From NCBI GenBank assembly GCA_020049575.1, contig JAIFKM010000048.1, forward strand, positions 1-45,028: a stretch of DNA of 45,028 bases, read 5' to 3'. This stretch comes from Desulfobulbaceae bacterium. GTDB taxonomy: Bacteria; Desulfobacterota; Desulfobulbia; Desulfobulbales; Desulfocapsaceae. Shown here in pieces: positions 1 through 45,028 of the stretch. The first letter of the stretch is position 1. Each line of letters starts with the position of its first letter. Below the pieces are notes generated by a model. That model saw only the letters and a list, made by a program, of their open reading frames with translations, searched no databases and was not told the origin of the DNA. Made by a program: the position numbers and the translations under genes.

Positions 1-418
1 GAGCCAGAGCCTCGGGTATCGAAGCAATATATTCGCGGTCGGTGGCGGTCATGCCCTTCTCGACTTGAGCTGAAAAGCCGCCGAGAATGTCGACTCCCAC
101 AGCAGTTGCGGCCCGGTCGAGGCACTTGGCCAACTCAACAAAGCCATGTCTGTCAAAACCGGCGCCGACAAAGGCGATGGGCGTCACGGATATCCGCTTG
201 TTGACCACGGGGATACCGAGTTTCTTGCTGATGGCATTACAGGTCGGCACGAAATTTCCGGCCAGTTCCTGTATCCTCTGTTCAATTCGTGCGCAAGTTC
301 CCTGCACGTCTCCGGTGCGGCAGTCAAGAATGTTGATGCCCATCGTGACTGTGCGGACATCGAGATTCTCCTTTTGGATCATCTCAACCGTGGCAAGGAT
401 CTGGTCTGATCGAAGCAT
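1..418 (-). CDS. PFL/UPF0210 (DUF711) family protein, N-terminal part; runs off the left edge
   Basis: Reverse-strand translation from ATG at 418: MLRSDQILATVEMIQKENLDVRTVTMGINILDCRTGDVQGTCARIEQRIQELAGNFVPTCNAISKKLGIPVVNKRISVTPIAFVG..., typical of UPF0210 N-termini. It lies next to an ACT-domain gene, the usual partner. Confidence 0.8.
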   Translation of the reverse strand, partial: MLRSDQILATVEMIQKENLDVRTVTMGINILDCRTGDVQGTCARIEQRIQELAGNFVPTCNAISKKLGIPVVNKRISVTPIAFVGAGFDRHGFVELAKCLDRAATAVGVDILGGFSAQVEKGMTATDREYIASIPEALA

Positions 419-472
419 AGTGTTTCTCCTCGCCGGTATTTCCGGCATGGCGATAGAGTATTAATCTGAAAG

Positions 473-1030
473 TCAATGCAGGCCTATCTCGTGGGTGACC
501 CGGAAAATGTCATTGTGCTGAATCACCAGCTTCAAACCACTGTCACGGGAAAAAATCTCGAGATCAGCAAGGATTGTGTCCATCGAGGCGGTATTGCGCA
601 AATCGAGTTGCAGGACCATTGTATACTGGTCGCCGGTCAGTGTCGTGGCCAGGTCGAGAATGTTGATGCCGTGACTGAAGCAGAACTGGCTGATGCTGTG
701 CACAAGTCCACTCCGGTTTTTGCCCTGGGCAGTCAGAATGTAGGTGTCTGAAGGAAGTGGCATGCTGGCTATTTCAATAGGAATATCCATTTCTTTGATC
801 AGTACCTCAAATTTCTCTCCTGACTGGATATGAGAAATTTCGGCGAGAACATCTTCTCGAGTGATGTCCTCTTCGAACGTGGCGATAAGGATCATGGTCA
901 GATAGCCGCAGAGAATGGACTGGTTGAGGTCGGCGAGATCTCCCTTGAGTGCATAGATTGCCCCAGTGATTTCTGCGATTATTCCCGGTCGGTCTTTCGA
1001 CATTACCGAGATGATCATTTGTTTACTCAT
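473..1030 (-). CDS. ACT domain-containing protein (UPF0237/GcvR-like)
   Basis: MSKQMIISVMSKDRPGIIAEITGAIYALKGDLADLNQSILCGYLTMILIA...; two ACT-like repeats. The ORF is open further upstream, but MSKQ is the likely start. Confidence 0.8.
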   Translation of the reverse strand: MSKQMIISVMSKDRPGIIAEITGAIYALKGDLADLNQSILCGYLTMILIATFEEDITREDVLAEISHIQSGEKFEVLIKEMDIPIEIASMPLPSDTYILTAQGKNRSGLVHSISQFCFSHGINILDLATTLTGDQYTMVLQLDLRNTASMDTILADLEIFSRDSGLKLVIQHNDIFRVTHEIGLH

Positions 1031-1291
1031 GCTTATTGGTGCTCCTGTAAAAATGACGCGATGGTTGCGGGTTGAGGCAGATCCGGAGGATATTTCCCGG
1101 TTGATTGGCCACGACAATATGGCACTGTTTGCCGGAATCATCAACGATATAATAGTCTCATCTGGCCTGTTTGAGGGAAATATAGTTGATGAAACCATAT
1201 GGATATTTGAATTGCGGAGGATAATGTTTATACTCCAATGAAAATGAACATGTTGATACAAAATTGCTCAAACTCATAGAGGGGAAGGCGT

Positions 1292-1774
1292 ATGCAGAGG
1301 ACGGCGCAAGTACTGATGTTTCTTTTGGCAGCACTGCTGGTAAGTGGCTGTGCTGTCGTAAATAATGGAACTGTAAGCAGAAATGCTGAGGTGGATGGAT
1401 TCTTCAAGGCGGGCGCAATTCCCAATGAATACCGCTATTACTATTTCGGAGAGCGACAGCAGCCTGTGGCAATATTAGGGATCAGAAAAGAGTATACACT
1501 GCAGACAGACTTCTGGACGCCGATTGTGCTCAGCGATGAACAAATGGAAAAATGGCGTAAGTATTTCAAAGATAACTTTGGCTGGATTGACAACAGTTCA
1601 CGGCAGCGGCTGATGTTTGCCGGATACAGTCTCGCGGACCCGCAGGGTAAACAAGCAGGTGTGCTGTATTCTCTCTATGATTGGATTGTTGTTAAATTTC
1701 CTGGGGAAAATACGGTTGTTGTCTATCCGCCGCAGCCCAGAATCAAGGATCCGCTGTTGGCTCCGGCCCAGTGA
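1292..1774 (+). CDS. Predicted lipoprotein of unknown function (copy 1)
   Basis: Signal peptide with lipobox LLVSGC; EYRYYYFG and FAGYSLADPQG motifs shared with the next gene. Confidence 0.7.
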   Translation: MQRTAQVLMFLLAALLVSGCAVVNNGTVSRNAEVDGFFKAGAIPNEYRYYYFGERQQPVAILGIRKEYTLQTDFWTPIVLSDEQMEKWRKYFKDNFGWIDNSSRQRLMFAGYSLADPQGKQAGVLYSLYDWIVVKFPGENTVVVYPPQPRIKDPLLAPAQ

Positions 1775-1815
1775 GCGGTTGCGTGGTATGGTTTTGCAGT
1801 TGAGAAGGAGGGAAT

Positions 1816-2304
1816 ATGCTGAAAATTACATATCGAATCGTGGTGTTTTTGCTGGTCATGTTGACGACCGGCTGCGCGGCAGGCAATTTTGGTTCAAACA
1901 GCAGAAATAATGATGTCGACAGGATTTTTCGTTCAGGCTCCATGCCAACAGAATATCGTTATTATTATTATGGCTGGGAGACTGAACCTACAGCCATCAT
2001 GGGCATCAGAAAGGACTTGACGCTGCGGTCGAAATATTGGCACGAGGTCGCCATTACTGCCCAGCAGACGCAGAAATGGCGGAAATTTTTTATTCAAAGC
2101 ATCGGTTGGTATGATGATCGCAAACATGGTCCCCTCAGGTTTGCCGGATACAGCCTCTTTGATCCGCAGGGACGTGAGGTCGGGATTGTTTATTCCCAGT
2201 ACGACTGGATTGTTGCCGACTTCCCGGAACCAGGCGTGATTGTAGTGCATCCTCCGCAACCTAAGGAAAGTGCCCACTCAATATTGCGACCATCTTTTCG
2301 GTAA
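1816..2304 (+). CDS. Predicted lipoprotein of unknown function (copy 2, tandem paralogue)
   Basis: Lipobox MLTTGC; EYRYYYYG, MGIRKDLTLRSKYW and FAGYSLFDPQGREVGIVYSQYDWIV parallel copy 1. Confidence 0.7.
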   Translation: MLKITYRIVVFLLVMLTTGCAAGNFGSNSRNNDVDRIFRSGSMPTEYRYYYYGWETEPTAIMGIRKDLTLRSKYWHEVAITAQQTQKWRKFFIQSIGWYDDRKHGPLRFAGYSLFDPQGREVGIVYSQYDWIVADFPEPGVIVVHPPQPKESAHSILRPSFR

Positions 2305-2370
2305 CAGGAAAAGGATAGTCCCCCCCCTTTGACTATATGATTCCTTGTACACCAGCAAAAAGAGCATCTT

Positions 2371-4560
2371 GTGAATATACCAGTAAAACCTCCTATTTCT
2401 CGCCGAAGTTCCTCGAGAAGGAAAACAGGCCAGAATGTGCCGCCTTCTGTCCCTGGCAGTGAACTGTCACGATCGCCGCAGCGATTTTTTAACCGGGAAT
2501 TGAGTTGGCTGGCTTTTAACGAGCGAGTGCTGGAAGAGGCCCGGAATGTCAGCCATCCATTGCTTGAAAGGGTTCGTTTTCTTTCCATATCCGCTTCGAA
2601 TTGGGATGAGTTCTATATGGTGCGGGTTGCCGGTCTCAAGGGACAGATTGAGGCAGGTATCGTCACTCCGAGTATCGACGGTCTCAGTCCGCAGGAACAG
2701 ATCTCCGTCATACTCGCCAGGGCGGCCTCCTTGATGCAGGAACAGCAGGCCTGCTGGCGGGAGCTGCAAGTGGAACTCAAGGAGAAAGGGATTGAACTGC
2801 AGTCGCCGGAAGAACTCGAGGTTGCAGAACGGAAATGGCTGCAGGACTGTTTCGTTGAGCATATTTTTCCTCTCCTTACGCCGATTGCAGTCGATCCGGC
2901 CACTGCCTTCCCGTTCATTCCCAATCTCGGCTTCTGTTTGCTTCTGCAGCTTGAAAGGCCAGATGGCGAAGGGATGTATGCCCTCGTACCCATCCCTAAG
3001 CAGGTGGACCGGTTTATCCGTCTGCCCGGCGGCAGGTCTGCCAGGTTTGTCCTCCTGGAGGATATTATCCTGCATTTTCTGACCTACCTCTATCCAAGTT
3101 TCAAACTCAAGCGTGGCGGTACCCTGCGTGTTATCCGCGATACGGTTATGGAGATCGATGAGCGGGCGGAAGATCTGGTGGAGACCTTCGAAACGGCGCT
3201 GAAGGCCCGACGCCGCGGTTCGGTTATCCGCCTGTCGATCAATGCCGATATTGATCCTGGCCTGCGCCGGATTATCGTCGATGAACTGGAGGTCGATCAG
3301 AACAATATTTTCCTGCGCGAGGGGATACTCGGCCTTGTTGATATAAAGCAGTTGATCGTTGCTGATCGGCCGGATCTGCTTTTCCCGCCGTTTGAGGCCC
3401 GCTTCCCAGAAAGGGTCAGGGATTTCAACGGTGATATCTTTGTTGCCATTCGGGCTAAGGACTTTATAGTTCATCATCCTTACGAGAGCTTTGATGTGGT
3501 CGCGCAGTTTGTCAACCAGGCTGCCCATGATCCGGCCGTTATAGCCATCAAGCAGACCCTGTATCGTACCAGCAGCGATTCGCCGATAGTGGTAGCCCTC
3601 ATTGAGGCGGCCGAGGCCGGCAAACAGGTGACGGCGGTCGTGGAGTTGAAGGCTCGCTTCGACGAAGAGGCGAATATCCGTTGGGCGAGGGAATTGGAGG
3701 AAGCGGGGGCCCATGTGGTCTATGGTTTCGTCGACAAGAAGATCCATGCCAAACTTAGCCTGGTGGTGCGCCGGGAGGGCAGGCGACTGCAGTCCTATGC
3801 CCATTTCGGCACAGGTAACTATCACCCGGTCACCGCCCGGATTTATACCGACCTGTCATTTTTTACCGACAACGAAAGCCTTTGTTGGGATGCGCTGCAG
3901 ATCTTTAATTATATGACCGGCTATGATCCGCCCCAGTGTCTGAATAAGCTGGCCTTTGCCCCAAAGACCCTGCGTGTTGCCCTGATGGATCTCATTTCCC
4001 AGGAGGTGGACCATGCCCGATCGGGGAGGCCGGCCACGATCTGGCTCAAGACCAATGCCTTGACTGATCGAGACCTCATTGATGGGTTGTATCAGGCCTC
4101 ACAGGCCGGGGTGCAGATCAAGGCAATTGTCCGCGGCATCTGCGCCCTGAGGCCCGGTGTCCCGGGGCTTTCCGAAAACATTGAGGTGAAGAGCATTATC
4201 GGGCGCTTTCTCGAGCATTCAAGAATATTTGTCTTTGGTGCCGGAAACCCCGTGCCGTCGGAGAACGCAAAGGTTTTCATCTCCTCGGCCGACTGGATGG
4301 GGCGCAATATGGATGGCCGGGTCGAGTTGCTGGTGCCGATCGAGAATTCGACGGTGCATCAGCAGGTGCTCAATGAAATCATGGTGCGCTGTTTTAAGGA
4401 TACATCGCAGAGCTGGGAGCTGATGCCCGATGGGCAGTATCGGCGACTGCCGGTTGAGGGGCAAGGCTTTTCAGCGCACACCTATTTTATGACCAACCCC
4501 AGTCTCTCCGGGCGTGGCAGCGCAGGTGAACGGGAGGAAATACTGAAAGAGAGACCGTGA
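2371..4560 (+). CDS. ppk1: Polyphosphate kinase 1 (GTG start)
   Basis: RFFNRELSWLAFNERVLEEA N-terminus; YRTSSDSPIVVALIEAAEAGKQVTAVVELKARFDEEANI; KKIHAKLSLVVRRE; HFGTGNYHPVTARIYTDLSFFT. Confidence 0.97.
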   Translation: MNIPVKPPISRRSSSRRKTGQNVPPSVPGSELSRSPQRFFNRELSWLAFNERVLEEARNVSHPLLERVRFLSISASNWDEFYMVRVAGLKGQIEAGIVTPSIDGLSPQEQISVILARAASLMQEQQACWRELQVELKEKGIELQSPEELEVAERKWLQDCFVEHIFPLLTPIAVDPATAFPFIPNLGFCLLLQLERPDGEGMYALVPIPKQVDRFIRLPGGRSARFVLLEDIILHFLTYLYPSFKLKRGGTLRVIRDTVMEIDERAEDLVETFETALKARRRGSVIRLSINADIDPGLRRIIVDELEVDQNNIFLREGILGLVDIKQLIVADRPDLLFPPFEARFPERVRDFNGDIFVAIRAKDFIVHHPYESFDVVAQFVNQAAHDPAVIAIKQTLYRTSSDSPIVVALIEAAEAGKQVTAVVELKARFDEEANIRWARELEEAGAHVVYGFVDKKIHAKLSLVVRREGRRLQSYAHFGTGNYHPVTARIYTDLSFFTDNESLCWDALQIFNYMTGYDPPQCLNKLAFAPKTLRVALMDLISQEVDHARSGRPATIWLKTNALTDRDLIDGLYQASQAGVQIKAIVRGICALRPGVPGLSENIEVKSIIGRFLEHSRIFVFGAGNPVPSENAKVFISSADWMGRNMDGRVELLVPIENSTVHQQVLNEIMVRCFKDTSQSWELMPDGQYRRLPVEGQGFSAHTYFMTNPSLSGRGSAGEREEILKERP

Positions 4561-4605
4561 GCACCATTCGTAATTCTGCCCGGAACACTCTTCTCGTATT
4601 GGTCG

Positions 4606-5310
4606 TCATTCCAGATCGACTGGACCGATATTCCGCATCTGCCGCATGATCCATTGCCTTCGCTGCTGCAGGTAGGCGGTTGGTCGTGCGGCATTCCATC
4701 GTCGAGGAGAAGGCAGTACGGCGGCGAGCATGGCAGCTTCTGACGTTTTGAGCTGTGCGGCCCTTTTGTGAAAATATTTTCGAGATGCCTGCTCGGCGCC
4801 ATAGATTCCGGGGCCGAATTCAGCGACATTGAGGTAGACCTCGATGATTCGCTCTTTGTTCCACGCCAATTCCAGGAGAAGCGTAAAGTATACCTCAACC
4901 GCCTTGCGCAGATACGAACTGGTTGGCCAGAGAAAGAGATTCTTGGCCGTCTGCTGGGATATGGTGCTCGCCCCTTTCTGTCTCTTTCCCCGGCTGTTGT
5001 CTTTGTATGCTTTGGCAATGGCATCAAGGTCAAAGCCCGAATGGTGGAGGAATTTCTGGTCTTCGGAGGCAATAACAGCCTGTATCAGGAAAGGAGAAAT
5101 TTTTTTCAGAGGCTGCCATTGTTTTTGAATGACAAAACCCTTGCCCTCTGACAGCCCTTCAAATCCTCGGATGATCATCAATGGCGTAATGGGCGGAGGG
5201 ACAAAACGCAGGCAAATCGTTGAGGCGATGCTCAAGAGGATACAACTGCAGAAGAAGCGCAGGAACAGTTTCTGCAGGGTGGAAAATCGTAGCATCATGG
5301 AATCAGTCAA
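4606..5310 (-). CDS. mtgA: Monofunctional biosynthetic peptidoglycan transglycosylase
   Basis: VIASEDQKFLHHSGFDLDAI, GASTISQQTAKNLFLWPTSSYLRKAVEVYFTLLLE, RIIEVYLNVAEFGPGIYGAEQASRKYF (GT51 motifs). Confidence 0.93.
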   Translation of the reverse strand: MTDSMMLRFSTLQKLFLRFFCSCILLSIASTICLRFVPPPITPLMIIRGFEGLSEGKGFVIQKQWQPLKKISPFLIQAVIASEDQKFLHHSGFDLDAIAKAYKDNSRGKRQKGASTISQQTAKNLFLWPTSSYLRKAVEVYFTLLLELAWNKERIIEVYLNVAEFGPGIYGAEQASRKYFHKRAAQLKTSEAAMLAAVLPSPRRWNAARPTAYLQQRRQWIMRQMRNIGPVDLE

Positions 5311-5336
5311 GGAATAAACCGTATGTGGAAGCGGGG

Positions 5337-6641
5337 TCAGCGGGCCTGCCGTACCTGATGCGCCAGGAAAGTGATTTTCTCGAGGGTTTCCTCCAGGTCA
5401 AATGAGAGAATTTTCCTGTTTTCCATGATAATCCGGCCATCAATCATGACTGTGTGGACATCTGCGCCGCTCGCCGCATATACCAGTAGATCAGGATTGT
5501 AGAAAGGGGTCAAGCGAGGGGTGGCAAGGTCGAGGACGATCAGGTCCGCCTTGTAACCGGCCTTCAGATGGCCAAGGCGAGGGAGGCCCAGCAGCTTGGC
5601 GTTGTCCGTCGTGGCACATTGCAGCACACTCTGGGCCGGCATGGCGGTTGCATCCTGTTGCCGGACCTTCTGGATCTTGGCGAACAGATCCATCTCTTTG
5701 AACATATCCAAGCTGTTATTGCTGGCGCAGCCGTCGGTGCCTAGGCCAACGGTGATTTTTCGTTGGCGCATTTCTTCAACTCGGGCGATACCCGAGGCCA
5801 GCTTCATATTGCTCTGTGGGCAGGTAACCACCGAGGTTGCAGTTTTTTCGATGAGATCAAGGTCATGGTCATCGAGCCAGACACTGTGCACGCAGACGGT
5901 GTTCTCTCCGAGAAGGTTCAGGGATGCCAGATGGCGCACGGGGCTGGTGCCTTGCGGGTCGATGATCATTTCCATCTCCTGCTGTCCCTCCGCCAGGTGG
6001 ATGAAAAATCGTACATCCGTCTTGTCGGCAAGTTCCTTGGCCTTTCTCAGGGTGGCAGGTGAGCAGGTGTAGGGGGCATGGGCAAACACCGCCGGCGTTA
6101 TTCGGGGATCGCGGTCTTTCCAATCTGCGATGAAAGAGGCAACTGTCTCGATATTTTTTCTGGGGTCGGGGACGCTTGGTGCCGGGAAGTCGACGATACC
6201 GTGTCCAATCACGGCCCGCATGCCGCAATCGCTGAGGGCTTGGGCCGACATTGCCGAAAAGAAATAGGCGTCGGCCACGCAGGTGGTGCCAGACAGAATC
6301 ATCTCAGCTGCGGCAAGTCTGGTGCACCAGTAAACCATCTCAGGGTTGACGTGCCGTGCCTCGGCTGGAAAGATGTGGCCGTGCAGCCAGGTCTTGAGGT
6401 CCAGGTCATCGGCCAGTCCCCTGAAAAGAGTCATGGCGCAGTGATTGTGGCCATTGATCAGTCCGGGCATGAGGAGTTTGCCACTGGCATCGATCACACT
6501 TGCTCCTGGAGGAATGGAAATTCCAGCCATGTCTCCTGTCTCGGCGATGGTGTCACCCTTTACCCGGAGATATGCATTATGGGTGAGATTCCCGTATGCT
6601 TTTGGCAGGAATGTGCAGTTTATGAACAGAGTTTCAGGCAT
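5337..6641 (-). CDS. Amidohydrolase of the MTA/SAH deaminase (TRZ/ATZ) family
   Basis: MPGLINGHNHCAMTLFRGLADDLDLKTWL...HIFPAE, HLAEGQQEMEM, CPQSNMKLASGIA, VGLGTDGCASNNSLDMF. Likely start is MPETLFINC at 6641. Confidence 0.88.
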   Translation of the reverse strand: MPETLFINCTFLPKAYGNLTHNAYLRVKGDTIAETGDMAGISIPPGASVIDASGKLLMPGLINGHNHCAMTLFRGLADDLDLKTWLHGHIFPAEARHVNPEMVYWCTRLAAAEMILSGTTCVADAYFFSAMSAQALSDCGMRAVIGHGIVDFPAPSVPDPRKNIETVASFIADWKDRDPRITPAVFAHAPYTCSPATLRKAKELADKTDVRFFIHLAEGQQEMEMIIDPQGTSPVRHLASLNLLGENTVCVHSVWLDDHDLDLIEKTATSVVTCPQSNMKLASGIARVEEMRQRKITVGLGTDGCASNNSLDMFKEMDLFAKIQKVRQQDATAMPAQSVLQCATTDNAKLLGLPRLGHLKAGYKADLIVLDLATPRLTPFYNPDLLVYAASGADVHTVMIDGRIIMENRKILSFDLEETLEKITFLAHQVRQAR

Positions 6642-6934
6642 GATCGGATAACAGGCTGAGGAGGAACGTCGCCGCGCATCGTTTGAAAACATGGGCGTTT
6701 TCGAATATTCCAGGTATAATACTTCGTTTTGAAATATTTGTCCGCAAAAGCTCTTTTTGTGCCGCAAGAATCCTGTCTGTTACTCGGGATGACCTTTACG
6801 GCTGTGATGGAGAAGAAGGCTGGCGGGTCATGTGGTCGGTTCCGACAGTTGTACCACGGGATAAACAGAAGAGAGGCGGATGACAAGGGTGCTTGTCCCG
6901 ACCTCTTGTCTTTTTTTGATAAGGAGTTGTTGTT

Positions 6935-8032
6935 ATGGGGTTTCGCTGCGGTATTGTCGGGTTGCCCAATGTTGGCAAATCGACAATTTTTAATGCATTG
7001 ACGGCGGCAGGTATTGCTGCCGAGAATTATCCGTTCTGCACAATTGAACCGAATGTTGGTATTGTCCCTCTGCCGGATGCACGCTTGGATGTCTTGGCCG
7101 ATATAGCCAAAACGAAAAAAAAGATCAATACCCAGATGGAATTCGTCGATATCGCCGGGTTGGTCAAAGGTGCCAGCAGAGGTGAAGGTCTGGGCAACCA
7201 GTTTCTTGGCCATATCCGGCAGGTTGATGCCATTGTGCATGTCATCCGCTGTTTTGAGGATGAAAATATTGTCCATGTCGATGGCAGCATTGATCCGGAC
7301 CGAGACCGCGAGGTCATCACCATGGAGTTGATTTTGGCCGATCTCGATACCGTTGAGAAAAGGCTGCGTAAAACCCAGAGCCAAGCCAAATCAGGTGATA
7401 AGACCTACAAGGCCCAGGCCGCCTGCCTTGAGCGCCTGCAGGCCCTTCTCGACTCGGGACAACCGGCCAGGAAACTCGTTCTCGAGAGTGAACTGGAAGA
7501 GGAACTTGTCAGGGATCTCTGCCTTCTCACTGCCAAACCGGTTCTTTATGTGGCGAATGTCAGTGAGGAAGAGGTTCTGGTCGGCAACGAATATGTGCGG
7601 CGTCTCGAGGCCGCGGCCGCCATCGAGGGCGATCGGGTGGTGATGATAGCCGGCAGCATCGAACAGGAACTGAGCCAGCTTGACAAGGAAGAACAGCAGG
7701 AATTTCTGCATGACATGCAGATGGAAGAGCCCGGTCTCAATCGCCTGATCAAGGCTGGATATGCCCTCCTGGGGTTGCAGACCTTTTTTACGGTCGGCGA
7801 AAAAGAAACCCGGGCCTGGACGATTACTGTGGGCACTAAGGCACCTGGCGCTGCCGGAAAAATCCATTCCGACTTCGAGCATGGATTTATCAGGGCGGAA
7901 GTGATTTCCTATGCAGACTATGTCGCCTGCCAGGGAGAAGTCAAAGCCAAGGAAAAGGGCCTGATGCGAGTTGAAGGAAAGGAGTATGTGGTAGCGGACG
8001 GTGACTGCATGTACTTCCGGTTCAACGTTTAG
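6935..8032 (+). CDS. ychF: Redox-regulated ATPase/GTPase YchF
   Basis: MGFRCGIVGLPNVGKSTIFNALT, PFCTIEPNVGIVPLPDARLD, FVDIAGLVKGASRGEGLGNQFL. Confidence 0.97.
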   Translation: MGFRCGIVGLPNVGKSTIFNALTAAGIAAENYPFCTIEPNVGIVPLPDARLDVLADIAKTKKKINTQMEFVDIAGLVKGASRGEGLGNQFLGHIRQVDAIVHVIRCFEDENIVHVDGSIDPDRDREVITMELILADLDTVEKRLRKTQSQAKSGDKTYKAQAACLERLQALLDSGQPARKLVLESELEEELVRDLCLLTAKPVLYVANVSEEEVLVGNEYVRRLEAAAAIEGDRVVMIAGSIEQELSQLDKEEQQEFLHDMQMEEPGLNRLIKAGYALLGLQTFFTVGEKETRAWTITVGTKAPGAAGKIHSDFEHGFIRAEVISYADYVACQGEVKAKEKGLMRVEGKEYVVADGDCMYFRFNV

Positions 8033-8052
8033 CCAAGAGGGCGGGAGAAGGC

Positions 8053-9072
8053 ATGGGGAAAAGCCGATTTATCGAGAATCTCAAGGAAGGAGACCGCCTT
8101 GACGATCTGTTTCTGGTTAAATCGGTAAGGATATCCGAAACCAAGGCCGGAAAGAGTTATCTCATCCTGACGGTTGTCGATCGCAGCGGCGAATTGAGCG
8201 GTCCTGTTTGGGATAACGTCGATGCTTTCCAGAAGATCTGCCTTCCCGGGGAATTCATCCAGCTGACCGGCATGGTCCAGTCGTTTCGCGAGAAATTGCA
8301 GCTGAAAGTTGAGGGTATCAGGGAAGTTGGCAGAGATCAGGTCGATCTGGCCGACTTTATTGCCGTCAGCAGCAAGGACCCGCAGCAGATGGCGGAGGAG
8401 ATTCAGCGACTGGTACGCTCGATCAAGAATCCTTATGTAAAAAAGCTGCTCAATCATTTTTTCAAACCAGGCGAGATCTGGGAGAGATTTCAGGTGGCTC
8501 CTGCTGCAAAGGGCATTCATCATGCCTACAGCGGTGGTCTCATGGAACATTCTCTATCCATGGCGCACATCGCCGAGACTCTTGCCTCACATTATGAAGG
8601 GGTTGACCGGTCCCTGCTGCTGGCCGGCGTCCTGTTGCATGATATCGGCAAGGTTGACGAGTTGGTAATGGATCTGGGTATTGTTGATTACACCGATCGA
8701 GGCCGATTGAAGGGGCATCTTGTCATCGGCAGTGAGATGGCTGCAGCTGCCGCTGCCAGAATTGCAGATTTTCCCCAGAGCTTACTGGAACAAGTGCAGC
8801 ATCTCATCCTCAGCCACCACGGCCGGCAGGAATTCGGTTCCCCCACCGTGCCCATGACCGTTGAAGCCATGATTCTCAGCTTCATTGATGATCTTGATGC
8901 CAAAATGAACATGATTGAGGGTTTGCGTCGTAAAATGCGCGGCAACCAGATGCAGTGGACGGAATACCAGCGAGCCTTGGAAAGGTTTCTTTTTTTGAAT
9001 GGTCTTGAGGATAATTGCGGTCCTGAGGAAGCGGTAAATCCCCAGCAGGTCAGGCAGCAGTCGCTTTTCTAG
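8053..9072 (+). CDS. OB-fold/HD domain protein, YhaM-type 3'-5' exoribonuclease-like
   Basis: N-terminal OB-like region; GLMEHSLSMAHIAETLASHY...LLLAGVLLHDIGKVDEL; HLILSHHGRQEFGSPTVPMTVEAMILSFIDDLDAKM. Confidence 0.88.
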   Translation: MGKSRFIENLKEGDRLDDLFLVKSVRISETKAGKSYLILTVVDRSGELSGPVWDNVDAFQKICLPGEFIQLTGMVQSFREKLQLKVEGIREVGRDQVDLADFIAVSSKDPQQMAEEIQRLVRSIKNPYVKKLLNHFFKPGEIWERFQVAPAAKGIHHAYSGGLMEHSLSMAHIAETLASHYEGVDRSLLLAGVLLHDIGKVDELVMDLGIVDYTDRGRLKGHLVIGSEMAAAAAARIADFPQSLLEQVQHLILSHHGRQEFGSPTVPMTVEAMILSFIDDLDAKMNMIEGLRRKMRGNQMQWTEYQRALERFLFLNGLEDNCGPEEAVNPQQVRQQSLF

Positions 9073-9073
9073 C

Positions 9074-10096
9074 ATGAAGAGGTCTGCTGATATGGCTGAC
9101 GCCGGGCAGGGTATATGCTTTACTGGACTTCTGGGACAGGATAAGGCTAAAAAGCTTATTTCGAGAACCGTTGCTGCCGGTCGATTGCCCCATGCTTTTT
9201 TGTTCAAGGGACCGGATGGTGTAGGAAAGCAGCTCTTTGCCCGAGGTCTGGCGGCTGCTTTGAACTGCCGAGATAAGAAGATTCCGGGAGCTTGCGGGGT
9301 GTGTGCCTCATGCCGCAAATTTCGTTCCGGTAATCATCCTGATTTTATGGTGGTCAGTCCTGAAAAGGGGGCGATCAAGATTGAGCAGGTGCGGCAGATG
9401 TGTCAGGCCCTGAGCTATCCTCCCTATGAATCCGCCATCCGGGTTGTGCTGCTGGAAGACGTCCATGCCATGCGGGCCGAGGCAGGGAACAGTCTATTGA
9501 AGACCCTGGAGGAACCGCCGGTCGATAATCTTCTGATATTGACCGCAGATTCCTCACGGGACGTTCTTCCGACCATCGCCTCGCGCTGCCAGATTATCCC
9601 CTTCCATGCCTTGACTGAAGAAGACACGGCCAGAATATTGACGGAAATGCCCGGCCAGCCGGATTCACAGACGGCCCATCTGCTCGCCAGGCTGGCGGAA
9701 GGGAGTCCAGGCCGGGCAGGGATGTTTTTAAAAACCAATATGGTTGGCATCCTCAAAGAAGTTGTGGCCGTTATTGCTGATCCGAATCTTGATGCTGATC
9801 GGGATCTGGGCATCCTGCTGCAGAAAGCTGAGGTGATGGCCGACCTCAAGGAGAATCTACCGCCGTTTCTTGGCCTGTTGAAACTCTGGCTGCGGGATCA
9901 GCTGATGTATGTCAGCCAGTTGCCGGAGCGCTGCGGCAGTGAGGGACTGACCCGTGGAGATGATTCATTTCGTCGGAAAATGCAAAGCACCAAACAGATT
10001 TTTTCCCGACTGCAGGCTGTCGGCAGGGCTGAGATGGAACTGGGGCGTAATTGTAACCGCAGCCTGGTGTGTGAAAACCTTGTGTTCAACCTATAG
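9074..10096 (+). CDS. holB: DNA polymerase III delta' subunit
   Basis: GRLPHAFLFKGPDGVGKQLFARGLA, CGVCASCRKFRSGNHPDF, LLKTLEEPPVDNLLILTA, SRCQIIPFHAL. Confidence 0.9.
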   Translation: MKRSADMADAGQGICFTGLLGQDKAKKLISRTVAAGRLPHAFLFKGPDGVGKQLFARGLAAALNCRDKKIPGACGVCASCRKFRSGNHPDFMVVSPEKGAIKIEQVRQMCQALSYPPYESAIRVVLLEDVHAMRAEAGNSLLKTLEEPPVDNLLILTADSSRDVLPTIASRCQIIPFHALTEEDTARILTEMPGQPDSQTAHLLARLAEGSPGRAGMFLKTNMVGILKEVVAVIADPNLDADRDLGILLQKAEVMADLKENLPPFLGLLKLWLRDQLMYVSQLPERCGSEGLTRGDDSFRRKMQSTKQIFSRLQAVGRAEMELGRNCNRSLVCENLVFNL

Positions 10097-10197
10097 TACC
10101 ATGGGTTTGCTGCCTTTTATATGCTTGCCGACATACCTGCTTCTCTGGTTGTGTCTGTGTGGGATACTACGATTGAAACTTTTTTTATTCTGAAATT

Positions 10198-11127
10198 ATG
10201 ACAGAAATTCAAGAAGAAGGACCTGCTGTATTGTCCCCTCATGATCCTGCGGATGTCTTTTATCATATCCGCTTCCGGGAGGATGGCCAGCAATTCACCG
10301 CAGCTGCCTCAATTGCCGGGCTTCGTCGTGATACGGTGGTGATGGTCAAGACCGATCACGGATTGGAACCTGCGCTGATCAAAGAGACTGCCCCTCCCTG
10401 TATGTGCAGCGAAAAACCGCGCCAGGCCTCATTTGAAATCGTCAAAGAGCTTGGTCAGGAGGACTTGGAGCGCTATACGCACCTCCTCGAACAGGAAAAG
10501 CATGCTTTCAATGCCTGTGTCTCATTGATAGAGAAACATGACTTGGATATGAGCCTTGTGCGGGTGGAGAGGTTCTTCAACGGCAGCAAGATGATCTTTT
10601 TCTTTACCGCAGATAACCGGGTGGATTTCCGGAATCTGGTCAAGGATCTGGTGCAGGAATTCCGTACCCGCGTAGAGATGCGGCAGGTCGGTGTGAGACA
10701 CGAAACCAAGATGCTCGGTGGTCTCGGGACCTGTGGTCGGGAACTCTGCTGTTCTTCCTTTATCAAGAAATTTGACTCCGTCTCGATCAAGATGGCCAAA
10801 GAGCAGGATCTGCCGCTCAATCCCTCAAAAATTTCCGGTCTCTGTAATCGCCTGTTATGCTGTCTTACCTATGAGTACGACACCTATCGCAGGCAGCGAA
10901 AGGGGATGCCGAAAATTGGTAAAAAGATCAAGATCGGGGATGAATATTTCCTTGTCAAACGACAGAATCCATTGCAGGAGTCAATAGTTGTGAGTAATGA
11001 AAAAGGCGAGGACACTTTGCTGCAAAAGGATGAGTGGAGTGTTTCCGAGCTACCGAAAACCGAGAACTTCGACAAGGTGGAGAAAATTGAAAGGACGTTC
11101 AAAAAAGAAAGAAAAGGCAGGGAATAA
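10198..11127 (+). CDS. PSP1 domain protein / RicT-like iron-sulfur regulatory subunit
   Basis: KMIFFFTADNRVDFRNLVKDLVQEFRTRVEMRQVGVRHETKMLGGLGTCGRELCCSSFI...NPSKISGLCNRLLCCLTYEYDTY; lies between holB and metG. Confidence 0.92.
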   Translation: MTEIQEEGPAVLSPHDPADVFYHIRFREDGQQFTAAASIAGLRRDTVVMVKTDHGLEPALIKETAPPCMCSEKPRQASFEIVKELGQEDLERYTHLLEQEKHAFNACVSLIEKHDLDMSLVRVERFFNGSKMIFFFTADNRVDFRNLVKDLVQEFRTRVEMRQVGVRHETKMLGGLGTCGRELCCSSFIKKFDSVSIKMAKEQDLPLNPSKISGLCNRLLCCLTYEYDTYRRQRKGMPKIGKKIKIGDEYFLVKRQNPLQESIVVSNEKGEDTLLQKDEWSVSELPKTENFDKVEKIERTFKKERKGRE

Positions 11128-11174
11128 TAACATCAATCTTAAACCTGTCTCTTTTGCCGCCAGTGTGATGACAT

Positions 11175-13112
11175 ATGAATACCTATATAACAACTCCTAT
11201 CTATTACGTTAATGCCCAGCCGCATCTAGGCCATGCCTATACCACAATCGTGGCGGATACCTACAGCCGTTTCCGCAGACTGGCCGGGGCAACGGTACGA
11301 TTCCAGACCGGCACCGATGAGCACGGAGACAAGATCGCAGAGGCGGCGGCAAAAGAAGATGTCCCGCCAAAAGAATATGCCGACCGGATCAGTCGACTCT
11401 TTCAGGATACCTGGCCGCTCCTCGAGGTTCAGCCGGACAACTTTATCCGCACTACCGATCCCGGCCACGTGGCCACTGTCCAGTCGATCCTGCAGAAGGT
11501 GCATGACAGCGGTGATATCTATTTCGATGAGTACTCAGGCCTGTATTGCCGTGGCTGTGAGAGATTCCTGACGGAAAAGGAACTGGTCGACGGACTCTGT
11601 CCGGACCATCAGGTCCCGCCGCAGGAGATTGCCGAGCAGAATTATTTTTTCCGTATGTCCCGCTATCAGCAGAGATTGATTGAGCACATTGAGGAGAACC
11701 CGGATTTTATAACTCCGGAGCGCTACCGCAATGAAGTCCTTTCCTTTCTATCCGAACCGCTTGAGGATCTGTGCATTTCCCGGCCGAAATCGCGCCTGAC
11801 CTGGGGTATCGAACTGCCGTTTGATGCCAACTTTGTCACCTATGTCTGGTTTGATGCCCTCATCAACTACCTGAGCGGTCTGGACTATCCGGATGGGGAA
11901 GATTTTGACCGCTTCTGGTCTGTCGCCGAACATGTAATCGCCAAAGACATACTCAAACCTCATGCCATCTACTGGCCGACCATGCTGATGTCCATGGGGC
12001 TGCCCCTGTATAAAAAACTTCATGTGCATGGTTACTGGAATGTGGATGACACCAAGATGTCCAAGAGTATCGGTAACGTGGTGCGTCCCGCGCAGTTGAT
12101 CGAGGAGTACGGCGTTGATACCCTGCGCTACTTTACCTTGCGCGAGATGTCTTTTGGCTTGGATGCCTCGTTCAGCAGTGATGCTATCATTGCGCGCAAG
12201 AATTCAGATCTTGCAAATGATATAGGAAATCTTTTCAGCAGATCGATAGCCATGCTGCAGAAGTATACCGAGGGCCGGATTCCCACTCCCGGCCCGGCAG
12301 GCCCAGCTGACTTGCTACTGCAGAAGACCACTGAACAGATGCTTGAGATATATACGGAAGAGATGGCAAATTTCCAGTTTCATCGAGCCTTGCAAGCGGT
12401 GTGGGAGGTTATCAGTTCCGCAAACAAATATATAGTGACCAATGAGCCCTGGACCCTGGCGCGGGAAAGCAGCAACAGCAAGCGCCTCGCTACTGTATTG
12501 TATACTCTTTCCGAATGTCTGCGTCTTCTGGCCATGGTTCTCGGGCCTGTTATGCCGGGTGCGGCTGCGAAGATGGTTTTCGGTTTGGGGCTGGAAACCG
12601 GCAGCAATCTTGTATCCGACCTGGAGCGGGGTGGACGATGGGGGCTTCTACCGGCGGGCACCGTCCTGCGGCCGATTGAACCGCTCTTTCCGCGGATGGA
12701 AAGACAGCAGGTCAAGGAGACCGAGAAAACGGTAAAAATAGTCAGCAAAGGCGATCCAGCTCAATCGGAGACAGACTTTGGTTTGATTACCTTCGACCAG
12801 TTCCAGAAAGTTGATCTCCGGGTTGCCGAGATAGTGGCGGCGGAACGTGTAAAAAAATCGGAGAAACTGTTAAAGCTTACGGTGATGGCTCCAGAAAGAA
12901 GAACCATTATGGCCGGAATAGCTGAATCCTATGCGCCGGAAGAACTGATTGGCTGCCAGGTCCTGATAGTGGCAAATATGAAGCCGGCAAAACTAATGGG
13001 TATCCCGTCCCAGGGCATGGTGTTGGCGGCCAGAGCCATGGTAGACGGCAAAGAACGGCTGGTATTGTCTACCGTCAGCAAAACGGTGCCGACCGGAAGC
13101 AGAGTTGCTTGA
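11175..13112 (+). CDS. metG: Methionyl-tRNA synthetase with C-terminal tRNA-binding domain
   Basis: TPIYYVNAQPHLGHAYTTIVADTYSRF; GTDEHGDKIAEAA; KMSKSIGNVV; C-terminal KVDLRVAEIVAAERVKKSEKLLKLTV...GIPSQGMVLAA. Confidence 0.97.
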   Translation: MNTYITTPIYYVNAQPHLGHAYTTIVADTYSRFRRLAGATVRFQTGTDEHGDKIAEAAAKEDVPPKEYADRISRLFQDTWPLLEVQPDNFIRTTDPGHVATVQSILQKVHDSGDIYFDEYSGLYCRGCERFLTEKELVDGLCPDHQVPPQEIAEQNYFFRMSRYQQRLIEHIEENPDFITPERYRNEVLSFLSEPLEDLCISRPKSRLTWGIELPFDANFVTYVWFDALINYLSGLDYPDGEDFDRFWSVAEHVIAKDILKPHAIYWPTMLMSMGLPLYKKLHVHGYWNVDDTKMSKSIGNVVRPAQLIEEYGVDTLRYFTLREMSFGLDASFSSDAIIARKNSDLANDIGNLFSRSIAMLQKYTEGRIPTPGPAGPADLLLQKTTEQMLEIYTEEMANFQFHRALQAVWEVISSANKYIVTNEPWTLARESSNSKRLATVLYTLSECLRLLAMVLGPVMPGAAAKMVFGLGLETGSNLVSDLERGGRWGLLPAGTVLRPIEPLFPRMERQQVKETEKTVKIVSKGDPAQSETDFGLITFDQFQKVDLRVAEIVAAERVKKSEKLLKLTVMAPERRTIMAGIAESYAPEELIGCQVLIVANMKPAKLMGIPSQGMVLAARAMVDGKERLVLSTVSKTVPTGSRVA

Positions 13113-13128
13113 AAAGAGAGGATTTTTT

Positions 13129-13428
13129 ATGTTTGTAATAAATAATTTTATGATGGCCCTGGCTCAACTCGTGGAATTTCTTCTAGTCGCCTACATGTGG
13201 ATTGTCATCGGTCGGGCGGTAATATCTTGGGTTAACGCTGATCCGGGAAATCCGATTGTTCGGTTCCTCTACGAGGTTACAGAGCCTTTACTGAGTCGAA
13301 TACGGCGTATGCTGCCAATCAGCATGGGCAGTATTGATTTCTCACCTATGATTCTCATACTGGCGATCATGTTTCTCCAGAATTTTTTGGTTCCGACCTT
13401 GAAGCGTCTGGCCATGGGACTGCAGTAA
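13129..13428 (+). CDS. YggT family integral membrane protein
   Basis: MFVINNFMMALAQLVEFLLVAYMWIVIGRAVISWVNADPGNPIVRFLYEVTEPLLSRIRRMLP. Confidence 0.88.
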   Translation: MFVINNFMMALAQLVEFLLVAYMWIVIGRAVISWVNADPGNPIVRFLYEVTEPLLSRIRRMLPISMGSIDFSPMILILAIMFLQNFLVPTLKRLAMGLQ

Positions 13429-13478
13429 CCGCTATCCTCGGAATAAAAATCTCTTCCCTTAACGCATGGAGCGCTCAT

Positions 13479-14399
13479 ATGTCAATTACTCCACAAGCTA
13501 TTAAAGATCAGGAATTTCAGGTAAAATTTAGAGGATACGATACTCTTGAAGTGAAAGCCTATCTTGAGCTTCTCGCTGAAGAATTCTTTGAATTGCATGA
13601 ACAGAACAGGAAAATGGCTGAGGAGGGTGCCGGCCTTGCCAGTGATGTAGAAACACTGCAGCGAGAGAAGGAGGAGGCTCAGCGAGATGGCAGAAAAAGG
13701 ATCGAAGAGCTTGAAAACCTCAAAGATGAGATCAAACGCCAGCAGAATCAGACCATTGCGCTGCAGAAAGAAGTTGACGAGTTGCGTGGCAAACTCGATA
13801 GCAGTCTAAAAGAAACAGAGCTTGCAAAAGAGATGGTTGAATCTGCAGAAGAACGAATGAAATCAGAGCAGGCCATTGCTGCCGCAAAAATGCAGGAAGA
13901 ACGCGATGAAGCAGAAGCGAGAAGAGTAGCCGAGAACGAAAGTGCGCAGCAGATTCGCTTGGAAATCGAAAAGCTTCGACATGAGTTGAAAATTCTAGAG
14001 GAGCAGAACAGGGAGTTGAAAAAAGGCGAAGCCGATTTCAAGACAGCGATTGTAGCTGCCCAGAAATTCTCTGAGGATCTGAAGAAGCGAGCAGAAAAAG
14101 AGGCCAGACAGATAATGGAGAGAGCCAAAACGGATGTCGAGAATTTCCGAAAGCAGGCCCATGAGGAGTTATCTCGACTGCCTGTTGAAATCGAGAAGCT
14201 GCATAAAAAAAGGAATGAGATCCGTGACGAATTGAAAATGGTTCTGCAGAGTTATTTGCATAACGTCGATATTTTTTCAGAAGTTAAAGAGGCCGAACGG
14301 GAAGAGGATCTGTCGGAATTGTTTCAATCCATCCAGTTACCCGATGATAGTGAAATTGACCACACAGACGTGGAAGACCTCAATCTCAAGCTGGCCTGA
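13479..14399 (+). CDS. DivIVA domain-containing coiled-coil protein
   Basis: MSITPQAIKDQEFQVKFRGYDTLEVKAYLELLAEEFFEL, followed by a long coiled coil. Confidence 0.88.
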   Translation: MSITPQAIKDQEFQVKFRGYDTLEVKAYLELLAEEFFELHEQNRKMAEEGAGLASDVETLQREKEEAQRDGRKRIEELENLKDEIKRQQNQTIALQKEVDELRGKLDSSLKETELAKEMVESAEERMKSEQAIAAAKMQEERDEAEARRVAENESAQQIRLEIEKLRHELKILEEQNRELKKGEADFKTAIVAAQKFSEDLKKRAEKEARQIMERAKTDVENFRKQAHEELSRLPVEIEKLHKKRNEIRDELKMVLQSYLHNVDIFSEVKEAEREEDLSELFQSIQLPDDSEIDHTDVEDLNLKLA

Positions 14400-14469
14400 G
14401 GGATCAGGAAGGATGCTGCGGCTCTTGTATTTTGATGATTTTCTCAACAAAACAGCAGCATGAAGATAT

Positions 14470-14808
14470 ATGTCCTATCTGAGCGTACAGAAAGACGGGT
14501 CGATCCAGTTGAGGATTTACGTGCAGCCTAAAGCCTCTCGCAACGGTTTGGTCGGGATGCATGACGGCTATCTCAAGCTGGCGATTTCATCTCCTCCGGT
14601 TGATGATAAGGCCAACAAATCTGTTATCTCGTTTTTTGCTGAATTTTTTCAGGTATCATCCAAGGAAATTGTCTTGTGTTCTGGGAGAAAATCTCGGAAA
14701 AAACAATTTGTCATTGGTTCGACGGATGAGGTTACCATCCGCCGTCTAGTTGAGGCAGCTCTTGCACGAGCGGAAAATAAACGGGCTGAAGGAGAGGGGC
14801 ATCTATGA
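14470..14808 (+). CDS. DUF167 (YggU-like) family protein
   Basis: GSIQLRIYVQPKASRNGLVGMHDGYLKLAISSPPVDDKANKSVISFFAEFF...VLCSGRKSRKKQFVI. Confidence 0.9.
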   Translation: MSYLSVQKDGSIQLRIYVQPKASRNGLVGMHDGYLKLAISSPPVDDKANKSVISFFAEFFQVSSKEIVLCSGRKSRKKQFVIGSTDEVTIRRLVEAALARAENKRAEGEGHL

Positions 14809-15512
14809 AACGCTTCGTTGTCGCCAATTGGAAATGTCATAAAAATCTGGAAGATGCCTGTCGATGGTTTGATATCTTTGCTTCAACCTATCAGGCAAAT
14901 GCAGACATCGAGGTAATCGTCGCCCCTTCCTTCATTTGTATGGAGAATCTCGCTTCGCATGTGCGCAAACTGCAGCTGGAAAATGTCTATCTAGCCGCCC
15001 AGGATATATCTCCTTTCCCCAAAGGTGGTTATACCGGAGCAATTGCCGCTGATATGCTGCGGGGGATTGCTCATTATGTCATTGTTGGGCATTCCGAGCG
15101 ACGGCGCTATTTCCACGAGACAAATCAGGATGTTGTGAACAAGGTGCACGAGGCGGTGGATTTCGGTCTGCGTCCGATCCTTTGTCTTGATCAATCCTAT
15201 GCGATGTCACAACTCTCGCCGCTGACGGGTATTGACTGTGAGAAGATGATTATCGCTTATTGTCCGGTCGATGCGGTAACCTTCCGGATACCCGAATCTC
15301 CGGAGAAGGTCAAAGAAGCGATTGGATTTATATCAAATCTTCATCCGAATCGGGCATTGATCTATGGCGGCTCGGTTTATCCCGACAACGTTCGAGATTA
15401 TTTTCAGATTCCTGGCCTTTCTGGGGTTATCGTCGGATCTGCCAGCCTTGAGGCCGAGTCATTTGCGGCAATCTGCAGAGAGGCGCGGGAGGCAGGCCCC
15501 GTTCTGTCGTAG
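14805..15512 (+). CDS. Triose-phosphate isomerase-like protein, catalytic Glu replaced
   Basis: FVVANWKCHK, VIVGHSERRRYFHET, LIYGGSVYPDN and IVGSASLEAESF are TIM signatures. The catalytic-Glu motif (usually YEPVWAIGTG) reads AYCPVDAVTFRIPESP. Overlaps the upstream ORF by 4 nt (ATGA). Confidence 0.85.
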   Translation: MKRFVVANWKCHKNLEDACRWFDIFASTYQANADIEVIVAPSFICMENLASHVRKLQLENVYLAAQDISPFPKGGYTGAIAADMLRGIAHYVIVGHSERRRYFHETNQDVVNKVHEAVDFGLRPILCLDQSYAMSQLSPLTGIDCEKMIIAYCPVDAVTFRIPESPEKVKEAIGFISNLHPNRALIYGGSVYPDNVRDYFQIPGLSGVIVGSASLEAESFAAICREAREAGPVLS

Positions 15513-15570
15513 CTGCAAAAAAAGCCACGAATAGGTGGCGTACCAGTAAATCCTTAGGTGAGATAAAAAA

Positions 15571-16257
15571 ATGTTCAACGCTGAGAAATTATTAGGTCAG
15601 GTTATTGGCGGGGTGCTCGGGCATGGTGGCAAGAAAAAGAAGAAAAACAGTCTTCTCGGGGGATTATCATCCGGCGCAGGATTGATGACGGCGATAGGGC
15701 TGGCCGTCGGGGCCTATGAGATTCTCAAGGATAAAAACAGCGGCCAGGCTCCTGCTCCGCAGAATTATGCTCCAGGGCACTCTACGCCGCCACCTCCGCC
15801 TCCGTGGGGGCAGGCCGCAAACACGATGCCCCCCCCACCGCTCCCGTCGGAAGCAACTGCTGTGGCAGCACCGACGGCAATCGCTCAAGTGTCGGGTGAT
15901 CCGGGCAGTGATGAACTAGCCCGCCGGATGATTCAGGTGATGATCGCCGCGGCATGCGCTGATGGAGCGATGGACGAGCAGGAGGAGAAGGCCATTCTCG
16001 ATAAGCTTCGCGACATCGAGCTCTCCCAGGAAGAAAAGATGTTCATGCTCGAAGAACTCCATCATCCCAAAGATATCGCCACATTGACAGCGGGAATCAG
16101 TCAACCCTCAGTTGCCAAGGCCATGTACATGCTGGCTGTTTCTGCCGTTGCCATTGATACTGAGAAAGAGCGAAGCTGGCTTGATGAACTGGCGCGGAGC
16201 CTAGGGCTCAGTCCGGCCATCCAGAAGTTTATCGAAGACCAACAGGCAGACTCCTGA
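15571..16257 (+). CDS. DUF533/TerB-like protein with proline-rich linker
   Basis: LLGGLSSGAGLMTAIGLAVGAYEIL; linker HSTPPPPPPWGQAANTMPPPPLP; ARRMIQVMIAAACADGAMDEQEEKAILDKL (TerB-like). Confidence 0.8.
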   Translation: MFNAEKLLGQVIGGVLGHGGKKKKKNSLLGGLSSGAGLMTAIGLAVGAYEILKDKNSGQAPAPQNYAPGHSTPPPPPPWGQAANTMPPPPLPSEATAVAAPTAIAQVSGDPGSDELARRMIQVMIAAACADGAMDEQEEKAILDKLRDIELSQEEKMFMLEELHHPKDIATLTAGISQPSVAKAMYMLAVSAVAIDTEKERSWLDELARSLGLSPAIQKFIEDQQADS

Positions 16258-16297
16258 GAAGCCTTGGGATATTTCTCGGGATCACGCCTGGTCCGGG

Positions 16298-17989
16298 TTA
16301 TTCACGTTTTTTGGGCAGAAGGAAGGAAATTACGAAGCCGACCGCGTTGATTCCGGCCAAGCCTAAACCAAGAAGCCCCATCGTGCCGAGAAATCCTTGC
16401 TGAGCGGCTAACCGGTCGGCAAGGATGAGGATGGACGATCCGACAATCAAGGCGGCGATAATCATCGCCATCCCCATAATGCGGCTGGCGAGATCAATTT
16501 TTTCGGCCAGGTGCTCAATCCGTTTCAATTCAAGATTCAGGGTGAAGCGACTGTGCCGCACATAGTCGAGGAAGCGCTGGATGTCCGAGGGGATACTCTC
16601 AAGCAGCTCAAAATAACCGGTCATGGTCTTTTGCAACCGCTCTTTGATAGCGTTGACACCGTATCTGTTGGTGACAATCTCCTGGATCTGCGGCTCAACA
16701 TGGGCAAGGACATCAAAGGTCGGATCAAAATGGGCAGCCACCCCTTCAATGGTGGTAAGGGCTTTGGTCAGCAACAGCAGGTCGCTGGGGCATTGAAGCT
16801 GATAGTGCTGGAGCATACTGAAGAACTCTGAAAGCAGAGTGCTGATATTCAGATGCTGGAGATCTGAATTCGGGAAATGACTGATGAGGTGCTGCAGGTC
16901 GGCACGAAAATCTCGTCTATCGGTCTTGGATGGATCGGTATCTGTCAATTCAATAACGACTCTGCAGAGCTTTTCAATGTCGCCTTTGCTCACACCAGCC
17001 ACTAGGTCGATGAGCTGTTCGGTGGTTTTACGGTCGAGTTGCCCGGTCATACCGCAGTCGATGAAACAGAGCGAACCGTCGTTTTGCAGGAATATGTTAC
17101 CGGGATGCGGATCGGCGTGGAAAAAACCGAACCGCAGGCACTGCTTGAAAACTGCATCAGTGCCTTTGGCAACGATTGCCCGGCGCTCTGCCACCGTCAG
17201 ATCGTCGGGGGAAAGGGTTGAAAGGAGCCGCCCGTGAATTTCTTCCAGGGTGAGGACGCTGCGTGTCGTGGCAGGCCAGAACACCTTGGGAAAATGGATG
17301 TTGGCATCGCTTTCGAAATAACGTCGGAGCCGGTCGGTTGACTGACCTTCGTAAATGAGGTTGATTTCCTTGGAGAGTTCTCTGGAGAATTCCTTGGCCA
17401 CGGAAACCGGACTGTAGCCAAGATTGGAAAAATACTGCTCAGCGAACTGTGAAAGAGTTTCGAGCAGGGCCATGTCCTCTTCAACAAGCTGCCTGCTGTC
17501 TGGTCGGAGAACCTTGATGACCACCTGCTGGCCGTCAACGAGAGTAGCCCGGTGAACCTGAGCCATCGATGCGGCAGCAAGCGGCGTTTCCTCGATGGCG
17601 GAGAAGATCAGGTCGAGACGTCCAGGGAATTCAGAGGCAAGCACTTCGTAGATATCAGAGAACGGCACCTCAGTGCAGCGATCCTGAAGTTTCTTCAGTT
17701 CATCTGCCCAATCCTGCGGTATCAGGTCGGGTCGGGTCGACAGGATCTGTCCGCATTTGATAAAAGTTGGCCCAAGTTCCTCAAGAACCCTTCTGAAACG
17801 CTCGGGTTTGGGAATGTCGGCAGTCTCCCGGCCACTCTCTTTGGTTTCCTCCTCCTTGACCAGATCCTGCAGTCGATGGATGCCTGAGTCAATGAGTACC
17901 TGGCGGAATCCATAGGCCGAGAGGACTTTGATGATTTCTGCCAGTCGCTTGGTGTTTCGTATTGTGCGCTTGATATTGACAATGTTCAT
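16298..17989 (-). CDS. ABC1/AarF/UbiB family atypical kinase
   Basis: [32 protein letters not shown] (KxGQ), [43 protein letters not shown]-terminal hydrophobic segments. Confidence 0.94.
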
Positions 17990-18876
17990 GAAGCAGAGAG
18001 TATGTCGAGAACGGCGCCATCTTTTTGCCGGCTTTGAGTGAGTTCAGTATACCAGATTCCGGTCTTCTCCACCTCCCAGGGAAGATTGTTGTCGCGCCAG
18101 ATCTGCAGATTATCCGGCAGGAAGTCTTTGAATATGGCTATAACGTCATCAGCATTTAATTTTTCGGGATTGCAGTAAATCAGCGAGAGAATGTCTGCCA
18201 TCTGGACGATAAGCGGGGAAATTCTGCTGGTTGGAGCTAACAGCGGACTGTGATGGTAACCGACGGCCATGATCAGGGATTCAGGAAAGAGCCAGCGCCG
18301 CAAGAGCCGTTTGCCTATATCGTCATGACCGATCGAGAACATCTCGTTTTCTTTGATGACACTTCGTGATTGATTCGGCTCCGACAGTTCGAGAAGGGGT
18401 GAATAGTCATGAGGAAAGGTCATCAGCATTGCCAGTTTGCCAATATCATGGATTAGCCCGGCGATGAAGAATTCGCTGGGCGAATAGCCCAGGTGTTCAG
18501 CAAGTATCTTGGCTGCAAGACCGCAGGTGAATGAATGCTCCCAGAATAGCCTAATGTTAGTTTTGTTGTTTTTGGTGAGTGACTGGAAAGAAGAAAAAAC
18601 AGCCTTGCCGATAACAATGTTGCGGATCTCAGCAAAACCAAGGACTATCACGGCTTTTTCAATGGTGCTGACCTCGCCCGGCAAGCCGAAAAAGGCTGAA
18701 TTGGCAATTTTCAGAATGGCTGCGCACATCGACTGATCGGGAAGGATGGCCTTCATGAGATCCTGGGCTGAACTCTCAGGGTTGCCGGTGACGGTCATGA
18801 CCTTATTGACGGTCATCGGCAGGGCTGGGAAAGAGTCAATCTGTTTGAGCAGAGCAGTGAAGTGGGCGTGTGTCAT
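17986..18876 (-). CDS. HDOD domain-containing protein
   Basis: LPALPMTVNKVM-like start; VLKIANSAFFG-type segment (AAILKIANSAFFGLPGEVSTIEKAVIVLGFAEIRNIVIGKAVF); FFIAGLIHDIGKLAM. Confidence 0.9.
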   Translation of the reverse strand: MTHAHFTALLKQIDSFPALPMTVNKVMTVTGNPESSAQDLMKAILPDQSMCAAILKIANSAFFGLPGEVSTIEKAVIVLGFAEIRNIVIGKAVFSSFQSLTKNNKTNIRLFWEHSFTCGLAAKILAEHLGYSPSEFFIAGLIHDIGKLAMLMTFPHDYSPLLELSEPNQSRSVIKENEMFSIGHDDIGKRLLRRWLFPESLIMAVGYHHSPLLAPTSRISPLIVQMADILSLIYCNPEKLNADDVIAIFKDFLPDNLQIWRDNNLPWEVEKTGIWYTELTQSRQKDGAVLDILSAS

Positions 18877-20513
18877 AGGTCAATATCTGGATTATTGTTG
18901 AGCAGATCAGCCCGCATGTCTGTCATGAAGATGTCGTCAAGCTCAAGCAGGTTGTGTTCCTGGATGATGTCGAAGATTTTGAGAACAAGGAATGGGTCAA
19001 ATTGCTTGCCTGCCTGGCTGACTAATTCTTTGATGATGGCCTTTGGTTTGAGTTTCCGGCGAAACGGCCGGTTGGAATTCATCGCTGCCAGTGAATCGAC
19101 AATGTTGAAAATCCTGGCCCCGAGCGGGATCTCCTCCCCCTTCAGACCCTCGGGGAAACCACTGCCGTCATAGTGCTCACCGTGATACAAAAGAATAGAG
19201 CGCTCGTTGGCAAAATAGTCGAAAACCTCAGTTATTTCTGCAAGTTTATAAGGGAATTCGTCCATTTTTTTCCGGTCATCCTTGTTAAATTTCTTCTCCT
19301 GGCTGATGATATCATTGTGGAGAAGAAAACGGATGCTGGTGTTCAGGGTAATGGCATTCTGAAAGGTCCGGATCAGGGCGAGAGGGAGGCCCAATCGGTC
19401 TCCGAGCAGATTGATATAGTGAGAAACATTCTGGATATGATCCCGATGCTCTGCTCCGGCCAGATCTTTGGCCAGGAGTTGCAGTGAGGAAATTGCCGAA
19501 CTGCGGGTCTTGTCGAGAATACGGGCAATTGTCACTTTCAGTGAGGCAAGATTTTTTTCGGTGGAGTAACGATTGACTTCCAGCGGTGTGAAAATATTGC
19601 ACCGATTTCTTCCCTCAGCCTTAGCCATATTCAGGGCGGTTTCCGTCATCGTGATGAACTCATCCTGGCTCTCCGGATGGTGCTTGCGCAAGGAGGCGAT
19701 ACCGATGGAAACAGTGATATGTTTTTTGACAGAGCCATTGCTGAAGGGTTTGGAAGAACAGGCAAGCCGCAGCTTTTCTGCTTTCTTGAAGGCCTGATCG
19801 ATATCTGCCCCGGGCATCAGGATGACAAAATCTTCGCCTGAGAATCGAAAACAGATGTCTTCCTGACGAGTGGCCTTGGTAAGCCTGGCTGACATTTCAT
19901 TCAGGACGGAATCGCCATAGCTGTGTCCTGCTGTTTTGTTGACTTCATTGAAGTAATCGATGTCCAGTATCAAGAGCGAGAGTTCTGCGCCGTTTTTCTC
20001 AGCCTTGACTATTTCATCATGGAGGATCTTGGTCAATTGCCGGCGGTTGTATAGGCCGGTGAGGCCGTCTCTGGTTGACAGCCTGTCAAGAAATTCATTG
20101 TGGGCTTTGATATTGCGATAATGTTCTTCACTGAGGTTGCGCAGGTGTTCGAGCATTCGCAGCTTAAAAAAGAGGTAATCACCCGAAAAAGGCTCTCGGA
20201 TATAATCAATGACTCGGAAAGTCCTCTGTTTGAGGATTTCCTCCAGAGAGGATGCTGCCGTACCGATAATCATTATAGGCAGATAGGTAGGTATTTCTTT
20301 GCTACTGAGGAGCTCGGCGAGGTCACTGCGATGTTCCGAGACAAGTACAAGAGAGAGCTTGGGGAAGAGCGAGGGTGACCAGGGTGTGCCGGGCTGGTCG
20401 GCCCGGATAATGTCTACCTGATTGCCCTCCAACATTTTTTCGAGCTCGAGGGTCTGCTGTAGGGTTGAGCCCATCACGAGGAGCTTCATGGCCATTTTTT
20501 GCGGTGTTGACAA
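18873..20513 (-). CDS. Receiver-like/GGDEF/HD-GYP-like three-domain protein with degenerate signatures
   Basis: RDGLTGLYNRRQL...LDIDYFNEVNKTAGHSYGDSVLNEMSARLTKATRQEDICFRFSGEDFVILMPG, then HYDGSGFPEGLKGEEIPLGARIFNIVDSLAAM. The 4-nt overlap with the HDOD ORF suggests translational coupling. Confidence 0.88.
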   Translation of the reverse strand: MSTPQKMAMKLLVMGSTLQQTLELEKMLEGNQVDIIRADQPGTPWSPSLFPKLSLVLVSEHRSDLAELLSSKEIPTYLPIMIIGTAASSLEEILKQRTFRVIDYIREPFSGDYLFFKLRMLEHLRNLSEEHYRNIKAHNEFLDRLSTRDGLTGLYNRRQLTKILHDEIVKAEKNGAELSLLILDIDYFNEVNKTAGHSYGDSVLNEMSARLTKATRQEDICFRFSGEDFVILMPGADIDQAFKKAEKLRLACSSKPFSNGSVKKHITVSIGIASLRKHHPESQDEFITMTETALNMAKAEGRNRCNIFTPLEVNRYSTEKNLASLKVTIARILDKTRSSAISSLQLLAKDLAGAEHRDHIQNVSHYINLLGDRLGLPLALIRTFQNAITLNTSIRFLLHNDIISQEKKFNKDDRKKMDEFPYKLAEITEVFDYFANERSILLYHGEHYDGSGFPEGLKGEEIPLGARIFNIVDSLAAMNSNRPFRRKLKPKAIIKELVSQAGKQFDPFLVLKIFDIIQEHNLLELDDIFMTDMRADLLNNNPDIDL

Positions 20514-20715
20514 TGTGTTATCCTCGAAAGAAGAGCCGTCAGCAGACTGCTTTGGTGAAGAATATCTGCTTAAGTATATAGTCTTTCAGAGGGAAAAAGC
20601 AAATCGAATATAACTATGGGCAATATCATGCAAACTTCTTTTTTCAGAGCGTGTGGAATGCCTTCGTATTGGAAAAGAAGGAAGCTTTTCGGCGAGAGCC
20701 CGAGGGGAACGATGG

Positions 20716-21450
20716 TCAGCCTGTGGCCAAGACCTCTGTTTTCAGGTCGAAATCACGGGGTATTAAGTACGCCTCATCAATCAGTTTAGTGAGTTGGCGG
20801 TGAATTGTCTTGATGGGAGGCAATGGAGCGATAGTTGGCAGAAGATCGCAGGCAGGTAGAGGTGGACGGAGTCGCATCTGTTCATCAAGCCCATGCTGGG
20901 GATCACCTACGCGACCTGATTCCATCAGTTCACTTCGGCCGGAATCGGAGTTGTCGATCCTGCGGATGAAATTCATAATGCTGTCTATATCGTTCTTTTG
21001 ATAAAACAGCTTGATCTGCTCGCGGATGGTTTCCTGTTCTTCGGTAAGTTCAGAGAGAGTTTTACAGTACTCTTCAACCTGATGAGCCAGCGATACATAG
21101 GTGTCAAAAAACATGTTGCGGAACCGGCGGCGTCTTGTCCAGCCCCTGAGGTTTTTGCCGGCGAAGGCCTTTTTGCGGATAGTTGGTGACTGGACAAGAT
21201 ACGGATCATAAAAGAATTCCTCGGGCAGTCCGACGAGTTGGGTGAAGCGATGAATCAAATCTTTGCGGTGGAGAAGGATATACATGCGTATGAGGTCAAA
21301 ACCGATTTTGTTCTCCAACTCCAGGGAGGATATGGTGAGCCGTTGTTCGTAGAGTTCCTTATCGTCTTCAATACGTTTGCGGAATCCGAAATAGCGTTCA
21401 GCTATCTCTTTTTTTACCTCAAACGATAATATCTTCGTCAAATCTTCCAT
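20716..21450 (-). CDS. Hypothetical protein, charged/helical, divergent from dnaG
   Basis: 244-aa uninterrupted ORF MEDLTKILSFEVKKEIAERYFGFRKRIEDDKELYEQRL...; no family recognised. Confidence 0.65.
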   Translation of the reverse strand: MEDLTKILSFEVKKEIAERYFGFRKRIEDDKELYEQRLTISSLELENKIGFDLIRMYILLHRKDLIHRFTQLVGLPEEFFYDPYLVQSPTIRKKAFAGKNLRGWTRRRRFRNMFFDTYVSLAHQVEEYCKTLSELTEEQETIREQIKLFYQKNDIDSIMNFIRRIDNSDSGRSELMESGRVGDPQHGLDEQMRLRPPLPACDLLPTIAPLPPIKTIHRQLTKLIDEAYLIPRDFDLKTEVLATG

Positions 21451-21577
21451 GGATTTAAGTATTGACCCGGGGTGAGGAAAAAAAGCAGTTCGCTGGCCTC
21501 TGCATGAGGATATTTAAGAAAGAAGTATTATAGTATTTAGTTAGTGGAGATTCACCTATCATTTTTACGGAAGAGAA

Positions 21578-23392
21578 ATGAGATACCAGCAATCGCGCGA
21601 GGACATGGCCGCGCAGGTCAAAGAGCAGGCTGATATCGTCAAAATTATTGGCGAGTGCGTCAGTTTGAAAAAGAGCGGTGCCCGATTTCTTGGGTTGTGT
21701 CCTTTTCACGGCGAGAAAACGCCGTCGTTCACGGTGCATCCGGCCCAGCAGTTTTTCCATTGTTTCGGCTGTGGTGAATCGGGAGACGTCTTTAATTTCA
21801 TGATGAAGTATTACCATCTTGATTTCTTGTCAGCATTGAAGGAGCTTGCTCGCCGGTACCAGATCGTTCTGCCGGAAAGGCCGAGATCCGCCGAGGACGA
21901 GAAGAGGGCGAAGAGGCATCGACTCTTGTATGATGTCAACAGAAAGGCTGCTGATATTTATCGAAAATATCTTCTTGAAGCTCCAGGCGCCGAGGCCGCA
22001 AGAGGGTATTTGGACTCGCGTGGTGTTATACCTGAGATCCAGGAAAAATTCCATCTGGGATACGCCCCGTCGACTGAAACAATGGGCTGGGAGTTTCTCG
22101 GGCGCCAACTCAGCAGCGAGGAAAAACAGTTGGCTGAGGAGTTGGGGCTGTTGGTGAGAAAAGAGGGGAAAGGCGGGACATATGATCGCTTTCGTGATCG
22201 CATCCTTTTCCCTATTTTTGATATAAGCGGTCAGATTCTCGGTTTTGGCGGACGAATTCTCGGAGAAGGTCAGCCCAAGTATATGAATTCGCCGGAGAGC
22301 CCGATCTTCAGCAAAAGTCGATCCCTGCTCGGCCTTTATCAACAGAAGGACATTCTCAGACAGATGCGGCGGGCTGTTCTGGTGGAGGGGAATTTTGACC
22401 TGATATCGTTGGTGCAGAGAGGCTGCCGCAACGTTGTCGCGCCACTGGGTACAGCTCTGACCCGAGAGCAGGTCCGTCTCCTTAAACGTTACGTGACTGA
22501 GGCGACACTGCTTTTTGATGGTGATGCGGCTGGCACCAAGGCGGCTGTGCGCGCTGTGCCTCATTTTTTTGCCGAACAGATGACGGGACGGGTGGCCCTG
22601 CTGCCCGAAGGTCACGATCCTGACACATTTGTCAGGCAGGAAGGGCTGCCTGCACTGCAGAAGCTGTTTGATAAGGCTGAGTCGCTGCCGGAGTTTGTTC
22701 TAGCCCAGTTGATACAAGAACATGGACTCAGTCTTGATGGCAAAACAAGGATTATTGAAGGGATTCAGCCGTTGATTGAGGCTGCCTCTTCCCCCTTGCA
22801 GCGCTCCCTGATTATCTCCCATTTTAGTGAAAAAATTGGTATTCCTGCGCAACAGATGGAAAAGCTGATCGGCAGGGGGAGCGGTCAGCAGGAAGTGCAG
22901 CCTCATGAAAAAGTAAAACCGCGTGATGGGTATATAGCGCCGCTCGCATCGGCGCAGCGTCAATTGGTCAGTTTCATGCTCTTCTATCCGCAATATTTCG
23001 ACAGCCTTTCAAAGAGTGGCCTGCGCGAATGCCTTGCTGGAAGCGTTGGGGAGGTGCTTTTCCTGCAGATGCAGGCCTTGCTGAGTGGCAGATCTGAGGT
23101 TGAACCGGAGGAATTGCTCAGCGCCCTGCCGGAAGGCGCCGAGCGAAACCTAGTTGCTGATCTGCTCTTGAAAGCCACGGAAAGAAGTGGAGGCAATGCA
23201 CTCTCAGCCACCCCTGAGGAGGAATTGGCTGATCTTCTGGAGTGGTTGAAACGCTTCCAATTGCAGCAAGCGTCGGAAAATCTGCAGCAGCAGATTGCCA
23301 CAATCGTGACGGTGGGTGATGGGGTTGAGCTGCAACGTCTTGTCATGGAAAAACATGAAATCGATCGACAGATTCAGGGGCTGTCGGGATAG
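21578..23392 (+). CDS. dnaG: DNA primase
   Basis: CPFHGEKTPSFTVHPAQQFFHCFGCGESGDVFNFMMKY zinc finger; LGFGGRIL, KYMNSPESPIFSKSRSLLGL, VLVEGNFDLISL, LLFDGDAAGTKAAVRA. Confidence 0.97.
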   Translation: MRYQQSREDMAAQVKEQADIVKIIGECVSLKKSGARFLGLCPFHGEKTPSFTVHPAQQFFHCFGCGESGDVFNFMMKYYHLDFLSALKELARRYQIVLPERPRSAEDEKRAKRHRLLYDVNRKAADIYRKYLLEAPGAEAARGYLDSRGVIPEIQEKFHLGYAPSTETMGWEFLGRQLSSEEKQLAEELGLLVRKEGKGGTYDRFRDRILFPIFDISGQILGFGGRILGEGQPKYMNSPESPIFSKSRSLLGLYQQKDILRQMRRAVLVEGNFDLISLVQRGCRNVVAPLGTALTREQVRLLKRYVTEATLLFDGDAAGTKAAVRAVPHFFAEQMTGRVALLPEGHDPDTFVRQEGLPALQKLFDKAESLPEFVLAQLIQEHGLSLDGKTRIIEGIQPLIEAASSPLQRSLIISHFSEKIGIPAQQMEKLIGRGSGQQEVQPHEKVKPRDGYIAPLASAQRQLVSFMLFYPQYFDSLSKSGLRECLAGSVGEVLFLQMQALLSGRSEVEPEELLSALPEGAERNLVADLLLKATERSGGNALSATPEEELADLLEWLKRFQLQQASENLQQQIATIVTVGDGVELQRLVMEKHEIDRQIQGLSG

Positions 23393-23606
23393 GCCTCTCT
23401 GTAAATGATTTCGATTATTTGATTATTGTCAGCCACTCGTTGATTAAATTGCTTGACAATTTGTAATATTTTGTTCCATATCTACGATGTGGCTGAATTG
23501 TTAGATTTTTTGTTATTTGCAGGGAAGAAAAGGGCATCTGTCGAATGAATTGCAGAATGACGCCTTGGAAAGCTCTCTGCAAGAGACAGTTAGGAGGAGA
23601 ACGTTC

Positions 23607-25259
23607 ATGGTTTCAAGTGGACATAGGCGCGAGGAATCCAGCTCATTTGGGCTGGAGGAAGATTTTTTTACCGCAGACGAAGACGAGTCGTCGATCTTTG
23701 AATTGACGGGGATGTATCAGGCCGACGATGAGGCTGTTCCCATCGATCTCTGTGAAACATTTCCGGAAGACAGAAGGGCTCGAGGCACTGATCGGCGTGA
23801 AAGCAGCTTCAGTGACAGGCGCAAAGGCGATCGCCGGCGGATATCAAGGAATCCGAGCAAGGATGGGACCCACTCCATTGATCCGATGAATATTTACCTC
23901 CGTGAGATGGGGGCTCTCACCCTCCTCAGCCATGAGGAGGAACTCAAACTAGCCAAGATGATGGAGGAAGGGAAGCGAAGAATTCAGAACGCCGTGTTCA
24001 AGACACCGCTGGCTATTCCGGCCCTGGTCGAGGTATCAAAGGATCTGGCGGTGAGCAAGGAGAATATCTGCAACGTCGTCAACGGAGTCTCCGAGGATCA
24101 ACCTGAACTCATCGCCCGCGAAGCCAAGGCATTCCTGGAGAATGTCGAAAGGGCCATCGATCTGGACAAGATGCGTGATGACCTGCTGAAACAATACCGC
24201 ACTCTTGCTAAGGATTCTCCTGAATCCGCTGATATCCATGGAAAAATACTTGAGAAAGGCAGCGAGATAGTGGGACTTTTCCAGGATAGAATCGTCTGCT
24301 CCGAATGTGTCAATGCGGTCGCGGCAGGACTTGAGGATCTCTCCAGAAGATTTCGTAAAGTATTTGTGGAGATGATGCGCAGTCGCAATCTTCCTTCTGC
24401 CGAACCTGCAGTCGGGTTCAAATCTCAGGAAATAGAAGAAGAGGTGAACCGGCAGCTTTTGAGTGAATCAGGTATGGATCATAAGGACTTGCAGCTTGCT
24501 CTTTACGAGATTGATGCAGGCAGGGATATGGCCAAATATGCCAAGGAAGCGCTGGTCAGGGCAAATTTACGTCTTGTTATTTCTGTGTCCAAAAAATTTG
24601 CCAATCGCGGACTGCAGTTCTCCGATCTGATCCAGGAAGGCAATATCGGACTCATGAAAGCCGTCGAGAAGTTTGACTACCACCGGGGGTATAAATTCAG
24701 CACATATGCCACTTGGTGGATTCGACAATCAATTACGCGTGGCATTGCCGACCAAGGACGGACCATTCGTCTGCCGGTGCATATGATTGAGACAATCAAT
24801 CGACTGCTACGCGTTTCAAAGGATTTCCTCCTTGAAGAGCATCGCGAACCCACCCCGGAAGAAATGGCGGAACAGCTTGGAACAGAGGTTTCGAAAGTCA
24901 AGTCGGCCTTGAAAATTGCCAAGGATGCCATTTCGCTTGATACCCCAGTCGGTGATGATGGTGAGACCTATCTTGGAGACTTTATCGAAGACAGCGAGCA
25001 TCCAGGTCCCCATGAAATCTCAATGGTTTCAAGTCTTCGGGAATGCCTTACGCAGGTGATGTCTTCTCTCTCGCCGCGCGAGGCCAAAGTCCTTCGAATG
25101 CGGTACGGTATTAATGCCGATTGCGATCATACACTTGAAGAAGTGGGGCGGTGTTTTGCAGTTACCCGTGAACGCATCAGGCAGATAGAGGCTCAGGCTA
25201 TTGCCAAGCTCAAGCATCCTTCTCGGATTGAAGAATTACGCGTATTCATGACAGACTAA
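23607..25259 (+). CDS. rpoD: RNA polymerase primary sigma factor RpoD
   Basis: [120 protein letters not shown]. Start set at ATG 23607, preceded by AGGAGG at 23592-23597; the supplied ORF extends to TTG 23517. Confidence 0.96.
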
Positions 25260-25342
25260 CGCCCCGGGCAGGTCATTGTCGGAGCCCATCAGGGAAATGC
25301 CAGACGGTTGCTCCTGTTATTTATTGAAGATTGAGGAGAGCT

Positions 25343-26458
25343 ATGACGGCCATTCTTGACTGGGTAGGTCTTTGTCTGGCTCCCGGAATTGGGCTGGCAG
25401 GATTCTGGCGATTGGTTGAGTGCCTGGGAAGTCCTGAGCGAGTGCTGGCTACCAGCCCTCATGAGTTGCGCAAAATTCCCGGAATTCAGGCCAGGCAAAT
25501 CTCCGCCCTCTCATCGCCCGAGTTGCTGCGCCAAAGAGCAAAAGATGAACTTGAACACCTTGCTGCTCAAGGGGGCCTGGCTATTGCATATAGCGATGAA
25601 CGCTATCCTCCCCTCTTGAGGCAGATTTCAGATCCTCCGCCGATCATTTATTTGGCTGGCTGCCCGGATTTGCTGCAGACCGACATGATCGCTGTAGTCG
25701 GTTCCCGTGCCGCCTCGACGTATGGTCGACGAATTGCCTTTTCACTGGCCCGAACTCTTGCACATTCGCTCACAATCGTATCCGGATTGGCACTCGGCAT
25801 CGATACCGAGGCACATTCCGGTACCCTGTCGGTGAATGGCAGGACTATCGCTGTTCTCGGATGTGGCTTGGACGTGGTCTATCCCTATCAGAACAGACGA
25901 CTTTATGAGAGGATCAGGGAGACAGGTCTTCTCGTGAGTGAGTACCCATTGGGAACGACGCCGGAAGGCTTTCGCTTTCCCGCCCGTAATAGAATCATTG
26001 CAGGCTTGAGTCTTGGAGTTCTTGTTGTGGAGGCGGCCCGCAAGTCTGGATCCCTCATTACAGCCCAATTGGCCCTCGATTCAGGGCGTGAAGTTTTTGC
26101 GGTTCCCGGTCAGGTTGACTCAATCAAGAGTGAGGGCACCCATTGGCTGTTGAAACAAGGGGCAAAACTGGTACAATCCGCTGACGATGTCCTCGAGGAA
26201 TTTCAAGTAATGGGGATATCATCCTGCCATTCAGGTGGAGTCGAGGGAAAAAATGAGGGGACGCTCCTTGCTGATCCGGATGCTGTAGCCTTGCTCAGTA
26301 TGATAGAGGCTTATCCGCAAAGCCGGGACAATCTTACTCGGAGTTCGGGCTATCCCCCAGCCCGTCTGAGTGAACTGCTCTTGCTGCTTGAACTCGAGGG
26401 ATATGTCGAGGTGCTGCCGGGTGATGCGGTAAGGATTATATCGGGGCACAATAACTGA
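25343..26458 (+). CDS. dprA: DNA processing protein DprA
   Basis: YPPLLRQISDPPPIIYLAG, AVVGSRAASTYGRRIA, VSGLALGIDTEAHSGTL, VFAVPGQVDSIKSEGTHWLLKQGAKLV. ATG 25343 after gaggag. Confidence 0.95.
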   Translation: MTAILDWVGLCLAPGIGLAGFWRLVECLGSPERVLATSPHELRKIPGIQARQISALSSPELLRQRAKDELEHLAAQGGLAIAYSDERYPPLLRQISDPPPIIYLAGCPDLLQTDMIAVVGSRAASTYGRRIAFSLARTLAHSLTIVSGLALGIDTEAHSGTLSVNGRTIAVLGCGLDVVYPYQNRRLYERIRETGLLVSEYPLGTTPEGFRFPARNRIIAGLSLGVLVVEAARKSGSLITAQLALDSGREVFAVPGQVDSIKSEGTHWLLKQGAKLVQSADDVLEEFQVMGISSCHSGGVEGKNEGTLLADPDAVALLSMIEAYPQSRDNLTRSSGYPPARLSELLLLLELEGYVEVLPGDAVRIISGHNN

Positions 26459-26528
26459 AACGACCGACCGCTGCTTGACAGGGGGATTGAAACCGGTCAT
26501 CTCCAAATTCTTATAATAGGCTTGCGCT

Positions 26529-27224
26529 ATGCGAACGATACAACTCGCTCCTTCGATCCTGTCTGCAGATTTTACTCGACTAGGTGAAGAAATACAGAAT
26601 GTCGACCGGGCTGGGGCCGATGTCATTCATATCGATGTCATGGATGGTCATTTTGTCCCGAATATCACTATCGGGCCACTCCTTGTGAAGGCGGCACGCA
26701 CTGTTACAAGCAAGGAACTGGATGTGCATCTGATGATTTCAAACCCTGACTGTTATCTTGATGCTTTTGCTGAGGCCGGAGCTGATTGGATCACGGTCCA
26801 CGTTGAAACCTGCCATCATCTGCATCGGACGATTTCGCGAATAAAACAACTCGGTAAAAAGGCGGGAGTTGTTCTTAATCCTGCAACTTCGCTTGCAAAC
26901 CTCGATTATATTCTGGAAGATGTTGATCTTGTTATGCTGATGACGGTGAATCCCGGATTTGGCGGGCAGTCGTTCATTCCTTCGAGTCTGGAGAAAATCT
27001 GGCAACTCAATCAGCGCATTGAAACTCTGGGGCTCGATGTAGACATAGAGGTCGACGGGGGGGTCAGTAACAGTACTATTGCAGACGTGGCTGAAGCGGG
27101 AGCCAACATCTTTGTCGCGGGTTCGGCGGTATACGGCAGTGACGACTATGCCGCTACCTTGGCGGAACTCAGGTTATTGGCGGAAACGGCACAGGCACGC
27201 AAGGGGAAGTCAACACTTCGCTGA
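26529..27224 (+). CDS. rpe: Ribulose-phosphate 3-epimerase
   Basis: LAPSILSADFTRLGEEI, VIHIDVMDGHFVPNITIGP, DVHLMISNPDCYL, VMLMTVNPGFGGQSFIP, EVDGGVSN. Confidence 0.97.
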   Translation: MRTIQLAPSILSADFTRLGEEIQNVDRAGADVIHIDVMDGHFVPNITIGPLLVKAARTVTSKELDVHLMISNPDCYLDAFAEAGADWITVHVETCHHLHRTISRIKQLGKKAGVVLNPATSLANLDYILEDVDLVMLMTVNPGFGGQSFIPSSLEKIWQLNQRIETLGLDVDIEVDGGVSNSTIADVAEAGANIFVAGSAVYGSDDYAATLAELRLLAETAQARKGKSTLR

Positions 27225-27236
27225 GGAGGATGGGTT

Positions 27237-28847
27237 ATGACAGAAAAATGGCAAAACCTCATTGGTGCAAACGCTGGGAAGCGTCTGCGGCTTCTTGCGC
27301 GGCAACCCTATGATCTGACGCTGCCTGAGGCGCTGGTCGTGAAAAATCGACTTGAAAGATATATCTGTGATTGTGGCGGCATGAGACTCTTGTATGCCAC
27401 GCAACGAGTTACTGATGAGGTGCTCGATGCCTTGCAGGATCTTGCTGATGAGTGTGGTTTGGTTGCCCAGTTTCAAAAGATGCGGCGGGGAGCGATAATG
27501 AATCGTATCTCCGGTTACGAAAGTGAGAATCGTCAAGTGCTGCATACCGCCTGCCGTGATCTGTTTTCAGATCTGCCCGCTGAACCAGGGGCAACAGATC
27601 AGGCTCGCGGTGAATTGGCGAAGCTTAAGGTATTCCTCGAAGAAATAGATAGTGGCAAGATTACCACTGCAAAAGGTGAACAATTTACCAGCATGGTCCA
27701 CGTCGGTATTGGCGGTTCGGATCTGGGGCCGCGGTCGATTTATGAAGCTCTTCGGCCCTATGGCCAGTTTGGCAGAGAGGTATTCTTCGTATCCAATGTT
27801 GATCCGGACGATGCTTTTGCTGTTCTGGCAAAGGTGGACTTATCAAAAGTGCTTGTCAACATTGTATCAAAGAGCGGAACAACCCTTGAAACCCTGACAA
27901 ATGAAAAAATAGTTCGCGAAGCCCTGCAAAAAGCCGGGCTTGATCCTCGACGGCATTGTATCGCTGTGACTGGTGAGGGCAGTCCAATGGATAATCCTGA
28001 GGAGTATCTGCGGTCATTTTACATGTATGATTATATCGGTGGACGATACAGCGCCACATCGATGGTCGGTGCAGTCATGCTTGGCTTTTTTATGGGCTAT
28101 GACCAGGTGGTCGAGTTCCTGCGCGGAGCATCAGAAATAGATATGGTTGCGGAGGATTTGGATATGCGTCGGAATCTGCCTCTGCTTCTTGCAATGCTGG
28201 GAATCTGGAACCATAATTTTCTCGATTGCTCAACGCTTGCAATTCTGCCATACAGTCAGGCGCTTCACCGTTTCCCGGCTCATCTCCAACAGTGTGACAT
28301 GGAGAGTAATGGCAAGTCAATTGATCGGGACGGCAACTTGGTCTCCTGTAAAACAGGACCGGTGATCTGGGGTGAGCCAGGCACTAACGGTCAGCACGCT
28401 TTCTATCAACTCCTTCATCAGGGGACTGAAGTTGTACCCGTTGAATTCATAGGCTGCAGGAAGAGCCAGAAAGGTATGGATGTTGAAGTTGCGGGAAGCA
28501 CCTCGCAGCAGAAACTGAATGCAAATCTATTTGCGCAGTGCATGGCTCTTGCGGTGGGACAGAAAAATAGCAATCCGAATAAGCAATTTCAAGGAAATCG
28601 ACCTTCGAGTTTACTGCTTCTTGACCAATTGACGCCGAAAACAATGGGCGCTTTGCTCGCGCTGTATGAGGCGAAAATTGTATTTCAGGGATTTGTCTGG
28701 AATATAAACTCGTTTGACCAGGAAGGCGTGCAGTTGGGCAAGGTGCTTGCCGGCCGTTTTCTTGATTACTTGTCTGGTAAAACGAGAGAGGACAGCAGCG
28801 CCGAGGCACGATTCCTCAAAGTTGCTTTGAAAACCACTGATCAATAG
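27237..28847 (+). CDS. pgi: Glucose-6-phosphate isomerase
   Basis: HVGIGGSDLGPRSIYEAL, VNIVSKSGTTLETLTNE, GGRYSATSMVGAVML, MESNGKSIDRDG, WGEPGTNGQHAFYQLLHQG. Confidence 0.97.
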   Translation: MTEKWQNLIGANAGKRLRLLARQPYDLTLPEALVVKNRLERYICDCGGMRLLYATQRVTDEVLDALQDLADECGLVAQFQKMRRGAIMNRISGYESENRQVLHTACRDLFSDLPAEPGATDQARGELAKLKVFLEEIDSGKITTAKGEQFTSMVHVGIGGSDLGPRSIYEALRPYGQFGREVFFVSNVDPDDAFAVLAKVDLSKVLVNIVSKSGTTLETLTNEKIVREALQKAGLDPRRHCIAVTGEGSPMDNPEEYLRSFYMYDYIGGRYSATSMVGAVMLGFFMGYDQVVEFLRGASEIDMVAEDLDMRRNLPLLLAMLGIWNHNFLDCSTLAILPYSQALHRFPAHLQQCDMESNGKSIDRDGNLVSCKTGPVIWGEPGTNGQHAFYQLLHQGTEVVPVEFIGCRKSQKGMDVEVAGSTSQQKLNANLFAQCMALAVGQKNSNPNKQFQGNRPSSLLLLDQLTPKTMGALLALYEAKIVFQGFVWNINSFDQEGVQLGKVLAGRFLDYLSGKTREDSSAEARFLKVALKTTDQ

Positions 28848-28857
28848 AATCCAGAGC

Positions 28858-28871
28858 TGAATGAGTGTTCA
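28858..28871 (+). repeat. TGAATGAGTGTTCA element, copy 1 (upstream of dsr promoter)
   Basis: Differs at one position from TGAATGAATGTTCA at 28939; both have TGAA/TTCA inverted ends. Confidence 0.55.
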
Positions 28872-28873
28872 TT

Positions 28874-28901
28874 GCGGGCCTGATATCAGAGCCGCTTTTT
28901 T
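28874..28901 (+). terminator. Candidate rho-independent terminator for pgi
   Basis: GCGGgcCTGATATCAGaGCCGC followed by TTTTTT; outer GCGG/CCGC stem around an interrupted palindrome, 26 nt after the pgi stop. Confidence 0.45.
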
Positions 28902-28902
28902 G

Positions 28903-28931
28903 TTGACAAAAGGGATGCACAACGATATTCT
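28903..28931 (+). promoter_or_regulatory. Candidate sigma-70 promoter for dsrABD
   Basis: TTGACA (28903-28908), 17-nt spacer, TATTCT (28926-28931); near-consensus boxes with optimal spacing, upstream of dsrA. Confidence 0.7.
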
Positions 28932-28938
28932 CCTCCGC

Positions 28939-28952
28939 TGAATGAATGTTCA
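28939..28952 (+). repeat. TGAATGAATGTTCA element, copy 2 (at predicted dsr transcription start)
   Basis: Second copy, 81 bp start-to-start from copy 1, just after the -10 box. Confidence 0.55.
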
Positions 28953-29009
28953 AAAGTTGTGTTTTTCCAGCCCTCCCCGAGGTAGCATGTGATTGTGGGA
29001 TGGGAGAAA

Positions 29010-29045
29010 GGTTTGTCCCCAGGGACTTTGCAAAGCCAATTTTTT
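29010..29045 (+). promoter_or_regulatory. Terminator-like hairpin in the dsrA 5' leader (possible attenuator)
   Basis: GGTTTGTCCCCAGGGACTTTGCAAAGCCAATTTTTT: outer GGTTTG/CAAAGCC pairing (one bulge), inner TCC/GGA, then a T6 run. Confidence 0.35.
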
Positions 29046-29122
29046 GGAAAACAAGAACTGCTGATAAGTTTATTGTTTTTGGTTAAGGTTGCAGTTTAAA
29101 CAGAAATTCAAAGGAGGAATTC

Positions 29123-30403
29123 ATGGCAAAGCATGAGACGCCCTTGTTGGACCAACTGGAGAGTGGCCCTTGGCCAAGCTTCGTTACAGACCTCAAGCGG
29201 CAGGCCGAGACTAAACCAGAGTGTTGGGATATTCTTGGTCAGCTTGAGCTGTCTTACGAAGAGAGGATCACCCACTGGAAGCATGGTGGCATCGTAGGTG
29301 TTTTCGGATACGGCGGTGGTATCGTTGGACGATATTCAGATCTTCCGAAAAGGTTTCCTGGTGTAGAGCACTTCCACACCATACGCGTAGCGCAGCCGGC
29401 ATCGAAATACTACTCGACCAAAAATCTACGTCAACTTATGGATCTTTGGGAGAAATACGGTTCAGGTATGACCAATTTTCATGGGTCCACAGGGGATATT
29501 ATCCTTCTTGGCACCCGTACCGAGAATCTCGAACCTTTCTTCTGGGATCTGACCCATGACATGGGCCAGGATCTTGGCGGTTCTGGTTCTAACCTTCGTA
29601 CTCCTGCAAACTGTATCGGTCAGTCACGTTGTGAATGGGCCTGCTATGATACAGAAGCAGTCTGTCATGCTATGACGCTGAAATATCAGGATGAGATTCA
29701 TCGTCCTGCCTTCCCGTACAAGTTCAAATTCAAATTCTCTGGCTGTCCGAATGACTGCGTTGCTGCTATTGCTCGTTCTGATATTGCCGTTATCGGTACC
29801 TGGAAAGATCAGATCCGCATCGACCAGGCTGCCGTTAAAGAGTATATTGCCGGAAATTACCCATCTAATGGTGGTGCACATAGCGGCAGGGATTGGGGTA
29901 AGTTTGATATTGAGAAGGAAGTTGTCGCTCTTTGCCCGACCCAGTGTATGTGGATGGAAGGTGGAGAACTCAAGATTGATGATACAGAATGTACCCGTTG
30001 CATGCACTGTATCAATGTAATGCCTCGGGCTCTGCGTCCAGGTGCAGATACTGGTGCGACTATTTGTGTTGGTGCAAAGGCCCCGATTCTTGATGGTGCC
30101 CAGTTTGCAACCCTCATCATACCGTTCATGAAGATGTCAGCCGACAATGAGTTTGAAGAGTTGGTAGAATTCATTGAGAAAATCTGGGATTGGTGGATGG
30201 AAATTGGTAAGAACCGTGAGCGTGTTGGTGAGACCATGCAGCGACTTGGTTTGCCGGCTTTCCTGAAGGTTATGGAAGTTGAGCCTATCCCGCAGCATGT
30301 GAAAGAGCCTCGTTCAAACCCGTATGTATTCTGGTCAGATGAAGAGGTTCCTGGTGGCTTTGAACGTGATGTTGTTGAATTTCGGGCTCGTCACGCTGCC
30401 TGA
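29123..30403 (+). CDS. dsrA: Dissimilatory (bi)sulfite reductase alpha subunit
   Basis: [84 protein letters not shown] aaggagga. Confidence 0.98.
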
Positions 30404-30450
30404 TACAGTTTGATCCGATACTTCCTCTATACAAAATAAGGAGATTTACC

Positions 30451-31578
30451 ATGGGTTATAATCCCGACAAACCAATGGATGGCCGGATCTCGGATCTGGG
30501 CCCACCCCACTATGAGCAATTCTTTCCAGCTGTAATAAAAGAGAACAAAGGCAAATGGTTGTGGCACGAGATTCTCCAACCGGGCGTCCTGATGCACAAA
30601 TCCGAGACAGGCGCAGAAGTCTACACAGTACGTGTTGGTGGCGCTCGATTGGTATCAGTGGAATTTATTCGTGAAGTCTGCGACATCGCTGATAAACATT
30701 GTGATGGTTTCCTGCGCTTCACCACCAGGAACAATATTGAGTTCATGGTCGATTCAAAGGCAAAGGTACAGCCTCTGCTGGATGAACTTGCCAGTCGTGG
30801 TAACAAATTCCCGGTTGGTGGTACCGGCGCTGGTGTAACAAATATTGTTCACACTCAGGGCTGGGTACATTGCCATACACCTGCAACAGATGCTTCCGGT
30901 GTTGTAAAGGCAGTCATGGACGAGTTGTTTGATTATTTCACCTCGATGACTCTGCCAGCACAGTGCCGTATCGCGTTGGCCTGCTGTTTGAACATGTGTG
31001 GTGCGGTTCATGCTTCAGATATTGCTATTCTCGGTGTTCACCGTAAGCCGCCGATGATTGATCATCTGCGTATTACCGGTGTCTGCGAATTGCCTCTGGC
31101 AATCGCTTCTTGTCCTTTGGGAGCTGTCAAGCCGGCAAAAGCTGTGGTAGATGGAAAAGAGATCAAGTCTGTACAAGTCAACGTTGAGCGCTGTATGTTC
31201 TGCGGTAACTGCTACACTATGTGTCCCGCCATGCCTCTTGCTGATCCAGAGGGTGACGGTATTGCTATTCTAGTTGGTGGAAAGGTTTCTAACCGTATAT
31301 CCATGCCGAAATTCTCCAAGCTTGTAATCCCGTTCCTGCCGAATACTACTCCTCGTTGGCCTGAGACTGTGGCTGCCGTGAAGAAAATCGTCGAAGCGTA
31401 TTCCAAAGATGCTCATAAGTATGAGAGAGTTGGTGAATGGGCTGAGCGAATCGGTTGGGAGAAATTCTTCGAGAAATGTGATATACCTTTCACCATGAAG
31501 AGCATAGACGATTACCGATTAGCTTATGATACGTGGCGTACAAGTACGCAGTTTAAGTACACCAGTCATATCAAGTAG
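30451..31578 (+). CDS. dsrB: Dissimilatory (bi)sulfite reductase beta subunit
   Basis: [85 protein letters not shown]. Confidence 0.98.
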
Positions 31579-31593
31579 TCAGCGTTTCCTTTC

Positions 31594-31624
31594 GGTCAGG
31601 CCGGATTCGATATCCGGTCTGACC
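31594..31624 (+). promoter_or_regulatory. Stem-loop between dsrB and dsrD
   Basis: GGTCAGGCCGGATTCGATATCCGGTCTGACC: GGTCAG/CTGACC plus CCGGAT/ATCCGG arms; only a short T-run several nt downstream. Confidence 0.6.
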
Positions 31625-31662
31625 ATGGTGCTTTTTCGAGTACCCAAAACCAGGAGTTTAAT

Positions 31663-31905
31663 ATGGCCCTCAGCAAAGACGAACTTAAAGCTGCTATTTT
31701 GGAGAAAGCCGAAAAATCTCCAAAACCTCAGTTGTATATCAAAGATTTCTATGCATGTGATCCTGAGACTAAACCGCGTGATATAAAGAACGTGGCAAAC
31801 GATCTGGTTAAAGAAGGGAAGATGATGTTTTGGTCTTCCGGTTCAACTACCATGTATGCGTTGAAACACCGCATTAAAAACGAAGAAGGTTCAGAAGGTA
31901 TCTGA
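31663..31905 (+). CDS. dsrD: Dissimilatory sulfite reductase-associated protein DsrD
   Basis: 80-aa winged-helix-like MALSKDELKAAILEKAEKSPKPQLYIKDFYACDPETKPRDIKNVANDLVKEGKMMFWSSGSTTMYAL, immediately after dsrB. Confidence 0.95.
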   Translation: MALSKDELKAAILEKAEKSPKPQLYIKDFYACDPETKPRDIKNVANDLVKEGKMMFWSSGSTTMYALKHRIKNEEGSEGI

Positions 31906-31935
31906 GACCCTCTCTTTTTTTATTACTGGCTGCTT

Positions 31936-31980
31936 TAAAAAGGTGCAGAGACATTCTCATGTCTTCGCACCTTTTTTGTT
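31936..31980 (+). terminator. Rho-independent terminator of dsrABD
   Basis: AAAAAGGTGCagAGACATtctcATGTCTtcGCACCTTTTTTG: strong stem with T-run. Confidence 0.85.
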
Positions 31981-31999
31981 TTTTACCTAAGGTCATTTC

Positions 32000-32761
32000 A
32001 TGTATCCAATTTTTTCATTTGAAACTGTAGATTCGACAAATAGAATAGGTTGGGAACTTGCACTGCAAGGAGTTGCGCATGGATCTGCTGTAAAGGCTGA
32101 TAGACAGACAAGCGGACGTGGACGGCTTGATAGGTCCTGGCATTCGCCAGCCCAGAAGGGATTGTACTGCTCTATTGTAATTCGTCCTCAAGTTTTAGCG
32201 AGAGAATACCCCAAAATTACCTTAGTTGCAGGTCTTTCGGTGGCTACGGCTCTGGATAAAATTTGTGGGTGTAAGATCTCATTAAAATGGCCTAATGATA
32301 TCTTTTTAGGTGGAAGAAAGCTTGGTGGAATACTGACGGAAGCTTTCCCAATAGCAAATGATAAAGGGGCTGCTTTTGCTGTGGTTGGTATTGGCGTAAA
32401 TATAAATTCTAGAAAGGAAGATTTCCCCCTTGAGTTAGTTGATAGGGTGACTTCAGTCTTTCTCGAAATCGGTAGGGAACACAATATCCACGATGTTTTC
32501 AAAGAGATTAGAAAGGTCTTCCTGGGCGATATCTCTAGATTTGAACATGGCCAATTTCCAGAAATTTTGGCCGAATGGCAGAGAAGAGATATGCTTAATG
32601 GAAAAATGGTCACTTGGATGAAACAGAGTGGAGAGGTAATATGCGGGAGATGTTTGGGACCTGACTCTGATGGTCTTCTTTCGATAATGGATGATTTAGG
32701 CAACTATCAGATGGTCATTTCCGGAGATGTTCTTCTCCACGTTGAGGAAACTGGATTTTAA
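32000..32761 (+). CDS. birA: Biotin-[acetyl-CoA-carboxylase] ligase (no N-terminal HTH)
   Basis: VDSTNRIGWELA, ADRQTSGRGRLDRSWHSPAQKGLYCSIVIRP, ISLKWPNDIFLGGRKLGGIL, VVGIGVNIN. Confidence 0.92.
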   Translation: MYPIFSFETVDSTNRIGWELALQGVAHGSAVKADRQTSGRGRLDRSWHSPAQKGLYCSIVIRPQVLAREYPKITLVAGLSVATALDKICGCKISLKWPNDIFLGGRKLGGILTEAFPIANDKGAAFAVVGIGVNINSRKEDFPLELVDRVTSVFLEIGREHNIHDVFKEIRKVFLGDISRFEHGQFPEILAEWQRRDMLNGKMVTWMKQSGEVICGRCLGPDSDGLLSIMDDLGNYQMVISGDVLLHVEETGF

Positions 32762-32779
32762 CGTAAGCTCAGGAGTTAT

Positions 32780-34004
32780 TTAGTAGCGATAATATTCAGG
32801 TTTATAGGGCCCATTGATTGGTACTCCTATATAATCAGCTTGTTCCTGGTTAAGTTGAGTAAGTACTGCACCAATTTTGCTGAGATGAAGTCTTGCCACC
32901 ATTTCGTCAAGTTCTTTCGGCAGAAAATACACCTTCCGCTCATATTTTTCTGAGTTCTGCCAAAGTTCTATCTGGGCCAGGACCTGGTTGGAGAATGAAT
33001 TACTCATAACAAAACTTGGATGACCTGTGGCGCAACCGAGATTGACGAGTCGTCCTTCGGCGAGGATTATGATTTTTTTGCCGTCTGGGAAAATGATGTG
33101 ATCAACTTGTGGTTTTATGTTTTCCCACGGTAAATCACGAATGCCAGCAATATCAATCTCCGAGTCAAAGTGTCCAATATTGCAAACTATAGATTCATTA
33201 GGCATTTTTTCCATATGTGCCCTGGTGATGACTCTCAGATTGCCAGTGCACGTTACAAAAATATTACCATAAACGGCTGCCTCGTCCATCGTCACGACTT
33301 TGTAGCCTTCCATTGCCGCTTGAAGTGCGCAGATTGGATCGATCTCGGTGACAAATACCGAGGCGCCCATACCGCGCAGGGCTTGGGCACAGCCCTTGCC
33401 TACATCCCCATAACCAACTACAACCGCTGTCGAACTTTGATTTAGTCACTGAATCATTAACATTGATAGCCGGGCATTTTAGTCGCCCATCTTTTGCCAT
33501 TTCATTGAGACGATGGACACCAGTGGTTGTTTCTTCACTGATTCCACGGATGTTTTTGAGTTCTGTGGTGTATTTCTCATGCATGACAAGAGTGAGGTCA
33601 CCCCCATCGTCGAGAATCATATTTGGCCGCCAGTTGTCTGGGCCGAAAATTGTCTGGTCAATACACCACCAGAAATCTTCCTCATTCTCACCTTTCCAGG
33701 CAAATGTTGGGATGCCGGCTGCAGCCATCGCGGCGGCCGCGTGATCCTGTGTCGAAAAAATATTACAGCTAGACCAACGGATTTCTGCGCCGAGCGCTGT
33801 GAGTGTTTCCATGAGTACAGCAGTCTGGATAGTCATATGCAGACAACCACCTATTCGTGCTCCTTTCAATGGTTGTTTGTCTGCATATTCCTTACGCAGT
33901 GCCATAAGACCAGGCATCTCTGTTTCGGCAATTTGGATCTCTTTTCGTCCCCAACTTGCAAGGGAGATATCAGCGACTTTAAAATCATCATGTTGAGTAG
34001 TCAT
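32780..34004 (-). pseudogene. ahcY: Adenosylhomocysteinase, disrupted by internal deletion/frameshift near 33434-33440
   Basis: N-terminal frame [33 protein letters not shown]...[13 protein letters not shown]-terminal frame [41 protein letters not shown]...PYKPEYYRY. The two parts sit in different frames and the intervening conserved block is absent. Confidence 0.9.
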
Positions 34005-34060
34005 GTTGTACCTGAGTATTTAAAATTTAGATTTTTGTTGTAAGGAATTACGGGATATTC

Positions 34061-35224
34061 TTAGAGTTTTGCTGTATCCCGGAGAATGTCTGCTTTATCA
34101 GTTCGTTCCCATGTAAAATTCTGCTCTTCTCTGCCAAAGTGGCCATAAGCCGCAGTAGCTCTATAAATGGGCCGTAAAAGATCGAGTTGCTGGACAATGG
34201 CTTTAGGCCGAAGGTCAAATATTTCAAGAATAAGATCACGGATTGAATCATCGGAAATTTTACCTGTGCCGAAGCTGTTGACATTTACCGATACAGGAGT
34301 GGAGATGCCGATGGCATATGCTACCTGGACTTCAATTTCTGTCGCGATGCCTGCGGCTACAATATTCTTGGCAACATAGCGACCCATATAGGATGAAGAA
34401 CGGTCTACCTTGGAAGGATCTTTGCCAGAAAAAGCGCCTCCTCCATGGGAACCCTTGCCACCATAGGTGTCGACGATAATCTTACGGCCAGTAACTCCAC
34501 AGTCTCCAACGGGACCGCCGATGACAAAACGGCCGGTTGGATTAATGAAATATTTTGTTTTTGAATCAAGCATTGCTAATGGAAGAATAGGCTTGATGAT
34601 TTCTTCCATGACCCCTTCTTTGAGGTTCTGGTAGGTTACGCTTTCATCATGTTGAGTGGATAGAACAACTGCTTCTATTCTCAGTGGTTGGCCGTCTACA
34701 TATTCTATGGTGACTTGACTTTTTGCGTCTGGACGTAACCATGGAAGGATTCCTGATTTACGCACTTCCGCCTGTCTTTTCATGAGTCGATGAGCAAATG
34801 TGATGGGCATGGGCATAAGAACTTCGGTTTCATTACAGGCATATCCGAACATGAGCCCTTGGTCGCCTGCGCCTTGGTCAAGATCAAGCCCTTTTCCCTC
34901 ATCAACTCCCTGGGCGATATCTGCCGATTGTTTATCGATTGAAGTGAGAACTGCACAAGACTGCCAGTCAAAACCCATGTCGGAAGAATTGTAACCGATT
35001 TCCCGGATAGTCTGGCGGACGACATCTGGCATATCCACCCAGGCTGATGTAGTAATTTCTCCCGCAATTATCGCCATGCCGGTAGTAACCATGGTTTCAC
35101 AGGCTACACGTGCAGCAGAGTCCTGAGTGAGTATGGAGTCCAGTATGGCATCAGAGATCTGGTCCGCAACTTTGTCTGGATGTCCCTCTGAAACTGATTC
35201 TGAAGTAAAAATATAATTAGACAT
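34061..35224 (-). CDS. metK: S-adenosylmethionine synthetase
   Basis: [100 protein letters not shown]. Confidence 0.97.
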
Positions 35225-35697
35225 GTGAAATCTCCAAATTGAGTTGATAAGGTGAGTTTTGGCGATACAATGAAAAACTTCTGCCTTTATAAACCCTTGT
35301 GCGAAGTTGTGGTGTACACGAGATAGAACAATAGAATGTTCTCACACCAAGGAATATATTTCAGCTAGCAAAAAATCAGAACTTCGTATTTTATATCAAA
35401 ATCATGACAAAAGCTTGACAAAAATTTGAAACAGCTTTCTCGGTGAACACGATTGTTCAAAAATGATTGTGCTTCAAATCTGGCAAGGTGCAATGGTTTT
35501 GTTGTTTCGGAATAGAAACTCAATGAAAAAGATACATGGACCTTGACTTGAACTATTACAGGAAGTGGTTACAATGGTTCCGCTTGCTCGATAGCATCGG
35601 GAAGTATTTACATTGTATCATTTGCTGTCACTGAAGGAAGATATGAGCAGGAACGAAGAAAAATTAAAGGAGACTCTCTGGTTAGAGATTGAAATGA

Positions 35698-36669
35698 ATG
35701 ACCATTGAAGAAGCAAAAAGAGTTTTTGAAATCGAAGAACAGGGTTTGGCTGCGGTTCGCTCACAGATTGGACTGGAATTTCTAAAAGCAGTTGAACTTG
35801 TGCTTGCCTGCCCAACCCGTCTTGTTATTACAGGTATCGGCAAATCCGGCATAATCGGTCAAAAGATTGCAGCCACTCTAAATAGTACGGGAACACCATC
35901 TTTTTTTCTGCATCCTGTCGAGGCTATGCACGGAGATCTTGGTATGGTGAGTTCCACAGATGTAGTTCTTGCAATCTCCTATTCCGGTGAAACTGTTGAA
36001 TTGAATGCCCTGCTTGTAAGTCTGAAGAGGAGGGGGATTCGCATTATAGCCATGACCGGAGGGCCAAACTCCTCCCTCGCATTGGCTTCTGATGTTATCC
36101 TTGATATTGCAGTTCCACGGGAAGCATGTCCTCTTGGTTTGGCTCCAACTGCTAGTACTACTGCGACTTTGGCAATGGGTGATGCCTTGTCTGTGGTTCT
36201 ATTAAACAGAAAGAAATTTCAAGCCGAAGATTTCCGCTATAACCATCCAGGCGGCAGCCTAGGAGAGCGATTGAAAGTAAAGGTTTCCGAAGTAATGCTC
36301 ACAGATGAGAAAGTGCCGACAATATCTCCAAAGGCTTCGGCAAGGCTTGCTGTGCAGGTGCTCAACGAGAAAAATCTGGGTGCTGTACTCGTTATTGACA
36401 ATGCGGATCACGTTGTGGGGATTATAACTGATGGGGATATGCGACGGTTTATCGTAGAGAGGGCAGGTTTCTCAGGCATTGGAGTCTCTACGCTGATGAC
36501 CGCCGATCCCATTTGCATTGACCCTGATATACTTGCAGCTGACGCTTTGAGCATTATGCAGCGGCATGAAATTACAGTTCTGCCGATAGTGAATTCGGAA
36601 AAGAAACTCGTTGGTATTCTTCATCTCCACAATCTCTTGGGCAAAGGAGAATTCCGTTTTCTGCTCTAG
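35698..36669 (+). CDS. kdsD: KpsF/GutQ family arabinose-5-phosphate isomerase (SIS + two CBS)
   Basis: VITGIGKSGIIGQKIAATLNSTGTPSFFLHPVEAMHGDLGMV, ISYSGETVELNALL, PLGLAPTASTTATLAMGDAL, HPGGSLGERL, CBS repeats. Confidence 0.95.
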   Translation: MTIEEAKRVFEIEEQGLAAVRSQIGLEFLKAVELVLACPTRLVITGIGKSGIIGQKIAATLNSTGTPSFFLHPVEAMHGDLGMVSSTDVVLAISYSGETVELNALLVSLKRRGIRIIAMTGGPNSSLALASDVILDIAVPREACPLGLAPTASTTATLAMGDALSVVLLNRKKFQAEDFRYNHPGGSLGERLKVKVSEVMLTDEKVPTISPKASARLAVQVLNEKNLGAVLVIDNADHVVGIITDGDMRRFIVERAGFSGIGVSTLMTADPICIDPDILAADALSIMQRHEITVLPIVNSEKKLVGILHLHNLLGKGEFRFLL

Positions 36670-36726
36670 CGATTAAGCAATATCCTGAGCCCCGATATGC
36701 ATGCGCTTTCGAATCGCACCGCTGAA

Positions 36727-39237
36727 TTATTCGGGATTGCTATGGAAGGCCCAGTTTTTTGTCGACTCTGAATAGCTATAGTACATGACCAGCTTCAAAG
36801 GACGTCCCCTGCCTTCTTCCGTACACTGAAGCTTGAAGATCAGTTTGTCTCCGGCATCTTTGATGAAGGTGATTACAGGTGAAGTGAGAGTTTCCGGTGC
36901 GGCGGCGGGATAGTTCTCGGAAAACAAGGTTTGGTAGTTGTCTTCGAGGTATTTGATCTTGTCGGCAATATACAGCTTGTCTTTGAAATCCTTGATTTTC
37001 TTGTTTGATTCTGTGAGGATTGTTTGAAATTCTTTCTCTTTTCCTGCTGGGCTCTTGTTAATTGCCTCTATTACGAGCAAGAGATTTTTCTCAGCTTCGA
37101 TCCAGTTTTCTTCCTTGACAAGCCTGTCCACTTCCTGGCGGTCTCTGATGATCGAGGCCTGAAGCATAATGCGGGTGAGTTTCTCCCTGTTCTGCTCTAA
37201 ATCTTGAGGGTTGAGCAGGCCTTGGTTATCCATGAGAATTTTGCTGGCTTTGGCATATTTCTTTATGGCCTCGTCCCACTGACCGTCAGTAAAAGCAGTT
37301 TTGCCTTCATTGATGGTTGAATAGAGTTCGGCTTTGATAATGTCCCCTTGTAGCGAACTGAGTTCTTGAGTTTCGGATTGGTCCAACTTTGCACCGAGGG
37401 CCATGGCATTCTGAAAGTGCATAAAAGCTCCTGTCCAATCAGAACCAGCGAAGAGTTCGTCACCCTTCTGCTTGAGCAGCAGGAAAATACATTTATCGAG
37501 CTGCGGCCTGATCTCAGCGCTCAAGTTCTGTTGATTCTCGACGTCAAGATTTTTCATCTCCGCAAGGGCCAGTTCGAAATTCTGGCGGGCTTGTTGCCAT
37601 GATTTCTGACTCATCGCTTCCTTGCCGTTCTGCATGAGCAGACGGGTCTTAGCCAATGAAAGCTTAGTTTGAAGTTCGGCAAGATATGTGCTTTCAGTCT
37701 TGTTATTTTTCTTGAGGGATTCGAGACCTTGTGTATACGCGTCAATGGCATTCTGCCATTTTGACGCCAACATAAATTTGTCGCCTTCTGCTACGATATC
37801 TTTTGATGATTTGAGAATATCTGCTGTGGCCTGCAGTACATATTTGCCGTCAAGCAGGACAAACCCGGCAAGTCCCTGACGCATCTCTTCTGAAGTAAGA
37901 ATAGCATCGATCTTTTGATTGAGCTCGAATCGTGCCTGTTGTTTAAAAAAGAGCACGTCCTTGGAAAGGGCTAGAGCAGAGGTACATGATTTTGAGGCTG
38001 CCTCAAATTGTTTTGCCTCCATCTGTTGATAACATTGGTTAAAAAGTTGTTCAGCTTGAGTATATTGACTATTTTCTGAGGAGTAAAAATAGGCGAGAGG
38101 TGCTGCGATGAAAAGGATAGAACAGATAATGACCACGGGAACAACATTGAATTGGCGTTTGCTTTTTTCGGTATAGAACGTAAGACCTGAAGATTTAGTA
38201 GTTTTTTTCTCCTGAACTTTTCTGTCCTTCTTTGTCTTTTCCAGGACCTTGGCACCGTTTTTGGCTTTTTCACCATCGGCCTGAACCCAATCGCCAAGAA
38301 GATCTTTGGACTGTTCTGTTCGACGGATATCGTCATGAATTTTGGGGTAGTCGCTTACCAACTCCTCTACCGCAATATATTTTTCCAGGGCCTTGCCGGG
38401 AAGCCCTTGGTGTTCAAAGGATTCTCCCTGTGAATAAATTTGTCGTGCTTCGGTGAAGACCGTTTCGATTCTCGCTGCGAGTTCTTCTTTACCTTCAAAA
38501 TCTGTCTCTGCAGGGAGATCTTTGAGGATACCTTTGAGTTGAAGAAAACGTTTTTGTCGAGACAGGAGCCAGATAGTTTCAACGTCAATGACAGGTTCTT
38601 TACTCGAACCTTCTGGAGCAAGCGGAGAAGCTTCTTCAGTTTTTCGGGCCTTTTTTTCTTCCTGTTCGATTCCAAGAAAATCAAAATCTGAAGTGAAGTC
38701 GGAGTCTTCTAACGTATCTATTTGAATCTCTTGAGTGATTGATGAAGAGAGTGATGATGTGTCGGGCTGTCTTTGAAGAGATTCCTGGCCCTTGAGTTCA
38801 GCAAAAGGGAGTTTGTCTGTGTTTTCTCGATACCAGAGGGCCGCTTCTTCGTTAAAAGTGTTTTCTTTTGAATAGATTTCCCCTGCAATCATCTTCCCTA
38901 TAAAATAAATAAGATCAGAAAGCGATCGATCATGCTCCCAGAAATCACCGAGACAGATTGCAGCTGGATCAAAGTCGGGATGAAAGAGCGGAGTTTTGGG
39001 CTTGCAACTCGGCGGGAAGTGTGGAAAACCAAAGGGAATGGTTATAGTTATAATATGGTTTGAGGTTTGTTGAATCTTGCCGGTCTCATCTTTGTAGACT
39101 CCGGTAAGAGTATAGCGGACTTCATACTGGTCAGGGGGGTCACCTTTGATCGGGGTGACCACAATAGAGGGATGCTGTGCAAAAGCCTCTCGGACTTCTT
39201 GGAAAATGTCTGCAAGCTGCTGTGTCTCTAAGCCCAT
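36727..39237 (-). CDS. E2/UBC-like domain protein with single TM segment and helical repeats
   Basis: N-terminus IPFGFPHFPPSCKPKTPLFHPDFDPAAICLGDFWEHDRSLSDLIYFIGKMIAGEIYSKENTFNEEAALWYREN resembles the E2 core (P-rich strand turn, HPx, active-site Cys, Trp, LxxLIxxI helix). TM NVVPVVIICSILFIAAPLAYFY, then TPR-like helical repeats. Confidence 0.78.
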   Translation of the reverse strand: MGLETQQLADIFQEVREAFAQHPSIVVTPIKGDPPDQYEVRYTLTGVYKDETGKIQQTSNHIITITIPFGFPHFPPSCKPKTPLFHPDFDPAAICLGDFWEHDRSLSDLIYFIGKMIAGEIYSKENTFNEEAALWYRENTDKLPFAELKGQESLQRQPDTSSLSSSITQEIQIDTLEDSDFTSDFDFLGIEQEEKKARKTEEASPLAPEGSSKEPVIDVETIWLLSRQKRFLQLKGILKDLPAETDFEGKEELAARIETVFTEARQIYSQGESFEHQGLPGKALEKYIAVEELVSDYPKIHDDIRRTEQSKDLLGDWVQADGEKAKNGAKVLEKTKKDRKVQEKKTTKSSGLTFYTEKSKRQFNVVPVVIICSILFIAAPLAYFYSSENSQYTQAEQLFNQCYQQMEAKQFEAASKSCTSALALSKDVLFFKQQARFELNQKIDAILTSEEMRQGLAGFVLLDGKYVLQATADILKSSKDIVAEGDKFMLASKWQNAIDAYTQGLESLKKNNKTESTYLAELQTKLSLAKTRLLMQNGKEAMSQKSWQQARQNFELALAEMKNLDVENQQNLSAEIRPQLDKCIFLLLKQKGDELFAGSDWTGAFMHFQNAMALGAKLDQSETQELSSLQGDIIKAELYSTINEGKTAFTDGQWDEAIKKYAKASKILMDNQGLLNPQDLEQNREKLTRIMLQASIIRDRQEVDRLVKEENWIEAEKNLLLVIEAINKSPAGKEKEFQTILTESNKKIKDFKDKLYIADKIKYLEDNYQTLFSENYPAAAPETLTSPVITFIKDAGDKLIFKLQCTEEGRGRPLKLVMYYSYSESTKNWAFHSNPE

Positions 39238-39340
39238 AAAAAATCCCGGCTGAAAATAAAGGTTAAACGACGATTTCCGTGTCTATTATAACAACATCTT
39301 TGGGTAACTCAAAAAAAATCGTATGAATTTGAAATATAGG

Positions 39341-39411
39341 AAAAAAATACCTTCGCTCTTGCGAAGGTTCAGGCCTGCTGTATTGAGGGGCACTTGGCCA
39401 AATAACCTTCG
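39341..39411 (-). promoter_or_regulatory. Candidate leader terminator/antiterminator upstream of the UBC-like gene
   Basis: On the minus strand: CGAAGGTT ... AACCTTCGCaagaGCGAAGGTATTTTTTT. AACCTTCG can pair with upstream CGAAGGTT, or CCTTCGC can pair with downstream GCGAAGG followed by the T-run. Confidence 0.45.
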
Positions 39412-39479
39412 GGCTGATCTCAAATGTGTTTTGACGATATCAGTTCTCCATCGATTTAACCCTGTTTATTTCTTGATAT

Positions 39480-40550
39480 GTGGTCGATATGAAACAGTTT
39501 AAGGCAGTCTTTGAGATTGTTGAACAAAACAATTGTCCACTCTACGTGGCAGGAGAATGCCTTACTCTTTCCGATCGGGCCATTGGGTGTCCTGAAGGCA
39601 AAGAGGTGTGCCTGATATTGGTGCGTGAAATGACGGAGCTCCTTTTTGTTTTACTGAAAAAAAAATCGGTTGACGGCCAGGGTGAACAGGATCATCGACT
39701 GTATACCTGCAGTGGATGCACAGGCCTTATAAAGTTCCGTCGGGTGCGAAATTCCGTCCCGGTATCAACAACAAAAGGCCCTGCTGCTCAGATACGATCT
39801 ATAGCAAGTCTCCTCAAGGGTCGGAAGATCGACAGCCCCTTTCTTCGAGTTTTGCCTGAGAGCGTGCTTGAGAACTTTTTTAAAGCGTGTAATGAGGTGG
39901 TCATTGAAGAGAGGGGCATCCTGATTCACAAAGGAGAACCTAACCACAATCTGTATATTATCCTAGAAGGCATCCTCCTTGTAGAGGATACCCACGTTAT
40001 AATTGCCACTCTCGGAGAGGGTGAGATCTGCGGTGAAATGAGCTATCTGGGCTCTGGTGTGGCTGGTTTGACAGTGAGAGCGAAACAGGAGAGCGTGGTG
40101 CTGGCCATTCATGGTGAGGACTTCAGTCGACTACTTGGCTCAATAGCCTCGGTTCAGGTGTTCATGGCCCAACTTCTTGCCTCGAGACTGCAGAAAACTA
40201 ATGCAGCCCGAGCAAAAGAGTTTGAATCATGCATGTCTGGAAAGCTGGACGAGGTTGTCCCTGCTGAACTTTTCCAAATATTCCATATGCATCAGAAGAC
40301 TGGCGTTTTGACATTCCACTTGCAGGAGGGCGAAGGTAAAGTCTCTTTCCGGGAAGGTTGTATTATCAATGCGCACTATGGCAAGAAGGTGCATCAGGAT
40401 GCAATATTTGCTATTCTTGCTGAAAAACAAGGGGCTTACAGATTTACAGCTGGTTTGACACCTCAAGAAATGAAAGCAGCAGAAATTGGCGATTTCATGA
40501 TGCTTTTGATGGAAGGTGTAAAAAGAATAGATGAAGAGCAGACTGTCTGA
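39480..40550 (+). CDS. Cysteine-containing N-terminal domain + cyclic nucleotide-binding domain + DUF4388 (PATAN-like) protein
   Basis: LIHKGEPNHNLYIILEGILLVED...GEICGEMSYLGSGVAGLTVRAKQESVVLAI (cNMP fold), then ELFQIFHMHQKTGVLTFHLQEGEGKVSFREGCIINAHYGKKVHQDAIFAIL. Start GTG 39480 or ATG 39489. Confidence 0.82.
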   Translation: MVDMKQFKAVFEIVEQNNCPLYVAGECLTLSDRAIGCPEGKEVCLILVREMTELLFVLLKKKSVDGQGEQDHRLYTCSGCTGLIKFRRVRNSVPVSTTKGPAAQIRSIASLLKGRKIDSPFLRVLPESVLENFFKACNEVVIEERGILIHKGEPNHNLYIILEGILLVEDTHVIIATLGEGEICGEMSYLGSGVAGLTVRAKQESVVLAIHGEDFSRLLGSIASVQVFMAQLLASRLQKTNAARAKEFESCMSGKLDEVVPAELFQIFHMHQKTGVLTFHLQEGEGKVSFREGCIINAHYGKKVHQDAIFAILAEKQGAYRFTAGLTPQEMKAAEIGDFMMLLMEGVKRIDEEQTV

Positions 40551-40563
40551 AAAATAGCTTGAA

Positions 40564-41196
40564 TCAGCACCGGTTTATTGTGAAAGGCTGTAATTCCAGA
40601 ATTTCCAGAAAACTGTCTACATGAAAAGCTGCCCGCAGGTCTTTATTCCTGAAAGCGATGAAAGGAACACCGCAACCGGCTGCATGTTCCTGATCAATGA
40701 TAGAATCGCCGATATAGATAGCTTCTTCTGACTGGCATGCAAAGTGTTCAAGAATTTCTTCGAGCGCATCGGGGGCGGGTTTGGGTCTCCTGGCATTCTG
40801 TGCTGTCATAACCTTGCCGAAATACTGCTCCAGATCAAATCGTTTGAGGAGCGATTCCATCGTATTGGTTCGATTGGTTGAGATGGCAAGATGATAGTGT
40901 TTACACGTACATTCAAGAAATGGACGAAGATCTTTCTCCATTTCGAGCAACTGCAGGAACGGTGTGTAATCACATGAAAGTCGATAGTGATCAACTTCTT
41001 GGAGATCCTGATCCGGGTAATGTCTGAAGATGTGGGCAATGGATGTGACTGTATTATTTATATGAACAAAATCCAATTCAGACGCACTCATTGGTGGCCG
41101 GCCGAAGTGATCGAGTAGATGATTGTAGAATTGGCAATTGGATTCTTTAGAGTCGAACATCACTCCATCGCAATCAAAGACAATAAGTTTCAGCAT
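40564..41196 (-). CDS. HAD family hydrolase (phosphoglycolate phosphatase-like)
   Basis: MLKLIVFDCDGVMFDSKESN, LAISTNRTNTMESLLKRF, KPAPDALEEILE, AIYIGDSIIDQEHAAGCGVPFIAF. Confidence 0.92.
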   Translation of the reverse strand: MLKLIVFDCDGVMFDSKESNCQFYNHLLDHFGRPPMSASELDFVHINNTVTSIAHIFRHYPDQDLQEVDHYRLSCDYTPFLQLLEMEKDLRPFLECTCKHYHLAISTNRTNTMESLLKRFDLEQYFGKVMTAQNARRPKPAPDALEEILEHFACQSEEAIYIGDSIIDQEHAAGCGVPFIAFRNKDLRAAFHVDSFLEILELQPFTINRC

Positions 41197-41233
41197 GTGT
41201 AACCCTGGCAGAATTGCAGAAAAATGATCGAAC

Positions 41234-41977
41234 CTAACCAAAAATCCTTTCATTGAACCATTTCAAAGAAAAAAGCAGGAGATCCTCGTCAGTACTCTGC
41301 CCCATGGTTCGAGCAGCTTTGTTGTCAATCGAATCGTATTCTCCTCGAAGAAGAATTTCGCGCCACTCATCAAGGTTATATAAGACCAGGAGAAAAAGCT
41401 CCTTCTCGGATGTCGTTGGGATAAATCCCTGGCTAGTCTTTTCGCTGTGCACGAGAGCGGCAAAGGCATCATTGAACGCACAATATTCTGTCATCCCTTG
41501 CTCAATACTGTAACGTTCTGCAGTTTGGTAGGTGTTTTCCTCGAAACCGCGGCAGTGCTCTTCTTTCACCAGGACAAATTGTTCCTCAATCTTTCCCGAT
41601 TTATCTTGTCTGGCTGCACGACCTAAGGGATAAACCCGGCAGGCACCCGGACGATGCTGATAGACTGAGCAACCATTCGGGGAGACAAATGGACAGCTGC
41701 CTCTTCCGTCATCGACCATTGTCAGATAGAGACGAGGAAAGGATTCATCCGCTTCCTGCTCGATGATGACGTATTTGTCGAGCAGAATTCTCGAATCAAT
41801 ACCTGTGGCTCTGCGCAGCCTCAGGATATCATAAGGGGTAAGTGCCAGATCAAGGAGTCTGCAGCACTCGGTGAAACAGCCTACGCCCTTGTGACAGGCA
41901 AAATTGAATTCTTCATTTCTATCAAGCTTGTGAACAAAACCTGGCAACTGTTCATCCTGCCATCCATCCAAGCCCAT
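41234..41977 (-). CDS. YkgJ family cysteine cluster protein
   Basis: FACHKGVGCFTECCRLLDLALTPYDILRLRRATGI...DDGRGSCPFVSPNGCSVYQHRPGACRVYPLGR. Confidence 0.92.
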   Translation of the reverse strand: MGLDGWQDEQLPGFVHKLDRNEEFNFACHKGVGCFTECCRLLDLALTPYDILRLRRATGIDSRILLDKYVIIEQEADESFPRLYLTMVDDGRGSCPFVSPNGCSVYQHRPGACRVYPLGRAARQDKSGKIEEQFVLVKEEHCRGFEENTYQTAERYSIEQGMTEYCAFNDAFAALVHSEKTSQGFIPTTSEKELFLLVLYNLDEWREILLRGEYDSIDNKAARTMGQSTDEDLLLFSLKWFNERIFG

Positions 41978-41978
41978 T

Positions 41979-44546
41979 TCAGATCTTCTTCTCAGGCATG
42001 AGGGTTAGGATAGGGCTGGCAACAAATACTGATGAGTAGGTACCGATGACAATACCAATAAGCAGAACGAGCGAGAAATCATGGATGACCGATCCCCCCA
42101 TGAAAAATAATGCAAGCAGGACCAAAAGTGTCGTTGTGCCAGTGACTACAGTCCGGCTTAAAACCTCGTTCACACTGAGATTGATTACCTCGTCGAGTGG
42201 TTTTCCTTGATATTTATGGATGTTTTCACGGATACGGTCGAACACGACAACAGAGTCATTGATTGAGTAGCCTGCAAGGGTCAACAGAGCCGTCACTATG
42301 AGAAGGTTCATTTCAAGATTCAAAAGCCAGCATATACCAATGACGCAAAAGACGTCATGTAAAGTGGCGATCATTCCCGCAATGCCAAATCTGAAGTCAA
42401 ACCGAACGGCGAGATAGAGGACAATTCCACTAAGAGACAGAACAATAGCAAGCAGAGCCTTGTCGCGGAGTGCCGAACTGACGGAGGAACCGATTTCTGA
42501 TTGGCCCTCAAGAAAAAATTTCTGTTCAGGAAGTTCTTTGTTAAGGACAATTGTGATTTTGTCGCTGACACCCGACAGGACTTCCTCACTTTTTTTAACT
42601 TTGATAATCAGGCGGGACTCATTTTCAACTTCTTGCAGATCAATTCCCTCAAAATTGTTACGGTCAAGAGCTTTGCGGATTTCACTCAGATTGAAAGGTT
42701 TCTCGGCCTGATAGTTGAGGAGTGAACCGCCGGTAAAATCTACGCCCATATTGGCATGGCCTCTGGCAAACTGAACCATGGCAATGATGCCGATGATAGC
42801 AGTAACTCCGGAGATGATGAAAGTGATATTTTTAATCTTGAGATAGTCGAAATTTGGCTTCTCAATGAGATTCAAGTATCTGATCCTCTTAATGGGACGG
42901 AAGTGATTCAGTACATTGAACATCATTTCTGAGCATGTAAGCGATGTGAAAAGATTAAAGATAATACCCAGAGAGAGGGTGATGGCAAAACCTTTAATCG
43001 GGCCGGTACCGAACATGAAAAGAGCCACAGCTGTTATCAATGTAGTGACCTGAGAATCCATGATTGAAAGAAATGCCTTGTCAAATCCGCGGTCAATACT
43101 TGATCGGACTGATTTCCCCAGGGCCATTTCCTCCCGGATGCGCTCAAAGATCAGAACGTTTGAATCGACGGCCATCCCGATGGAGAGGACGATTCCGGCA
43201 ATACCAGGGAGTGTGAGGGTTGCGTTGAGAATGGCGAGACCGGCAAAAAGGAAAAGGATGTTGAGAAATAATGCACTGTTGGCGATGACTCCAGATGTTC
43301 GATAGTAAATGAGCATGAAGCTGATAACCAGAATTGTGCCAAAGATACCTGAAGTCAATCCCTTGTTGATAGAATCCTGCCCAAGACTTGCCCCGACGGT
43401 CATATTCTGGATGATATCAACGGGTGCTGGTAAGGCTCCCACCCTGAGTACGATGGCTAGGTCAGAGGCCTCCTCATGAGTAAAGGTGCCTGAGATCTGG
43501 GCAGAGCCGCCGAGGATACGCTCGCGAATCACCGGGGCAGAGCGGACATTGTTGTCAAGTACAATAGCCATCCGCCTGCCAACGTTCTTTTCAGTGAGCT
43601 GGCCGAAAACCTTGCCGCCTCTTCCTGTAAGGTCAAGGCTGACATAGGGTTCGTTGAAGGTTCCGCCGATTCTCACCTGAGCGTCCTTGACCATCTCGCC
43701 TGTCATGAGCGTTTTGTTTTCAAGAAGCAGAGGGGTGGCCCGTTCGAGCTTGGTTTGCGGATCGACCTCTTTCTCAAAGGAGATGGTAGTATCACTGGGC
43801 AGTTGGTTCTGCAGGGCGCGATTCAGTTTTTTCAGGTCCTCTCCATCTTTCCATTGGCCAGACTTCTTCGCCTTTTCAATGAGTTCATTGAGATTGAGGC
43901 CTGCCGGTTCGGCTACGAGTTTGAATTCAAGCTGGGCTGTATCACCGATCAATTTCATGGCCCGTTTTGGATCTCTCACCCCTGGAAGCTGGATGACGAT
44001 TTCATCCTCTCCCTGACGGATAATGACAGGTTCGGCAACACCGAACTGGTCAATTCTGTTGCGAATAATCTCAAGTGACTGCTCAACAGAATGTGTTTTA
44101 ATGTAGTCTTTCTTTGCCTCTTTCAGGGTGAGTATAATACGGGGAAAGCTGCCTTCCTGGGACTCGATCTTTGTATCAATATCAGGGAAATCCTCCGCCA
44201 CCAGTTTCTTTACCTGTTCAATGCTGCTCGTGTTGGGCAGAGTGAAGATAACTGTCTCCGGTGAGGCAGAGGGTGTTCGGATTGCACTGACAGATTGCTC
44301 GGACAGAGTGTCCTTGAGATCATTGGCGGCGAGTTCGAGAGAATTCTCCTCTGCCTTTTTCAGGTCGACCTTAAGGACAAGATGCATTCCTCCCTGGAGA
44401 TCGAGACCGAGTCGCAACCCTTCGGGTGCCATATACTTTTTCCACCAATCCGGCGTCGCGGAATAGAATGAGGGGACGATTGTGACAACAGACAGGACAA
44501 GCAGAAAAACGAGCAGGCCCAGTTTGAGTTTAAGTGATGTATTCAT
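41979..44546 (-). CDS. secD: Fused SecD-SecF protein translocase subunit
   Basis: RLGLDLQGGMHLVLKVDL, RNRIDQFGVAEPVIIRQGEDEIVIQLPGV, MAVDSNVLIFERIREE (SecD), then GVDFTGGSLLNYQ, AGYSINDSVVVFDRIREN (SecF) in one frame. Start at ATG 44546 (MNTSLKLKLG). Confidence 0.95.
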   Translation of the reverse strand: MNTSLKLKLGLLVFLLVLSVVTIVPSFYSATPDWWKKYMAPEGLRLGLDLQGGMHLVLKVDLKKAEENSLELAANDLKDTLSEQSVSAIRTPSASPETVIFTLPNTSSIEQVKKLVAEDFPDIDTKIESQEGSFPRIILTLKEAKKDYIKTHSVEQSLEIIRNRIDQFGVAEPVIIRQGEDEIVIQLPGVRDPKRAMKLIGDTAQLEFKLVAEPAGLNLNELIEKAKKSGQWKDGEDLKKLNRALQNQLPSDTTISFEKEVDPQTKLERATPLLLENKTLMTGEMVKDAQVRIGGTFNEPYVSLDLTGRGGKVFGQLTEKNVGRRMAIVLDNNVRSAPVIRERILGGSAQISGTFTHEEASDLAIVLRVGALPAPVDIIQNMTVGASLGQDSINKGLTSGIFGTILVISFMLIYYRTSGVIANSALFLNILFLFAGLAILNATLTLPGIAGIVLSIGMAVDSNVLIFERIREEMALGKSVRSSIDRGFDKAFLSIMDSQVTTLITAVALFMFGTGPIKGFAITLSLGIIFNLFTSLTCSEMMFNVLNHFRPIKRIRYLNLIEKPNFDYLKIKNITFIISGVTAIIGIIAMVQFARGHANMGVDFTGGSLLNYQAEKPFNLSEIRKALDRNNFEGIDLQEVENESRLIIKVKKSEEVLSGVSDKITIVLNKELPEQKFFLEGQSEIGSSVSSALRDKALLAIVLSLSGIVLYLAVRFDFRFGIAGMIATLHDVFCVIGICWLLNLEMNLLIVTALLTLAGYSINDSVVVFDRIRENIHKYQGKPLDEVINLSVNEVLSRTVVTGTTTLLVLLALFFMGGSVIHDFSLVLLIGIVIGTYSSVFVASPILTLMPEKKI

Positions 44547-44992
44547 TGATACCCCGAAGGTTTCTAAATATATGATGAGAGATCGTAGATTGTTCTGCGC
44601 CAAACCACGGGATTATACCGCAATACTTGAATCTTGCAAGGGTGGTGGGCCACCGAACAGGGGAAATATACGTTTGACTTTGCATTGATGCGAAATGATT
44701 GAAAGGGAGGCCATTGCTAGGTTGTTGTTGGCAACTGCCGTTATGTACAAGAGTGAGGAGTTGCTTAATAACTGACTGATCCATATTATAGTACTTGTGA
44801 AGAACAAGTCGGTTGGAATGGTTATTTTTCCGGTGAGATACTTTCCAGACATAGGAGCATGGTAAATCTTAAAGGTACTGAAGCAGTCGAATAGTGGAGG
44901 GCAATGCCTTGATTGATATGTAGATCTCACAGGCACATGAGTGCACATTCTCCACGACCCGTTTTGAAATGAATCCTTGGAGGATTTTTACC

Positions 44993-45028
44993 ATGGGTGA
45001 GAATAATCTCCCCGATTACATTAACTAT
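44993..45028 (+). CDS. Start of a CDS running off the right edge (MGENNLPDYINY...)
   Basis: ATG at 44993 preceded by ggagga; only 12 codons visible. Confidence 0.45.
   Translation, partial: MGENNLPDYINY

Follow-up and report, generated by a model that had tools for sequence, protein, structure and literature searches.

Bacterial E2 enzymes are known from operons carrying their own E1 and JAB genes, and the locus described here raises the question of what an E2-like domain does in a membrane protein encoded outside any such operon. The window, i.e., the whole stretch of DNA that was analysed, comprises 45,028 nucleotides of contig JAIFKM010000048.1 from a Desulfobulbaceae bacterium. The gene in question occupies 36727..39237 on the minus strand, where an open reading frame with an ATG start is translated into a protein of 836 aa whose architecture and synteny are common to its relatives. 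From the N-terminus, this protein consists of an E2 domain, a charged linker and helical segment, one transmembrane (TM) segment, TPR-like helices, and a C-terminal beta domain.

The first 150 residues (38788..39237, minus strand) belong to the UBC (E2) fold superfamily, which is characterised by an N-terminal helix, a meander of four strands, an active-site loop, and C-terminal helices. UQ_con was their sole Pfam match up to E=10, at E=5.8e-5 and below the Pfam gathering cut-off, and NCBIfam held no model for the domain; UQ_con was also matched independently by all 70 of the 70 members of a second family alignment, the best at 2.6e-10. When the domain was compared with the PDB by phmmer, it matched UBE2C, UBE2M, and UBC9, and a profile built from 39 family members reached human UBE2C at 1.7e-8, the best 60 of its 265 matches at E<=1 being E2 entries. 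The AlphaFold model of the domain (pLDDT 91.5, pTM 0.87) retrieved, in a Foldseek search of the PDB, E2 enzymes or their complexes as all of its best 50 matches (probability 1.0, E 4e-7 to 5e-6). A chance resemblance of motifs is ruled out, because the independent UQ_con matches, the profile match to UBE2C, and the AlphaFold and Foldseek results all agree. The first-pass annotation, which had read a UBC-like core in this region and proposed structure prediction against UBC/RWD folds as its check, is therefore borne out. Its reading of the motif also holds: HPD (aa 86-88; 38974..38982, minus strand) occupies the position of the E2 HPN, and Cys95 (38953..38955, minus strand), seven residues after the Asp, falls on the catalytic Cys of UBE2C in the profile alignment, with a loop one residue shorter.

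Behind the E2 domain, a charged linker and helical segment (aa 151-364; 38146..38787, minus strand), predicted from its sequence to be cytoplasmic, leads into the single TM segment (aa 365-385; 38083..38145, minus strand). TM calling and the positive-inside rule predict an N-in/C-out orientation, with 10 K/R versus 3 D/E in the 30 residues preceding the segment and 1 versus 4 after it. Exactly one TM call was obtained in 102 of 104 relatives, 81 of those 102 showing the positive-inside bias, and the equivalent of aa 151-364 is shorter in family f3 (TM start at ~aa 209-224) and in paralogues of ~530 aa (~aa 166-171). The TPR-like helical region (aa 386-772; 36922..38082, minus strand), predicted to be periplasmic, was recognised by Pfam TPR_2 and TPR_11, with TPR_2 at aa 643-668 reaching E=2.1e-7. 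It is followed by a conserved domain of four beta strands (~aa 782-836; 36730..36894, minus strand; AlphaFold pLDDT 83.7) whose fold assignment is uncertain: sequence searches gave nothing significant, and the best PDB fold match of the AlphaFold model, at E=0.02, was not significant either. RsiV-, PBP2a-, and NTF2-like identities were considered for this domain and set aside, their matches being too weak. A single-pass inner-membrane protein is thus predicted, with the E2 domain in the cytoplasm and the TPR and beta domains in the periplasm, in keeping with the earlier proposal of a cytoplasmic E2-like domain anchored by one TM segment and followed by TPR-like repeats.

This gene is a vertically inherited, syntenic core gene of the Desulfobulbales. 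Of the order's 258 genomes, 171 encode a member of the family (102 of the 149 high-quality ones), the named relatives in Desulfocapsaceae/Desulfobulbaceae including Desulfoprunum, Desulfofustis, Desulfocapsa, Desulfopila, and Desulforhopalus; when 395 genomes sampled from the phylum were searched, 12 had a match, only 2 of them outside the order. In the window's family, and for the most part in its sister family f12, the gene lies in conserved synteny with kdsD, HAD, CxxCxxCC, and SecDF genes. Elsewhere in the window (32780-34004, minus strand), two overlapping ORFs of 196 and 246 aa correspond to one gene of ~432 aa in syntenic relatives, the broken frame marking a pseudogene or else an error in the assembly. 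Most genomes carry a single copy of the E2-TPR gene. A second copy, the paralogue of ~530 aa, is found in two genera, g2 and g13, of the window's family and clusters in the tree with the f12 type. At L039:4025-8572 and L041:3825-8566, this Cys-less E2-TM-TPR paralogue (HPE, Pro95) lies directly after clpS-clpA. Near an f3 E2 locus, L035:2560-5028 encodes an FtsH-like protease of 822 aa with an extra N-terminal AAA_2 domain ahead of AAA and peptidase M41.

The genes annotated around the window locus include no E1, ubiquitin-like, or JAB gene, in agreement with what the first reading of the sequence had reported. Likewise, none was recognised beside the gene in ~50 compared neighbourhoods, the exception being that of a distant relative in genome G586. 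In the window genome, which is 75.6% complete, JAB gave no match at E<=0.01 and no dedicated E1 was found; its ThiF-family proteins are one of 173 aa, above the NCBIfam cut-off for the ThiS-adenylylating ThiF, and one of 284 aa, whose best model is TcdA, below its cut-off. The genome-wide search for E1/ThiF and JAB genes proposed earlier therefore returned ThiF(ThiS)- and TcdA-like proteins but neither a dedicated E1 nor a JAB. Because of the incompleteness of the genome, this absence is only moderately informative, and the lack of E1 and JAB genes in orthologue neighbourhoods is the stronger evidence. Membership of a defence E1-E2 operon (CBASS Cap2, Bil, or another PADLOC system) was rejected, as the window protein had no match in PADLOC-DB and neither an E1-E2-JAB operon nor an E2-E1 fusion was present. 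One complete f12 genome has JAB and ThiF matches side by side at G127:C1:4362352-4365133 (L218, L234), two of them within one 785-aa frame that is a candidate JAB-E1 fusion.

Conservation of the putative active site differs between its elements. HPD, PFGFPHF, W100, and FN are near-invariant in the family, HPD being found in 87 of 87 domains of the window's clade, 14 of 16 in f12, and 2 of 5 paralogues; HPN replaces it only in the distant G586, G282, and G030 proteins. The window copy, with HPD, is without the HPN Asn of active E2 enzymes, a residue that matters for isopeptide formation in canonical E2s. Position 95 varies more widely: among 111 distinct domains, three of them distant, it is C in 80, R in 19, S in 3, and P in 3. 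Cys95 is present in 80 of the 87 domains of the window's clade, absent from all 16 of f12 (R14, A2), and absent from the five sampled paralogues (P3, R2), while separate Desulfocapsaceae lineages replace it by S, R, H, or Y. On the tree, seven changes are needed, at least five of which are forced by well-supported branches. Assembly error is unlikely as the cause, because culture-collection strains are among the Cys-less members (Desulfopila aestuarii DSM 18488 with Ser, Desulforhopalus vacuolatus DSM 9700 with His). Free variation of Cys95 and HPD among homologues had been named in advance as the outcome that would leave a scaffold-type fold rather than an enzyme; this variation was found for Cys95 but not for HPD.

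Where Cys95 is replaced, HPD, PFGFPHF, W100, L109, N129, and A132 are kept, and Cys-less orthologues mostly retain kdsD, the other neighbours, and the divergently transcribed partner gene described below. The role of the gene thus appears to survive loss of the thiol, and because its genomic place and its other invariant residues persist without Cys95, thioester chemistry is probably not its core function. In f12, the C95-to-R switch is accompanied by a change of G97 to A with the remaining motif unchanged, a clade-specific pattern that is as expected for a surface that has been retained but retooled.

Only one neighbour persists across families f1, f3, and f6 and most of f12, namely the divergent partner gene (39480..40550, plus strand, with a possible true start at the ATG at 39489), identified by its domain matches and conserved neighbourhood. 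It encodes an N-terminal four-Cys domain, a cNMP_binding domain, and a DUF4388/PATAN domain. Work on cyanobacteria has connected PATAN domains with pilus motor ATPases (PMC7690835), which makes a signalling role plausible, as a lead only. The four-Cys domain at the front of the partner (window 39486-39740, plus strand; CPxY...C...CxxC-GLIKF) contains four Cys that are invariant in the alignment; it has no NCBIfam match, and its profile finds five matches in the window genome. At least 116 of the 150 listed E2 loci have the partner in divergent orientation, the two domains being 140-622 bp apart. Families f12 and f6 include a shorter partner that lacks the cNMP domain, and several lineages, among them G001, G013, G015, and the Desulfofustis clade, have no partner next to the gene.

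In eukaryotes, UEV and RWD domains represent a conjugating enzyme turned into a binding module. We consider it likely that the window protein has taken a comparable course and that its repurposed E2 fold gives an inner-membrane adaptor a UEV-like docking domain in the cytoplasm. Between the alternatives left by the first-pass annotation, a non-catalytic scaffold and an uncharacterised conjugation system, the scaffold is favoured, because Cys95 is replaced throughout f12 and the sampled paralogues, as well as in several separate branches of the window's own family, whereas HPD and the residues of the fold persist. The E2 fold would face the cytoplasm and bind a partner there, perhaps using the area that surrounds the former active-site loop, instead of carrying a ubiquitin-like protein as a thioester, and one TM helix would join it to a periplasmic TPR array ending in the small beta domain. 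The likeliest docked partner would be the divergently encoded four-Cys/cNMP/DUF4388 protein, and the pair might pass a cytoplasmic, perhaps cyclic-nucleotide, signal to TPR clients in the envelope, or a signal in the reverse direction. We infer the docking, the physical contact, and the direction of signalling, the interaction with the partner from gene adjacency only. A caveat to the scaffold is the retention of Cys95 in 80 of 87 domains across pairs down to ~45% identity, whereas a passive fold could do without it; in the window's clade, this residue might have an active-site, redox, or structural function.

Catalysis is one alternative meaning of that retention. In the Cys-bearing lineages, the protein might be an active membrane-anchored E2 that receives a MoaD/ThiS/Ubl-type protein from an unlinked E1 of the ThiF/MoeB/TcdA family and modifies envelope-associated proteins, f12 having become inactive later. 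The position of Cys95 on the catalytic column and the almost invariant HPD fit this proposal, as do the ThiF-family proteins present in 16 of 16 genomes tested, since the MoeB/ThiF-like proteins of relatives could in principle act as E1, and the HPN- and Cys-bearing G586 relative, which lies inside an E1-E2-Prok-RING-JAB operon. We nevertheless regard it as unlikely, given that dedicated E1, Ubl, and JAB genes were not recognised in the ~50 compared neighbourhoods other than that of the distant G586 relative, that the ThiF proteins of the window genome resemble ThiF(ThiS) and TcdA, that HPD stands in place of HPN, and that the gene was retained through several separate losses of Cys95. Somewhat more doubtful still is the fuller version, in which a membrane-anchored E2, core to an entire family and catalytically active in Desulfocapsaceae without a dedicated operon, would use a housekeeping ThiF/MoeB-type E1 under the control of the cyclic-nucleotide/PATAN partner, with the sister family as a step towards a pseudo-E2.

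The cysteine could instead be a redox- or metal-responsive sensor residue, with the four-Cys partner as its counterpart and the E2 fold as a mere chassis, which we hold to be quite improbable. In the clade, Cys78 is conserved along with Cys95 (both are present in 80 sequences, Cys78 alone in 7, and neither in 21), yet the position of Cys78 is buried in typical E2 folds, as judged from E2 alignments. The partner has its own four invariant Cys, and its loss accompanies that of Cys95 wherever pairs differ (about three of five independent pairs agree and none opposes); however, the median p of 0.25 reflects too few pairs for significance, two Desulfobia sequences without Cys95 keep a long partner, and Cys-bearing members without a partner also occur. 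Least probable is that the protein survives from, or assists, a ubiquitin-like proteolysis pathway and passes clients to AAA+ proteases. The paralogues beside clpS-clpA in two genomes, the FtsH-like double-AAA+ M41 protease near the f3 locus, and a ClpB-like gene near an f6 copy (L185) might suggest such a role, but these neighbours are lineage-specific and mutually different, the paralogues are without the Cys, and no protease belongs to the conserved context of the main gene.

As for the origin of the adaptor, the family probably descends from bacterial E2-type conjugating enzymes, perhaps from those of conjugation operons such as the one in G586; this descent is suggested by the relationships of the G586 E2 and of a G282 protein, an E2-TPR-TM-TPR protein of 1054 aa without Cys. 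Of the non-orthologous relatives found, the G586 E2 is the closest (profile E=1.6e-34); this protein of 361 aa is flanked by a DnaJ/Zn-ribbon protein and a Prok-RING_1 protein. Its locus, in another family of Desulfobacterota (L186:1336-13027, G586:C35), is a ThiF/E1-JAB-FHA-Prok-RING_1-E2-DnaJ-AAA-S8 subtilase cluster with a trypsin-like gene. The operon is sporadic, as the 59 other genomes around G586 gave one weak match only, itself an orthologue from the window's order. In genome G030, a second E1 and an E2 (176 aa, HPN, UQ_con 1.6e-8) that is not orthologous to the window family lie at L043:3425-5355 (G030:C56), with a JAB match just downstream on the same contig.

In an order of sulfur-cycling bacteria, a canonical-type UBC fold is thus encoded by a core gene in fusion with a transmembrane TPR protein. 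In the open-access papers searched, we found no description of an E2-TPR family that is anchored in the membrane, inherited vertically, and encoded outside Ubl operons, and no paper combining Desulfobulbaceae with ubiquitin-conjugating; within the same literature, the four-Cys/cNMP/PATAN protein and the E2-TPR protein point to an undescribed membrane signalling pair. Cys-bearing and Cys-less orthologues at the same genomic place offer a natural series for the passage from conjugating enzyme to binding module. Among known systems, CBASS Cap2/Bil-type systems contain bacterial E2-type domains (PMC10097602), which the window protein shares without their E1 fusion, JAB, or Ubl. The G586 E2 is soluble, carries a zinc ribbon and HPN plus Cys, and has E1, JAB, RING, FHA, AAA, and S8 genes beside it. 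Inactive bacterial E2/RWD-like domains, including those of type-6e operons, were described in 2006 (PMC1779556) and provide a precedent for the scaffold; unlike UEV/RWD domains, those of type-6e included, the window family matches canonical UQ_con, is encoded away from Ubl operons, and carries TM and TPR segments in the same protein. With ubiquitin-conjugating enzymes (UQ_con, PF00179; nearest solved UBE2C, UBE2M, UBC9, and UbcH5), it has in common the fold, the HP(N/D) motif, the Cys position, and the FN helix region, whereas its HPD, its loop one residue shorter, its non-universal Cys, its membrane anchor with TPR and beta domains, and the lack of an E1 or ubiquitin gene nearby set it apart. 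Like the inactive UEV/RWD domains, for which protein binding is expected, many members keep the E2 fold without the catalytic Cys; f12 (16/16) and the paralogues (5/5) lack it, whereas the window copy still has it.
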